Origin: a virus
Virus record (IMG/VR): IMGVR_UViG_3300020411_000578
Coordinates: 1 to 43,020 of that record
Length of the DNA stretch: 43,020 nucleotides
Direction: 5' to 3' (one strand)
Within the stretch, counting starts at the first letter, position 1. Each line of letters opens with the position of its first letter. Positions 1 to 43,020 of the stretch are shown here, in pieces. Position numbers and translations under genes: made by a program. The notes beneath the pieces are model-generated. The model was not told the origin of the DNA, searched no databases, and saw only the letters and a list, made by a program, of their open reading frames with translations.

Positions 1-425
1 GTCAGTCGCCAAGGTGTTTCCACCTTAATTATGTGTGCTAATGTGTCACGTGGACTGTCAATTAATGGAATAACCTGTTCTGGTGCGTGATTACTAATGT
101 AATTAGTGTGCCTTGAGAATCTGCCAGGGGTTTCCCAAGTAAAAGATGCACCGTCACCATTTGTGATAATAATAAAATCCATAGGTGCAACAACTACCCA
201 TCCCATTCTCGCAATTTGCTTGATACCAGGGCAGTTTGAACTATTCTGTGATCCTTGAAAAGGGCATTGCTTTTCCTTTACTTCTTTTTCTTGCCACGCA
301 CGTTTTATACTAGACGTTGGTTTGACTGGATAACATTCTGCCAATCCAGGCTCCAAACTGTGAAACCTAACCCAAGGTTTTGGTTCTTTCTTTTTCTTTT
401 TAAATAAGTTCAGCACGTAATTCAT
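1..425 (-). CDS. Conserved protein of unknown function (partial, C-terminus outside window)
   Basis: An open frame runs from ATG at 425 (or GTG at 416) to the window edge, giving 141 codons with no stop. It overlaps the end of the halogenase gene by about 25 bases, and a GGAGG stretch lies just upstream. The N-terminus is very basic (five lysines in a row near residue 10). The later part has GDGASFTWETPGRFSR and, near the window edge, VETPWRL. The repeated 'TP' turns after aromatic residues loosely recall DUF6065 proteins, but this is a weak resemblance. Its place directly after two halogenase genes suggests a linked role (inference). No catalytic motif is visible. Confidence 0.6.
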   Translation of the reverse strand, partial: MNYVLNLFKKKKKEPKPWVRFHSLEPGLAECYPVKPTSSIKRAWQEKEVKEKQCPFQGSQNSSNCPGIKQIARMGWVVVAPMDFIIITNGDGASFTWETPGRFSRHTNYISNHAPEQVIPLIDSPRDTLAHIIKVETPWRL

Positions 426-2040
426 CCCCTCCATAGATGTAGTCTCTTAAGTATTCATAATGTGTAGGGCAGTCATCACTTTCAACAAAGTCATTGACTT
501 CTTTTGAGTATTTTGAATGACTGTTTGCAACAAATGTAAGTTCATCTGGATCACGGTCAAAATACCAATCTCGACCTAACATCATTCCTTGACCTGCTGC
601 TATGTAATTCATACCATTCATATTCACATCCATAGTTTGATCTAGGTCTAATGATGATCCAAGTCTTTCATAGTTATCATTAACTCTTACCAAACCATCA
701 AACTGCTCTGTCATATACTCGTTTCTTTGTGAACACCACCTCCAATAAGGGTTGTCTGTTCTTTGTGACAGAGCATAGTGCATAGCAACAAACTTACTAA
801 ATCCAATTACTTCTCTCTGTGCAGCGTAGTTATACCAGTTTCTTTCTATTTGTGTTACATATCCTCTTCTTCTTGATAATACATCTACCAGTCTGAGTAT
901 ATTTTCGTGTGTTGTTAACAGTCCCGTTGACTCTAATGGTTCAACAAATCCATAAGACAGTCCAATAGCAACAACATTCAAGTTCCACGCTTTTTCGTGA
1001 TACCCGTGTTTTATATCAATAGTTCCTACCTCATACTGTTCTGGAGATACACCATATTTTTGTTCTATCCACGTTTCAAACTCTTGTCTAGTCTCTGTTT
1101 CCATTGCAAATCGAGATGACCAACAGTATCCAACTCCGATCCTATTCCATAGTGGTATTGACCATAACCAACCATTTTCCGCTGCTTGACAGTCAGTCAC
1201 GTTGTGCATATGTTTTTCTCTTTCATCTTGTGTGAGATATGGTATGCGGGCAAAATATGCTTTATCGTTTGCTAAATCATTAAATTTAATGAACCTAGTA
1301 CCCATATACTCTTCTAATAGGACTGATTTAAAACCAGTACAGTCAATAAACAAGTCGCCAATAACACCTACAGTCCTTTTATCTTCATTTAATCTGACTG
1401 CTAACTGTTTAATATATCTGTTTGAGACTGCGGGTGAACCACCTGCGTTTATATCTTTCACCGATCCCCTGACTTCACCTCTAATATGTGTAAATCTATC
1501 ATCAAAGTTATCACAATAATCATCCCTTAGATACTCTGCAAACTTTTCAGCATCTAAATGATATGCAACGTCAGTTAACCAATTAAAGTTTCTCCATCTA
1601 TTATCTCTATTATCCCATTGTTTATTATGTTTTACTAATGCTGAGTTTTCTTTGTTAAAGAACTCTGCAAATGATTCTGGAGGATATTCTTCTGGTCTTT
1701 CTCTAGCAAGATCAAACCAATCTTTCATACCTTCTACAGTATCATTATAATCATATTTACCAAATGGATATTGAAATACTGTTCCTTTCTCTCTAAAATC
1801 TGTAAACTGAATACTATTCTTATATGTTGCATTACACTTAGGCATCCAGTCTTTATCTTCTAAGTCTAATGCTCTTAAATACTTGTTGAAATGACCTAAT
1901 GTAGATTCTCCTACACCCACTGTAGGTTTGTCTGATTCAATTAGAATTACATTTGTCCACGGGCAGCACTTTAACAATGCAGCAGCAGTCATCCAACCTG
2001 ATGAACCACCACCCACAATAACAATGTTTTCAACTTTCAT
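400..2040 (-). CDS. Flavin-dependent tryptophan-halogenase-like protein (copy 1)
   Basis: This 546-residue protein has the hallmarks of the PrnA/RebH family, which uses FADH2, O2 and halide to halogenate aromatic substrates. Visible features are an N-terminal FAD-binding motif GGGSSGWM (residues 10-17), the WxWxIP signature WLWSIP (291-296), a lysine in ATYK (K73) matching the catalytic lysine K79 of PrnA, and LESTG (369-373) matching the E346/S347 and halide-binding T348-G349 segment. All key residues are retained, so it is probably active. The length fits the family. It sits 2 bases after a second halogenase gene, so the two are co-transcribed. A cyanophage halogenase (VirX1 of phage Syn10) has been shown to iodinate substrates. 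The natural substrate here cannot be read from sequence. Confidence 0.9.
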   Translation of the reverse strand: MKVENIVIVGGGSSGWMTAAALLKCCPWTNVILIESDKPTVGVGESTLGHFNKYLRALDLEDKDWMPKCNATYKNSIQFTDFREKGTVFQYPFGKYDYNDTVEGMKDWFDLARERPEEYPPESFAEFFNKENSALVKHNKQWDNRDNRWRNFNWLTDVAYHLDAEKFAEYLRDDYCDNFDDRFTHIRGEVRGSVKDINAGGSPAVSNRYIKQLAVRLNEDKRTVGVIGDLFIDCTGFKSVLLEEYMGTRFIKFNDLANDKAYFARIPYLTQDEREKHMHNVTDCQAAENGWLWSIPLWNRIGVGYCWSSRFAMETETRQEFETWIEQKYGVSPEQYEVGTIDIKHGYHEKAWNLNVVAIGLSYGFVEPLESTGLLTTHENILRLVDVLSRRRGYVTQIERNWYNYAAQREVIGFSKFVAMHYALSQRTDNPYWRWCSQRNEYMTEQFDGLVRVNDNYERLGSSLDLDQTMDVNMNGMNYIAAGQGMMLGRDWYFDRDPDELTFVANSHSKYSKEVNDFVESDDCPTHYEYLRDYIYGGDELRAELI

Positions 2041-2042
2041 AA

Positions 2043-3527
2043 TTAATTCCCTTGCTCATTATATAGGTACTTTTCATAGTATTCATATGCGTTCGGGTAT
2101 CTCCCCAAAGTCTGATCCATAAAGGTTCTTCTTAGGATCGGTTCTTCAAAATCAGGTATGTTATATCCATTTCTTTTGGATAACATTTCATAATGTTCTG
2201 GCATTATATCATATTCATAACCTCCTAGCAAGTATGCTTCACCTTCTGATATGTAATTAATGTTTTGTATTTGTTCCCAATCTTGTGTAAGTAAATCTGG
2301 AAACTCACCTAGTGCATCCATATCTGTGTAATCTTTCCAAAACGGTGTATCATCTCTATAACCCATAGTATAATGTTTCACAACAAAATCTCTGAATGAT
2401 GTAAATTTCTTTCTGACTGAGTGATTAAATTGTTCTCGTTGAAATCCGTTCCATTTATTAGATGCTTTAGGTAACACCTGTATTAGTTTAAATAAGAACT
2501 CGTGGACTGAGTATAGTCCTCCAGACTCTAATGGTTCTATAAAACCTGCACTTAAACCAATACTCACTACGTTATGTGACCATACTTTCTCTCTAATCCC
2601 TGTTGGCCACTTGAGTAATCTAAACATATTCTCTGGTATATCTACTCCTAGATGCTCTTTAAACTCTGCAAGTGCATCCTCATCTGTAATATATTGTGAA
2701 CAATAATTATATCCCGTTCCGATTCTATCCCAAGTAGGTACATTCCATACCCATCCCGAACTCAAACCTGTACACTCGGTGTATGGTTGTATTTCTTTTT
2801 TCTTATCTGTATATGGTTTTCTTACTGCCCAAGTAGAATCATTTTTTAATAGTGTACTCCAATCTTCCCATTTCACATTAAGTTCATTCATCAATAATGC
2901 ACGGAATCCAGTGCAATCTATGAAGAGATCACCATCAACGTACCTATCCCCACTGCCAAGGTAAACTCTGCTAACCCCATCCACGCAGGATTGAATGTTA
3001 GTGACCGTGCCTTTAATGTGTTTAACACCTTTTGGAATTGCATAATGATCTCTTAAAAAATCTCCGAATAATAGTGCGTCAACGTGATAACCCACGTATC
3101 TTTCTAAAAATGGAGGATAAAGACGGTTGACTTCAATAGGGTCTATAACATCTGAGAATACCCTACAAAAGGTCATACTGTCAATATTTCTTCCTCTCCT
3201 CCAATTATAATACTCGGTCAGAGGTATATCTGTGCCTCTTGTACCGAATGGATAATGAAATGAACCGTCTGGGTTGAAGTTAGTAAACTTGACACTGTGT
3301 TTATATGTAGCATTACAATGTGGCATCCAATCTTCATCTTTGAGATCGAGATACCGTATAAAGGTATTAAAAAACTGTGTCGTGCTTTCTCCGATTCCGA
3401 TTCTTGGAATGTCTGCTTCGACAACAGTTATTTCTATACCAGTTCCTTCAAAATGTCTTGACAACATAGATGCTGTCATCCACCCTGCACTACCACCTCC
3501 GATAATGCAGATTCTATCTAACTTCAT
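2043..3527 (-). CDS. Flavin-dependent tryptophan-halogenase-like protein (copy 2)
   Basis: This 494-residue protein is clearly paralogous to the next gene (shared DWMPxCNATYK, FIDCTGF and GLSxGFxEPLES). It has GGGSAGWM at 10-17, catalytic-type K76, and WVWNVP at 259-264 in place of WxWxIP. The active-site loop is LESGG (333-337): the glutamate and serine are kept, but the halide-contacting threonine of LESTG is glycine. It is about 50 residues shorter than copy 1. It is the first gene of the pair, preceded by a TATAAT-like box and a short hairpin. The substitutions suggest a different halide or substrate preference (inference). Confidence 0.88.
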   Translation of the reverse strand: MKLDRICIIGGGSAGWMTASMLSRHFEGTGIEITVVEADIPRIGIGESTTQFFNTFIRYLDLKDEDWMPHCNATYKHSVKFTNFNPDGSFHYPFGTRGTDIPLTEYYNWRRGRNIDSMTFCRVFSDVIDPIEVNRLYPPFLERYVGYHVDALLFGDFLRDHYAIPKGVKHIKGTVTNIQSCVDGVSRVYLGSGDRYVDGDLFIDCTGFRALLMNELNVKWEDWSTLLKNDSTWAVRKPYTDKKKEIQPYTECTGLSSGWVWNVPTWDRIGTGYNYCSQYITDEDALAEFKEHLGVDIPENMFRLLKWPTGIREKVWSHNVVSIGLSAGFIEPLESGGLYSVHEFLFKLIQVLPKASNKWNGFQREQFNHSVRKKFTSFRDFVVKHYTMGYRDDTPFWKDYTDMDALGEFPDLLTQDWEQIQNINYISEGEAYLLGGYEYDIMPEHYEMLSKRNGYNIPDFEEPILRRTFMDQTLGRYPNAYEYYEKYLYNEQGN

Positions 3528-3532
3528 ATGTC

Positions 3533-3555
3533 AGTAGTTTGTACTACTAATTATA
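3533..3555 (-). promoter_or_regulatory. Putative -10 box and 5' hairpin ahead of the halogenase pair
   Basis: On the minus strand a TATAAT hexamer (3550-3555) is followed by a perfect 6-bp hairpin (AGTAGT, loop ACAA, ACTACT; 3533-3548) just before the ATG at 3527. No good -35 hexamer and no clear Shine-Dalgarno are visible. The halogenases may therefore have a private promoter, separate from the tail-fibre genes upstream, with a stem at the very 5' end of the message. Confidence 0.35.
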
Positions 3556-3564
3556 ACACTTTCG

Positions 3565-4092
3565 TCAACCTGCTCCCAGTTCATCATATGCACCACCCCA
3601 GTTAGAATATCTCTCCCAACAAGGTTGCTCCTGTGATGATAATTTGCAAGGTCTATTTACACTTGGTTCTTGTCCGTCACTCATAAATTCTGCTACTTCC
3701 TCTTCAGTCATAGTGGGATCCATTGGTTCCGCTACACTTGAGGGTGCAGTAGTCGCTGCCTTTACTCCTTTAATATGGTTAAACCATATTGCATCAGCAG
3801 CACCTAAATCTTTTCCCGCTGCAATGTCTTTGTAGAGCATATCTAATTGCTCACCGATTTCACCATACGCTACAATCCTTGCAGTAGCAGGGTCTGTATA
3901 TGATTCTGTTCTTTCCACCCAGATCATATCAGCAGCAGCAGGACTCCATTCTAGTGTCCACGCTTTTGTTATGTTATCAGGTGCGTTTACCCACATCTGT
4001 GAACAACCTCTACCAAAGAATAGTGTATATTCTTCCCCAGGTTCTACAATGTCTGCAACGTAACCAGTAAAATCCATTAATGCTTTTTTCAT
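3565..4092 (-). CDS. Conserved cyanophage protein, tail-fibre-associated
   Basis: This is a 175-residue acidic protein. Its centre has YGEIGEQLDMLYKDI followed by a short linker and WFNHIKGVK (residues about 75-111). This 'Y..I..QLDMLYHDI ... W...IKAVK' pattern recurs in small proteins next to tail-fibre genes of T4-like marine phages, whose function is not established. The C-terminal 60 residues are proline- and acid-rich and probably disordered. It starts 9 bases after the glycine-rich fibre gene ends, so it is in the same transcription unit. A fibre chaperone or minor virion protein is possible (inference). Confidence 0.7.
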   Translation of the reverse strand: MKKALMDFTGYVADIVEPGEEYTLFFGRGCSQMWVNAPDNITKAWTLEWSPAAADMIWVERTESYTDPATARIVAYGEIGEQLDMLYKDIAAGKDLGAADAIWFNHIKGVKAATTAPSSVAEPMDPTMTEEEVAEFMSDGQEPSVNRPCKLSSQEQPCWERYSNWGGAYDELGAG

Positions 4093-4101
4093 AGTAACCT
4101 C

Positions 4102-4902
4102 TTATTTGTAGTTAATAACAGTAACAACACCATACTTACCGTTTGAACCACGGAAACTATGGAAGTGTCCACCTGACCCACCTGCACCATACGCTGCGTG
4201 ATCTTGATGATTGTGTGAGAAGTTACCACCGTTTGGCCAACCTCCTGATACAGCACCACCAAAGTGAGAAGAACCTCCGACTCCTCCACCACCACCGTGG
4301 TGTGACTGTCCTCCTCCACCCCAAACATTGAGGTCTCCACCAGAACCATTACGCCCTAGTCCACCTGAGTGTTGGTTGTTTCTATTAGCACCGTGTCCAC
4401 CACCTGCTGATAGATATGGTCCAAATGATGATGAACCACCATCACCACCGTGTCCGAAGTACCAAGTACCTCCTCCACCACCACCAACTGTGATACCAAC
4501 TGAAGATATATTTACTACATTCAACACACGTTCTGAATATCCACCCGCTGCTCCTGATTCTCCGTGACCTGACGCTCCACCGCCACCACCTTGAACTCTG
4601 ATATGTATATACTTAACACCACTTGGTCTATTCCAAGTTCCGTTACCTGTCCATACCTGTAGGGATGAGATATTTTCTGAACTAACATCAGTCCAACTCA
4701 TAGATGAACCGTTTGTAGTTAAAAACTTACCATTTTGACCACTAACAGAGGGAACGATCTGACTGGATGAACCAGACATAGTTCCATTAATAGTGATGTT
4801 GCTAACTGTCAAATTTCCGTTAGCAGTGATGTTACCTGACGCAAGTGTAAATCCACCAATGCCTGACAGGTCTCTAATAGATGCAACTTTAAGGGTACTC
4901 AT
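4102..4902 (-). CDS. Glycine-rich tail-fibre tip / adhesin-like protein
   Basis: This is a 266-residue protein. Residues 1-75 look like a fibre-shaft start (LSGIGGFTLASGNITANGN; repeated short beta-type segments). The motif VWTGNGTWNRPSGVKYIHIRVQ (about 82-103) introduces a long tail with many runs of 4-6 glycines separated by short Asn/Ser/His loops. Poly-glycine blocks of this kind form sandwiched polyglycine helices in the receptor-binding gp38 adhesins of T2/T6-type phages, with variable loops contacting the host. Homology to gp38 is not claimed; only the architecture is alike. Histidines are frequent in the loops. A late promoter box lies 25 bases upstream. A host-recognition tip is the likely role (inference). 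Confidence 0.75.
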   Translation of the reverse strand: MSTLKVASIRDLSGIGGFTLASGNITANGNLTVSNITINGTMSGSSSQIVPSVSGQNGKFLTTNGSSMSWTDVSSENISSLQVWTGNGTWNRPSGVKYIHIRVQGGGGGASGHGESGAAGGYSERVLNVVNISSVGITVGGGGGGTWYFGHGGDGGSSSFGPYLSAGGGHGANRNNQHSGGLGRNGSGGDLNVWGGGGQSHHGGGGGVGGSSHFGGAVSGGWPNGGNFSHNHQDHAAYGAGGSGGHFHSFRGSNGKYGVVTVINYK

Positions 4903-4926
4903 TTTGCCTGTTTAATTTCCTAATGT

Positions 4927-4934
4927 TATTTATA
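4927..4934 (-). promoter_or_regulatory. T4-type late promoter box
   Basis: An exact TATAAATA octamer reads on the minus strand (TATTTATA on the plus strand), 25 bases upstream of the glycine-rich fibre gene start at 4902. It matches the T4 late promoter -10 element, recognised by gp55 with gp33 and the sliding clamp. The phage encodes gp33 at 31982-32227. Confidence 0.65.
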
Positions 4935-4945
4935 CCTTAAGACGG

Positions 4946-5800
4946 TTAACTATAATTGTGTACGTGTATTAGTACGAGATAAGGATTACCAGTTCCAGGG
5001 ATTTCGTGGTTATGAATCGAAATGTCTGCTCTTTGGATAGTTCCACTTGCACCACTACCATTACTATAATATACGTTACAACCGTAACCATTTACAGTCC
5101 ACCCAGTAGGTGTACCTGTACCACCCTCAAAACGGGTATATACTGTCATTAAGGTTGCTTTCAATGTGTTATCAACTGGTGCATTTGATAGATTGATAGT
5201 GTAGTTTCCACCACCTGTCTTTCTAACAAAAATATTACCACTGTTGTTCCAGTTATGGTTTACCGTACCAGATGTCTGATAGTAGTAAATATGTTCCTGT
5301 AAACCTGCGTGTGATAATGTCCCAGTGAATGTACCGTGACCAGATTCTATATCTTGGAATTGTGCGAAAGACAAATCATCGTCACCGATCATAGTCCAAG
5401 TTGCACCGTTCTCAATAGTTACAGTATATCCATTATTAATCTGTATCGGACCTGCTGAAAAACCGTTAGTAAACTCTACTCCACCATTGAATGAAGGTCC
5501 AACAGTGATATTTTCTTCTATGTTTGTTCCGTTGGTTCTAATAATTGAGTTTTCACCAACAGAAGGACCACCACCACCTACATCATCCCAACCTGGGTTT
5601 CCTGCGTTGGCATCTTGCAAATAAATTTGTGCCTGATCTTCAGTCGTATTATAAACTAAAGTACCATAAGCAGGTGTACCAAGTGCATTAATCTGCGATT
5701 GGTTCAACGGTGGAAGATTTAACTGTTCTGATATAGACCAAGCAGTTACAAGACCTCTCGTACTTGCCTGTATCTGATTACCATTAATCTTTGTGGTCAT
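4946..5800 (-). CDS. Tail-fibre-like virion protein
   Basis: This is a 284-residue protein rich in Asn, Gly, Thr and Ser with beta-type composition. The N-terminal part has ALGTPAYGTLVYNTTEDQ and then IYLQDANAGNPGWDDV, the form of the 'text-like' shaft modules at the start of many phage tail fibres. The middle has a GATWTMIGDDDLSF segment, and the end is compact and Tyr/Asn-rich. It lies between the 1191-residue appendage protein and the glycine-rich tip, so it may be a connecting fibre section (inference). A near-match to the late box (TCTAAATA) sits about 22 bases upstream. Confidence 0.7.
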   Translation of the reverse strand: MTTKINGNQIQASTRGLVTAWSISEQLNLPPLNQSQINALGTPAYGTLVYNTTEDQAQIYLQDANAGNPGWDDVGGGGPSVGENSIIRTNGTNIEENITVGPSFNGGVEFTNGFSAGPIQINNGYTVTIENGATWTMIGDDDLSFAQFQDIESGHGTFTGTLSHAGLQEHIYYYQTSGTVNHNWNNSGNIFVRKTGGGNYTINLSNAPVDNTLKATLMTVYTRFEGGTGTPTGWTVNGYGCNVYYSNGSGASGTIQRADISIHNHEIPGTGNPYLVLIHVHNYS

Positions 5801-5824
5801 AGTGTTCTACAGTCCTATTACTAT

Positions 5825-8800
5825 TTAGATAACAAGTTCCCTGATTTGGATAGTATCATTATTCTGTGGTGCAGTACTGATACTAAAGTCAACTGCATTA
5901 CCAGTAACTGTGTAGTCTACACCTGGGATTTGGGCAACACCATTTAAGAATACAAGAACAGAGTATGCTGTGTGACCTGGGGATATTGCAAACGAAGTTG
6001 TAGATCCATTACCCGCATAGGTAACACCGTTATTGTTATTAGCAATACCAGTTGCTAGTCTATACTTGTCAGCAGCACCATAAGTTCCAGTAACATCTAA
6101 GTTACCATCAAGGAATGTATTACCTAATATCTTCATCCTATTGGATGCGTCAGGCATTGTACCTATACCATAATGTGTAACGTTACTAAATCTTCTTGCT
6201 TTTATTGGCGTGGTGTCAGTCATACCAAACTGATACCAAACTCCTGACTGATACATCCAACCTAATGAGTCACCTGCCACCCAATCAATATTGTATATAA
6301 TATCTCCATCATTAAACGCAAGTGTTGAATCAATATCTGGTTGACCTGATCCATCATCCTCTGCTAAGAATGTCTGTCTAAGAACTGTACCATCATCATT
6401 TGAGTATGTAAGTCTTAGAGTTTGTATGTTCTCCTGTGCAGTAATTCTCTTTTGGAATGTAACTGGACCTGAGAATACAGATTCTAACTGGTTAGATGCA
6501 CCACCAATAACAGTTAGTTTATCAGTCAGAACAACCTCAGAGAATGTCTGAATGGTCGTGTTTTCTTCACCTAACACGTTTAACTGTGCAATATCTTCGT
6601 TCGTGATCTGACCTGTAACTGGGTTGATAACTTGGTTTCCAACGAATAGTTCACCATCACTGTTAACACCAGAGTAGTATGCAACACCCGCTGCTTCTTT
6701 CAATGACTGTGACAGTCTAACCTGTGCAGGGGTTAAAACTTCTACCTGAGTTGACGGGAACGCTGTTGAATAGTTTCCAGGTCCGAAACCTAGGTATTCA
6801 AACGTATGACCTGACGCTCTAAGAATAGAATAACGTCTAAGTTCACATAATATAGGTGCGACTGAGTTATCAGCATTTAATTTCAGTGCGATCTTTCTTT
6901 CTTCTTCATCTCCTAGACGGGATGTAACGACAATAGCGTTTAGTGTATTTGCTGTAGTGTTATATCCTAAGTTATTTTCCTGTTCTAATAAGAAGAACTG
7001 TGCAGTCTCTTTTGTAATTGATAGTTGCTTATCCTCATTTGGATTAGGTGATGCACCATCTGTTGTTGTCACCAATCCTAGTGTCTCGTTATCTGCGACT
7101 GATATAGCAGGTCCTGGGTCTGCGAGTGGATTATCTCTGTCAAACGTAGGATATACATCAACAGTCTGTTGTGAGAATGAGAAGTCATCAAAGTTTGATG
7201 TTGCAGGTGACACACTAGCATTAAGCAATGTTAGATAGTAGATACCATCATTTACACCACGTTCAAACTCTTGGAATGTCTCAACTTCAAAGATATAATA
7301 TGTCTTATCATATGCAGGAGAGTTAGTCTCAGATGATCTAGGTTGTATAACAAAACCAGTAATAGGAGTTCTAGGAACTGGGAACGCATCTTTGTCTAGT
7401 ACATATCTAAATCTATAGATTCTATCTTTCAAGTCTCTTGCATCGGGAACTCTTCGGATGAATGTAGTAGGTGTAAATCCTAAGTTATTGTACTGACTGT
7501 TTGCAATTAGTGTAGTATAAATGTCGTTGTTTGATGAGTCAACCTGTATGTACCAGTTAGATTGGTTGGTATCATATTTAATTGGGTTTGCATCATCACC
7601 TGGGGATGTACCTGTAACTTCTGGTCCAGAAGGATCAATCTTTGCACTATGTGTTGTAGGTGCACTTGCTCCCGCTGCTATCAACAATACGTTAACTTTA
7701 TCTGGTAATGTAGGTGAGTCTTTTCTTGCACCTACTGTGTAACCCTGTATTTTTGAGGGTGGTTTTGCATTTTGATTGGTATAACCATACAAATATAATT
7801 TTGTTGGGTCTGCTGCTGCTTTTATCTTAGCAATATCTAATGTAACCCAGTTAATTGATACTTCTGCAACGTCAGACAAATCTTTAGGAGGTATAACGTG
7901 TGTTATCTGTCCTGCTTTATCTTTTGTAAACGCTGCTGACTTAAATCCTTTTGATCTTAAAGATGTGTTACCGAAGTTACTGTTAGAGTTAGTAATTGAT
8001 AAGTCACCACCGCTATCTGAGAAGAAGTGATCACCGAAACCAACAGCGAAAACAGAAACCACCTGTATGAATGAGTCATTACTTGCTCTAATGTGAACGT
8101 GTCGCCAACCCTTTCTATACTTTGCTAGACCATCAATATGTGCACCTGAACCCGCTGCTTGTGCTTCATAGTTACCTGTTGAAGCGTTGTATTTAACAAA
8201 AGCACGGTCGTCTTTTTGTAGTGAAATACCCGTAAACTGGGCAACAACCATAGATTTGAAACCAGTTGCCTGTGAACCATCAGCGTGCATACCGTTGATT
8301 CCCCAAACTGATCTTAGTGAACAGTTGAATACATATGGTGATGCAGAGTCAACAGTATCAATCTCAACTTTAACCAGTACGTTAGAACCAATAGCATTAC
8401 CAGTTGGTTCAGAACTCATCTGATATGTAAACTGGTTGCCCTGTGCTGACGTTACAAGGAAGGATCCGTTATATAAATTCGCATCTGCTTCAGTAGGACC
8501 CGTGACCCCTGAGATATTGACCGCGACCCCGACAGAGAAACCGTGATTAACAGGATTATCTTGAATGTCAACAGTAAACGCAGTCGCTGTTTGTCCGTTT
8601 CTGATAATTTGTGAGACTCTGAATTCATCTGAGATAGGTCCAACTATTCTATTTTCTTCTACTCTTGCCTGTATCTGGTCTTGTGCAATGTTACCAGAAG
8701 TATCAGGAATTGTTGCATATGCCTTAGAAATCTTTTGGTAGTAAAGATCTAGGTCTGTAGTGTTTGCATACTCAAAACAAGTTATCTTATGATGTGAGAA

Positions 8801-9400
8801 GTTAGGTGCAATAGTGTCAGTAAGTTCTGGTCTATAATATACACCGTTGTTATCTCCATCAAAGAATGACATCTGCCAGAAATAACATCCACCAGTCAGT
8901 CTGAATATAGCAGACGTAGACGGTTCGTTAGCAGAGGAGATACCTAATGATGCTTGTGTTGTGGGATATGGTACATACTTAGGTACAATTTTTGTACGTC
9001 TTAAGTCAGATCCAACAACAGAAACACCTCTTGGGCATATAACTCCACCGTTAACAGAGTTAAATTTATATAAGATATTATTTGAGGAAGTTAAGTCAAA
9101 GTTAGAGTTTTCATCAAATGGAGTGATCTCTCCAAATGTAGCAACCCCAGGTCTGTTGTCTATAACATACTCTGAGGGATATAGGTAGATACTAAATGCG
9201 TCAAATTCGTCATTACTTAAACCAACTCTATATGAAAATCTTGCTACTTCTAAAAAGGCACGTTGCAACGTCTTAAAAGGTCGTAACGCAGAGTTACCTC
9301 GGTTGTCATACGCATCCGACGCATCGAAGTCGTCAGGGTTGACGTATATAATACGACCAGTCCTCGACGTGATGATATTTTTAAGACGAGTTAATGCCAT
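5825..9400 (-). CDS. Large baseplate/tail-fibre structural protein
   Basis: This is a 1191-residue virion protein. The N-terminus has GRIIYVNPDDFDASDAY, a small Arg-Gly turn and LRPFKTLQRAFLEVARFSY (residues about 15-57). This is the 'NPDD...G....PFKTLQ.A' start of right-handed beta-helix (pectate-lyase-like) appendage proteins, and is shared by a large structural protein of T4-like cyanophages. The last 45 residues form a VFLNGVAQIPGVDYTVTG module common at the tips of marine phage fibres. It is often placed near T4 gp10 by position, but I see no sequence basis for that name. Genes on both sides are fibre or baseplate proteins in the same direction. Confidence 0.8.
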   Translation of the reverse strand: MALTRLKNIITSRTGRIIYVNPDDFDASDAYDNRGNSALRPFKTLQRAFLEVARFSYRVGLSNDEFDAFSIYLYPSEYVIDNRPGVATFGEITPFDENSNFDLTSSNNILYKFNSVNGGVICPRGVSVVGSDLRRTKIVPKYVPYPTTQASLGISSANEPSTSAIFRLTGGCYFWQMSFFDGDNNGVYYRPELTDTIAPNFSHHKITCFEYANTTDLDLYYQKISKAYATIPDTSGNIAQDQIQARVEENRIVGPISDEFRVSQIIRNGQTATAFTVDIQDNPVNHGFSVGVAVNISGVTGPTEADANLYNGSFLVTSAQGNQFTYQMSSEPTGNAIGSNVLVKVEIDTVDSASPYVFNCSLRSVWGINGMHADGSQATGFKSMVVAQFTGISLQKDDRAFVKYNASTGNYEAQAAGSGAHIDGLAKYRKGWRHVHIRASNDSFIQVVSVFAVGFGDHFFSDSGGDLSITNSNSNFGNTSLRSKGFKSAAFTKDKAGQITHVIPPKDLSDVAEVSINWVTLDIAKIKAAADPTKLYLYGYTNQNAKPPSKIQGYTVGARKDSPTLPDKVNVLLIAAGASAPTTHSAKIDPSGPEVTGTSPGDDANPIKYDTNQSNWYIQVDSSNNDIYTTLIANSQYNNLGFTPTTFIRRVPDARDLKDRIYRFRYVLDKDAFPVPRTPITGFVIQPRSSETNSPAYDKTYYIFEVETFQEFERGVNDGIYYLTLLNASVSPATSNFDDFSFSQQTVDVYPTFDRDNPLADPGPAISVADNETLGLVTTTDGASPNPNEDKQLSITKETAQFFLLEQENNLGYNTTANTLNAIVVTSRLGDEEERKIALKLNADNSVAPILCELRRYSILRASGHTFEYLGFGPGNYSTAFPSTQVEVLTPAQVRLSQSLKEAAGVAYYSGVNSDGELFVGNQVINPVTGQITNEDIAQLNVLGEENTTIQTFSEVVLTDKLTVIGGASNQLESVFSGPVTFQKRITAQENIQTLRLTYSNDDGTVLRQTFLAEDDGSGQPDIDSTLAFNDGDIIYNIDWVAGDSLGWMYQSGVWYQFGMTDTTPIKARRFSNVTHYGIGTMPDASNRMKILGNTFLDGNLDVTGTYGAADKYRLATGIANNNNGVTYAGNGSTTSFAISPGHTAYSVLVFLNGVAQIPGVDYTVTGNAVDFSISTAPQNNDTIQIRELVI

Positions 9401-9427
9401 CTAGGATTTCCTTCTGTTTATATTTAG

Positions 9428-11335
9428 TTAGGGTGCAGCACCACCGCCACCGCCACCACCAATTCCACCTGCGGGAGGAACGTAATCTACGATGCTGTAA
9501 TCACTTACTGTGTTAACAAATCCATTCACTTGTGCACTCATATCTGCACTTGAAGCATATACAATTAAATGTGATCCAGGTCCTATAATTAGACCTTTAT
9601 GTTCTGCTGTTGCGTTAGCACCAATAGCAGTATCATAGTAAAGATAATCTCCAGTTTCTACATCAGTTGCAGCAGTTACACTACTTACTGTTGCTACTGC
9701 TCTTGTAGGTCCTTGACCAGGAGGTGTATCTGGGAATGTATCAGAACTCGCAAATGCAGCAGGTGAATCATTATCAACAAATACTTTTAACTTACTTGTA
9801 GTTGTATCCCAAGAAGTTACATATCCGAAGGCACCTGCTGTTACAACACCAACAGTCTGTGATGCAGTACCAACTGTAAATGTATTACCAGTCACAGGAG
9901 TTCCAACTACATCATATACAAATACTTCTGAAAAAGTAGGATCTGGGTTTACATCAATAGATCCAGAGTATCCTGCCTGTCCTTCAGCATAATAAAATAT
10001 AGGATCAGGAGTAGTAGCAGAAATTGCAATTTCAATGTATGCAGTACCACCAGAACCTGCTGTACCAACCTTTGTAACACCAGTTGTAAATTCAGTTCCT
10101 GGGGTTGGAGTAGCGTTTGTACCCTCATTAACGTCAGAGAATCTAAAAGGTAAACCTGTGTTAGTTGAGTCAGAAATATCAAATCTATATGTTTGATCAA
10201 TGTTTAGTGAGAATGTGGTCTCAGGAACAACCTCTTGTCCTGATGTTACTGACCAGATAAATCCCGCTGTAAATGTTTTATCAACTGTAATAGTATCTTG
10301 AACAACAGTAGTTGCGTTTGATGTACCACCTGTTAATGTCTCACCTGTAACAAAGATATAGAAACCTGCTGAACCCGCTGCTGTTAATGGAGTTACTGTT
10401 ACACCGTCGTTATGGTTAGCAGCAGTGGTTCCCATTTGTCCACGAACAACTGTAACGTCATTACCAGAAACGTTAGTTGCTTGCAAAATTTCATTACCAA
10501 TGACAATGTATGAACCAGAAAGTATGGCAGCACCATTGGTTACAGTCAAAGTTGTGTCTCCTGACGCGAATGTACCACCCTCGTTAATAGTTGTGGTAGT
10601 TCCTGACGGAGTGTATGCTGTTACGTATTGACCTGGGGTATGTGCAGCAGGAGTTGTACCAAAGGTTCCACGTGTGATTGTCAAAACTCCAGGTCCTGTA
10701 GTTCCAGAGTTAAATGCAGCGTTAGTGACAGTAACTACCTCGGCAGATGCAGTTCCGTCAGATAAGAATAGATAATCGTTAGCATTAATGTTTGTGGCAG
10801 AAGTAACAGGTACTGAGGTAACACCAGTTCCCATATTTGCCATCTCAATGTTTAAACCAGTAGTAGATGTTCCTCTGAATGTCGCAGTCAGTCCAGAGAC
10901 ACTACCAGTTATTGTTTCACCACCTTGGAATGTACCCGCATTTTGTGCTGAGTCAACTCCAATATTACTTGTGGTTGCAACTTTTACTGAGTAAGTTGTA
11001 GTGGTTGTAGTTTTTACAACGTCAGCAAGTTTTGCTGTAAAATTACTTTGAGCACCTGAGATTTCTAAACCTGGGGTTGCGTCTCCAACAGTTAATCCTG
11101 GGGTTAGTGCTAACTTGTACTTTGTTACTACATTACCTTTTTGAAATTTGTATGTATTAGCATCAAGAGTAAGTTCTTGAGTGTAATCTTTATGTGCCAG
11201 TCTATACGTTCCTGCTGAACCTCCACGGTTACATATATGAACTACACCTGATGTAGTGTCATTAATATCTGAACTGTATAAGACTGTATTTGTAGTTGCA
11301 GACGGTGCTACCGCTGCTAGTCTTCCTGCTGTCAT
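9428..11335 (-). CDS. Virion structural protein with repeated RGxxGTTxxxH modules
   Basis: This is a 635-residue, Thr/Gly/Val-rich beta protein. Two copies of one module are visible: ITRGTFGTTPAAHTPG and VVRGQMGTTAANHNDG (residues about 225-240 and 293-308), each following a segment ending in 'EVVTVTN' or 'EILQATN'. Such 'V.RG..GTTAA.H..G' modules recur in tail and baseplate proteins of marine T4-like phages. The N-terminus (MTAGRLAAVAPSATTNTVLY) resembles a virion-attachment start. The extreme C-terminus is a glycine run (GGIGGGGGGGAAP). It is 7 bases downstream of the 441-residue fibre gene, so probably in the same late transcript. The exact role is unknown. Confidence 0.75.
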   Translation of the reverse strand: MTAGRLAAVAPSATTNTVLYSSDINDTTSGVVHICNRGGSAGTYRLAHKDYTQELTLDANTYKFQKGNVVTKYKLALTPGLTVGDATPGLEISGAQSNFTAKLADVVKTTTTTTYSVKVATTSNIGVDSAQNAGTFQGGETITGSVSGLTATFRGTSTTGLNIEMANMGTGVTSVPVTSATNINANDYLFLSDGTASAEVVTVTNAAFNSGTTGPGVLTITRGTFGTTPAAHTPGQYVTAYTPSGTTTTINEGGTFASGDTTLTVTNGAAILSGSYIVIGNEILQATNVSGNDVTVVRGQMGTTAANHNDGVTVTPLTAAGSAGFYIFVTGETLTGGTSNATTVVQDTITVDKTFTAGFIWSVTSGQEVVPETTFSLNIDQTYRFDISDSTNTGLPFRFSDVNEGTNATPTPGTEFTTGVTKVGTAGSGGTAYIEIAISATTPDPIFYYAEGQAGYSGSIDVNPDPTFSEVFVYDVVGTPVTGNTFTVGTASQTVGVVTAGAFGYVTSWDTTTSKLKVFVDNDSPAAFASSDTFPDTPPGQGPTRAVATVSSVTAATDVETGDYLYYDTAIGANATAEHKGLIIGPGSHLIVYASSADMSAQVNGFVNTVSDYSIVDYVPPAGGIGGGGGGGAAP

Positions 11336-11342
11336 TGTTTAG

Positions 11343-12668
11343 TTACCATCCTGCTGCGAAATGTTGTTGTAATCTAAGTCTGCCACCTAGATCAGGTGCC
11401 GAAATTGGACCACCGAACGAAACACCCAATGTGCCTACGTTTGCTGTTGATAGAAGTGTAGCATCTGCGTCTGGAAACTGAATGGTTTTAGTTCCTGTGA
11501 TGTTACTTAGATCAAGGTTAATAATCCTTTGATCATCTACTTCATCAATTAATTTTAATCCAACAATAGATTTGTTGTATAAAACCTGTGATGCTTGCGT
11601 AGCAACTAGAGTGTTGTTTGCAAGTATATTTGTATTTAGGTTAGTTGCAGGGAACTCATATTTAAGAGTAGTAGCACCCGAAACATTTGTTAAGTCAAAG
11701 AAAATACGAGCAGTTAAATCAGCACCATTAACAAAGTAAGGGTCTGCATAGTTTTTGTTCGTAAAGTTTTGAGTTGCGTCAATACCTGCTACTGTAAACG
11801 ATTGATCAGGAAATGTTACTGTTCTGTCTGTAGTAACGTCACCTGATGCAAAAGTAACTTTAGGTGTTGGATTATTTGGATCACCCGATGCAATATCAGA
11901 TATTGAAGGGTTGATCAAATTCTTGTTACTGATGTCTTGTTCAGTAATAGTATCTATCAGAGTTGACTGTGATGCAGATGTTCCATAGTCAGGTAGTCTG
12001 TAGATGTGTTCTACTGGTGCTTCCCAAGAGTCAGTTTCAAACTTTGCTATTTTTCCTGCATTAGACGAACCAATTATCTGTAAGTTACCATCCTGTATGA
12101 TGATAGTCTTATTTGATATTGTTTGTGCTGTATCGTTACCTATAAGAGTTGTAGATGTAAAACTTCCTGTGTTAGGTAAAGCAAAGGTACGAATACCTGC
12201 TCCTGTTGACACATTAGAAATTTCAAACTTTGCTCTTTTGTCTGGGTTTTGGTCGTCTGCTAAGAAAAAGTTAACGTCTGTAAGTTCTGTAGGTCCATTC
12301 ACTAAAAATTTCCCAGAACCTTGAGGTCTGAGATCAATGTTAACATTGGATGAAGTTGTGTCACCTGCAATCAAACGAATAGTTGCTGATCCGTCAGCAT
12401 TATTCTGCTTCCTGTAGTACATAGATGATGTACCGAAAGCAAGTCCTATCTCGTTATATGCGTTCTGGTATAGTCCAGTGTCCCTATCCAAATCGAAGGA
12501 TAACCCTGGCTGAGACTGTGATCCCGCACTTACACCTTTAAAAAGTTGGTTTATCCTTGCTTTTCTATTTGGTATTAGAGGATCGGAGATAACAACGGGT
12601 AGAATCGCTTCACCAGTCAATACCTCGTCTGCCAGAGTTTCTAATTGCGAAATTCTTTTTGTTCCCAC
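11343..12668 (-). CDS. Tail-fibre / baseplate appendage protein
   Basis: This is a 441-residue protein. The N-terminus has MGTKRISQLETLADEV followed by ILPVVISDP, a typical start of phage fibre proteins that describe 'ISQL' motifs. The segment FDLDRDTGLYQNAYNEIGLA (about residues 57-76) is the 'D.DTGLY......' shaft module found in many tail fibres. The rest is a series of similar beta segments with the recurring core 'SNKTI/NKNLI/NKNYADPYF' spaced about 70 residues apart, which points to a trimeric fibrous shaft. A perfect TATAAATA box lies about 30 bases upstream, so this is the first gene of the appendage block. Confidence 0.75.
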   Translation of the reverse strand: MGTKRISQLETLADEVLTGEAILPVVISDPLIPNRKARINQLFKGVSAGSQSQPGLSFDLDRDTGLYQNAYNEIGLAFGTSSMYYRKQNNADGSATIRLIAGDTTSSNVNIDLRPQGSGKFLVNGPTELTDVNFFLADDQNPDKRAKFEISNVSTGAGIRTFALPNTGSFTSTTLIGNDTAQTISNKTIIIQDGNLQIIGSSNAGKIAKFETDSWEAPVEHIYRLPDYGTSASQSTLIDTITEQDISNKNLINPSISDIASGDPNNPTPKVTFASGDVTTDRTVTFPDQSFTVAGIDATQNFTNKNYADPYFVNGADLTARIFFDLTNVSGATTLKYEFPATNLNTNILANNTLVATQASQVLYNKSIVGLKLIDEVDDQRIINLDLSNITGTKTIQFPDADATLLSTANVGTLGVSFGGPISAPDLGGRLRLQQHFAAGW

Positions 12669-12697
12669 AGCACTCTAGGCGGTATTTGATACAATCT

Positions 12698-12705
12698 TAT
12701 TTATA
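12698..12705 (-). promoter_or_regulatory. T4-type late promoter box
   Basis: An exact TATAAATA on the minus strand lies 30 bases upstream of the fibre gene start at 12668, in the short gap after the 52-codon gene. Its position at the head of the structural block fits late transcription of the fibre genes to its left. Confidence 0.65.
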
Positions 12706-12716
12706 CAAGTTCTAGA

Positions 12717-12875
12717 TCAGTCTTCTCGTATGCAATATTCAGCAGCGTGAGGATTGTCAAACCCCTTCAAATCTTGTCTCGCTTGTTTAATAGCGGTGTA
12801 TGCGTCTTCTGCATATTCACAGATTTCGTGATGAATATATTGGGTATCGTGATACCCGATTGTGTAATGATTCAT
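12717..12875 (-). CDS. Small conserved cyanophage protein (52 aa)
   Basis: ATG at 12875 overlaps the stop of the PTOX gene (TAATG), and the frame ends with TGA at 12717-12719. The protein begins MNHYTIGYHDTQYIHH and continues with EYAEDAYTAIKQARQD, then a short C-terminal part ending YCIRED. It is acidic, His- and Tyr-rich, with no membrane segment. The composition and the start/stop coupling support a real gene, and small proteins with a similar start are familiar from cyanophages. Function is unknown; being the last gene before the late promoter, it closes the PTOX operon. Confidence 0.7.
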   Translation of the reverse strand: MNHYTIGYHDTQYIHHEICEYAEDAYTAIKQARQDLKGFDNPHAAEYCIRED

Positions 12876-13375
12876 TAGATTAATGACATTGCGTGTTGAA
12901 GTTCTTTTGCGTGATTGAGTTCGTCTTGTGCGATCTCTGCAATCTTTTTATCTTCTGGATGATATGCTAGATACTTTGTATAAGTTTCAAATGCGTGCTT
13001 CTCAATTTTCATATTAATATCATACGCATTTAAAGGATCTATGAAATAATATGCAACCATAGTCCAATAATAAAATAGAACTAAGTGTTTGGCAAAGAAT
13101 CTGTCAATCCATTTTTCATCTCCACCTCTACGTTCCATCTCTTCAAGATGTTCTGTTTCATTTAATGATTGCCAGAAATGTTCTTTCATAAGATAGATGT
13201 GTTCATCACCCCTAAGTCCTAATGACTCTTTAAAGTGTAAAACACTTATAAAAGAAAAATAGGGTGCACGAGCAATAACCTCTAACACCCAAAATCTTTG
13301 TATATCTCTACCCCTATACAAATAGTCAAGGATAGTTATTGTGAAGTCTAAAACAAATGTGTTTAGTTTTTTCAT
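12875..13375 (-). CDS. ptox: Plastoquinol terminal oxidase (PTOX/alternative oxidase family)
   Basis: This 166-residue protein carries the di-iron ligand motifs of the alternative oxidase family: VLEVIARAPYFSF (E32), NETEHLEEME (E73, H76; AOX NERMHL), IEKHAFETY (E125) and AQDELNHAKEL (E152, H155). The enzyme passes electrons from plastoquinol to O2, and in cyanophages it is thought to vent electrons from photosystem II when carbon fixation is shut down. It is compact, with little beyond the four-helix core. It fits with psbA at 42607-43020 as part of the phage's light-energy management. It is start/stop coupled to its neighbours on both sides. Confidence 0.9.
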   Translation of the reverse strand: MKKLNTFVLDFTITILDYLYRGRDIQRFWVLEVIARAPYFSFISVLHFKESLGLRGDEHIYLMKEHFWQSLNETEHLEEMERRGGDEKWIDRFFAKHLVLFYYWTMVAYYFIDPLNAYDINMKIEKHAFETYTKYLAYHPEDKKIAEIAQDELNHAKELQHAMSLI

Positions 13376-13635
13376 TAGAATATTGCCTTAAAAATAAATT
13401 CTTTAGATAAAACAGGATCACCTAGAAGTTCTAATTGTAGACCATCAGCATCTACGAAGAGATCGTCTTCCGCTTCTTTTCTACAATGCTGCCAGTAATA
13501 TGTTCCATCTTCTCTTCGATATAAGTAAGAAGTGTTGTGTGAATCGAGGGTGAACATTGCGATGCACTTTTGTTTATGTTGCCAACAGGGGTCTTCTGCT
13601 CGTTTTTCATATTCAGTCACGTTGCCTCCAATCAT
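13375..13635 (-). CDS. Hypothetical protein
   Basis: This is an 86-residue protein of no family known to me. ATG at 13635 overlaps the end of the upstream gene by 23 bases, and its stop overlaps the PTOX start (TAATG). It has three cysteines (CWQHKQKC and a later HC), tryptophan and histidine clusters (YYWQHCRKEAEDD), and an acidic middle. A metal-binding role cannot be excluded, but there is no complete motif. Tight coupling to PTOX suggests co-translation. Confidence 0.6.
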   Translation of the reverse strand: MIGGNVTEYEKRAEDPCWQHKQKCIAMFTLDSHNTSYLYRREDGTYYWQHCRKEAEDDLFVDADGLQLELLGDPVLSKEFIFKAIF

Positions 13636-13912
13636 CTGATCTTTTGTTTTTAAACCATTCTGCTATATCGTCTGCCCCACTGAAACCCCTTCTATGTTTC
13701 CTTGGATCGGAGTCTCCTATATCCAAGTACTTAAGAAAAGTTGAATCGTCATCTGTCACTAATCTTCTTGCTTTACTCAACATTCCTCTTGCTGATGTAT
13801 TACTTTTTGATAATTTTTCTGCCCATATCATATCATCTAGACTTACTTCTTGTTTCGCTGCAATAGATTTGCAGATGCCTTCTAACCGAAGACGATAGGC
13901 AGTTGATAACAT
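13613..13912 (-). CDS. Hypothetical protein
   Basis: This 99-residue protein is predicted mostly helical in its first half (LSTAYRLRLEGICKSIAAK, DDMIWAEKLSKSN), with a basic, charged C-terminus (DPRKHRRGFSGADDIAEW). No family is recognised. Similar small 'DDMIWAEKLAKSN' proteins seem common in cyanophages (from memory, unverified). It is the second gene in the PTOX cluster; a near-consensus late box (GATAAATA, 13936-13943) is about 25 bases upstream. Confidence 0.65.
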   Translation of the reverse strand: MLSTAYRLRLEGICKSIAAKQEVSLDDMIWAEKLSKSNTSARGMLSKARRLVTDDDSTFLKYLDIGDSDPRKHRRGFSGADDIAEWFKNKRSDDWRQRD

Positions 13913-13938
13913 AAATTAATAATGTATATTAATTTTAT

Positions 13939-14112
13939 TTATCTGTTAGATATTTGTTCAATTAATGTGTCAATAGATCCAGACATACTGCGGTACCCCG
14001 TTCCTACGTATAATTGACCTGCAAAAACAGATAATGTAGCAGCACCCCAAAATAAGTAATACCACCTAGACTTCACTTGTGCTCTTACTTTTGTTACTTT
14101 GTCACGTTTCAT
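13939..14112 (-). CDS. Small single-pass membrane protein (57 aa)
   Basis: ATG at 14112, TAA at 13939-13941. The protein starts with a basic stretch (MKRDKVTKVRAQVKSR) followed by one hydrophobic segment, WYYLFWGAATLSVFAG (residues 17-32), then a polar tail. By the positive-inside rule the N-terminus stays in the cytoplasm. It is divergent from the plus-strand gene at 14204, with a 91-base AT-rich gap between them that must hold both promoters. Function is unknown. Confidence 0.65.
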   Translation of the reverse strand: MKRDKVTKVRAQVKSRWYYLFWGAATLSVFAGQLYVGTGYRSMSGSIDTLIEQISNR

Positions 14113-14203
14113 AAACAATAAATAAAAATAGAATTAGGAAAAGACCTATGCTTTAAACCTTTGTTCTATATTATATCATATAAAACTGAATTGGAGCAAA
14201 ACT

Positions 14204-14356
14204 ATGTCGCATAATATAATATCATACAATCAACTCAATTCTTGGGATAACTTATCTGAAGATCTCAGAATATCAGAGTATTATGATTGCTTAGTAGAAT
14301 GTAACGATGATCAAGGAACGTGTAAACGTTATTGTCGCTCCGTTCTAGAAAGATAA
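14204..14356 (+). CDS. Small protein with twin CX3C motif (50 aa)
   Basis: This 50-codon gene is the only plus-strand gene between 1 and 27.4 kb. ATG is preceded by GGAG at suitable spacing (TTGGAGCAAAACT), and the stop is followed at once by a rho-independent hairpin. The C-terminal half has C29-x3-C33-x6-C40-x3-C44, a twin CX3C layout able to form a two-disulphide helical hairpin or bind a metal. The residues between are acidic before and basic after the second pair. An AT-rich run with TATATT/TATCAT-like boxes (about 14167-14183) could be the promoter. Function is unknown; short proteins of this pattern appear to be widespread in cyanophages (memory, unverified). Confidence 0.75.
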   Translation: MSHNIISYNQLNSWDNLSEDLRISEYYDCLVECNDDQGTCKRYCRSVLER

Positions 14357-14360
14357 ACTA

Positions 14361-14389
14361 AAAGAGGTCGCTAGGGACCTCTTTTTTTA
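14361..14389 (+). terminator. Rho-independent terminator of the twin-CX3C gene
   Basis: An 8-bp perfect stem AAGAGGTC / GACCTCTT with loop GCTAGG is followed by a run of T's. It starts 5 bases after the stop at 14356. The T run overlaps the stop codon of the convergent minus-strand gene ending at 14387. Confidence 0.85.
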
Positions 14390-14557
14390 TTCTGGAAATT
14401 TTAAATAATTTGTATGTTCGACAGTTTTTGCTACGTCGAGCATAGCGTCTCTGATATGAGGTTGTTGACCTGTTGCTTGGTAAGCAAGATTTTGTTGGTC
14501 GGTCATTGACCATCTCCACTGGTGCATTTCATTACAATACCACAGTTGTATTTGCAT
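14387..14557 (-). CDS. Hypothetical protein
   Basis: A 56-residue protein from ATG at 14557. The frame is open to a GTG at 14596, but that start would overlap the previous gene and adds only a low-complexity basic leader. From the ATG it reads MQIQLWYCNEMHQWRWSMTD, rich in Trp, Gln and Met, then an alpha-helical polar end (IRDAMLDVAKTVEH). No family is recognised. No strong Shine-Dalgarno precedes either start. Confidence 0.6.
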   Translation of the reverse strand: MQIQLWYCNEMHQWRWSMTDQQNLAYQATGQQPHIRDAMLDVAKTVEHTNYLKFPE

Positions 14558-14573
14558 ATGTTTTCTTTGTAAG

Positions 14574-14834
14574 TTAATAGGGAATTTCTTCTTCACACTG
14601 AATCAAATGTGCATCTAACTCAAATATAATTGGATGACATAATTCTTGAATGAGATAAGAAGATGATCTATAAATCTCCTCCATTGTACACCAAGAATTT
14701 TTATTTGCCAAATCTATTGTTTGGGAATCAGGATTTTGTATTTCGTCGAAAGTGAATGCTAAACCGTTAAGATAATAAATTCTACACAATCCTATTTTGA
14801 CGACGTAACGGAAGTCGGAATAGATGCGGTACAT
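14574..14834 (-). CDS. Hypothetical protein
   Basis: This 86-residue protein overlaps the end of the cpeT-like gene by 43 bases. The start of the frame (MYRIYSDFRYVVKIGLCRIYYLNG) is Tyr-rich and beta-like; the rest is acidic and ends CEEEIPY. Four cysteines are scattered without a motif. The large overlap makes the exact start uncertain. It lies directly after a bilin-lyase gene, which is no more than a hint to function. Confidence 0.5.
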   Translation of the reverse strand: MYRIYSDFRYVVKIGLCRIYYLNGLAFTFDEIQNPDSQTIDLANKNSWCTMEEIYRSSSYLIQELCHPIIFELDAHLIQCEEEIPY

Positions 14835-15265
14835 TTGCTGAACAAGAAAGGACCTTTTTTGGAACCCCAGAGCAACTCTCCCTCTTCATCATACCCTTTA
14901 TCGTCAGACTCAAAGGAATCTTTAGTTAAAGTTATTGTAGAAACAACTACACCTCTGCCATTGTGGGCATTAGGTTCGTTTTTACCTATCCAACCCCTTT
15001 CACTTTCTGTGAAGATTAGACTAGGCATTTTTTTATCAGCGTTAAATGTTTCTAATAGTATGTGATCTTTTTTAGAAACGACGTTATGTGTTCTTTCACG
15101 ATACACTTCACCGTTCCAGTCATACCACTGTTTTGATGATAATCGTCCTTCGTCATTGAAGTACCACAGGTAATGGATATATGCGAAAGACGATGGCCAC
15201 ATCTGTGCTTGTCTTAAATTATGCCAGTGGTGAACCAAGAGATCCAGAAAAGGTTGTTGATCCAT
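14792..15265 (-). CDS. cpeT: CpeT/CpcT-like phycobiliprotein lyase
   Basis: This 157-residue protein matches the T-type lyase layout: a short helix and then HHWHNLRQAQMWPSSFAYIH (residues about 12-31; family pattern 'G.F.N..QA...P..FA.I'), KQWYDWNGEVYRERTHNV (about 45-62; 'Q.Y.....PYR.R...V'), and a barrel-forming C-terminal half. T-type lyases attach phycoerythrobilin to a cysteine of phycoerythrin beta subunits; a cyanophage version has been studied biochemically. It is shorter than most host CpeT proteins (about 190-200), as expected for phage forms. It suggests a host carrying phycoerythrin. Confidence 0.75.
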   Translation of the reverse strand: MDQQPFLDLLVHHWHNLRQAQMWPSSFAYIHYLWYFNDEGRLSSKQWYDWNGEVYRERTHNVVSKKDHILLETFNADKKMPSLIFTESERGWIGKNEPNAHNGRGVVVSTITLTKDSFESDDKGYDEEGELLWGSKKGPFLFSKCTASIPTSVTSSK

Positions 15266-15280
15266 CGTATATTTTATATA

Positions 15281-15553
15281 TTATAATTGCTCCTTGAGTT
15301 CACCTAATGTTTCAGTCACGTAACTTTTGACTTCTGCATCACTTGGCAAGGTAACACCAGGTATAGGGGGTGGTGGACCTGTCATTGGTATAGGTGGAGT
15401 CTCTAATGCTTCTACCTGTAATTGTCCGTCAGGGATTCCATTCATTAGGATATTCCCTTTGTCTCCTTCTACAAGAACTGTTTCACCTCGTTCAACAATT
15501 TTAAAAATGAAACTTAAGTTCTCAACTGCTTCTTCTTTTGTAATTCTGATCAT
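15281..15553 (-). CDS. Hypothetical protein with Phd-like N-terminal segment
   Basis: This is a 90-residue protein. Residues 1-42 (RITKEEAVENLSFIFKIVERGETVLVEGD, in pieces: helix, then 'VERGETVLV', then 'KGNILMNGIPD') are laid out like the start of Phd/YefM-type antitoxins ('..A...L..ll..V..GE.v.I...G..va.l.p'). The second half is a proline-rich linker (PPIPMTGPPPPIPG) and a short acidic helix. The resemblance is only by eye; no toxin gene is adjacent. It overlaps the next upstream gene by 4 bases (ATGA). Confidence 0.6.
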   Translation of the reverse strand: MIRITKEEAVENLSFIFKIVERGETVLVEGDKGNILMNGIPDGQLQVEALETPPIPMTGPPPPIPGVTLPSDAEVKSYVTETLGELKEQL

Positions 15554-15768
15554 AATTTGTAATGTCTTCTGTTAGGTTCTACACCTTCTTGTATCATTGT
15601 AACTGCGAGAGTGAAGAGATCACCACCTGATTCATCAAAATTGTAGGTGATAGTCTCTTCGTGACCATCGCTGTCTTTGTATTTTACTTCACGTTTGGTA
15701 AAATCTATCCAAACATAATCAATGTAAGTTTCCATTAATAACCATATAAGGTAGTCTTCACTAAACAT
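15550..15768 (-). CDS. Conserved small cyanophage protein
   Basis: This is a 72-residue acidic protein starting MFSEDYLIWLLMETYIDY, with FTKREVKYKDSDGHEET in the middle and a C-terminal helix (DLFTLAVTMIQEGV). There is no known domain. It lies 6 bases after the gp5 stop and overlaps the next gene by ATGA, so it is expressed with the hub genes. Function is unknown. Confidence 0.65.
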   Translation of the reverse strand: MFSEDYLIWLLMETYIDYVWIDFTKREVKYKDSDGHEETITYNFDESGGDLFTLAVTMIQEGVEPNRRHYKL

Positions 15769-15774
15769 TTTAAC

Positions 15775-18231
15775 TTAGTTCAACATAATTGGCAACCCAA
15801 AAATTGTTGTAGGACCTGCACGACATCCGAAAGATGCTTTACCTGCTGTTACACTATATCTTACAGTTCCTAAACCCACAACACTATTTGTTATAGCACC
15901 TATACCTTTAATTCTTTCTGTAATAACTGAAGGAATACCCGCACCAATACCAATAGTTGCTTTAACAGAACCAACTGTACCTTTCATAGTCTCAACAATA
16001 CCACAAGGTTTTGTTAATCCTGCGACAGCACGTAGATGGAAAGCAGGTAATAATGATCCTGTTAATCCTTCACTCTGTAATACAACATCAGGACCTTTAA
16101 TCATAGTCAATCTACCTGTGATAGCGATTGGAATTGGATTTAACATACCAATCATTGTATAGATCTGATTGTTTACAAAATTAGTCTGCCAAGCACACTC
16201 GTTGATGATCTCACCAGATATAGAGTTCATCATTGCTGTTGCTTTATTAGTGATACTGTTTGCATCAACTTCAAAATCACCAATAGCAGTTAGGGTAATA
16301 TTTGCTGCTTGAAGTCCCCAACTTCCTTGATAGTTTACTTCGTGGTCAGCAGCAATAACTTGTGTAGATTTTGCTTGATTCTCACCTGGTGTGTCACCGT
16401 CATAATTTTCGTCAAGAACATCACCACTACCTTCTTCTATACCAACACCATTAGATTGGTGTGTATTTTGTGATCCACCAACCTCTATGTTAAAATCTCC
16501 ATTTACTTTTAATGTGTAATCACCTTCAATAGTTACACACCTGTTGCCTTTGATATTTAAACATTCATCTCCACCAATAATTTTGGTTTCATTTCCAGGT
16601 ATATTATAATGTGTATTACCAAAACTATCAGATATTCTAGTTTGTCCACCTGTATCTGAGACGATAGTTTTTTGTTTACCTTCGTTATTATCTTGGATAA
16701 TAGATGATCCGTTCATAAATGATTGGATCTCCATATCATAAGACTTTAAGTTTTGATACATTTCGGTGATAATATCACCTTGTGTTTTTGGTTTACCAGT
16801 TACAACATCTATACTAACCTCTCGCATCATAAACTCTGGAGGTGACTCACAGGTACTAGATCCCCACAATGGCAACCAGAAGTTCTGCTTTGATTTTCGT
16901 ATTTTTCTGCCACAATTCTTTTTCTTGAGAAGTGACATAATAAGACCAAGAATCAACTTCACGATATTTTGGAAGTTTAACTTACTAAAGTCCATTTGGA
17001 AGATACTGGTAATCTTTCCTACTAATGCTCTAAACTTACCAATAGCGTCTCTTGCTGTAGCGATTGCAGAAACAATAACATTAATAGTTTTTCCTATCTT
17101 TTGTAGACCTTCTTTGATTTTTCCCATTATGGCACCTACTGCACCACTGATAGCAGTTGAAATACCATCAAACACTTTCTTTACGACCATATTTGCCAAC
17201 GATTTAGCAAAGTCAGCGGTATTACTAAATGCAGATCGAATAATACCTAGAATATGAGACGCTTCAAACATACAGAATATATTAAATAACATACCTGCAA
17301 CATCCATTAGAGTGGTAATAATACCTGTAGGAATTACGTTACTGAGTAGTGATTTTAGTTTACCTATCACAGACTCAATAATTTTTGCCATTACCTCTTT
17401 CATCCAAGACATAATGCCTGAGATACCATTAGCAATCGCTAAGTTAATACCTGACATTGCTTTACTTAATATCTTATTATCTACTTTCTTTCCTGTAACA
17501 ATAGAAACTAAATTACCTAGAGGATCTACTGCTAATGTTGCTGCAAGATTACCTGCTTCTTTCAACATCCTTTCTAAGTCTGTCTCAAAACCTGATCCCG
17601 CAGGACCTGCTGCTCCATCTGCAATACCAAATATTGAAGTTGGAACGACCAAAGGGTTTGAAGCATAATGTCCTTCAAGACCTCTACTTAAAATACCAAG
17701 TAAACCTCTATCTGTTGACTCTCCACCATCTGAGTTAGAAGGTTGTTCTCCTGTTTTGTTAAACTGGTTTCCACCTGCTACTTCCTGACCTGATAAATCT
17801 TGTGCTTGTACAGGTAATTCTTTTGCAAGTTCTCCATCTGCTATTACAGTTTTAGAAACTTCTGAGTCTTGACCACTTTCATTCGTCTTAAATCCTCTAA
17901 AAGAACCTATAACAACTGGTAGTTGTGCTTCCTCTCCATCTAAGAAAAATCCTAGAACCTGTGCACCAACTTCCAATGCTGTAGCAGTTCCTGTATTTTT
18001 TATACCTGCTTGGTCTGTAGGCAATAGAACTGTTGCCCAAGGTAATGACTTAGTAGGAACTGTTGTCAAGTATGCTTCTTTCGCTTGACTACCTGTGTAC
18101 CATCCTAAGATACGAACACGAACTCTACCAATCTCTTGTGGATCTTCTTTATCCTCGACTTCTCCGACCCACCAAGTGAATCCGTCGCGACCCATCACAT
18201 CAGTTTTACCTTGTAAAGCAGTTGCTGCCAT
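15775..18231 (-). CDS. gp5: Baseplate central hub/spike protein gp5-like, without a recognisable lysozyme domain
   Basis: This is an 818-residue protein. Residues about 18-115 form the gp5/VgrG-type OB-fold region (WWVGEVEDKEDPQEIGRVRVR, then ILGWYTGS, then LPWATVLLP and LGFFLDGEEAQLPVVIGSF). Residues about 555-620 have the triple-beta-helix spike repeats (GDECLNIKGNRCVTIEGD, YTLKVNGDFNIEVGG). Between them, where T4 gp5 carries its lysozyme domain, there are about 300 residues of hydrophobic and Gly/Ala-rich helices (about 215-430) with no lysozyme motif. The protein caps the baseplate hub with gp27. It is preceded by a near-consensus late box (CATAAATA, 18253-18260). Confidence 0.85.
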   Translation of the reverse strand: MAATALQGKTDVMGRDGFTWWVGEVEDKEDPQEIGRVRVRILGWYTGSQAKEAYLTTVPTKSLPWATVLLPTDQAGIKNTGTATALEVGAQVLGFFLDGEEAQLPVVIGSFRGFKTNESGQDSEVSKTVIADGELAKELPVQAQDLSGQEVAGGNQFNKTGEQPSNSDGGESTDRGLLGILSRGLEGHYASNPLVVPTSIFGIADGAAGPAGSGFETDLERMLKEAGNLAATLAVDPLGNLVSIVTGKKVDNKILSKAMSGINLAIANGISGIMSWMKEVMAKIIESVIGKLKSLLSNVIPTGIITTLMDVAGMLFNIFCMFEASHILGIIRSAFSNTADFAKSLANMVVKKVFDGISTAISGAVGAIMGKIKEGLQKIGKTINVIVSAIATARDAIGKFRALVGKITSIFQMDFSKLNFQNIVKLILGLIMSLLKKKNCGRKIRKSKQNFWLPLWGSSTCESPPEFMMREVSIDVVTGKPKTQGDIITEMYQNLKSYDMEIQSFMNGSSIIQDNNEGKQKTIVSDTGGQTRISDSFGNTHYNIPGNETKIIGGDECLNIKGNRCVTIEGDYTLKVNGDFNIEVGGSQNTHQSNGVGIEEGSGDVLDENYDGDTPGENQAKSTQVIAADHEVNYQGSWGLQAANITLTAIGDFEVDANSITNKATAMMNSISGEIINECAWQTNFVNNQIYTMIGMLNPIPIAITGRLTMIKGPDVVLQSEGLTGSLLPAFHLRAVAGLTKPCGIVETMKGTVGSVKATIGIGAGIPSVITERIKGIGAITNSVVGLGTVRYSVTAGKASFGCRAGPTTIFGLPIMLN

Positions 18232-18255
18232 TGTTAAGTTATCCTCCGTTTTTAT

Positions 18256-18813
18256 TTATGCGTAGGAAATCCATCCTGTAGCGATCATTTTTTCTTCGGG
18301 TGATGTAAGACCGTGATGAACGTGAGTCCAATCTGCTGGCCAAAACACTGTTAAACCTTTCTCAGGTTTTATTTTTTTATCTTGATGTACCCAGTATGTT
18401 TCACCACCTTCATTAACTGTATTTAAGTAAGTCATCCAAGCAAGATGTCTATAGGATGCAGTCTTACCAGACCCAATTCTTTCACAATGAGGGCGGTGAT
18501 AACCACCTGTATTTGCAGGATACCATTGTATATTGAATGGTTCATTCAATTCAACGGGTGCCATACAAGCGTACGGGAATCTTTCAAGGTATTTATCAAG
18601 AACTGTTTGAAGTTCTCCTAAGAAAATACGAACTGCCTTCTCATTGAGGAAGGGAGGTATTGCCATATCAACAGACTTCTTGATGGTAGGGTCTACACCA
18701 TCAGAGAACTCTCCATTAACCTTTTTAAGATAAGTACAATTATCCCAAAATTCCAGTAAATTGTCAATAGTGAGATCACTTATATGATCTCCATAGATAA
18801 AATCAGTCGTCAT
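18256..18813 (-). CDS. 2-oxoglutarate/Fe(II)-dependent oxygenase
   Basis: This 185-residue protein has the prolyl-4-hydroxylase-like core: FNIQWYPANTGGYHRPHCE (H109-x-E111 as the HxD/E iron ligands), MTYLNTVNEGGETYW (strand pair), PEKGLTVFWPADWTHVHHG (distal histidine H167) and K175 in EEKMIATGW where family members usually have Arg. The substrate is unknown; in T4-like cyanophages such enzymes often sit among structural genes and may modify virion or host proteins (inference). It is located between gp5 and the gp27-like gene, and overlaps the upstream gene by 11 bases. Confidence 0.85.
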   Translation of the reverse strand: MTTDFIYGDHISDLTIDNLLEFWDNCTYLKKVNGEFSDGVDPTIKKSVDMAIPPFLNEKAVRIFLGELQTVLDKYLERFPYACMAPVELNEPFNIQWYPANTGGYHRPHCERIGSGKTASYRHLAWMTYLNTVNEGGETYWVHQDKKIKPEKGLTVFWPADWTHVHHGLTSPEEKMIATGWISYA

Positions 18814-19030
18814 ACACTAAGCATTCTGGTTCATCAGGATGTTGATCACAGAATAGTTCTAAAGCGTTAGGGTCGTGATGATCTCCTGCTTCGATCTCTT
18901 CTTTGTGATGCTCTGCATACTCTTCTAAATCGTGAAGTTCCACCTTTGCGTGCCTACGTGCAGCAGGTGATGTCATAGGATTTTCAATAATGTCTTTGTC
19001 GTGTTGAATGTGGTCTTCTATACTTTTCAT
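18803..19030 (-). CDS. Conserved small acidic cyanophage protein
   Basis: This 75-residue protein is very rich in Asp, Glu and His. It starts MKSIEDHIQHDKDIIENPM, has SPAARRHAKVELHDLEEYAEHH in the middle (long helix), and ends FCDQHPDEPECLVYDD. The end motif 'L.L.CD..PDAPEC..YDD' seems conserved among cyanophages (recollection). It overlaps the gp27-like gene by 4 bases (ATGA). Function is unknown; the two C-terminal cysteines could form a disulphide or bind metal. Confidence 0.65.
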   Translation of the reverse strand: MKSIEDHIQHDKDIIENPMTSPAARRHAKVELHDLEEYAEHHKEEIEAGDHHDPNALELFCDQHPDEPECLVYDD

Positions 19031-20415
19031 TGTTCGATACTGTCCTTTGCTAAGTTTAATTTTGTTGTGATCTCAGGTGCGGACCATTTGTGTTTCACAC
19101 CTATCACAATATAGTTCCCAGAATAGGTTTCGTCAAGTTCCAAACGTTCAGACTGATCTTCAGATTGAGACTTGGGTATCCTAATGTTAACTATGTCACC
19201 TGCATCTATGGAAATATTTCCAGGGACTGTTATATCTAGTCGAATAGCGTTTAACAGTTGCCAACGTGATGCAGAATATGCTGAACTTGTAACAGTGTCA
19301 AAGTTCATATTTGACGATGAACCTTCTGGGTTATCTGAGTTTTGAGCATTCTTCATACCTGGAAGTGCTCTTATTTTTATACGAGTAGGTTTCTCTTCTG
19401 AGAAATATTCGTCGTTTGCTCTGTTAAAGGGGAAGTCACTATTAAGAGTTTGTGCTAAATCAAATACTTGTCTAGCACCAAGATTGACTGGAGGATTTAT
19501 AGATCCCGCAGGTGATGTGTCCTCTGCCCCTGTTTCTGCTGTGCCACCATTAGTAGGTAAATTACCTTCAGTTAATGCGGGCAATAGTATTCCAATAACA
19601 ACATTACTATATAATCCTTTACGCATCCTTTCTAGATGATTGGCACGATCTGGATAGTTCACTGTTTCTATATTATAAAAGTTATTTGCATTATCTGTGA
19701 GATTAGATTGCACGTAAGTAAATATTTTTGGTGCTTTTTGGGTTGGATTTTTTTCAGAACACAAGTAGTCCATTGTTGCAAAATTCATACCCTTACGTGT
19801 TTGCCAATACATATATCCAGGTCGTTTAGACTCGGAACCAACGATCTTATCTGCAAGATAAGAAATCACGTCATAAGGTCTCCAAGATGTAGATATAAAA
19901 TTATAATTACCTGCTGACTTTTCCCACATATTATGTGTAGTCTCTTTTAAATAACCTTTCTCAACATCTTCAACGGTAGTAGATCCTGGTTGATCTTCAA
20001 ATGATTTAAAAACACGATTAGTTTCATTCAATGCTGTGCTTGGTGATGTAGTGTAAATTATATAAGTCTGTGCACGTTCTGCCTTTGTAACACTACCAAT
20101 TTTATATACTTTTTGTATAATTTCTAATTCCTCTTCACCTGACGAATCAGTTTTCATAGTAAGTTTAACATATTCATTACCCTGCAATTTTGATGATAAA
20201 TCTATAGTATCGTAAATTGCTATCTCCATTCTCATTGTAGGAGAATCTATAGATGACATAATATTAAATGCAGAACACAATCCAGTAAGATCAAAGGCAT
20301 TTTCACCATTGAAACTTAATTGAGACAAATCTTCCCTAGGAGAAAAGTCTTTTGGTTGTATAACAAGACCAAACTCCTGTATCGTATATCCTTTTGGTTG
20401 AGTTGATTCTGACAT
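19027..20415 (-). CDS. Baseplate hub protein, gp27-like
   Basis: This is a 462-residue protein with the same order of elements as T4 gp27: an N-terminal tube-like domain (IDSPTMRMEIAIYDTIDLSS, then a beta hairpin and EIIQKVYKIGSV, parallel to gp27 'LYGRNEGMLQFYDS...' ), a middle part with RPYDVISYLADKI and MYWQTRKGMNFATMDYL (gp27 'FVFVWQDIMGVNMMDYD'), and a C-terminal tube domain (GNISIDAGDIVNIRIP, then YIVIGVKHKWSAPEI). Position next to gp5 and the length (T4 391) support the hub role. Identity is low, so the name is an inference. Confidence 0.65.
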   Translation of the reverse strand: MSESTQPKGYTIQEFGLVIQPKDFSPREDLSQLSFNGENAFDLTGLCSAFNIMSSIDSPTMRMEIAIYDTIDLSSKLQGNEYVKLTMKTDSSGEEELEIIQKVYKIGSVTKAERAQTYIIYTTSPSTALNETNRVFKSFEDQPGSTTVEDVEKGYLKETTHNMWEKSAGNYNFISTSWRPYDVISYLADKIVGSESKRPGYMYWQTRKGMNFATMDYLCSEKNPTQKAPKIFTYVQSNLTDNANNFYNIETVNYPDRANHLERMRKGLYSNVVIGILLPALTEGNLPTNGGTAETGAEDTSPAGSINPPVNLGARQVFDLAQTLNSDFPFNRANDEYFSEEKPTRIKIRALPGMKNAQNSDNPEGSSSNMNFDTVTSSAYSASRWQLLNAIRLDITVPGNISIDAGDIVNIRIPKSQSEDQSERLELDETYSGNYIVIGVKHKWSAPEITTKLNLAKDSIEQ

Positions 20416-22604
20416 TAGAAGAAGTTACTCGGTGATGTATTACTTTCGGTCAAAAATCCAAACCTACTCTGAATATATGTATTGACCTCATCCTCTTTAC
20501 TTGGGAGAACAATTTCTTGACCTGCTCCACCTTCTTTTGTCTGTACAGGTCTTTCTATTACATCTAAAACTATAGTTTCTATGTTTGAGTTCATTGCAGC
20601 AGACTCTAACATTGCTTCTCCTTCGTTAACAGTATCTGTTAATGTTGATAACATTGATCCTGTGTCACCTTTACTACCAATAATTAATGCTGCTTCTAAT
20701 AGTCTTCTCATAGCAAGACCAGAATCTTTACGAGTATCTGGTGTGTCTATAGGAACTATCATCTCTGTTCCGTGACCTACAAATCCACCTATTGATCTAC
20801 TTACCACAGGATTGAATCCTACAGGATAACCTGATTGTGGTCCACGTATAAGTCCACCTTTACTCATACCACCTTTCAAACTCTCAAGCACTGATAAGGT
20901 TTCTTTCCAACTTTTAGTGTCTTTAGTTACTGCATTCTCACTTGCAGGTATTTCATCAAAGAATCTTGATAGATTTGCAGCAAATTGATTTACATCTATT
21001 TGTTCACCCAAGAACTCTTGGAAACCCGCCATATTCTTCAATTCTTTAAAGATCAGATCTTGACCGCTAGGATTGAATTTAAAAGTCTCAGGGTCTTTAC
21101 CCATATTCTTGACTGCTTGCAAAGCAGAACTCAATCTTATACCATAACGACCTAACTCTGCACTTTCACCATATTCTTTAACTAAGTCTGCTAGAGTTCT
21201 GTTAATCATAGAAGTATCAATACCCTCACCAAATTCACCATCTACTTTATCATATTTGAAACCTGGTTCAACAAAATCACCTAAGAAATTAGTACCTTTT
21301 AATGGATATGAGTTACTTCCTTCTTTATCAACACTAAAGTTTGTTCCTGATCCTGTAGATGAATTTGTTGTGGTTACTGTGTCGTCGTCTTCACCTCCAC
21401 TACCTGTCACCCACATTAACACTTTTGTTAGACCGTTTAATAAACTAATTAAAGGTTGAAATGCAAATTTGCCCAAGAAACCTGCAATTTCCATTATCTT
21501 AGGCATATGTGGTTCTATGAAATCAAGAACTTTATTTGCTACTTCTGCATATTGTTCAAAAAATTTCTTTATTGCATCACCTACTGGTTTTAGAGTTTTA
21601 TTGATCCACGCACCTACTTTTGAGAAAAATTTCTTTATTGGTTCAATAATATTTTTTACAATAGGACCAATATACTTACCTATGTGTTTTCCTAAGAATC
21701 CACCAAGAAGATTACCAATAGCACCACCAATTCCAGGTAATAACTGATTTCCTAAAGCACCAAGTGCCATAGCACCAGTTGTTGCACCAACTCCTCCACC
21801 GATTGCTGCTGATTGTCTATCCTCTTCTGGAATATCCTCATCATTCATTATATCATTATATGCTAGAAATCCTTGTCCTAAACCTAACGCTGCTTGACCA
21901 AGAACATTACCACCAAATACTTTTGCTAAATTAAGAACACCTTGACCAACAGTTTTAAGCATACCACTGAATGCTTTTAACATTGATGCAGGATTCTTTA
22001 AGAATGCCAATCCTGCTCCAACTAAACCTACCCCTGCTAATAACTTAACTGCACCTGCAAGTCTCGTCATAAAGGGTTTACCTTCACCAAATAATTGATT
22101 CCAAGATTTACCTATCCAACTAACTATCCCTGATACTACACTCCACAACCCTTTCACTATTATTCCCAGTCTATTCATTATCTTCGATAATTTTTTCTGG
22201 TTTTCGTCTTTACCTAACCAGTCTAAAGTGCTGTAAATTATCAAATTCTTAAATAATTTACCAAGATTTCCCAAAAATCCCGAACCACTTTTACCTAATA
22301 ATGCACCAACAGCAAAACCTAGAGATCCTTTTAAAAATCCCTTTGCGTATTTCATAGCATTAGACTTATCTCTTGCAAGTTGGTTTTTTCGCTCTTGTTC
22401 TTGCAGTTGCTGTTGCTGTTGTAATCTAGTTGATAATATTGCAGTACCTATACTATTTACAGTTGCTCCTAGGGAATTAATTGCACTAATGGTCGTGGAG
22501 AATTTAGAACCCGTTACTGTCTTATTGCCAATAGTAACCGTCGCACCTTTGTCCTCTGGAGGTGTAATAAATTTATAGAATCGTATTGACTTTTGTTGTG
22601 CCAT
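20415..22604 (-). CDS. Tape-measure-like / baseplate hub protein (paralogue 2)
   Basis: This is a 729-residue protein with a Lys/Gln-rich coiled-coil start (about 45-82, LQQQQQLQEQ), long hydrophobic amphipathic helices (85-330), and a glycine-rich membrane-like core at about 267-315 (IGGGVGATTGAMALGALG, then GGFLGKHIGKYIG). The same core occurs in the adjacent 763-residue protein, so the two are paralogues. The C-terminal part has GGFVGHGTEMIVPIDTPD, a tape-measure tail motif seen in many phages. By position it would cover the role of T4 gp29 (tape measure), but I see no clear gp29 similarity. It is start/stop coupled to both neighbours. Confidence 0.65.
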   Translation of the reverse strand: MAQQKSIRFYKFITPPEDKGATVTIGNKTVTGSKFSTTISAINSLGATVNSIGTAILSTRLQQQQQLQEQERKNQLARDKSNAMKYAKGFLKGSLGFAVGALLGKSGSGFLGNLGKLFKNLIIYSTLDWLGKDENQKKLSKIMNRLGIIVKGLWSVVSGIVSWIGKSWNQLFGEGKPFMTRLAGAVKLLAGVGLVGAGLAFLKNPASMLKAFSGMLKTVGQGVLNLAKVFGGNVLGQAALGLGQGFLAYNDIMNDEDIPEEDRQSAAIGGGVGATTGAMALGALGNQLLPGIGGAIGNLLGGFLGKHIGKYIGPIVKNIIEPIKKFFSKVGAWINKTLKPVGDAIKKFFEQYAEVANKVLDFIEPHMPKIMEIAGFLGKFAFQPLISLLNGLTKVLMWVTGSGGEDDDTVTTTNSSTGSGTNFSVDKEGSNSYPLKGTNFLGDFVEPGFKYDKVDGEFGEGIDTSMINRTLADLVKEYGESAELGRYGIRLSSALQAVKNMGKDPETFKFNPSGQDLIFKELKNMAGFQEFLGEQIDVNQFAANLSRFFDEIPASENAVTKDTKSWKETLSVLESLKGGMSKGGLIRGPQSGYPVGFNPVVSRSIGGFVGHGTEMIVPIDTPDTRKDSGLAMRRLLEAALIIGSKGDTGSMLSTLTDTVNEGEAMLESAAMNSNIETIVLDVIERPVQTKEGGAGQEIVLPSKEDEVNTYIQSRFGFLTESNTSPSNFF

Positions 22605-24895
22605 TAGTAAACTGTTGCCTCATTCTCTTCAAACTGAACGTTTGTCTCATCACCCACAGTTACAGTAGGTGTAACTACAGGTTGTATGACCACTGCACCT
22701 CCCTCTGTAGTATATGTTTTTTCATTGACCAAATCGTCTGAATTGGTTATATTCTCACCAGTATTTATTGTCTCTGGGTCAACATTATTCTTTACAATTT
22801 CATTTTCTTGTTTTGCAGGGAATATATCTGGATATAACTCTGCAATATCTAATTGATTTTTATTATATCCACGTTCAACCTTATGGTTTGTAAATGCTTG
22901 TAATAAAAGGTATGTAGATTTTGATGTTAAATTTTTAGGACCACTTTTAGTTCTGGAACTACTTTTATATTTTCTAGCATCCATCAATTCACCTATTTTA
23001 TCACCAGGTTTTACTCTAGTGTGATAATTAATTGTAGGTACTATATTTCTATATCCAATATCCTCATTTCCATCATCACCTTCAATAATCATTCCTCCTC
23101 TTCTATGATCACTCGAAGATTTACCTTTCTGGTATCCCCATCGACGTACTTTTCCTGCTTTCATAGCAAAAACAGGTATTGGAAAAGTTTCTGGGTCATT
23201 TGGTCTTATTATTCTACCACCTTTTAATCCTAACTTATCTTTTTCAGTTCCTCTACTATAATCTAGAAATCCATTTGGTAAAGGAAAAACTGGAGGAAGT
23301 AAAGCAGTTACACTTTCATTTTTTTGTGCTTCTTGTTCTATTTTTTGTTCTAACAGTTTTTGTTCCTCTTTTCTTATTTCTTCCTTTTTCCTCTCAATTT
23401 GTTCACCAATAGTATATCTCCAATTCCACGCTTTATAGTCCTCACCCTTTTGTTCTGCTATTTTTTCTAATCTTTCTAATTTTTCATTTTTTAAATCTAT
23501 ACTTATCTCAGTGTTTTCTACTCTTCTGTTTATTTTATCTTCATCACTGCCTATGTTGAATAAATTTGCAACTCGGTTCATCTGCTGTTTACCCAATCTA
23601 ACCAACTTTTTCAAATCATACAACGCTTCTTGAAACCAAGGTGAATTAATCATATCAACAATTTTTTCAATACCTGCATCTACTAGGGGTTTAAATATTT
23701 CTTTCATCTTGGCGAAAAGTGGTGCCAATCCATCTTTCCATAGGTCAGCAAACGCTTCTGACACTGGTTCAAAAAGTGCCTTGAATATCTTAAAGTACAT
23801 ACCAAATGATCTCTTAATAGGTTTGAACATTGGTGTAAAAGCATCACCTAAGAACGCACCTATCTTATCTCCTAGGAAAGAACCTAGCATTTGACCAACA
23901 ATCGGACCAAATGGACCAAGTACAGGTGTAAGTAATGCACCCATAGCAATACCACCAATAGCAGCACCTGCACCACCACCGATAGCATTTTGTAAAGACT
24001 TACCTGACGACAATCTATTTGCAAACGAGAAAATACCCGCTAATGCCGACATTCCTCCACCTTTAAGGAATCTACCTGCACCTTTACCAAACCCTTTAAG
24101 GAATTTACTTCCTTTCTGTAAAAATCTACCACCCTTAACTTTGGCAAGACGTTTTAAACGAAGCATTCTTTTAGCACGCAATGCTTGTTTTAATTTTCTT
24201 TGTTTTATTATTCTTCTACCTTCTGCAAATCTCTTACCTGATCCTTGTTTACCAAATCTAAGAAAATCTACCATTTTCTTTAATTTTTTGAAATCACTTA
24301 TCAATTTCCACGGTCTTAATATTCTACCTGCTACAAAAAATCCTGCCATTCCACCTATAAATTTCAATGCTCCCATTAAAAAACTGTCTTCAGAAAGTCC
24401 ATCAAATATTAGACCTACACTCATATTTGTTACTTTATAGAGTGCTTTGAACCAACCACCAATGACTGCCAAACCTATTTGTAAATCATATCTTTTTCCA
24501 GGTTGCTCTAAGAAAGTTAATCCTACAAACCATCCCAATGCAGACTTTGCTAACCACTTTAGGGGTTTTAAAAGTGCTTCTAACCACCCCCATTTTTTAG
24601 ACTCACTTCTAGTTTCTGACTTAACACCACTCTCTACATCTTCCTTCTTTATATTTTTATTGTATGCCTCTTCCTTTTTTCTATCTTCTTCTAGTTGTTT
24701 TGCTCTTTCTGCTTCTGCTTTAAGTAATGAATCCTGTTGTCTTGCTAAGTCATCAACTAACAACTGACCAATATCTGCCACAGCATATCCCAACCTATTG
24801 ATACTAAAAGTCAAGGTCTTAACTGGATCTCCCGCAGGACCACTAGGTGTCGGAGCAAGAAATTTTTTAATCTTTAGTGTTGGTGATTTTGCCAC
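22604..24895 (-). CDS. Tape-measure-like / hub protein with degenerate M23-peptidase-like domain (paralogue 1)
   Basis: This 763-residue protein starts at GTG 24895, one base from the stop of the preceding ORF. Parts in order: an N-terminal motif shared with its paralogue (LKIKKFLAP..., SINRLGYAVADIG, 29-43), a coiled coil (50-90), hydrophobic helices (105-190), a very basic stretch (190-270, KQRKLKQALRAKRMLRLKR), the glycine-rich core (303-350), a second coiled coil (455-525) and a domain at about 555-670 laid out like an M23/LytM peptidase: PVFAMKAGKVRRWG, GGMIIEGDDGN, NYHTRVKPGDKIG. The usual LHFE-type zinc ligands are replaced (TYLLLQAF), so it is probably not catalytic. Confidence 0.65.
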   Translation of the reverse strand: MAKSPTLKIKKFLAPTPSGPAGDPVKTLTFSINRLGYAVADIGQLLVDDLARQQDSLLKAEAERAKQLEEDRKKEEAYNKNIKKEDVESGVKSETRSESKKWGWLEALLKPLKWLAKSALGWFVGLTFLEQPGKRYDLQIGLAVIGGWFKALYKVTNMSVGLIFDGLSEDSFLMGALKFIGGMAGFFVAGRILRPWKLISDFKKLKKMVDFLRFGKQGSGKRFAEGRRIIKQRKLKQALRAKRMLRLKRLAKVKGGRFLQKGSKFLKGFGKGAGRFLKGGGMSALAGIFSFANRLSSGKSLQNAIGGGAGAAIGGIAMGALLTPVLGPFGPIVGQMLGSFLGDKIGAFLGDAFTPMFKPIKRSFGMYFKIFKALFEPVSEAFADLWKDGLAPLFAKMKEIFKPLVDAGIEKIVDMINSPWFQEALYDLKKLVRLGKQQMNRVANLFNIGSDEDKINRRVENTEISIDLKNEKLERLEKIAEQKGEDYKAWNWRYTIGEQIERKKEEIRKEEQKLLEQKIEQEAQKNESVTALLPPVFPLPNGFLDYSRGTEKDKLGLKGGRIIRPNDPETFPIPVFAMKAGKVRRWGYQKGKSSSDHRRGGMIIEGDDGNEDIGYRNIVPTINYHTRVKPGDKIGELMDARKYKSSSRTKSGPKNLTSKSTYLLLQAFTNHKVERGYNKNQLDIAELYPDIFPAKQENEIVKNNVDPETINTGENITNSDDLVNEKTYTTEGGAVVIQPVVTPTVTVGDETNVQFEENEATVY

Positions 24896-25069
24896 TTACA
24901 GTGTTTGATGTTGTGAATTTGCCTGTTTCTGACGTGCTTCTTCCTCACGAAGATGTCGTATGAGCATATTTACATAGACATCCCTCTCCCAAGGCATCAT
25001 AGATTCTAATTCAGTCAGACTATACTTATGATGTTGCATTAATGCAAAGTTCACTTCATATAGATTCAT
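24896..25069 (-). CDS. Hub assembly chaperone-like ORF (gp51 position), probable -1 frameshift extension of gp26
   Basis: This 57-codon ORF starts at ATG 25069, inside the gap after gp26, and ends at 24896. It reads MNLYEVNFALMQHHKYSLTE and continues LESMMPWERDVYVNMLIRHL, ending in a charged coil. The 'LTELE.M.PWER..Y...L..HL.EE' pattern is that of tail-assembly chaperone extensions (the T part of lambda G-T and analogues), which lie just before tape-measure genes, as here. Its frame is open upstream into gp26 in the -1 frame, through RIALSHDTL, to a TTTTTTC slippery site. It could be made alone, as the fusion, or both. It occupies the place of T4 gene 51. Confidence 0.75.
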   Translation of the reverse strand: MNLYEVNFALMQHHKYSLTELESMMPWERDVYVNMLIRHLREEEARQKQANSQHQTL

Positions 25070-25082
25070 CAATGTATCGTGT

Positions 25083-25117
25083 GAGAGGGCTATGCGAAAA
25101 AACTTGCCATCCCCTCC
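25083..25117 (-). promoter_or_regulatory. Candidate programmed -1 ribosomal frameshift site (gp26 / gp51-like)
   Basis: On the minus strand the heptamer T TTT TTC (25096-25102) lies in the correct phase, two codons before the gp26 stop at 25090. Slipping back one base continues into the 57-codon ORF without a stop. A Shine-Dalgarno-like GGAGGGG (25111-25117) lies 8 bases upstream, as in the dnaX frameshift site. It could also pair with CCCTC downstream (25085-25089), enclosing the slip site. Confidence 0.65.
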
Positions 25118-25800
25118 AGAACCATCTCACTCTTCTTCTCAGTCTTTGGATTGAAAACTTCAATAGTATGAGATACTTTAGGCATTGATTCAAAAAAGTT
25201 TTGCACTTTCTGAAACTGCATATTGTTCATAGTTTCAAAGAAGTTTATGAGTTCTCCTTTCTTGTATGCTTTTGCGTTTTCTACCTCTTCACCGTTGGCA
25301 ATTTGGTCTACACAATCTGCTGCAAGTTGGAAAATGTCATCAAGTTTAGGATCATCTGCTAGATTATTCTTTACAAATGTATCAATAGAAGGATACTTCA
25401 TCACGAGTGTGACTTCATCAGTAATTTTTATTTTATTTGTATGTTCTTTTGGAACAACTACTTCTACTTCCTCAAGATTAACTTCTACTTCAACTTGAGT
25501 CTCGTTATCATCAGGAGCAATGACTTTAAATTCACTGACTTCACCTACTGACTTAGCACGAATACGTAAGAACAAATATTCAATATCAAATGTAGCAAGT
25601 GTTTCTATTTTTTTAACACTCGTACAATTTTTAATAATCTCTTTAACTGCCTTGATCATTTCCTTTTGATCTTGAGATTCCATTGCCATATAAAGCAATT
25701 TCTCTTCACGAACTAGGAATGGACGGTATGTTACCTTTTGACCGAACGGTAGGGTACATTCATACTCAGGGACCACGAGGGTCGGCAATGGCATTGGCAT
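25090..25800 (-). CDS. gp26: Baseplate hub protein gp26-like (T4 baseplate family)
   Basis: This 236-residue protein has the T4 gp26-type layout: PLPTLVVPEYECTLPFGQKV, then YRPFLVREEKLLYMA (residues about 5-40), a helical core (MIKAVKEIIKNC), IEYLFLRIRAKSVGE (about 74-88), an acidic beta stretch (VNLEEVEVVVP) and a C-terminal helical part (YKKGELINFFETMNNMQFQ). 'PF..REEK.LL.A' and 'D.EYLFL.LRAKSVGE' are family signatures. T4 gp26 takes part in building the central hub. Its 3' end holds the frameshift heptamer that would fuse it to the gp51-position ORF (about 301 residues in total). Confidence 0.85.
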   Translation of the reverse strand: MPMPLPTLVVPEYECTLPFGQKVTYRPFLVREEKLLYMAMESQDQKEMIKAVKEIIKNCTSVKKIETLATFDIEYLFLRIRAKSVGEVSEFKVIAPDDNETQVEVEVNLEEVEVVVPKEHTNKIKITDEVTLVMKYPSIDTFVKNNLADDPKLDDIFQLAADCVDQIANGEEVENAKAYKKGELINFFETMNNMQFQKVQNFFESMPKVSHTIEVFNPKTEKKSEMVLEGMASFFA

Positions 25801-25838
25801 AGTTTTAAATTCAATTCAGTATATAGTTATTTAGCACC

Positions 25839-26531
25839 CTAACGACGGATTACATTCTGATCTATGTAATTACTTGCTCTCCAATCTCCCTGTGATCCTA
25901 TCTTTGCTTCCATACGTAGTCTTTCAACTCTGAACTGAACATCTAACTTCATCAATCGTGTCTGTTTATTGTCAAATGACATCACACTTACATTAGTAGG
26001 GAAACAATTAAATGCAGTCCAACTTGCTGTAACTTTATTTAATCTTGTCTGTCCTATTATTCTCCCTGTAAATGAGTCTGTTGCTCTAAGTATGTCATTA
26101 GATCCACCTTCATACTTATCTATGTGTATGTCTGCTGTGTAATCATCATAAAACATTGTTCTATTCTCAGAGTCTCTACTTATAATTTGAATCCAACGAT
26201 CAAAAACATACCTTGGCCACTGATTTACTGGAACTATGAACTGTATGTTCATCTCTTGTGGTTGTTGGAATGTAGCATACTTTCTTTCAATACCAAAGTT
26301 AGTTACACCTCCAGTCATCAATGCTCTTGATGGAATCTTTACTTCATCTGCAAGATAGTCTACAGCATCATTCCACTCATTTAATTCTACTGATCCACCT
26401 GGTCCTAAAGTATTAGCAGTATTTGCAAACACAAAACGAGGTGGTTGTATTGTGACCTCGAATAGATTACTCTTCGACGGTCCGTAATTACCTTTTGCTA
26501 GAAAATCTTGAAAACCTTTAAAATTTCTCAT
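25839..26531 (-). CDS. Baseplate tail-tube initiator gp54-like (tube-fold) protein
   Basis: This is a 230-residue protein with the same pattern as T4 gp54 and the tail-tube fold: SKSNLFEVTIQPPRFVF (about 19-35; gp54 'QRNNMFSCVFATTP'), ADEVKIPSRAL (about 61-71; gp54 'YSVKMPENRL'), MNIQFIVPVNQWPRYVFDRW (about 93-112; gp54 'LVISFRMD...RAMQDWV'), and FPTNVSVMSFD then LMKLDVQFRVERLR (gp54 'CIPISVSAPELSYD...TTFDVTFAYRV'). gp54 starts polymerisation of the tail tube on the baseplate. It is shorter than T4 gp54 (320). Alternative: a tube protein such as gp19, but the position among hub genes favours gp54. Confidence 0.65.
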   Translation of the reverse strand: MRNFKGFQDFLAKGNYGPSKSNLFEVTIQPPRFVFANTANTLGPGGSVELNEWNDAVDYLADEVKIPSRALMTGGVTNFGIERKYATFQQPQEMNIQFIVPVNQWPRYVFDRWIQIISRDSENRTMFYDDYTADIHIDKYEGGSNDILRATDSFTGRIIGQTRLNKVTASWTAFNCFPTNVSVMSFDNKQTRLMKLDVQFRVERLRMEAKIGSQGDWRASNYIDQNVIRR

Positions 26532-27001
26532 CTTTTTAGTGCTAACTGCGTTGGCATAGGTTTATCTCTTCCATTAATAGTTACATAAAATTGTTCTAAG
26601 GGCATCAAACCTATATCTGCCCAATCAGATTCTGGTATGTCTAATAAAGCACCACGCACTCTATTCCTCAAGTATTTATGCACGGTAAGAGCAAAAACAT
26701 CACTTGATATAGAATTACCTGCTGCTAATGCTTCACCCATCGCTACACGTTCCTGTGGCATCACATAATGTAGGTTAGCACCCCAGAAATGTTCAGCATC
26801 TTCATTCATAATATAAACCAATGGAAACGCATCCCAATGAAACATTTTCTCTTTAAACTTTGGGTTTGGATAGTCAAAGAACACCATCCTACCTACCTGT
26901 GGTGAAACATAGGTATTGAGAGCAGTTCTTAACTTGTTTCTCCACCACTGTTTAGTTCTACCACCAGTTTGTTTTGCTTTTATGTCGGTGAAGGTGCTCA
27001 T
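26528..27001 (-). CDS. Conserved T4-like phage protein, possible virion/DNA-end protein
   Basis: This 157-residue protein starts MSTFTDIKAKQTGGRTKQWW (basic) and has GRMVFFDYPNPKFKEKMFHW followed by DAFPLVYIMNEDAEHFWGAN and LHYVMPQERV. The string 'G.M..F.Y.PK......WD.FPLV.......F.G.NLHY..P..R' is conserved in many T4-like marine phages. The name 'DNA end protector gp2' is sometimes used for genes beside gp4, but I cannot confirm it from sequence. It overlaps gp4 and the gp54-like gene by ATGA, so it belongs to the same translation-coupled set. Confidence 0.65.
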   Translation of the reverse strand: MSTFTDIKAKQTGGRTKQWWRNKLRTALNTYVSPQVGRMVFFDYPNPKFKEKMFHWDAFPLVYIMNEDAEHFWGANLHYVMPQERVAMGEALAAGNSISSDVFALTVHKYLRNRVRGALLDIPESDWADIGLMPLEQFYVTINGRDKPMPTQLALKR

Positions 27002-27438
27002 ACTTGTAACTCTTTCTCGGTTAGTATCATAAATACCATTTGACGATCCTTACAATATTCTCTTGCTGCTTTCCACTTTGCATCATTAACAGCATATGTT
27101 CTTACCTCATTCAAATATTTCTTTGTACGTCGCTGTTGTTTCTTAGGTGTCTGTGTCTGCTTAAGAGGTTTGACCTCGATAATAAGTCTCGTCTTCCCCC
27201 CAGTTTTGGTCCTTGCTCTGACGTAAAAATCTGGAAAGTAGCGATGAACCCTACCATCAACAGGACTGATGTACGGGATAATAATCTCCTCACTACCCCA
27301 TTCCTCCACGTTTATATTGCGGTCGCACCATACCATAAACTTTCTTTCCCATAAACTTCTATAAATAATATTAGTAGGATCCCCTTTGTATTTTCCAGGG
27401 TAACTTGGTTTGAATTTTCCTGAGTAACTTTTAGTCAT
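26998..27438 (-). CDS. gp4: Head completion nuclease gp4
   Basis: This is a 146-residue protein. The frame is open to a TTG at 27444, but ATG at 27438 is the better start. It has the PD-(D/E)XK layout of gp4-type head completion proteins: SLWERKFMVWCDRN (E31), WGSEEIIIPY, a short turn, RYFPDFYVRA (P69-D70) and RLIIEVKP (E88-K90), then a very basic segment (QRRTKKYLNEVR). In T4 gp4 is needed to finish the filled head before tail joining. It ends with ATGA overlap to the next gene, and its coding strand faces the gp48 start, 6 bases apart. Confidence 0.8.
   Translation of the reverse strand: MTKSYSGKFKPSYPGKYKGDPTNIIYRSLWERKFMVWCDRNINVEEWGSEEIIIPYISPVDGRVHRYFPDFYVRARTKTGGKTRLIIEVKPLKQTQTPKKQQRRTKKYLNEVRTYAVNDAKWKAAREYCKDRQMVFMILTEKELQV
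27360..27367 (+). promoter_or_regulatory. T4-type late promoter box for gp48-gp53, inside gp4
   Basis: Exact TATAAATA on the plus strand, 77 bases upstream of the gp48 ATG (27445) and within the antisense strand of gp4. Since gp4 and gp48 start only 6 bases apart, a promoter for the plus-strand pair has to lie inside gp4. The octamer sits where it should to drive gp48-gp53 late. Confidence 0.6.
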
Positions 27439-27444
27439 AATCAA

Positions 27445-28485
27445 ATGTCATTAGTATATCCGAGATCAGTTCCTGGGAGTTCTCTTTTGCAAAACAGAAG
27501 AGATAGTTTCGAGACCAGTTTCGTAGACTATTTAGTAATAAAACACCACTCGTCAACAGATGGTAATCCATATTCTTACATTGGTAACAGTGGTGGATAT
27601 GGTAGTAACAGTGTGCTTGGTGGTGGTGGAGAAGCAGAAGGTAGTTTAAAAAATACAATTTATTTGTACCTACCACCAAAATTACAAGAACAATACTCTA
27701 CAAATTATGAAAGAACAACCGTTGGTGCAGCAGGTGTTCAAGCATTAGATGCAGGAGCAACAGCAGCAGCAGGAGGAGACGTAGATATAGTAAGTGCTAT
27801 TCAAACTACTGCAAAAGCAGCAAAACCTCAGTTTGTTATGGATAAAATTGCAGGTGCTTTAGGTACAATTAATAGTGCACTAGGAGCAAGTGGTTCTAAC
27901 TTAGATGCTAATAGTGTTGGTGCTTTAGTTAAGAAGAAAATATTTAACCCATACCAAGAAACAACATTCCGTGGTACAAACTATCGTTCACATAACTTTT
28001 CTTTCCAATGTCAACCACGTAACAGACAAGAATCAGATGAGTTATATAAGATAATAAACGTTCTCCGTAGAGGAATGTTACCAGAAATGCAAGATGCAGA
28101 TAAAGCAGAACAAACTGGAGTAACAGAAGGAGGTAATGAGACTGATACTACCCTTGCAGAAGAAGCATTTAGTGGGTCAGCAGCAGGTCGTTGGTTAGGA
28201 ATACCAGACTACTTTAGACTTGACATCATTCGTATAGCAGGAACACCAAGTGATGATGGTAGTTTAGAACTGAGTGGTGGTTCTCCAAAAGGATTGAAAA
28301 GAATTATGCAGTTCCCTACTAAAGTAGTGTTAAAAAATATGAGTATAAATTTATCTCCTGATGGTCCATATAATTCATTGAAAGATGCTTTTGATAGTAA
28401 TATGGATTACGGTCCTGCTTCTTTCACAATGTCTCTAGTTTTTGATGAGACTGCATTCCTTACTAGAAATTCACTAACAGTGTAA
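27445..28485 (+). CDS. gp48: Baseplate tail-tube cap gp48
   Basis: This is a 346-residue protein with gp48 features: KNTIYLYLPPKLQEQYSTNY (about 69-88, the 'I.LYLP' strand), TTFRGTNYRSHNFSFQCQPR (about 174-193; 'F....R...F.F...P.N..ES'), a helix NRQESDELYKIINVLRRGML and a C-terminal YFRLDIIRI, FPTKVVLKNMSINLSP, PASFTMSLVFDETAFLTR. gp48 binds the hub top and, with gp54, seeds tail-tube assembly. A Gly-rich loop (SYIGNSGGYGSNSVLGGGG) lies at 44-62. Transcribed on the plus strand from the box at 27360. Its stop overlaps the gp53 start by one base. Confidence 0.85.
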   Translation: MSLVYPRSVPGSSLLQNRRDSFETSFVDYLVIKHHSSTDGNPYSYIGNSGGYGSNSVLGGGGEAEGSLKNTIYLYLPPKLQEQYSTNYERTTVGAAGVQALDAGATAAAGGDVDIVSAIQTTAKAAKPQFVMDKIAGALGTINSALGASGSNLDANSVGALVKKKIFNPYQETTFRGTNYRSHNFSFQCQPRNRQESDELYKIINVLRRGMLPEMQDADKAEQTGVTEGGNETDTTLAEEAFSGSAAGRWLGIPDYFRLDIIRIAGTPSDDGSLELSGGSPKGLKRIMQFPTKVVLKNMSINLSPDGPYNSLKDAFDSNMDYGPASFTMSLVFDETAFLTRNSLTV

Positions 28486-29501
28486 TGGCATACTTTAAAT
28501 ACCTACCTAAAGTTTTTGTTAGAAATAAAACCAGAGTCAACGGTTCACAACCATATGAACTGTCTGTAAATATTTTTAGACGTATCAAAATCAGAGATGA
28601 TTTACAAGGTTCATTACTTGGATTCACTCAGTATGAGATACAAGATGGAACAAGACCTGATCAGGTTGCCTATGAGATATATAAAGATGCAGGTCTAGAC
28701 TGGGTAATTCTTCTAATTAATAACATTATTAATGTAAATGAAGATTGGCCAATGAATCGTGAAGATTTATACAACTATGTCCTAGACAAATACGGTTCTA
28801 TCGAAGGAGTAAAGCACTATGAAACAAAGGAGTATAAGAGTCCTAGTCTTGATCTTGTCCTACTTCCTGGTGGGATTACTGTTTCGGAGTCTTACCAATA
28901 CACGAAACCCGATGGCACCATCCTTCCAAAATCCGAATCTAGATCTTCAGTATCCTACTACTCCTATGAAGCAGCAATAAATGATACTAAGAGAAACATA
29001 TATCTTTTACGTCCACAATATCTAAATGACTTCATTGCAGAGTTCAAGAAGTTAGCAAGGTATCTTCCTAACATTGAACTAGATTCTTCTAACAATAAGA
29101 AAACACAAGGATCTCTTGCTGAAGAATTTATCGGTCTACCCAAGTACAATCGTCCAAGACAGAGCACTGCATCAACAGGTTCTGCATCTGGTGGTGGTTC
29201 TTCTACTGCATTAATATCTTCTGGTGGTTCATCAGCAGCGTCGTCAACAACCACGACAACTACATCTACAGGTGTAACATTAAGTACAACAGATTCAAAT
29301 GCCTCTTCCGCTACAACTTATAATAATACATCATCTACTGACACAAGTTCCTCGTCAAGCAGTTCATCGAGTTCGTCATCAAGTTCATCAAGTTCTTCAT
29401 CCTCAAGTGGATCAAGTAGTTCTAGTTCTTCTAGTGGTTCTTCTAGTTCTAGCGGGTCTTCGGGATCAAGTGGGGGTGGATACTACGGAGGAGGGTACTA
29501 A
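28485..29501 (+). CDS. gp53: Baseplate wedge gp53 with serine-rich C-terminal tail
   Basis: This 338-residue protein has the gp53 wedge domain in its first half: MAYFKYLPKVFVRNK, VNIFRRIKIRDDLQGSL, TQYEIQDGTRPDQVAYEIYK (LysM-like fold), GLDWVILLINNI (about 76-87) and WPMNREDLYNYVLDKYGS. gp53 helps join the wedges into the baseplate. From about residue 225 the protein becomes a low-complexity tail of Ser, Thr and Gly ending in SGGGYYGGGY. This makes it far longer than T4 gp53 (196). The serine codons in the tail are mixed. It ends in convergence with the 81-residue minus gene, with overlapping stop codons. Confidence 0.85.
   Translation: MAYFKYLPKVFVRNKTRVNGSQPYELSVNIFRRIKIRDDLQGSLLGFTQYEIQDGTRPDQVAYEIYKDAGLDWVILLINNIINVNEDWPMNREDLYNYVLDKYGSIEGVKHYETKEYKSPSLDLVLLPGGITVSESYQYTKPDGTILPKSESRSSVSYYSYEAAINDTKRNIYLLRPQYLNDFIAEFKKLARYLPNIELDSSNNKKTQGSLAEEFIGLPKYNRPRQSTASTGSASGGGSSTALISSGGSSAASSTTTTTTSTGVTLSTTDSNASSATTYNNTSSTDTSSSSSSSSSSSSSSSSSSSSSGSSSSSSSSGSSSSSGSSGSSGGGYYGGGY
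29159..29495 (+). repeat. Serine/threonine/glycine low-complexity coding tract
   Basis: About 110 codons of almost only Ser, Thr, Gly and Ala, including a run of over 20 serines. The serine codons alternate among TCA, AGT, TCT, TCG, TCC and AGC, so the tract is not a simple DNA triplet repeat; it is kept at the protein level. It forms the disordered tail of gp53. Confidence 0.85.
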
Positions 29502-29743
29502 TCCAAACAGTAGTCCAACGCTTTTTTAGCAGTATCTTTTAATCTCGGTCTCTTCCACGAAGCATAAGGAATAGTCACTAAAAATCCCAGAAGATCCGCA
29601 TCAGGGTCCTCTGGGATTCCTATTGGTTCAACAAAAAATATACCTGCTCTTGCTACAGTTTTCCACTTACCCACATCGACAAATCCCAACCCTCTCAACG
29701 CACATTCTAGTTTGAGAGAGTAGCATCCGTCGATTAGTTTCAT
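29498..29743 (-). CDS. Hypothetical protein
   Basis: This 81-residue protein is convergent with gp53: its stop TAG and the gp53 stop TAA overlap (bases 29498-29501), with no terminator between. It starts MKLIDGCYSLKLECALRGLG, with a beta-rich middle (GIFFVEPIGIPEDPDADLLG) and a short basic helix at the end. No family is recognised. It directly adjoins the secreted His-rich gene. Confidence 0.6.
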   Translation of the reverse strand: MKLIDGCYSLKLECALRGLGFVDVGKWKTVARAGIFFVEPIGIPEDPDADLLGFLVTIPYASWKRPRLKDTAKKALDYCLD

Positions 29744-30034
29744 TTAAAAACACCAGTTATCGTCTTTGTAAATGTAACAGGGAACTCCGTGTTCGTTGTA
29801 CTCATTCGGTGAGAAGTATGGTCCTCTTCGCCAACCATAGTGATGGTGGTGATGATAATCTCCGTACTCTGGTCTAGGAGCAGGACGATACCAACAGTTC
29901 CAACTTTCAAATGTCCTATCAAAAGCACAATGAGAAGGTTCTACTTCAAATTCTCCACTTTTTAATCTAGTGTGTGCTGATGCAACTTGAGGTGTAGCGA
30001 TTGCTGCTACAAGCATTAAAGGAAAGAGTTTCAT
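29744..30034 (-). CDS. Small secreted His-rich protein
   Basis: This 96-residue protein has a clear signal peptide: MKLFPLMLVAAIATPQVASA with an AxA cleavage site after residue 20. The mature part has four cysteines (HCAFDRTF, NCWYRP, VPCYIY, NWCF), a histidine run (YHHHHHYGW, about 59-67), and aromatic/proline residues. It could form two disulphides in the periplasm and bind a metal (inference). Cyanophages rarely encode exported proteins outside lysis, so the destination is notable. ATGA overlap couples it to the oxygenase upstream. Confidence 0.7.
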   Translation of the reverse strand: MKLFPLMLVAAIATPQVASAHTRLKSGEFEVEPSHCAFDRTFESWNCWYRPAPRPEYGDYHHHHHYGWRRGPYFSPNEYNEHGVPCYIYKDDNWCF

Positions 30035-30630
30035 AATGTAACTTCATTACCGTGTTCTGTACCTATTCTACCACGAATAAACACATCATATGCAATACAT
30101 AGTCGCCAGTTTGTAGACTGGTTGCGTTCTGCCCTGTGTACTAACTGTGATGGAAACATCAACAGAGTTCCAGGTTCGGGTAGTATAGAAAATTGTTTAG
30201 CAGTTGCAGGAACAAATCCTACTGTGTCTGGTTCCAATGTAGGAACAAAACAGTTCTGATAATGTGCTCCCTTGTTAAAGAACAACCTTCCACTGTCAGG
30301 GTTACACATTATATAGTAAACACCACTCATTACAGCGTTGGTATGTGAATGCCAATCACAACTATCTCCAGTTTTATGTGATGCTGCCCAAGATCTTACT
30401 ATCTCTAGTTCATTTGTAGTCTTAATGAGTAGTGTATTATAGCACCAGTCTTCGATCTGCTTCTGTATCCTGTTGTAAACAGAAGGTAGAAAGTTTAAAA
30501 TATTTTTTTCTTTTGTAATACTTTTGGTTTCAAACCTATCCCACTCCATTGTATCGAGAATAGAAAGGGTGCCTTCTGGCACCCCAATATTTTCTTCAAA
30601 AACAGGAGTTGGAAATAACTCGTGCATCAT
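30031..30630 (-). CDS. 2-oxoglutarate/Fe(II) oxygenase (2OG-FeII_Oxy_5-like)
   Basis: This is a 199-residue protein. It begins LFPTPVFEENIGVPEG, the 'LFPTP.' start typical of the family. Iron ligands appear as H94 and H96 in CDWHSHTNAVMSGVYYI and distal H165 in FPSQLVHRAERN; R176 in NWRLCIAYD is the likely 2OG-binding arginine. The substrate is unknown. It shares the fold with the oxygenase at 37503-38120, so the two are likely paralogues. It lies after gp32 and overlaps the secreted protein gene. Confidence 0.85.
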   Translation of the reverse strand: MMHELFPTPVFEENIGVPEGTLSILDTMEWDRFETKSITKEKNILNFLPSVYNRIQKQIEDWCYNTLLIKTTNELEIVRSWAASHKTGDSCDWHSHTNAVMSGVYYIMCNPDSGRLFFNKGAHYQNCFVPTLEPDTVGFVPATAKQFSILPEPGTLLMFPSQLVHRAERNQSTNWRLCIAYDVFIRGRIGTEHGNEVTL

Positions 30631-30645
30631 AAGGGTATCAAACTA

Positions 30646-31587
30646 TTAATCTTCCTCTGCGAGTTTCTGGAAGAAACTTAACGCATCGTCCTCCTCTTCT
30701 TTAGCAGCAGGAGTTGTTGCAGACGCAACAGTTTTAGTCGCTGAGAATGATTCAACCTCTTCCTTCCAGTTTGTATTTGGAACAGGGGTTTCTGTGATAC
30801 TTGGTGCGTGATCGTATTTGTCTGTGTCGAATGACTTTGGTTGAACTGCTTGTCCAAGAACTGCCTTAAGACGTTCATCCAACTGGTCGTAACTTTTGAA
30901 ATTAGATTCATCAGTAAACTCCTCAAGGGAATAACTGCTGTTATAAATCTCTTCCAACTTAGAATCGTCAAAGTTACCTAGAGTTGATGCTGCATTGAAT
31001 GATGAGTCATCGTAGTTCCAGTAACCTGCGACCTGCTTGATCTTTAATTTAAAGTCTGCACCTTTCCAAAGATCGAATGGGTTGATCGCGGGTTGTGGAT
31101 CGTAGTCGTTCTCGTCTGGTTGCATACGTGCTGTAAGTTTATCAAAGATACGCTTACCAAACTTGTATAGAAAGACCTGTCCTTCGTTCTCTGGGTTTAG
31201 AGGGTCTTTGATAACATAGATGTTAGCAAAATAGGAAAGTTTTCTTTTTTGTTTACGTGCTATGTCCTTGTCTGCTTCTCTTCCACTATTCCATAGACCA
31301 GAATTGTGTGCACAAATAGGACATTTTTCACCTTTGGTTGTAGGACAGTTTTCAATTAACCATCCACCAGGACCTTGAAATGCGTGACTCCAAACCTGTG
31401 CCCAAGGTAGATCGCTTGCGTTCTTTTGTGGAACGAAACGAATAATAGCAAAACCATTACCTGACTTATCAACTCCTGGTTTCCATAAACGGTCGTCAGA
31501 TTGTTTACCGTTGCTGTTCATTTTGTTGATCTCTTTTGTTAGATCAGCAAACTTACCAGAAGATTTTTTTAAACTTGCGAATGACAT
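30646..31587 (-). CDS. gp32: Single-stranded DNA-binding protein gp32
   Basis: This is a 313-residue protein from ATG 31587; the frame is open further upstream, but residues before MSFASLKKSS look non-coding. The N-terminal basic region (SLKKSSGKFADLTKEI) is the cooperativity 'LAST'-type domain. The zinc site H68-x12-C81-x7-C89-x2-C92 (in WSHAFQGPGG, NCPTTKGEKCPIC) matches T4 gp32 (H64, C77, C87, C90). The OB-fold core follows (LYKFGKRIFDKLTARM). The acidic tail EEEDDALSFFQKLAEED recruits replication and repair proteins. A 14-bp palindrome lies 36 bases upstream, a possible autoregulatory site. Confidence 0.93.
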   Translation of the reverse strand: MSFASLKKSSGKFADLTKEINKMNSNGKQSDDRLWKPGVDKSGNGFAIIRFVPQKNASDLPWAQVWSHAFQGPGGWLIENCPTTKGEKCPICAHNSGLWNSGREADKDIARKQKRKLSYFANIYVIKDPLNPENEGQVFLYKFGKRIFDKLTARMQPDENDYDPQPAINPFDLWKGADFKLKIKQVAGYWNYDDSSFNAASTLGNFDDSKLEEIYNSSYSLEEFTDESNFKSYDQLDERLKAVLGQAVQPKSFDTDKYDHAPSITETPVPNTNWKEEVESFSATKTVASATTPAAKEEEDDALSFFQKLAEED

Positions 31588-31623
31588 AATTAGTCTGTTG
31601 TTTGTGTGTTGTGTAAAATATAC

Positions 31624-31637
31624 TACCCTATAGGGTA
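31624..31637. promoter_or_regulatory. 14-bp perfect palindrome upstream of gp32
   Basis: TACCCTATAGGGTA is a perfect palindrome in the 56-base gap between the gp32 start (31587) and the stop of the upstream gene (31644). It could be a repressor/operator site or a weak mRNA hairpin for gp32 autoregulation, as T4 gp32 represses its own translation at a 5' structure. No pseudoknot is obvious. Confidence 0.35.
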
Positions 31638-31643
31638 ACATAA

Positions 31644-31985
31644 CTATTTAGTTGCGTCAAGTTCCCTTCTCCACGAGTGTAAGCGTTTCTCCATATCTTC
31701 TAAGACTTCTTGAATTTGCTTGCCACCACTATAGATTTGAGTCATTTGGTCTATGCGAATCTTGACCTCCGCTGCTTCTTCATCCTCCAATGCCATCAAA
31801 CATAGTCTACCATAAAAGATCTTTTGTTTAGCAATTAGTTCTAAAGTTTTAACGATGTGTAACTTCTTATCTTCCTTCTTCATCAAAGGAAATCTAACTG
31901 ACAAATCATACAAATCTTTATAGAGTTGTTGCATATTCTCCAACTCTTCTTTAATTACTTCTGATTCATAGAATGGGTTGGTCAT
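31644..31985 (-). CDS. DUF1825-like protein (cyanobacterial family)
   Basis: This 113-residue helical protein resembles the cyanobacterial DUF1825 family: YESEVIKEELENMQQLYKDL (family 'F.S.IV..E...L..DY..L'), HIVKTLELIAKQKIFYGRLC (family 'I..ME.L....RIF..R..L'), and IQEVLEDMEKRLHSWRREL at the C-terminus. Such genes are normally confined to cyanobacteria, so this looks host-derived. Function of the family is unknown. It is next to gp33 (ATGA overlap), so it is expressed with late-transcription and replication genes. Confidence 0.55.
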   Translation of the reverse strand: MTNPFYESEVIKEELENMQQLYKDLYDLSVRFPLMKKEDKKLHIVKTLELIAKQKIFYGRLCLMALEDEEAAEVKIRIDQMTQIYSGGKQIQEVLEDMEKRLHSWRRELDATK

Positions 31986-32227
31986 AATGGTAACACTCCT
32001 CTGCTAGTTTTCTTTACGTAATTTAATTGCTGTGCATTATATTTAATCTTATCCTTGAGTGGACGAGAAATTAATTTGTTTACAGTTTCAATCTCGATGT
32101 CATATTCATCGCAGACAACTACAACTGCATCAATATAATTGGTAAGTCCATTGCTATTTTTAACAACATCCTCTACCATTCCTGAGAATTTCGCTTGTGT
32201 CATAAATTTGTCTTTAAATTCTTTCAT
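31982..32227 (-). CDS. gp33: Late-promoter transcription accessory protein gp33
   Basis: This 81-residue protein has the gp33 pattern: an N-terminal helix (EFKDKFMTQAKFSGMVEDVV), GLTNYIDAVVVVCDEYDIEI (about 27-46), and ETVNKLISRPLKDKIKYNAQ, then QLNYVKKTSRGVLPL at the C-terminus. In T4 gp33 links the host RNA polymerase beta flap to the sliding clamp and activates late promoters, such as the TATAAATA boxes at 4927, 12698 and 27360. It is shorter than T4 gp33 (112), as usual for cyanophages. Both ends overlap neighbours by ATGA. Confidence 0.8.
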   Translation of the reverse strand: MKEFKDKFMTQAKFSGMVEDVVKNSNGLTNYIDAVVVVCDEYDIEIETVNKLISRPLKDKIKYNAQQLNYVKKTSRGVLPL

Positions 32228-32904
32228 TTGATTGTAGACATAAAGTCATCGATGTATGATCTGAGAAGGTCATAGTAGTGATCTGGATTCTTTTCAAAGA
32301 CTTGAACAGTTCCATCTTCTACTGCTACGATCGTGACTATTTTATTGATGGGAACACCACATCTTTCATAATACATAACTGCGTAAGCAGTTTCTTGAAC
32401 AAAGTAATTCTCAATCCATATTTCTTTCTTAGGTTTAGTTGATGTCTTAAAGTCAATGACAGATAGTTCTCCATCAAACTCTGCTATGCAGTCAACGCGA
32501 CCAGAAATGCGAAGATAATCACTGAAGAGACAACTCTCCAAAAGGTGTATGTTATTGATCCTATTAAGTTCCTCACGGGAGGACTGAAAAAGATAAGTAG
32601 CAAGAGGATTAGTTTCATCGAAAGATACTTCTTCGTTCTTCAAATAACATTCTACCATAGAATGAAACTTATTGCCACGTGATGCAGCAGCAGTTGAAAT
32701 TTTTGTTGCTTGCTTTTCACCGACACGTTTCCTCCATTTAATAATAGAATCCTTCTTACGATGACTTGTGATAGTCGTGATAGAAGGATACCATTTGTTT
32801 TCTGCAACTTCATAGAGTCTTAAACCAGACTTCTTTGTCACAGAATTTATTTCATAGATAGGTTTCGGAGGACCTACAGTTTTAAATACAGTTTTAGAGA
32901 CCAA
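32224..32904 (-). CDS. RecB-family PD-(D/E)XK exonuclease
   Basis: This 226-residue protein has a complete RecB-type nuclease motif set: RGNKFHSMVE (H81), SGRVDCIAEF (D138), SVIDFKTS (D151, K153) and ENYFVQETAYAVMYY (Q170, Y174). These define two-metal exonucleases of the YqaJ/RecB group. Likely roles are host DNA degradation or replication/recombination processing. The N-terminal part (YEINSVTKKSGLRLYEVAEN) is a phage-type leader ahead of 'YPSITTI', common in T4-like cyanophage members. It overlaps phoH by 11 bases. Confidence 0.85.
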   Translation of the reverse strand: MVSKTVFKTVGPPKPIYEINSVTKKSGLRLYEVAENKWYPSITTITSHRKKDSIIKWRKRVGEKQATKISTAAASRGNKFHSMVECYLKNEEVSFDETNPLATYLFQSSREELNRINNIHLLESCLFSDYLRISGRVDCIAEFDGELSVIDFKTSTKPKKEIWIENYFVQETAYAVMYYERCGVPINKIVTIVAVEDGTVQVFEKNPDHYYDLLRSYIDDFMSTIK

Positions 32905-33646
32905 GATTCACCTTTGATATTAAGTATTCTCTTACGAGACCTGACCTAACAATGTCATCAATACCAAATTCAACCGTATCAAACGATGGCATTGTCTGCA
33001 AGATCTTCATAAAGTCTAGGACTCCATTACGTTCATTGCTCTTAATTAAATCAGATTGTGTGTAGTCTCCTGAGAAAATGATCTTAGAGTTCTGACCCAC
33101 ACGAGTTATTATACTATCTAATTCGTGAAAGTTCAAGTTACTAAACTCATCTACTATGATGACACAATTATCTAATGTGGTTCCTCTGATAAAAGAGGTA
33201 GACCAAAATGATATTGTCTCTTGTGATCTTAAGTTATCATATAACATTTCAAATGCAGCATCATCAGGCATCTGAAACATATACTTTACCATATTTTTAT
33301 ATGGTATTTGGTATAGATTTGATTTGTCCTCGTGATCTCCAGGAAGGAAACCAATCTCTCTTGTAGGGACGAGAGACCTTACCATATATACTTTTTCATA
33401 TGGACTTGTAGGTTCTAATACTTCCTTGAGTGCAAGGTACAAACTAATAAAAGTTTTACCAGTACCCGCAGCACCGTGTAAAACTAAATTCTTTCCTTCA
33501 GCATAAGACTTGAAGACTATTTCTTGGTTGTCCCCAATGGGTTCGATCACCTTGAGGTGATCCATATTAATAGGTTTCTTTCTTCTCATAAATTTAGCAC
33601 TTCTGCTGTTGTTTTGAGAGGTTGTCTTTCGCTTTTTGACAGGCAT
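32894..33646 (-). CDS. phoH: PhoH-like P-loop ATPase
   Basis: This is a 250-residue protein. Walker A is GAAGTGKT (58-65), Walker B is CVIIVDEFSNLN (161-172), and PhoH signatures YMVRSLVPTREIGFLPGD (87-104) and IIFSGDYTQSDL (about 198-209) are present. The N-terminal 30 residues are very basic. PhoH-like genes are near-universal in cyanophages and often used as a marker. They are linked to the Pho regulon in E. coli, but their function in phages is unclear; a helicase-like or RNA-related role is proposed. It follows a small conserved gene by 3 bases. Confidence 0.92.
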   Translation of the reverse strand: MPVKKRKTTSQNNSRSAKFMRRKKPINMDHLKVIEPIGDNQEIVFKSYAEGKNLVLHGAAGTGKTFISLYLALKEVLEPTSPYEKVYMVRSLVPTREIGFLPGDHEDKSNLYQIPYKNMVKYMFQMPDDAAFEMLYDNLRSQETISFWSTSFIRGTTLDNCVIIVDEFSNLNFHELDSIITRVGQNSKIIFSGDYTQSDLIKSNERNGVLDFMKILQTMPSFDTVEFGIDDIVRSGLVREYLISKVNLGL

Positions 33647-33648
33647 AA

Positions 33649-33879
33649 TTAAGTGTAGTTAGACAAGTTTGCAGCGGGGTGTTCTGATTGAATCTTCTGC
33701 ATCACTTCTTTAAATCCATCAGATTGTTTTGGTTTACCATACATTGTTGCAGGTGCTTGATTACCAAAATACCTTTCCATCTCTGGGTGCTCGTCTTTGT
33801 ATTTATCGAGTTCTGCCATAGACATCTTTAACTCGATAATCTCTCCAGTTTCTTTGTTTTTGAAATCGTATGAGGGCAT
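33649..33879 (-). CDS. Small conserved cyanophage protein (FmdB-like without zinc ribbon)
   Basis: This 76-residue protein starts MPSYDFKNKETGEIIELKM, like the FmdB regulatory family ('MPTYDY.C...G..FE'), but it lacks the CxxC zinc-ribbon cysteines entirely. It continues MAELDKYKDEHPEMERYFGN and ends with a helix DGFKEVMQKIQSEHP. Related forms are frequent in cyanophages. Its role is unknown. It has a one-base overlap with the next gene. Confidence 0.65.
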   Translation of the reverse strand: MPSYDFKNKETGEIIELKMSMAELDKYKDEHPEMERYFGNQAPATMYGKPKQSDGFKEVMQKIQSEHPAANLSNYT

Positions 33880-34070
33880 TAATGTTTACGTAGTTTTTTA
33901 GTTTTGTGTCTGATGTATCTGACTTGAACATTAATTAAGTTAAGTCGTGCTCTAATTATAGCATACTTTAATTCTAGTTTCACGTATTCTATAATTTTAT
34001 AGAACGGATCAAACCCATCGGTGATAGCGATGAGCATTACAACTAATAAAAAAGTATAGAGTGTGTACAT
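33879..34070 (-). CDS. Small single-pass membrane protein
   Basis: This is a 63-residue protein. An N-terminal hydrophobic stretch (MYTLYTFLLVVMLIAITDG, residues 1-19) could be a membrane anchor. The remainder is strongly basic (YIIRARLNLINVQVRYI-type arrangement, ending RHKTKKLRKH). The topology would be cytoplasmic C-terminus. It could associate with nucleic acid or membrane. No family is recognised. One-base overlaps with thyX and the FmdB-like gene couple translation. Confidence 0.55.
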   Translation of the reverse strand: MYTLYTFLLVVMLIAITDGFDPFYKIIEYVKLELKYAIIRARLNLINVQVRYIRHKTKKLRKH

Positions 34071-34801
34071 TAGTCTATTCTAAGACAGGGTTGAAGGTCT
34101 CGCCAGTAATCGTCTTCGGGACAATCACAATCTTGTTGACACCACCCTAATGCTTTAGAAATGGTAGGAAAGTTACAAACAAAATGGTCTTTGCATAACT
34201 GTGCAATGTCCATATGCTCTTTCTGTGTACCGTGTCCAGTTCGTAGTTCGATATAGTGTATCCAAGAACGAAGTGAACCTGTCATATAGATACGAGTCGG
34301 TGTTGCCAATGGCAATACAAATCTCGCACATTCTTTTGCCACACCTTTCTTTAAGAGCATAGCATATACATCTTGAGCATCTTTAAATAACTCTTCAACA
34401 ATGTGATTCATCTTACGTACTTCATCAGGGTCAAGATCATCAATAGAATTTTGACGATTCTTATCATCCTGACGACGTAGATCTGGTACAGGAATCTTAT
34501 CTGTCAACAGATTTGTGTCTGCATATCTTTGAGAAAATTCCTGATAAGTAAATGAACGATGCCTTAATATTTGTGCAGCGATTGCTCTTGTTGTATTAAT
34601 TTCAAGAGTCATTGTTGCTTGCTCAAACACAGACCAGTGACCGTGCTTAATACAATACTCTAATAGTTTTTCAACTTTAGGATTGTCTTGGTTATTAGGA
34701 TTAGATACTCTTGCGATGTATCCTATTGTCTTCTCAGCATCAGGTGTTGTGCTTACTAAGCAAACTGATGCGTGAGATAAGGGTTTCATTGTACTTGTCA
34801 T
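34070..34801 (-). CDS. thyX: Flavin-dependent thymidylate synthase ThyX
   Basis: This is a 243-residue protein. The ThyX motif RHR-x7-S appears as RHRSFTYQEFSQRY (about residues 80-93). Other family features are GHWSVFEQATMTLEI, MTGSLRSWIHYIELR (substrate and FAD binding region) and AKECARFVLPLATPTRIYM. It makes dTMP from dUMP using methylene-tetrahydrofolate and FADH2, supplying thymidine for phage DNA. The chosen ATG at 34801 gives an ATGA overlap with the upstream gene, as elsewhere in this genome; the frame also has an ATG at 34813. Confidence 0.92.
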   Translation of the reverse strand: MTSTMKPLSHASVCLVSTTPDAEKTIGYIARVSNPNNQDNPKVEKLLEYCIKHGHWSVFEQATMTLEINTTRAIAAQILRHRSFTYQEFSQRYADTNLLTDKIPVPDLRRQDDKNRQNSIDDLDPDEVRKMNHIVEELFKDAQDVYAMLLKKGVAKECARFVLPLATPTRIYMTGSLRSWIHYIELRTGHGTQKEHMDIAQLCKDHFVCNFPTISKALGWCQQDCDCPEDDYWRDLQPCLRID

Positions 34802-35040
34802 TGACGAAAACATCTAGCGATTATAAGGATAGCAAATGATTGGATGTAATTTATAGTTGCCAATCCAAACAGAGTTGGAGCAACAAAGTTCCACGCAAAC
34901 ATTAGAACTAGAGGTGTCAAAAATACTGTGCCAATAAATTCACCAACTTGTTCTGGTGTTACTGTAACCTTAGTATCCTTTGGAGGTTCTTCCTCTGGTT
35001 TTTTAGGTTCCTGTATCTTATTGACGGTGTAAATCGTCAT
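34798..35040 (-). CDS. Small membrane protein
   Basis: An 80-residue protein from ATG 35040 (ATGA overlap with the upstream gene). The frame continues upstream to 35097, but those residues are lysine-rich and overlap coding sequence. The N-terminal half is polar, Pro/Lys/Glu-rich (IQEPKKPEEEPPKDTKVTV). Two hydrophobic segments follow: EFIGTVFLTPLVLMFAWNFV and LFGLATINYIQSFAILIIAR. Possibly a two-pass membrane protein with the N-terminus in the cytoplasm. No homologue is recognised. Confidence 0.65.
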   Translation of the reverse strand: MTIYTVNKIQEPKKPEEEPPKDTKVTVTPEQVGEFIGTVFLTPLVLMFAWNFVAPTLFGLATINYIQSFAILIIARCFRQ

Positions 35041-35321
35041 CTTCTTTTTCTTTTGTTTTTGGTCTCCCTCTTTTCTGCTTCCTGTTGGTTTTTCCATAAT
35101 TTAGGGTTGACTATACCTTGTGATTGTCTGAACCATTTGAAGTCCTTCTTATACTTATCATAATAATAGTCAAACATCTCCACTTGAGACTGCGGTATGG
35201 CAATATCATAACATTCCTGCCCATTTTCTATGTAATGAACAAGATATGCTGTGTATGGTAATGTTTTGTCGTTAGCATCAGCAACCTGACACTTCTCTTT
35301 TAGGACGTTCAATGTATTCAA
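35037..35321 (-). CDS. Conserved cyanophage protein
   Basis: This is a 94-residue protein. Its core reads YTAYLVHYIENGQECYDIAI, then QVEMFDYYYDKYKKDFKWFR and QSQGIVNPKLW, with a very basic end (KRETKNKRKRR). The 'YLV.YI..G....DI......VE.FD.YYD.Y......QS.G..NPKLW' pattern seems to recur in cyanophages (unverified). No catalytic motif. Both ends overlap neighbouring genes by four bases. Confidence 0.65.
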   Translation of the reverse strand: MNTLNVLKEKCQVADANDKTLPYTAYLVHYIENGQECYDIAIPQSQVEMFDYYYDKYKKDFKWFRQSQGIVNPKLWKNQQEAEKRETKNKRKRR

Positions 35322-35752
35322 CTCCGATTACCCCACTGAATTGTAGGGAATGCTTCTTGGACAACTGCTTTAGTAATTCTATAGCGTTTGCCAAGTAGTT
35401 TGTCTTTTACAAGGCATAAAACCTTTGCTTCATCTTCGTGTAACCCTTCTAACATTTGGATAAACATATTCTCTTTCTTCATAGAAGGAAGATTGTCTGC
35501 TCCACCCTTAATAAAGTAGTAGAATTTACGTGCTTCTTTCTCAAGAAGTGTATGTTCTGTACCCATAGGTGCAGGGTTTGGTCTGTAAGGTACATCACCT
35601 TCTGGTAATGCTGAAACTACAGAGTCATCGTAGTTCCATATGAATAGAGAACGTAGTGCTTGACTATTATTCTCTTGAAGGATTTTCACCTTCTGTGATT
35701 TTGTCTTTGCATTGTGTGCTTTCTGCAAAATCTCTGCAATAGTAAGTTTCAT
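35318..35752 (-). CDS. DUF6433-like cyanophage protein
   Basis: This is a 144-residue helical protein: MKLTIAEILQKAHNAKTKSQ, then VKILQENNSQALRSLFIWNY and YRPNPAPMGTEHTLLEKEAR (middle), and a C-terminal part rich in charged residues (LLGKRYRITKAVVQEAFP). This layout, with LRSLF.WNYD and PY..NPAP.GTEH, fits the DUF6433 family found in T4-like phages, usually near the RNase H gene as here. Function is unknown; a replication-associated role is possible from the neighbourhood. Confidence 0.7.
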   Translation of the reverse strand: MKLTIAEILQKAHNAKTKSQKVKILQENNSQALRSLFIWNYDDSVVSALPEGDVPYRPNPAPMGTEHTLLEKEARKFYYFIKGGADNLPSMKKENMFIQMLEGLHEDEAKVLCLVKDKLLGKRYRITKAVVQEAFPTIQWGNRS

Positions 35753-35755
35753 AAC

Positions 35756-36634
35756 TTAAAAATAGTTTACTGCTGACACTAAGTCATTCAATTCATTCTC
35801 TTCAAAGTAAGAAGAGAGGTCGCTCCTGTTAGCAGGAACTAAGGATTCATATGTATCTATAATCTTTTCACTTACGTCTTTTGGAATATACTCAAAGTCA
35901 ATTAGTTTACGATTACGTTCATACTGATCCATAAGTTCTGGTGTAGTACAGAAGTCTTCTGGACTTTGCGTAGACCACTTTGCAATTAATACTTTGCGTA
36001 ATGGTTTCTGTCTGCGTCCTTCAACCAAGCAACTATCATCAGATAAGAAGTTTGGAATACCATCAGATCTATCACCCTTAAGGATGTGCTCTGAGATATA
36101 CAGTTTAGGGTCTAGTCCTTCTACCCATTTCTTAAGACAAGGATTGTATTGATCTACATATCCATATCTTTTAAGTTGAATGAAGTCTTTATCTCCAGAG
36201 AGTATTAAAGTCTTCACTGGTGGTTGCATATTGTTTTGCAATCTTATGTTTGCAAGACCTTGTTGTTTACAGAGAACAGCGATGATGTCATCTGCTTCTG
36301 CACCCTCAACCTCTACAACTTTGTACGGTAAATGTTTTAAGAACTCTGCCTTAAGTTTATTAAGGAGTTCAAAAATATTATCCCAGTTATGTTTAGACTT
36401 TTCTCTGTCACGTTTACGTGTACCCTTATAGTGAGGGAACTCATCACGTCTCCAGTAATGTCTGTTGTCATAACAGAGAACAAATTCTCCGTACTTTTTC
36501 TTAAACTCTGACCTATAGTTAAGCAGAGAATTAAGAACCATATGTCGGACTAAACCTTCTTGTAACTTCTCAGTCTGTGAAAGCGAAACCATAAGGTTTG
36601 CTATCATCACCTGATTCATATCTACAAGAATCAT
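35756..36634 (-). CDS. rnh: RNase H / 5'-3' flap exonuclease (T4 rnh-like)
   Basis: This 292-residue protein is a T4 RNase H family FEN-like nuclease. Metal-binding acidic residues appear at D5 (MILVDMNQ), D56 (FVLCYDNRHYWRR), E113/D115/D116 (EGAEADDIIAV) and D148/D150 (LILSGDKDFIQL). The RHYWRRDEFPHYKGTRKRDR region is the conserved arch. It removes RNA primers and flaps during lagging-strand synthesis. The length fits T4 (305). It is 3 bases from the DUF6433 gene. Confidence 0.9.
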   Translation of the reverse strand: MILVDMNQVMIANLMVSLSQTEKLQEGLVRHMVLNSLLNYRSEFKKKYGEFVLCYDNRHYWRRDEFPHYKGTRKRDREKSKHNWDNIFELLNKLKAEFLKHLPYKVVEVEGAEADDIIAVLCKQQGLANIRLQNNMQPPVKTLILSGDKDFIQLKRYGYVDQYNPCLKKWVEGLDPKLYISEHILKGDRSDGIPNFLSDDSCLVEGRRQKPLRKVLIAKWSTQSPEDFCTTPELMDQYERNRKLIDFEYIPKDVSEKIIDTYESLVPANRSDLSSYFEENELNDLVSAVNYF

Positions 36635-36636
36635 TT

Positions 36637-36873
36637 TTAGTCATCATCTTCGTCATCTATTATATCATTTTCTTCATTCAAACGCAAGTACAGTAGTTCT
36701 TCGGGGTCTACTCTGCCATCATCAGTCAGCATTTCTGGGTGAATAACTGCTTTTGCATACGCTGCACTCTCAAGATAAGTGTCAACATAATCTTTTACAT
36801 ACCAAGCAATAACAGCACCCATCAGGAACGCTCCTATGATTAATGATGCAAAAATAACCGCTTGTTCTGCCAT
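36637..36873 (-). CDS. Small single-pass membrane protein with acidic tail
   Basis: A 78-residue protein from ATG 36873, with a good Shine-Dalgarno (AAGGAG) 5 bases before it. The frame is open further, but that start lacks support. One transmembrane segment, AVIFASLIIGAFLMGAVIAW (residues 5-24), is followed by YVKDYVDTYLESAAYAKAVI and an acidic end (NEENDIIDDEDDD). The C-terminus is likely cytoplasmic. Function is unknown. Confidence 0.7.
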   Translation of the reverse strand: MAEQAVIFASLIIGAFLMGAVIAWYVKDYVDTYLESAAYAKAVIHPEMLTDDGRVDPEELLYLRLNEENDIIDDEDDD

Positions 36874-36895
36874 AGGAAACTCCTTGTAATTAAAA

Positions 36896-37261
36896 TTATT
36901 TAGACTTTTTTTTGCGTCCAGGTCTACGAGTTTGCTCGTACTTCCACGCATCTTCTAATAGAGCATACAGATACTTGTGTATCTTTCTTGCTTGTGGTTT
37001 AGGGATATGTCCAAAGGATTCTCTTAGGTATGGATCACCACCCTTAATGTACCCTTCTAATTCCAAACACATCTCTGAAACGCTTGCTGCTGTGCTGCTC
37101 TCGATGAACTCTGTTACTTCTCTTCGAGTGAATTTCTGTGCTTCTAGTAGAGGGTAGACCTTCATTAAGAATCTACCTTCACCCATTGCAGCATCCATTG
37201 CCCTCTCAACTAGAGAACAAAGTTCATCAACTTTGTTCTGTTGGTTTATCATTGTAGTCAA
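36896..37261 (-). CDS. Conserved cyanophage protein
   Basis: This 121-residue helical protein has MINQQNKVDELCSLVERAMD, GRFLMKVYPLLEAQKFTRRE, SVSEMCLELEGYIKGGDPYL and QARKIHKYLYALLEDAWKYE, ending in a basic RRPGRKKKSK tail that may bind nucleic acid. No family is recognised. It overlaps the glutaredoxin gene by 4 bases (ATGA). The run of eight A's near its 3' end is a possible slippage spot, but the frame is intact. Confidence 0.65.
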   Translation of the reverse strand: MTTMINQQNKVDELCSLVERAMDAAMGEGRFLMKVYPLLEAQKFTRREVTEFIESSTAASVSEMCLELEGYIKGGDPYLRESFGHIPKPQARKIHKYLYALLEDAWKYEQTRRPGRKKKSK

Positions 37262-37503
37262 ATAATACCTCTTGATTTAAAATGTGAGATTGATTCATTG
37301 CAACCACCTGTTTTCTGTCCGTCTACGACTAACTGTGGGAAGGTGGACCCACTACCAAACTCTTGATAGAACTGGTCACGTGTGAAGTTTTCGTTGAGTA
37401 TGTACTCACGATAACTCCAACCTTTTAAATTGTAAAACTCTTTAATCTTTGAACAGTAAGGACAACCTGGTCTGGTATAGATTGTTGTATTGTTTGGTTT
37501 CAT
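37258..37503 (-). CDS. nrdC: Glutaredoxin
   Basis: This 81-residue thioredoxin-fold protein has the CPYC active site (C14-C17 in YTRPGCPYCSKI), cis-proline region STFPQLVVDG (about 53-62) and GGCNESISHF (GG and following helix, as in glutaredoxins). Phage glutaredoxins supply electrons to ribonucleotide reductase or regulate host redox. It has a one-base overlap with the oxygenase gene before it and an ATGA overlap with the gene after it, consistent with coupled expression. Confidence 0.92.
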   Translation of the reverse strand: MKPNNTTIYTRPGCPYCSKIKEFYNLKGWSYREYILNENFTRDQFYQEFGSGSTFPQLVVDGQKTGGCNESISHFKSRGII

Positions 37504-38120
37504 TAGTTAAGGTGAACGTTGAATGCGATTGAATAACGAGAAAGATCTGTGTTGTTCTTTTCCGTAGCGTGTTCTAACCACGATGGAAATAGTATAACAG
37601 ATTCTGGAGTGGGGTCAAAGTAAATACCTTCCTCAGTTCCAAACATACACATCTTAGCATATGGATTTGGATTGTAAAATAGTATTCCTCCCATCTCAGG
37701 TGTGGTTCGATGATAATATACACCAGATACCTGATGACCTGCGTGTGTATGTCTTTGTTGTGACTTACCTTTACCTACTACATTGATCCACGATTGTGAG
37801 ATAGTCCAAGATCCTCTCAATGGTTCTATGTATGCTGAGGCACTATCTGGAACAGGTAATTTTTGTGAACCCACATATTTTTCTATTGCTTCACCTAGAA
37901 ATGACTCAAGGTTTGGCATAGGATGTTTCTTAAACATCTGTAATAAATGTTGCTTCGCGTGAGTACCGTGTAAAGTTTCTTGCAAAGCATAAGGAGACAG
38001 ATATGAACTGTCAGACCAGTCACCTGTCTCCTCTAAGTATTTGATTGTATTGTCTATCTCCTCTACTATCTTAGCGTCACTATGTTGTGATGGAAATATC
38101 TCAGTTGGGAATAGTTGCAT
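37503..38120 (-). CDS. 2-oxoglutarate/Fe(II) oxygenase (2OG-FeII_Oxy_5-like)
   Basis: A 205-residue protein from ATG 38120; the frame reaches back to a TTG at 38153, a poorer start. It begins MQLFPTEIFPSQ, the 'LFPTE' start of this family. Iron ligands are H124 and H126 in QRHTHAGHQVSGVYYH, with the distal histidine H184 in FPSWLEHATEKN, and R195 (LSRYSIAFN) for 2OG. It closely matches the protein at 30031-30630 in layout. The substrate is unknown. It overlaps the DUF1830-like gene by 20 bases. Confidence 0.85.
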   Translation of the reverse strand: MQLFPTEIFPSQHSDAKIVEEIDNTIKYLEETGDWSDSSYLSPYALQETLHGTHAKQHLLQMFKKHPMPNLESFLGEAIEKYVGSQKLPVPDSASAYIEPLRGSWTISQSWINVVGKGKSQQRHTHAGHQVSGVYYHRTTPEMGGILFYNPNPYAKMCMFGTEEGIYFDPTPESVILFPSWLEHATEKNNTDLSRYSIAFNVHLN

Positions 38121-38313
38121 TACTAAGTTCTTCAATTCGATAATGTCTTGCAAGTTGTTGATCTAAACCAAAGATCTCTACATCTGCGTGGTCTGGTGCA
38201 TCAAATATGTATGTCTCGAATGGCATCACTACTTTCTCTAACCAAAAATCTTTTGCCATACATTTAAAAATGATCATCCTATCTGTTTCATTTCTATAGG
38301 AGTAACTATTCAT
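38101..38313 (-). CDS. DUF1830-like protein (cyanobacterial family)
   Basis: This 70-residue protein starts MNSYSYRNETDRMIIFKCMA, followed by FWLEKVVMPFETYIFDAPDH and ADVEIF, which parallels the cyanobacterial DUF1830 pattern ('..Y.N.T...I.......FERVVFPGE...FEAP..A.LEI'). Such small proteins are otherwise mostly found in cyanobacteria, so it is probably host-derived. Function is unknown. It overlaps its neighbours on both sides. Confidence 0.55.
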   Translation of the reverse strand: MNSYSYRNETDRMIIFKCMAKDFWLEKVVMPFETYIFDAPDHADVEIFGLDQQLARHYRIEELSNATIPN

Positions 38314-38488
38314 CCTGTAACTCCTTTAGTTTCTGATGACAATGATCAATGATCTCTTGTCTATAGAACATCAGTTCTTCAAAACAATCTTGATTGTGTG
38401 CACAGGATCTTAATTTAGTATCAGGTTTGTGTAGACTCTCTATCAGCAGGGTCAGTCCCCTCTGCTTCTTCTCTGATTCCTGTGTCAT
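38306..38488 (-). CDS. Hypothetical protein
   Basis: A 60-residue protein from ATG 38488, preceded by AAGGTG; the frame is open to 38530. It reads MTQESEKKQRGLTLLIESLH and contains SCAHNQDCFEELMFYRQEI (C-x5-C), then a helical, charged end. No family is recognised. It overlaps the upstream gene considerably (68 bases), which reduces confidence in the exact start. Confidence 0.5.
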   Translation of the reverse strand: MTQESEKKQRGLTLLIESLHKPDTKLRSCAHNQDCFEELMFYRQEIIDHCHQKLKELQDE

Positions 38489-38708
38489 AGTCACCTTGTG
38501 TTTGTTTCTTAACATTATATATGGAATCATCTAATTTTGCAAGTTCTCCAAGTAAACTTTTTTGATATTTCTTTTCCTTCTTCATTTTTTTACGAAGAGT
38601 CTCAGGATCATCCTTATATTTTGTACCTATTTTTACGATACGTTGTAGTTCATTGTGTGATTGCTTTAGTCTTCTATCCCAGAAGGCATCTTTGTTTAGA
38701 GGGGTCAT
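38421..38708 (-). CDS. Hypothetical helical protein
   Basis: This 95-residue protein is very charged and helical: MTPLNKDAFWDRRLKQSHNE, RKKMKKEKKYQKSLLGELAK and a Gly/Asp/Glu-rich end (EEAEGTDPADRESTQT). A coiled coil is likely at about 35-65. It overlaps the large protein gene by four bases (ATGA), so it follows it in the same mRNA. It could be a chaperone or partner of the large protein (inference from coupling). Confidence 0.55.
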   Translation of the reverse strand: MTPLNKDAFWDRRLKQSHNELQRIVKIGTKYKDDPETLRKKMKKEKKYQKSLLGELAKLDDSIYNVKKQTQGDYDTGIREEAEGTDPADRESTQT

Positions 38709-41700
38709 ACTGCGTCGTCAATAATGAATCTAAATTGTCTGAAATGTGCATTTCTAGACCTACTACTATTACTATACCACACAGTTGAGTTTCTGTCGTG
38801 TGATGATTGATATAATCCCCACTTAGCAGTTCTAGTATTAATAGATGTCTCTGAGTTATTTAATCTTATTCTCTGAGGTAAGATTTTTTCTTGTGGATAA
38901 TATGGAGTTGTAGTCTCTGCACCTTCATTGTTTATAAGTTTCTCATCTCTTACAGGAAACTCCCAAGTAAATTCCATACCGTCAGCATACCCTTGACCTG
39001 CATTTAAAATAGAATCTACTGTCCATCTGAACTGGTATCCTTTCAAAGTCTCAGGTGCTGTTTGTGTATCAGTTTCTTTATAAATTAACTCTGCTCTCAT
39101 TCGTAATTTCATTCCATTAGTTCCTTCTAAATCAAAGTCGTGATAGAAATAGACAGGTTCTCCTGCTGCATTTTTTCTCTGCCAGTATTGTACTAGAGTA
39201 GCAGGTTCTCTATACATCATTGTTACCGCTGATGATGTATCCTCTACACTCACAGTAAATAATTTCTCTACAAGATCACTGACTTGACTGTCAAAGTAAT
39301 TTGATGTTGGTGAACCTGACGCTATTAGAATAGCAGGTGATGGTAAACCATATGCACCAACGTCATTATTTTCATTAAGTGTTCCAAATGATAATTGATT
39401 TACAGCACCACCAGAAATACAAGCAGCAGTGTCAAGACTGTTTACTACAATACCTTGTCTGAATATTGTACCAAGAGTTTTGTCTTTACCTACAAAGAAT
39501 TTTTCTAATTGACCTATCCTATATCCACCACTACCCATATCAATGATACTTTCTACACGGAATCTCATACCATTTGTTACTGACTCATACCTAATATTAA
39601 GTGACATTCCACCACTACCAATAGATCTGACAATGTAACCTGTACTATCATCATCTGTTCTTACTTGGTTCACGTGTGTAGGACGTGGTGTAACTGTCAA
39701 CCAGTTATTTGTAAATCCTCCACCACTTGACCACGCAGACACTGTATTACTTGAATTATTTACATCATACAATGAGAATGATCCAGGTACACCACAGTTC
39801 AAATTAATATCTGGAACGTTATGTGATGTTGTTGTAAGTTCTACTCCAAATATATTAATGATTTCTTTTGTACTTTCATTGTGTAAAGCAAAGTGTGGTG
39901 TAACTGATGCGTTATAATGACCTGCTTCAATACTAGCAACTCTAAATGTAACATCATCACCTCTAGCAATATCAAAAGTATGTAAAGGTGTACCTATCTT
40001 TGTCCACTCATCTACGTGTGCTTCATCTTCAAAGATCATTACATTGTTTTTATACAGTTGATACTTGAATACAGTACAGTCACCAATACCACCTGTCATA
40101 CCACCGTGTGATCTCAAACTTATAGTTCCATCTTGTATAGCAGTAATTGTTTGTGCGGTGTTATGTTTGATCATATATTCACCTACACAATTACTACAAC
40201 CTGATACTACTGAATCACCTTCTGCAACTTGACCACAACCAGTACGTGCCATTTCCATATTCTTAAATCCTGTAGGATCAAACATATAATCTTCACAAGA
40301 TTTAATAGAACCTAACTCTCTAAACTCAGGTTCTACTATCTCTTTAAATACATAACCTGCAATACCCTCATAGTACCAAGGAGATCCATTGTAACTCATA
40401 CGGTATGAAATTTTCATATCGTCATAGTCATCATCACCGTTCAATAAATCTTCCCACCATTGCCACCAACGTGATGTCCATTTTGTAAAGTTTTTATTAT
40501 TCCAGTTTAGTCTTCTCTCACTAAACATACTAAGGTTTTGTTCTGCTGAATTTAGATTAGTTCTCCAACCGTTACTTGTCTGAGAGAATGTCAATAGATC
40601 ATTCTGTGCTACAGAACTACCATTAGCAGTGTAACCATTAGGAATCATAACAAATCCTATTTTACAAGGAGCGTATTGATTTAGAATTGTTTTTGAAATT
40701 GTATGTGATAGGTATCCAGTAGCGTCTGTAGCATTAGGAAGAATGACTTGACCATATGCAGGGTTGTCATTTGTATCAGTAATATAATATCCAAAAGTAT
40801 TTTTATATGCTGCACCACCACGTTGACAATTAAACTCAATTAATATATCAGCATCAACCTGACCTGCGATATTATAAAATCCTCCTGTCAAAACAGGTTC
40901 TATTAACTCTCCACCAATAGGTGTTAAAGAATATCTATGATCACCTGATGTAGGATTCCAGTATCTATGTAAAGTTGATAGTTGTTCTCCATCACCTAGG
41001 GAACTAATCCCGTCAATTTTCTCACGAAAAATGTAAGAAATAACATCAGTTCTAGATCCCATACCATAAGCATCCATAGATGATTGCTCTGCCTCTGGGT
41101 TCATAGTCAACATAGTATCTGTTTGACTAGCACTATATGAAACGTAAAGAGGATTTGATCTAGGTTCTTGTTTATTATGTCCGTAAAATATAATGCTCGA
41201 TGATGTGTAACTATTATCAGGAGGAGTAGAATTTAAACTATAGTGATGGTTTGTAGGTGACACGTGTTCATATACTGCTCTACGTTCTGGAACACAATTC
41301 TTTACACATACTTTGTTAGATGTTCTATTAAAATCTTGAGTGAAAAAGTTTTCACAATCTGGATTGGGAGGTTTCCAATCACCACCTGCATATGGTTTGA
41401 GCATACATTCAATATGATCAAACATACAATCAGGTATCTCACCTATATCTTCATCACAATCTACCTCTGAGGATGGGTTATATGGATCGTTAAAGCACTC
41501 TGCACCAGAGTTAGCATCTCTAGGGTCTTCAAGTTCTATTTTAATTTTACTCGATACACCTATGTCTTCCAATCCAAGACCTTTTAAATGATCTACAATA
41601 TATCCAAGGTCTAACTCTAATGGTCCTAGATTTTCAAGACCTGTATCAGGTTCATCAAAGTTAGGTATGGTCTTTGTTGATTGTGAAGGGTAACATTGAC

Positions 41701-41860
41701 CTACCAAGTTTTCTATTATCTGATTTACTGTTGCATCAGCAGGAGTACCATCACCTTTTATATTTGAACCACCGCCACCAGAAGGCACCTCCTGTGGACC
41801 CTGAGACTGGTCGTCTGAAGGGTCACAGTTTTGTTGAAACCAACCGTTGTCACCTGACAT
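38705..41860 (-). CDS. Very large putative surface/virion protein with DUF5648- and DUF4114-like segments
   Basis: This is a 1051-residue protein. The N-terminal 200 residues are acidic, proline-rich and cysteine-containing, with no signal peptide. Residues about 190-310 look like DUF5648 repeats (VYEHVSPTNHHYSLNS, LYVSYSASQTDTML, LHRYWNPTSGDHRYSLTP), a fold linked with carbohydrate-binding surface proteins. Residues about 345-430 resemble DUF4114 (NTFGYYITDTNDNPAYGQVI, CKIGFVMIPNGYT). The rest is beta-rich with short Trp/Cys clusters (KWTSRWWQWWEDL). The gene stands among replication genes, far from the tail genes. A host-binding appendage or secreted adhesin is likely (inference). Confidence 0.7.
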   Translation of the reverse strand: MSGDNGWFQQNCDPSDDQSQGPQEVPSGGGGSNIKGDGTPADATVNQIIENLVGQCYPSQSTKTIPNFDEPDTGLENLGPLELDLGYIVDHLKGLGLEDIGVSSKIKIELEDPRDANSGAECFNDPYNPSSEVDCDEDIGEIPDCMFDHIECMLKPYAGGDWKPPNPDCENFFTQDFNRTSNKVCVKNCVPERRAVYEHVSPTNHHYSLNSTPPDNSYTSSSIIFYGHNKQEPRSNPLYVSYSASQTDTMLTMNPEAEQSSMDAYGMGSRTDVISYIFREKIDGISSLGDGEQLSTLHRYWNPTSGDHRYSLTPIGGELIEPVLTGGFYNIAGQVDADILIEFNCQRGGAAYKNTFGYYITDTNDNPAYGQVILPNATDATGYLSHTISKTILNQYAPCKIGFVMIPNGYTANGSSVAQNDLLTFSQTSNGWRTNLNSAEQNLSMFSERRLNWNNKNFTKWTSRWWQWWEDLLNGDDDYDDMKISYRMSYNGSPWYYEGIAGYVFKEIVEPEFRELGSIKSCEDYMFDPTGFKNMEMARTGCGQVAEGDSVVSGCSNCVGEYMIKHNTAQTITAIQDGTISLRSHGGMTGGIGDCTVFKYQLYKNNVMIFEDEAHVDEWTKIGTPLHTFDIARGDDVTFRVASIEAGHYNASVTPHFALHNESTKEIINIFGVELTTTSHNVPDINLNCGVPGSFSLYDVNNSSNTVSAWSSGGGFTNNWLTVTPRPTHVNQVRTDDDSTGYIVRSIGSGGMSLNIRYESVTNGMRFRVESIIDMGSGGYRIGQLEKFFVGKDKTLGTIFRQGIVVNSLDTAACISGGAVNQLSFGTLNENNDVGAYGLPSPAILIASGSPTSNYFDSQVSDLVEKLFTVSVEDTSSAVTMMYREPATLVQYWQRKNAAGEPVYFYHDFDLEGTNGMKLRMRAELIYKETDTQTAPETLKGYQFRWTVDSILNAGQGYADGMEFTWEFPVRDEKLINNEGAETTTPYYPQEKILPQRIRLNNSETSINTRTAKWGLYQSSHDRNSTVWYSNSSRSRNAHFRQFRFIIDDAV

Positions 41861-41870
41861 ATCTTTTTAG

Positions 41871-42065
41871 TTATTTATTAAGGTATGTAGGTGGTATATG
41901 ATGATCATTCCAATGTCTAATGTTACCACCAACAATAAAACAGTTTGTGATTATGAGTTGTAAAAAGATAAAGGTTCTTATCATAGCAATGATGTCTGCT
42001 TCTCTATCGTTCTTACCTGATTTGTCTCCGAGTGCCTTTGCCCAGATTCTCCAAAGTTTTTTCAT
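41871..42065 (-). CDS. Small membrane protein, conserved in cyanophages
   Basis: This is a 64-residue protein. It starts MKKLWRIWAKALGDKSGKND, then READIIAMIRTFIFLQLIIT and FIVGGNIRHWNDHH. One transmembrane segment is likely at about 29-47. The pattern 'W..WAKA.G.KSG..D.E.D..A.IRT.IF' appears in many cyanophages (recollection). Function is unknown. ATGA overlap links it to the 34-codon ORF before it. It may be the first solidly supported gene of the transcript that continues leftwards. Confidence 0.7.
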   Translation of the reverse strand: MKKLWRIWAKALGDKSGKNDREADIIAMIRTFIFLQLIITNCFIVGGNIRHWNDHHIPPTYLNK

Positions 42066-42166
42066 CCGTATAAATGTACGTTATAAGTTTTTCTAGATGG
42101 AGGATACTTTGGTTTCCTCTGCTTGACCGCTTTGTAAATGCGTAGTAGTAGTTCTGTATTTACCAT
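42062..42166 (-). CDS. Very small basic protein (34 aa), possibly leaderless
   Basis: ATG at 42166 to TGA at 42062-42064, 34 residues: MVNTELLLRIYKAVKQRKPK, then YPPSRKTYNVHLYG. Basic and Tyr-rich. Its stop overlaps the next gene's ATG (ATGA), as seen for real genes here. No Shine-Dalgarno is visible: a TATAAT hexamer lies only 8-13 bases upstream of the ATG, so an mRNA started there would be leaderless or nearly so. It might instead be only the 5' leader of the next gene. Confidence 0.45.
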   Translation of the reverse strand: MVNTELLLRIYKAVKQRKPKYPPSRKTYNVHLYG

Positions 42167-42173
42167 AGAATAT

Positions 42174-42179
42174 ATTATA
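42174..42179 (-). promoter_or_regulatory. Possible -10 box for the leftward small-gene transcript
   Basis: TATAAT on the minus strand directly after the ncRNA terminator, 8 bases upstream of the ATG at 42166. A -35 would lie inside the terminator stem (TTGCAG, spacing 15), so it is weak by sequence. An extended AT-rich region supports it slightly. Confidence 0.35.
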
Positions 42180-42183
42180 ACAT

Positions 42184-42226
42184 AAAAAAAGGACCTGCAA
42201 AACACCAATAAAGCAGATCCTTTTTT
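42184..42226 (-). terminator. Bidirectional-type terminator after the structured RNA
   Basis: On the minus strand the stem GGATCTGC / GCAGGTCC (one mismatched pair) with a loop of 14 bases is flanked by an A run before and seven T's after (to 42184). It is also T-rich on the opposite side, so it could act in both directions. It ends the region that follows the TTGACA/TATATT promoter. Confidence 0.8.
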
Positions 42227-42421
42227 AAGATTGAAAGGGAGGTTGGATTCCTGTGTACCAACAAATAACGGGCATTACTACAGAAGTAAAATACGTTATT
42301 GCCTGAGTCCTACTTGGTTGAGTAGTTCTGCCATTCCTGACAGCGAGCACCACCTCTGACTCATCACCTTAACTAGCGGTTGCCAGTAAGTTTATTCGGT
42401 CACTCCCACGTCGCGTCCGAC
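42184..42421 (-). ncRNA. Putative stand-alone structured non-coding RNA (about 238 nt)
   Basis: A minus-strand segment with its own consensus promoter upstream and a rho-independent terminator at its end holds no convincing protein gene. Stems in order (5' to 3'): UCGG/CCGA; CUU-ACUGGC / GCUAGU-U-AAG with loop AACC (9 bp, one bulge, 42369-42391 region); a junction closed by UGAGUC/GACUCA that encloses hairpins CUGUC/GGCAG and CUACU/AGUAG; a long hairpin AAUAACG/CGUUAUU with inner UUACU/AGUAA; GUUGG/CCAAC; then the terminator. All three frames hold only short ORFs (the longest ATG one is 22 codons). It starts just after psbA and its terminator. Function is unknown; it is not the antisense psbA RNA CfrI, which runs the other way. 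Confidence 0.65.
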
Positions 42422-42427
42422 TCTATT

Positions 42428-42456
42428 AATATAGCAGACTCGTCACAGGTTGTCAA
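42428..42456 (-). promoter_or_regulatory. Consensus sigma-70-type promoter for the structured RNA
   Basis: TTGACA (42451-42456) and TATATT (42428-42433) are separated by exactly 17 bases on the minus strand. The likely transcription start is at about 42421. This is the best -35/-10 pair that I found in the window, and it points into a region without a gene. The psbA terminator at 42558-42586 separates it from psbA transcription. Confidence 0.8.
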
Positions 42457-42557
42457 CCCCTTATGAAAATTAATATGTAATGCTTCGATGAAGACAAGAG
42501 ACCCTACGATAATTAGATTACATACGGTCAGAGGATGAGTAAGATATTTCAAGGCAT

Positions 42558-42586
42558 AAAAAAAGACCCCTACTATGTAGAGGTCT
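42558..42586 (-). terminator. psbA rho-independent terminator
   Basis: On the minus strand AGACCTCTAC and GTAGGGGTCT pair (10 bp with one mismatch, loop ATA) and are followed by seven T's. It lies 21 bases after the psbA stop at 42607. The hairpin would end psbA transcription before the RNA promoter at 42428-42456. Confidence 0.88.
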
Positions 42587-42606
42587 AGTATCTCGAACAA
42601 ATATAT

Positions 42607-43020
42607 TTATCCGATTGAAGGTGCTGTTAAAGCAACTTCTGTAGTCTCAGCAGATGCTAAGTCTAATGGGAAGTTGTGAGCGTTACGCTCGTGCATTACT
42701 TCCATACCTAGGTTTGCTCTGTTAAGAACGTCACCCCATGTAGGAACAATCTTACCGTTTGCATCTACAACTGATTGGTTGAAGTTGAAACCGTTAAGGT
42801 TGAATGCCATTGTGCATATACCCATGGATGTTAACCATACGCATACAACTGGGAATACTGCTAGGAAGAAGTGAAGACTTCTTGAGTTGTTGAATGAAGC
42901 ATACTGGAAGATAAGACGACCAAAGTAACCGTGTGCTGCTACTATGTTGTATGTTTCTTCTTCTTGTCCAAATTTATATCCGTAGTTTTGACTCTCGGTT
43001 TCTGTTGTCTCCTTAATTAA
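42607..43020 (-). CDS. psbA: Photosystem II D1 protein, C-terminal part (5' end outside the window)
   Basis: The last 137 residues of D1 are open to the window edge: [40 protein letters not shown] (with the following [11 protein letters not shown] holding S264 and H272), [38 protein letters not shown]332, E333, D342 and A344 ligands of the Mn cluster are intact. After A344 comes a 15-residue extension ([15 protein letters not shown]), normally removed by CtpA. Phage psbA keeps D1 supplied while host expression is shut off. The N-terminal part lies beyond 43020. Residues such as [14 protein letters not shown] differ from common host versions. Confidence 0.97.

Follow-up and report, generated by a model that had tools for sequence, protein, structure and literature searches.

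Phage lambda shifts frame at the heptamer G GGA AAG. Frameshifting is also said to be conserved in several T4-like groups, with genes 26 and 51 used in the T4 group, in work published by Vladimirov, Gautam and Davidson in 2022 (Virology). The function of the lambda G/G-T pair has been summarised in a 2016 account (PMC5009743), according to which G-T frameshifting is a widely conserved trait of long-tailed phages other than T4. Passages of two papers credit Vladimirov et al. 2022 with findings in T4-like phages: that describing PRFect (PMC10885494) with phages carrying a short gene together with a fused gene, and the other (PMC12846349) with poly-T -1 signals in genes for TAC-N, the short tail assembly chaperone. 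As far as can be judged, a frameshift of this kind in T4-like phages had already been put forward in the 2022 study, which contradicts an earlier note on the DNA studied here, according to which the arrangement had not been described for T4-like hub genes. A literature search reaching few subscription journals found no cyanophage-specific report of a gp26 frameshift. New in the present analysis are the breadth of the comparison, a within-gene control, selection on a Shine-Dalgarno (SD)-like element, lineage-specific hairpins and, for the T4 branch, the disappearance of the site through synonymous change.

The locus lies on the minus strand of a 43,020-nt stretch of DNA from a cyanophage-like virus (IMG/VR record IMGVR_UViG_3300020411_000578, positions 1 to 43,020), referred to below as the window. 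It very probably employs -1 frameshifting of the lambda G/G-T type to yield two proteins, TAC-N and TAC-NC, from one gene, gp26; we infer the slippage, its rate and the chaperone role, and adopt the frameshift reading because of the heptamer, its phase and conservation, selection on the -1 frame, the SD codon bias, an in-frame counterpart in T4 and a TAC-like predicted fold. The closest relatives are the T4-like chaperones gp26 and gp51, with which the locus shares the families PF12322, phrog_150 and phrog_634 and the pairing of an N with an N+C form; in T4, however, the long form is a separate in-frame gene 51 and gp26 is non-slippery, whereas the window phage has the frameshift arrangement. 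Compared with lambda gpG/gpGT (Xu et al. 2004), the heptamer is different and gp26 is larger (236 aa), and sequence similarity between the two is not claimed. In Pseudomonas phage Adele and other Vandenendeviridae (PMC12846349), too, a myovirus TAC-N gene carries a T-rich -1 signal at its 3' end and the -1 frame is open across the locus, but their motif is GTTTTT and they belong to another phage family. Escherichia coli dnaX likewise has an SD-like stimulator ahead of a homopolymer-rich heptamer; its heptamer is A AAA AAG and it has a strong downstream stem-loop, whereas the window lacks a clear hairpin. The features of the locus are as follows.

25839..26531, minus strand: tail tube-like protein just upstream of gp26 (phrog_45 tail tube, 5.8e-33)
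25090..25800, minus strand: gp26, proposed TAC-N, 236 aa, stop TAG at 25090-25092 (PF12322, 1.5e-66; phrog_150, 1.1e-72; predicted fold)
25111..25117, minus strand: SD-like GGAGGGG, proposed internal stimulator (anti-SD duplex -9.8 kcal/mol; codon bias in relatives)
25096..25102, minus strand: slippery heptamer T TTT TTC, of the form X XXY YYZ in phase with gp26 (in-phase T TTT TTN in 247/248 related loci)
24896..25096, minus strand: -1 frame extension (TAC-C, 'gp51'), 66 aa, beginning with CGC and closed by the stop codon 24896-24898 (phrog_634, 5.2e-25; pN/pS)
22604..24895, minus strand: tape-measure-like protein, 763 aa (weak phrog_167 tape measure match, 2e-8, and position)
20415..22604, minus strand: another tape-measure-like protein, 729 aa, containing a paralogous segment (weak phrog_167 match, 2.8e-8; BLASTP to its neighbour, 6e-7)

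The gene order is thus tail tube (phrog_45), TAC and tape measure protein, and the 763-aa gene opens with a GTG directly after the stop codon of the extension. The description of the downstream genes as tape-measure-like in the earlier note has weak profile matches (best 2e-8) and gene position in its favour; in the public record of Cr30 a tape measure protein is annotated downstream of gp26. The adjacent 763- and 729-aa proteins have a glycine-rich paralogous segment in common (E 6e-7). Elsewhere in the window, the plus-strand ORF at 28485-29501 ends in a long low-complexity tail rich in Ser, Gly and Tyr.

The 3' end of gp26 reads GGG ATG GCA AGT TTT TTC GCA TAG on the minus strand, which agrees with the proposal that T TTT TTC lies in the gp26 phase two codons before the stop. 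GGAGGGG also lies where it had been reported, with a spacer of exactly 8 nt before the heptamer (ATGGCAAG), and its SD-like codons are under synonymous selection in relatives. From CGC the -1 frame runs through the nine codons R-I-A-L-S-H-D-T-L to the ATG of a 57-codon ORF that ends at 24896, again as proposed. One correction was added: the -1 frame opens just 11 codons ahead of the gp26 stop, and the two frames overlap only around the slip site. The predicted fusion comprises gp26 residues 1-235 and the 66-aa extension (301 aa in total), as against 236 aa for the short form. As a plain string TTTTTTC occurs at chance level in the window (16 found on both strands, 15.9 expected); the slip site is the sole minus-strand copy, and no other T TTT TTC is in phase within the coding sequence examined, where the two other in-phase T TTT TTN sites both end in TTA and both lie inside genes. 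Stop-codon readthrough was considered as another route to a longer product and rejected, as the 0 frame reaches a TGA seven codons past the TAG. The sequence U UUU UUC belongs to the H_HH.U_UU.Y class, which is efficient in E. coli (PMC4066793).

Under the frameshift reading, most ribosomes would terminate at the TAG and produce TAC-N of 236 aa. Pairing of GGAGGGG with the anti-SD of 16S rRNA would probably hold the ribosome back at the slip site, where in a minority of cases the P- and A-site Phe-tRNAs on T TTT TTC would slip by one base to TTT TTT. Such ribosomes would continue through SFF-RIALSHD into the gp51-like domain, giving TAC-NC of 301 aa. If the lambda G/G-T pair is a guide, TAC-N might then coat the tape measure protein, while the C domain might recruit tail tube subunits.

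The earlier note had proposed to examine whether the slippery site, its phase and the open -1 frame are conserved in relatives, and all three were found to be retained. Loci were collected by gp26 similarity, not by the presence of the heptamer. The 248 loci with a readable gp26 stop encode 195 distinct proteins, which form about 39 clusters at 60% identity and are related rather than independent sequences. They come from viral contigs and from named phages of Synechococcus, Sinorhizobium, Caulobacter, Stenotrophomonas, Aeromonas, Vibrio, Desulfovibrio, Pseudoalteromonas and Ochrobactrum; two Ackermannviridae phages and the T4-type phages are omitted from this set. In 247 of the 248 loci the last 60 nt of gp26 contain T TTT TTN in phase (TTC in 229, TTT in 16, TTG and TTA in one each), and no stop interrupts the -1 frame in any of 131 sequences. 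The distance from the start of the heptamer to the stop codon varies across loci (10, 7, 31, 13 or 16 nt), while the heptamer and its phase stay constant. The single exception, locus L178 (2250-2256), lacks one of the Ts present in the run of the near-identical L177, perhaps through a mutation or an error in sequencing.

A control within the same genes was provided by their other Phe-Phe pairs. Among 134 distinct sequences the terminal pair is TTT TTC in 132 and TTT TTT in two, always preceded by T, whereas the 159 internal pairs are mostly TTC TTT (114), followed by TTT TTT (31), TTC TTC (11) and TTT TTC (3); it should be noted that these sequences are related and not independent trials, the contrast being drawn within the same genes. 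Elsewhere in these genes 58% of Phe codons are TTT. The preceding T is likewise unexplained by codon usage, since only 31% of Ala codons and 60% of Ser codons elsewhere end in T. In phiM9 and XG4, Leu replaces the second Phe, yet T TTT TTN is kept. The two Ackermannviridae phages, Vibrio 1.244.A (L171) and Salmonella pertopsoe (L172), have a -1 ORF with a PWH motif after gp26, but no canonical in-phase heptamer was found at the ends of their gp26 genes (TCA CTT TTT CGC TAA and GAG ATT TTC ATT TAA, respectively); their C domain may be reached through another shift motif or by separate initiation.

The -1 frame is under purifying selection, including where no start codon lies upstream. The spacing from the heptamer to the PWE motif is 36 codons in 131 of 134 sequences. 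Over extension codons 3-19 pN/pS is 0.39 in the -1 frame, while the two other readings of these bases give 1.25 and 1.38; over codons 20-44 the -1 frame value is 0.19. These values bear on the possibility that the downstream ORF stands as a gene in its own right, gp51, begun at its own ATG, GTG or TTG or translationally coupled to the gp26 stop. Two genes are indeed listed in most annotated records examined, and the window ATG, nine codons into the extension, could give a stand-alone 57-aa product. In 27 distinct proteins, however, codons 2-19 contain no ATG, GTG or TTG; this group has a pN/pS of 0.32 over codons 3-19, and because of this value the latter codons are considered to be selected as protein without a preceding start codon. 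Among the first 16 extension codons, only 8 of 134 sequences have a start that is preceded by an SD-like core. Given the scarcity of SD-preceded starts and the selection where no start codon exists, independent initiation is therefore not the general route. It may add some product in phi-ST2 (TAATG) and in Marzo and Cr30 (TGATG), where an ATG overlaps the gp26 stop. A separate gene would also leave the heptamer and the codon choice unexplained, and in S-WAM1, AsFcp_4 and ORM_20 no gene is annotated at this position. On balance we consider this explanation very unlikely.

Slightly less credible still is transcriptional rather than ribosomal slippage on the T run. Every site is indeed a homopolymer of at least six Ts, and one T was lost in L178. 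A run of six Ts is nevertheless short for efficient slippage by RNA polymerase; most of the runs are six Ts followed by C, the invariant phase is not needed by such a process, and the SD-like codons are biased. That a conserved Phe-Phe end of gp26 lies by coincidence next to an unrelated -1 ORF accords with the invariance of this pair in protein alignments, but we regard it as practically negligible: the terminal codon choice is sharply unlike that of the internal pairs, phiM9 and XG4 keep the heptamer despite the Leu substitution, and T4, which has a separate fused gp51, retains the pair in non-slippery codons.

For the proposed -1 frameshift, selection on the upstream element was traced through a conserved Leu-Glu-Gly. 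Its Glu codon is GAG in 91 of 128 sequences versus 34% elsewhere (p 8e-17, kinship ignored). Where it is GAA, the Gly codon is GGA or GGG in 37/37, even though Gly is most often encoded by GGT (p 3e-8, kinship ignored). The predicted anti-SD pairing exceeds that of synonymous resamples in 74% of sequences, and the window is among the strong cases (-9.8 kcal/mol versus a mean of -6.6, z -2.3 by synonymous resampling). Judging from the sequence, GGAGGGG probably acts as a frameshift stimulator.

Downstream structure is not always present in prokaryotic frameshift signals (PMC4066793). In the relatives, downstream folding averages lower than in synonymous resamples (mean z -1.5; below -2 in 34%), with marked hairpins whose start lies 5-9 nt beyond the heptamer in S-PM2, ME01, L123, L145 and others. 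No convincing stem-loop was found downstream of the heptamer in the window (z about +0.3 to +0.9), and an Rfam scan of the locus gave no matches. RNAalifold detected no common downstream structure in 131 aligned sequences, and the hairpins are therefore lineage-specific. For a trade-off between the strength of the SD-like element and that of the hairpin, no clear correlation emerged (MFE z, rho 0.13, p 0.13; raw MFE, rho 0.24, p 0.005, with the same sign).

A direct counterpart of the predicted fusion was found in T4. Its gp51 is an in-frame N+C fusion with PF12322 in residues 1-201 followed by the C domain, while T4 gp26 has the first domain (PF12322) only. The profile phrog_634 (hub assembly catalyst) matches both the extension and T4 gp51, and in hhalign the extension profile aligned with T4 gp51 residues 201-242 (E 4e-4), with no match to T4 gp26. 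The extension also matches positions 243-279 of the 282-position profile phrog_150, which implies that members of this family carry both parts in one protein.

The slip site has degenerated in phages that encode the fusion directly. In T4, KPN6 and VR20, which have the separate gp51 fusion, gp26 still ends in GLKEFF, but the Phe pair is written TTC TTT after an A or G, and a conserved -1 ORF is lacking at these ends. The gp26 of L261, a locus compared here by this gene only, ends in GAG TTT TTT, the X position being G, and the Phe-Phe pair has been lost from the end of gp26 in G5211, 44RR and an Acinetobacter phage. With T4 gp26 as the query, few viral contigs were retrieved. We tentatively put forward, as a possible generalisation, that T4-like phages tune one chaperone frameshift by interchangeable stimulators, either an SD-like element, as in the window, or a stem-loop 5-9 nt downstream, and that the T4 branch dropped the frameshift once it had acquired a separate gene for the fusion, its gp26 retaining TTC TTT as a site disarmed by synonymous change.

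The AlphaFold2 model of gp26 (pLDDT 87.7, pTM 0.81) gave no significant Foldseek match in the PDB, where the HK97 tail assembly chaperone appeared at E about 1, and a PDB sequence search with the gp26 profile gave no matches. When the model was compared by VIA-align, in which Z below 8 denotes a moderate fold match, the HK97 TAC (2ob9) reached Z 7.2 (rmsd 4.9, 84 of 107 residues) and YqbN (3klu), which we take to be an XkdN-like phage protein, Z 6.9 (rmsd 4.7, 85 residues), the next candidate standing at Z 2.8. The two leaders are of the phage tail chaperone type and clear of the rest, which gives moderate support to a TAC-like N domain in the predicted structure. This fold and the in-frame fusion in T4 gp51 uphold the analogy with lambda G/G-T drawn in the earlier note, and together with the heptamer, the selection on the -1 frame and the SD codons they support the frameshift between gp26 and the gp51-position ORF that it had proposed.

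The annotated cyanophage records examined list gp26 and gp51 as two baseplate-hub genes. Reading them as TAC-N and TAC-NC would correct both the function and the gene model, and would support the view that T4 gp26, long listed as a hub subunit, and T4 gp51, long listed as the hub assembly catalyst, act as tail assembly chaperones. The T4 branch offers a natural experiment in this respect, the slip site having been lost where the fusion has a gene of its own. In the public records of ORM_20 (L174), AsFcp_4 (L175) and S-WAM1 (L176), the conserved C-domain ORF is present in the sequence and unannotated.

Follow-up and report, generated by a model that had tools for sequence, protein, structure and literature searches.

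Several structured RNAs have been described from phages, and the closest to the one analysed here is manA. It was found in 2010 in marine metagenomes, in cyanophages and as two gammaproteobacterial copies, and the authors of that survey were certain that it is an RNA and that it is cis-regulatory, and judged a riboswitch probable (Weinberg et al. 2010, PMC2864571). Rfam files it as RF01745 under the type Cis-reg, an article on Rfam 14 lists 48 significant base pairs in its source alignment (PMC7779021), and a genome report on cyanophage S-CREM1 enters its manA copy as cis-regulatory, with a role still to be verified (PMC9964418). By title and abstract, none of the papers among the matches listed presents manA as a stand-alone RNA. 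The glutamine riboswitch (RF01739) and wcaG (RF01761) are likewise structured cyanophage RNAs with one copy where found, but they belong to different families, and a ligand is known for the glutamine riboswitch. GOLLD and ROOL are structured phage RNAs frequently encoded close to tRNA islands, with a role that is likewise unsettled, but are far larger (a 659-nt ROOL and many GOLLD RNAs above 800 nt; PMC12286853). Similarly, manA occurs inside phage tRNA arrays, and cmscan gave no GOLLD or ROOL match in the loci scanned or in the window, by which we mean the whole stretch of DNA analysed, a virus record of 43,020 bases. The tRNA cluster of phage T4 includes the stable RNAs C and D, non-tRNA RNAs of unknown function inside the array, and manA is like them, by description alone, in being a non-tRNA RNA in a tRNA array.

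Results

The window fits a T4-like cyanophage, because its genes match psbA, an exonuclease, a thioredoxin-domain protein and a 2OG oxygenase and because its manA resembles cyanophage manA copies at 69–88% identity (blastn). An earlier note on this DNA, made from the sequence alone, had described a highly structured RNA of no recognised family beside psbA. The family is in fact a published one. The RNA (42232–42422, minus strand) matches RF01745 in cmscan over its full length (model positions 1–192 of 192) with 183.7 bits against a cut-off of 55.2 and an E-value of 9.7e-50; it is manA RNA, and this identity is secure. It was the only Rfam family that cmscan found in the window, and ARAGORN called 0 genes, which agrees with the earlier view that the RNA is not a tRNA, tmRNA, 6S RNA or RNase P RNA. 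The ORFs listed inside it are 42 aa each. In other phages, hypothetical CDSs are annotated over manA and are probably not genes: P-HM1 (L122, 2965–3141), P-SSM4 (L123, 3055–3228), S-SSM5 (L129, 3005–3211), P-HM2 (L131, 3056–3230) and S-TIM4 (L136, 3135–3326).

The whole 239-nt RNA folds with −75 kcal/mol (z −2.84; 1/200 shuffles as stable), so that the description as highly structured holds. Its helices are supported by covariation in an alignment of 31 homologues with 49 pairs, where 94.1% of cells are paired, versus 36.0–46.4% when the partners are slid, and 30/49 pairs vary on both sides, a level reached by 0/500 shuffles. Covariation, which the earlier note had proposed as a check, is therefore present. 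Helix 9 is weak (62.6% paired in this alignment), and a misalignment kept the 5′ hairpin out of the count. The closing helix GGGAG/CUCCC, overlooked earlier but present in the Rfam structure, does not vary among the 31 aligned sequences, in part because most loci came from a pattern containing GGGAG; P-HM1 and MED4-213 have GGGUG/CACCC there, with pairing kept. Some of the 52 invariant columns among the 31 sequences are likewise fixed by the search pattern. Two of the stems folded by eye, the UGAGUC/GACUCA junction and the two-part hairpin AAUAACG/CGUUAUU, are right by the Rfam structure. The third, a 9-bp stem with an AACC loop, has 9 pairs, interrupted by a bulge, in the minimum-energy fold but 6 bp in the Rfam structure. 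A chance fold next to a chance promoter, with no RNA gene, would draw on the promoter-like sites that, taken alone, are common in this AT-rich stretch; it is refuted by the E-value of the Rfam match, by the pairs changed on both sides and by the paired share against slid partners, and we give it practically no weight.

Related loci came from a core pattern, which gave at least 120 IMG/VR loci, and from blastn, which gave 39 phage records, 15 of them taken with their annotation. In bacteria, RF01745 was matched in 1/369 genomes from the class of a gammaproteobacterial MAG and in 1/200 from the genus of a Prochlorococcus genome; these are the two contigs already found, and the stricter filters of that search lose weak matches.

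The layout of the window copy is compact. Upstream lies the 3′ part of psbA (D1; 42607–43020, minus strand; PHROG 182, E 5.2e-68), cut by the window end, and the psbA terminator (42564–42586, minus strand) isolates the manA unit from it, as the earlier note had said. The sigma-70 promoter reported there, TTGACA-17-TATATT, is present on the minus strand at 42428–42456, with 11/12 matches, a TG before the −10 box and a predicted start near 42421. The rho-independent terminator reported at the end of the ~238-nt region is also found (42184–42226, minus strand), as a 14-bp hairpin with a U-run separate from the manA fold. From these promoter and terminator signals, a discrete RNA of ~238 nt is predicted. 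A further promoter-like site, TTTGCA-16-TATAAT (42174–42201, minus strand; 10/12 matches), overlaps the terminator of manA and may be where the next transcription unit starts. The ORFs downstream of it, all beyond manA, are of 34 aa (42062–42166, minus strand), 64 aa (41871–42065, minus strand; PHROG 1679) and 1051 aa, the last two matching PHROGs of unknown function.

A nearly identical copy of this arrangement, from psbA through the 34-aa ORF and with the same layout, is found in a contig filed as a Euryarchaeota MAG (L137; PADI01000053.1, 1–740), probably a misbinned phage contig. Nearly all of the 580 aligned bases outside the promoter spacer are identical, the terminator sequence is the same and the 34-aa ORF is 97% identical. 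Both promoter hexamers are also identical, and the spacer (42434–42450) differs at 7/17 bases by a count made by eye.

By count alone, the window promoter is within chance, with 13 promoter-like sites in the 5 kb around it versus a mean of 20.6 in shuffles. It becomes convincing because the homologues have one too: a sigma-70 promoter with 11–12/12 matches lies just upstream of manA in 115/125 loci among the matches listed, versus 15/675 random positions. This count leaves out 10/135 loci, namely eight too near a contig end and those of P-HM1 (L122) and MED4-213 (L135), both of which do have the promoter. Three loci score below 9/12. Two of them (L113 and L089) follow a tRNA, and the sequence upstream of the third (L042) is tRNA-like by eye, without a program call. 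In a separate observation, the −35 box TTGACA lies inside a terminator-like hairpin upstream of manA in 51/122 loci among the matches listed (for example L101, L068 and L008), so that a single short sequence may terminate the upstream transcript and also initiate the one after it.

In loci that were selected for a nearby tRNA through a directed search and ARAGORN, cmscan places the tRNA 0–2 nt from the manA 5′ end in 13/14 cases. The 5′ end of manA is thus a defined end, set by a promoter or by the end of an upstream tRNA. In L113, L252, L311 and L263, manA sits between two tRNAs, with no gap or overlap exceeding 2 nt (cmscan), and the same order is found in phages RB11-B, RN05-S, S-H68 and ACG-2014f, where a tRNA ends at 2567, manA spans 2569–2779 (2778 in RN05-S) and another tRNA begins at 2781. 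At such loci, processing of the tRNAs on both sides would release manA as a free RNA. Synechococcus phages RB11-B and RN05-S also have gaps of about 200–450 nt between tRNA genes without an Rfam match (L341, 2929–3135; L343, 3218–3666 and 4927–5134), which may hold other RNAs, and in RN05-S a 195-nt CDS annotated as ‘tail fiber’ and flanked by tRNAs looks doubtful.

Folded alone, the 14-bp hairpin of the window terminator reaches −18 kcal/mol (z −4.91; 0/200 shuffles as stable); it is absent from a simple scan because that scan allows loops of 3–8 nt and its loop has 14 nt. Competing folds were assessed by a penalty on the hairpin pairs, taking as a ratio the share of the hairpin's own energy that is lost if it is barred from forming. 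Three toy RNAs with a built-in competitor, which are toys only, gave ratios of 0.01–0.23. Removing the window terminator costs 14.0 of its own 15.7 kcal/mol; this ratio of 0.89 is far from the toys, so that the window copy gives no sign of an attenuator switch.

In many relatives, manA is followed by a small hairpin, here called ELEM, with a stem RACC/GGUY, an internal loop UAAGAUGCA/GGGCAGA and a second stem such as ACUC/GAGU; with its asymmetric internal loop and tandem GA, we take it by consensus to be kink-turn-like. Among the matches listed, 131/133 ELEM copies in 340 loci lie 6–19 nt after manA (for example L030, 4578–4609, minus strand), and the remaining two lie at the edge of a contig, where L340, one of the two, retains a manA tail. 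Of these 133, 29 are in loci from the manA searches and the others came from searches for ELEM itself. The stems covary, with GC in 112 and AT in 21 copies at one pair; because the pattern itself prescribed the loop letters, the counts do not show loop conservation. A cmscan of L011 at E-values up to 10 gave only Rfam matches far below their cut-offs. ELEM is absent from the window copy. Seen only directly after manA, it looks new. By eye, its stem strand AGACC is the complement of a GGUCU in manA; L142 alters the manA side and keeps AGACC.

At 121 loci among the matches listed, the feature that comes next after manA was counted: an ORF within 70 nt (56 loci), a terminator (19), ELEM with a U-run (19), ELEM without a U-run (9), a tRNA (7) or something else (11). 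Thus, a terminator or ELEM with a U-run comes directly after manA in 38/121 loci, and 56/121 copies lead into a same-strand ORF with no terminator called. The count takes loci with at least 80 nt of 3′ sequence, one further locus falling below this, and leaves out 13/135, of which 11 were cut short or unplaceable and two were those of P-HM1 (L122) and MED4-213 (L135), missed as the pattern demanded GGGAG or GAGAG; a terminator follows manA in both. A few assignments are to be corrected: L113 (counted as an ORF) and L033 (as other) then proved to be followed by a tRNA in cmscan, and L053, also counted as an ORF, likely has a terminator. Over the 38 loci with a terminator or ELEM with a U-run, window included, the energy ratios range from 0.00 to 0.94, with medians of 0.53 in the 19 terminator loci and 0.62 in the 19 ELEM loci. 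In 9/38 the ratio is at most 0.26, near the toy controls, and a competing or attenuator fold is therefore possible in those relatives.

These counts bear on the published view, in which manA would be a cis-acting leader, most likely a riboswitch, for the gene or operon just behind it. On this view, the window copy would be an attenuator whose terminator governs the 34-, 64- and 1051-aa genes. It is a serious possibility, which we place second. It has on its side the Rfam type, the verdict of the family's authors (Weinberg et al. 2010, PMC2864571), the 56/121 loci with an ORF start within 70 nt, the invariant columns, fixed in part by the search pattern, and the possible competing folds in 9/38 loci. 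In addition, an opposite-strand gene lies downstream of manA in 0/96 loci and upstream in 15/88 (longest-ORF measure). Set against the other gaps after a plus-strand gene, of which 9/75 are convergent, the 96/96 same-strand downstream genes indicate that manA prefers operon fronts, as a leader would, although the loci are related and the counts therefore overstate independence. The neighbours in relatives are gp32, talC, a phosphomannomutase-like gene, mannose-6-P isomerase, Hsp20, PurS, a carbamoyltransferase and tRNA genes. Several of these (transaldolase, phosphomannomutase-like and mannose-6-P isomerase) are sugar-phosphate related, a point in favour of a riboswitch, but gp32, Hsp20, PurS and the tRNAs are unrelated, and tRNA genes directly 3′ of manA would be cut off by processing. 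The window terminator without a strong competitor also speaks against a leader. talC, gp32, the phosphomannomutase-like gene and DUF6561 are each seen both with and without an intervening hairpin or tRNA after manA.

The published description, which stands outside the covariance model, puts manA in the 5′ UTR of a mannose/fructose, nucleotide, chaperone or photosynthesis gene. Relatives of the window copy do have neighbours of these kinds; in the window, a terminator follows manA and the next ORFs match no characterised function. The earlier suggestion of a role on host or phage photosynthesis genes was rejected as unsupported: the neighbours vary widely, and a position close to psbA is just one of many that manA takes.

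Its place at the 5′ end, codirectional with what follows, would also suit a general 5′-terminal element, one that guards the RNA that follows against host RNases or alters the polymerase during elongation so that terminators just downstream are read through. The put RNA of phage HK022 acts in the latter way, and terminators do lie between manA and the gene in many loci. However, the conservation seems, in our judgement, more than a plain 5′ shield needs, the tRNA-flanked copies have no message to protect and a single copy per genome would serve one operon only. We consider such an element improbable.

P-HM1 and P-HM2, described in their genome report as highly syntenic phages from the same water sample and the same host (PMC3037559), hold one manA copy each, at different sites, and in each the other site is empty. 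P-HM1 and MED4-213 have promoter, manA and terminator after gp23, where P-HM2 has a simple terminator only. In P-HM2, manA (4771–4969) lies between the gp32 promoter and gp32; in P-HM1 this promoter and the start of the gene are the same, but manA is absent. That sister phages carry manA at different genes, and that gp32 of P-HM1 keeps its promoter without it, speaks against a leader of the following gene. L054 and the window have in common about 130 nt of upstream sequence plus manA and share neither outer flank, as if this stretch had moved as one cassette.

manA was found once per genome in 15/15 records and in 23/25 of a second set, where the two misses are not manA loci. Its copy number does not discriminate between the readings because, where found, the glutamine riboswitch (10/18 records, 3 of these over the cut-off) and wcaG (3/18, 2 of these over the cut-off) also occur once per phage. 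Single copy as proof of action in trans was dropped, as these two RNAs behave alike. In L057, two glutamine riboswitch matches (1194–1242 and 1707–1802, minus strand) flank a same-strand manA.

Discussion

Judged by its sequence, the window RNA is a further member of a described family, in a free-standing layout. Like other manA RNAs, it has the same helices over the full length, a T4-like cyanophage setting and relatives with neighbours of the published kinds; unlike the usual filing of the family, it has its own promoter and terminator, between psbA and small ORFs of no assigned function. The earlier description as a stand-alone RNA is thus supported for the layout here and in some relatives, but the RNA belongs to a described family that is filed as cis-regulatory.

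We lean towards manA working by itself, mainly as a free RNA, with its attachment to a neighbouring gene often incidental, and hold this tentatively, at somewhat less than an even chance; a cis-acting switch comes after it and a general 5′ element third, the functional steps being inferred in each case. In the window, transcription by host sigma-70 RNA polymerase would begin with the manA 5′ hairpin and end at the intrinsic terminator, ahead of the next promoter. The folded RNA itself would then do the work, on some host or phage target, as the arrangement of its relatives leads us to propose. This preference draws on the window layout (own promoter, strong fold and own terminator, repeated in L137), on a terminator without a strong competitor (0.89 versus 0.01–0.23 in the toys), on the defined 5′ end together with the tRNA-flanked copies and the terminator or ELEM with a U-run in 38/121 loci, and on the exchange of sites between P-HM1/MED4-213 and P-HM2, with the gp23 site of P-HM2 and the gp32 site of P-HM1 empty. 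Against a free RNA count the 96/96 same-strand downstream genes, the 56/121 copies leading into an ORF without a called terminator, the cis-regulatory and riboswitch verdict of the family's authors and the possible attenuator folds in 9/38.

The way in which the relatives carry manA suggests that it may be an RNA in its own right, not only a switch on the following gene. With slightly less confidence, we propose that its filing could be wrong or half right, and that manA could be a relocatable, one-per-genome, free-acting RNA gene of T4-like cyanophages, whose 5′ end would be given by a host-type promoter or an upstream tRNA and whose 3′ end by a terminator, a downstream tRNA or a dedicated hairpin known from no other setting here.

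From a biological perspective, manA is a well-supported orphan family among marine RNAs, and its carriers are phages that infect Prochlorococcus and Synechococcus. The tRNA-flanked copies, the exchange between P-HM1 and P-HM2 and the published RNA-seq of MED4 infected with P-HM2, for which the methods state that intergenic reads were counted (PMC5082946), make the idea of a free RNA directly testable. If manA does act as a free RNA, the question would shift from which metabolite it senses to which host or phage molecule it binds.
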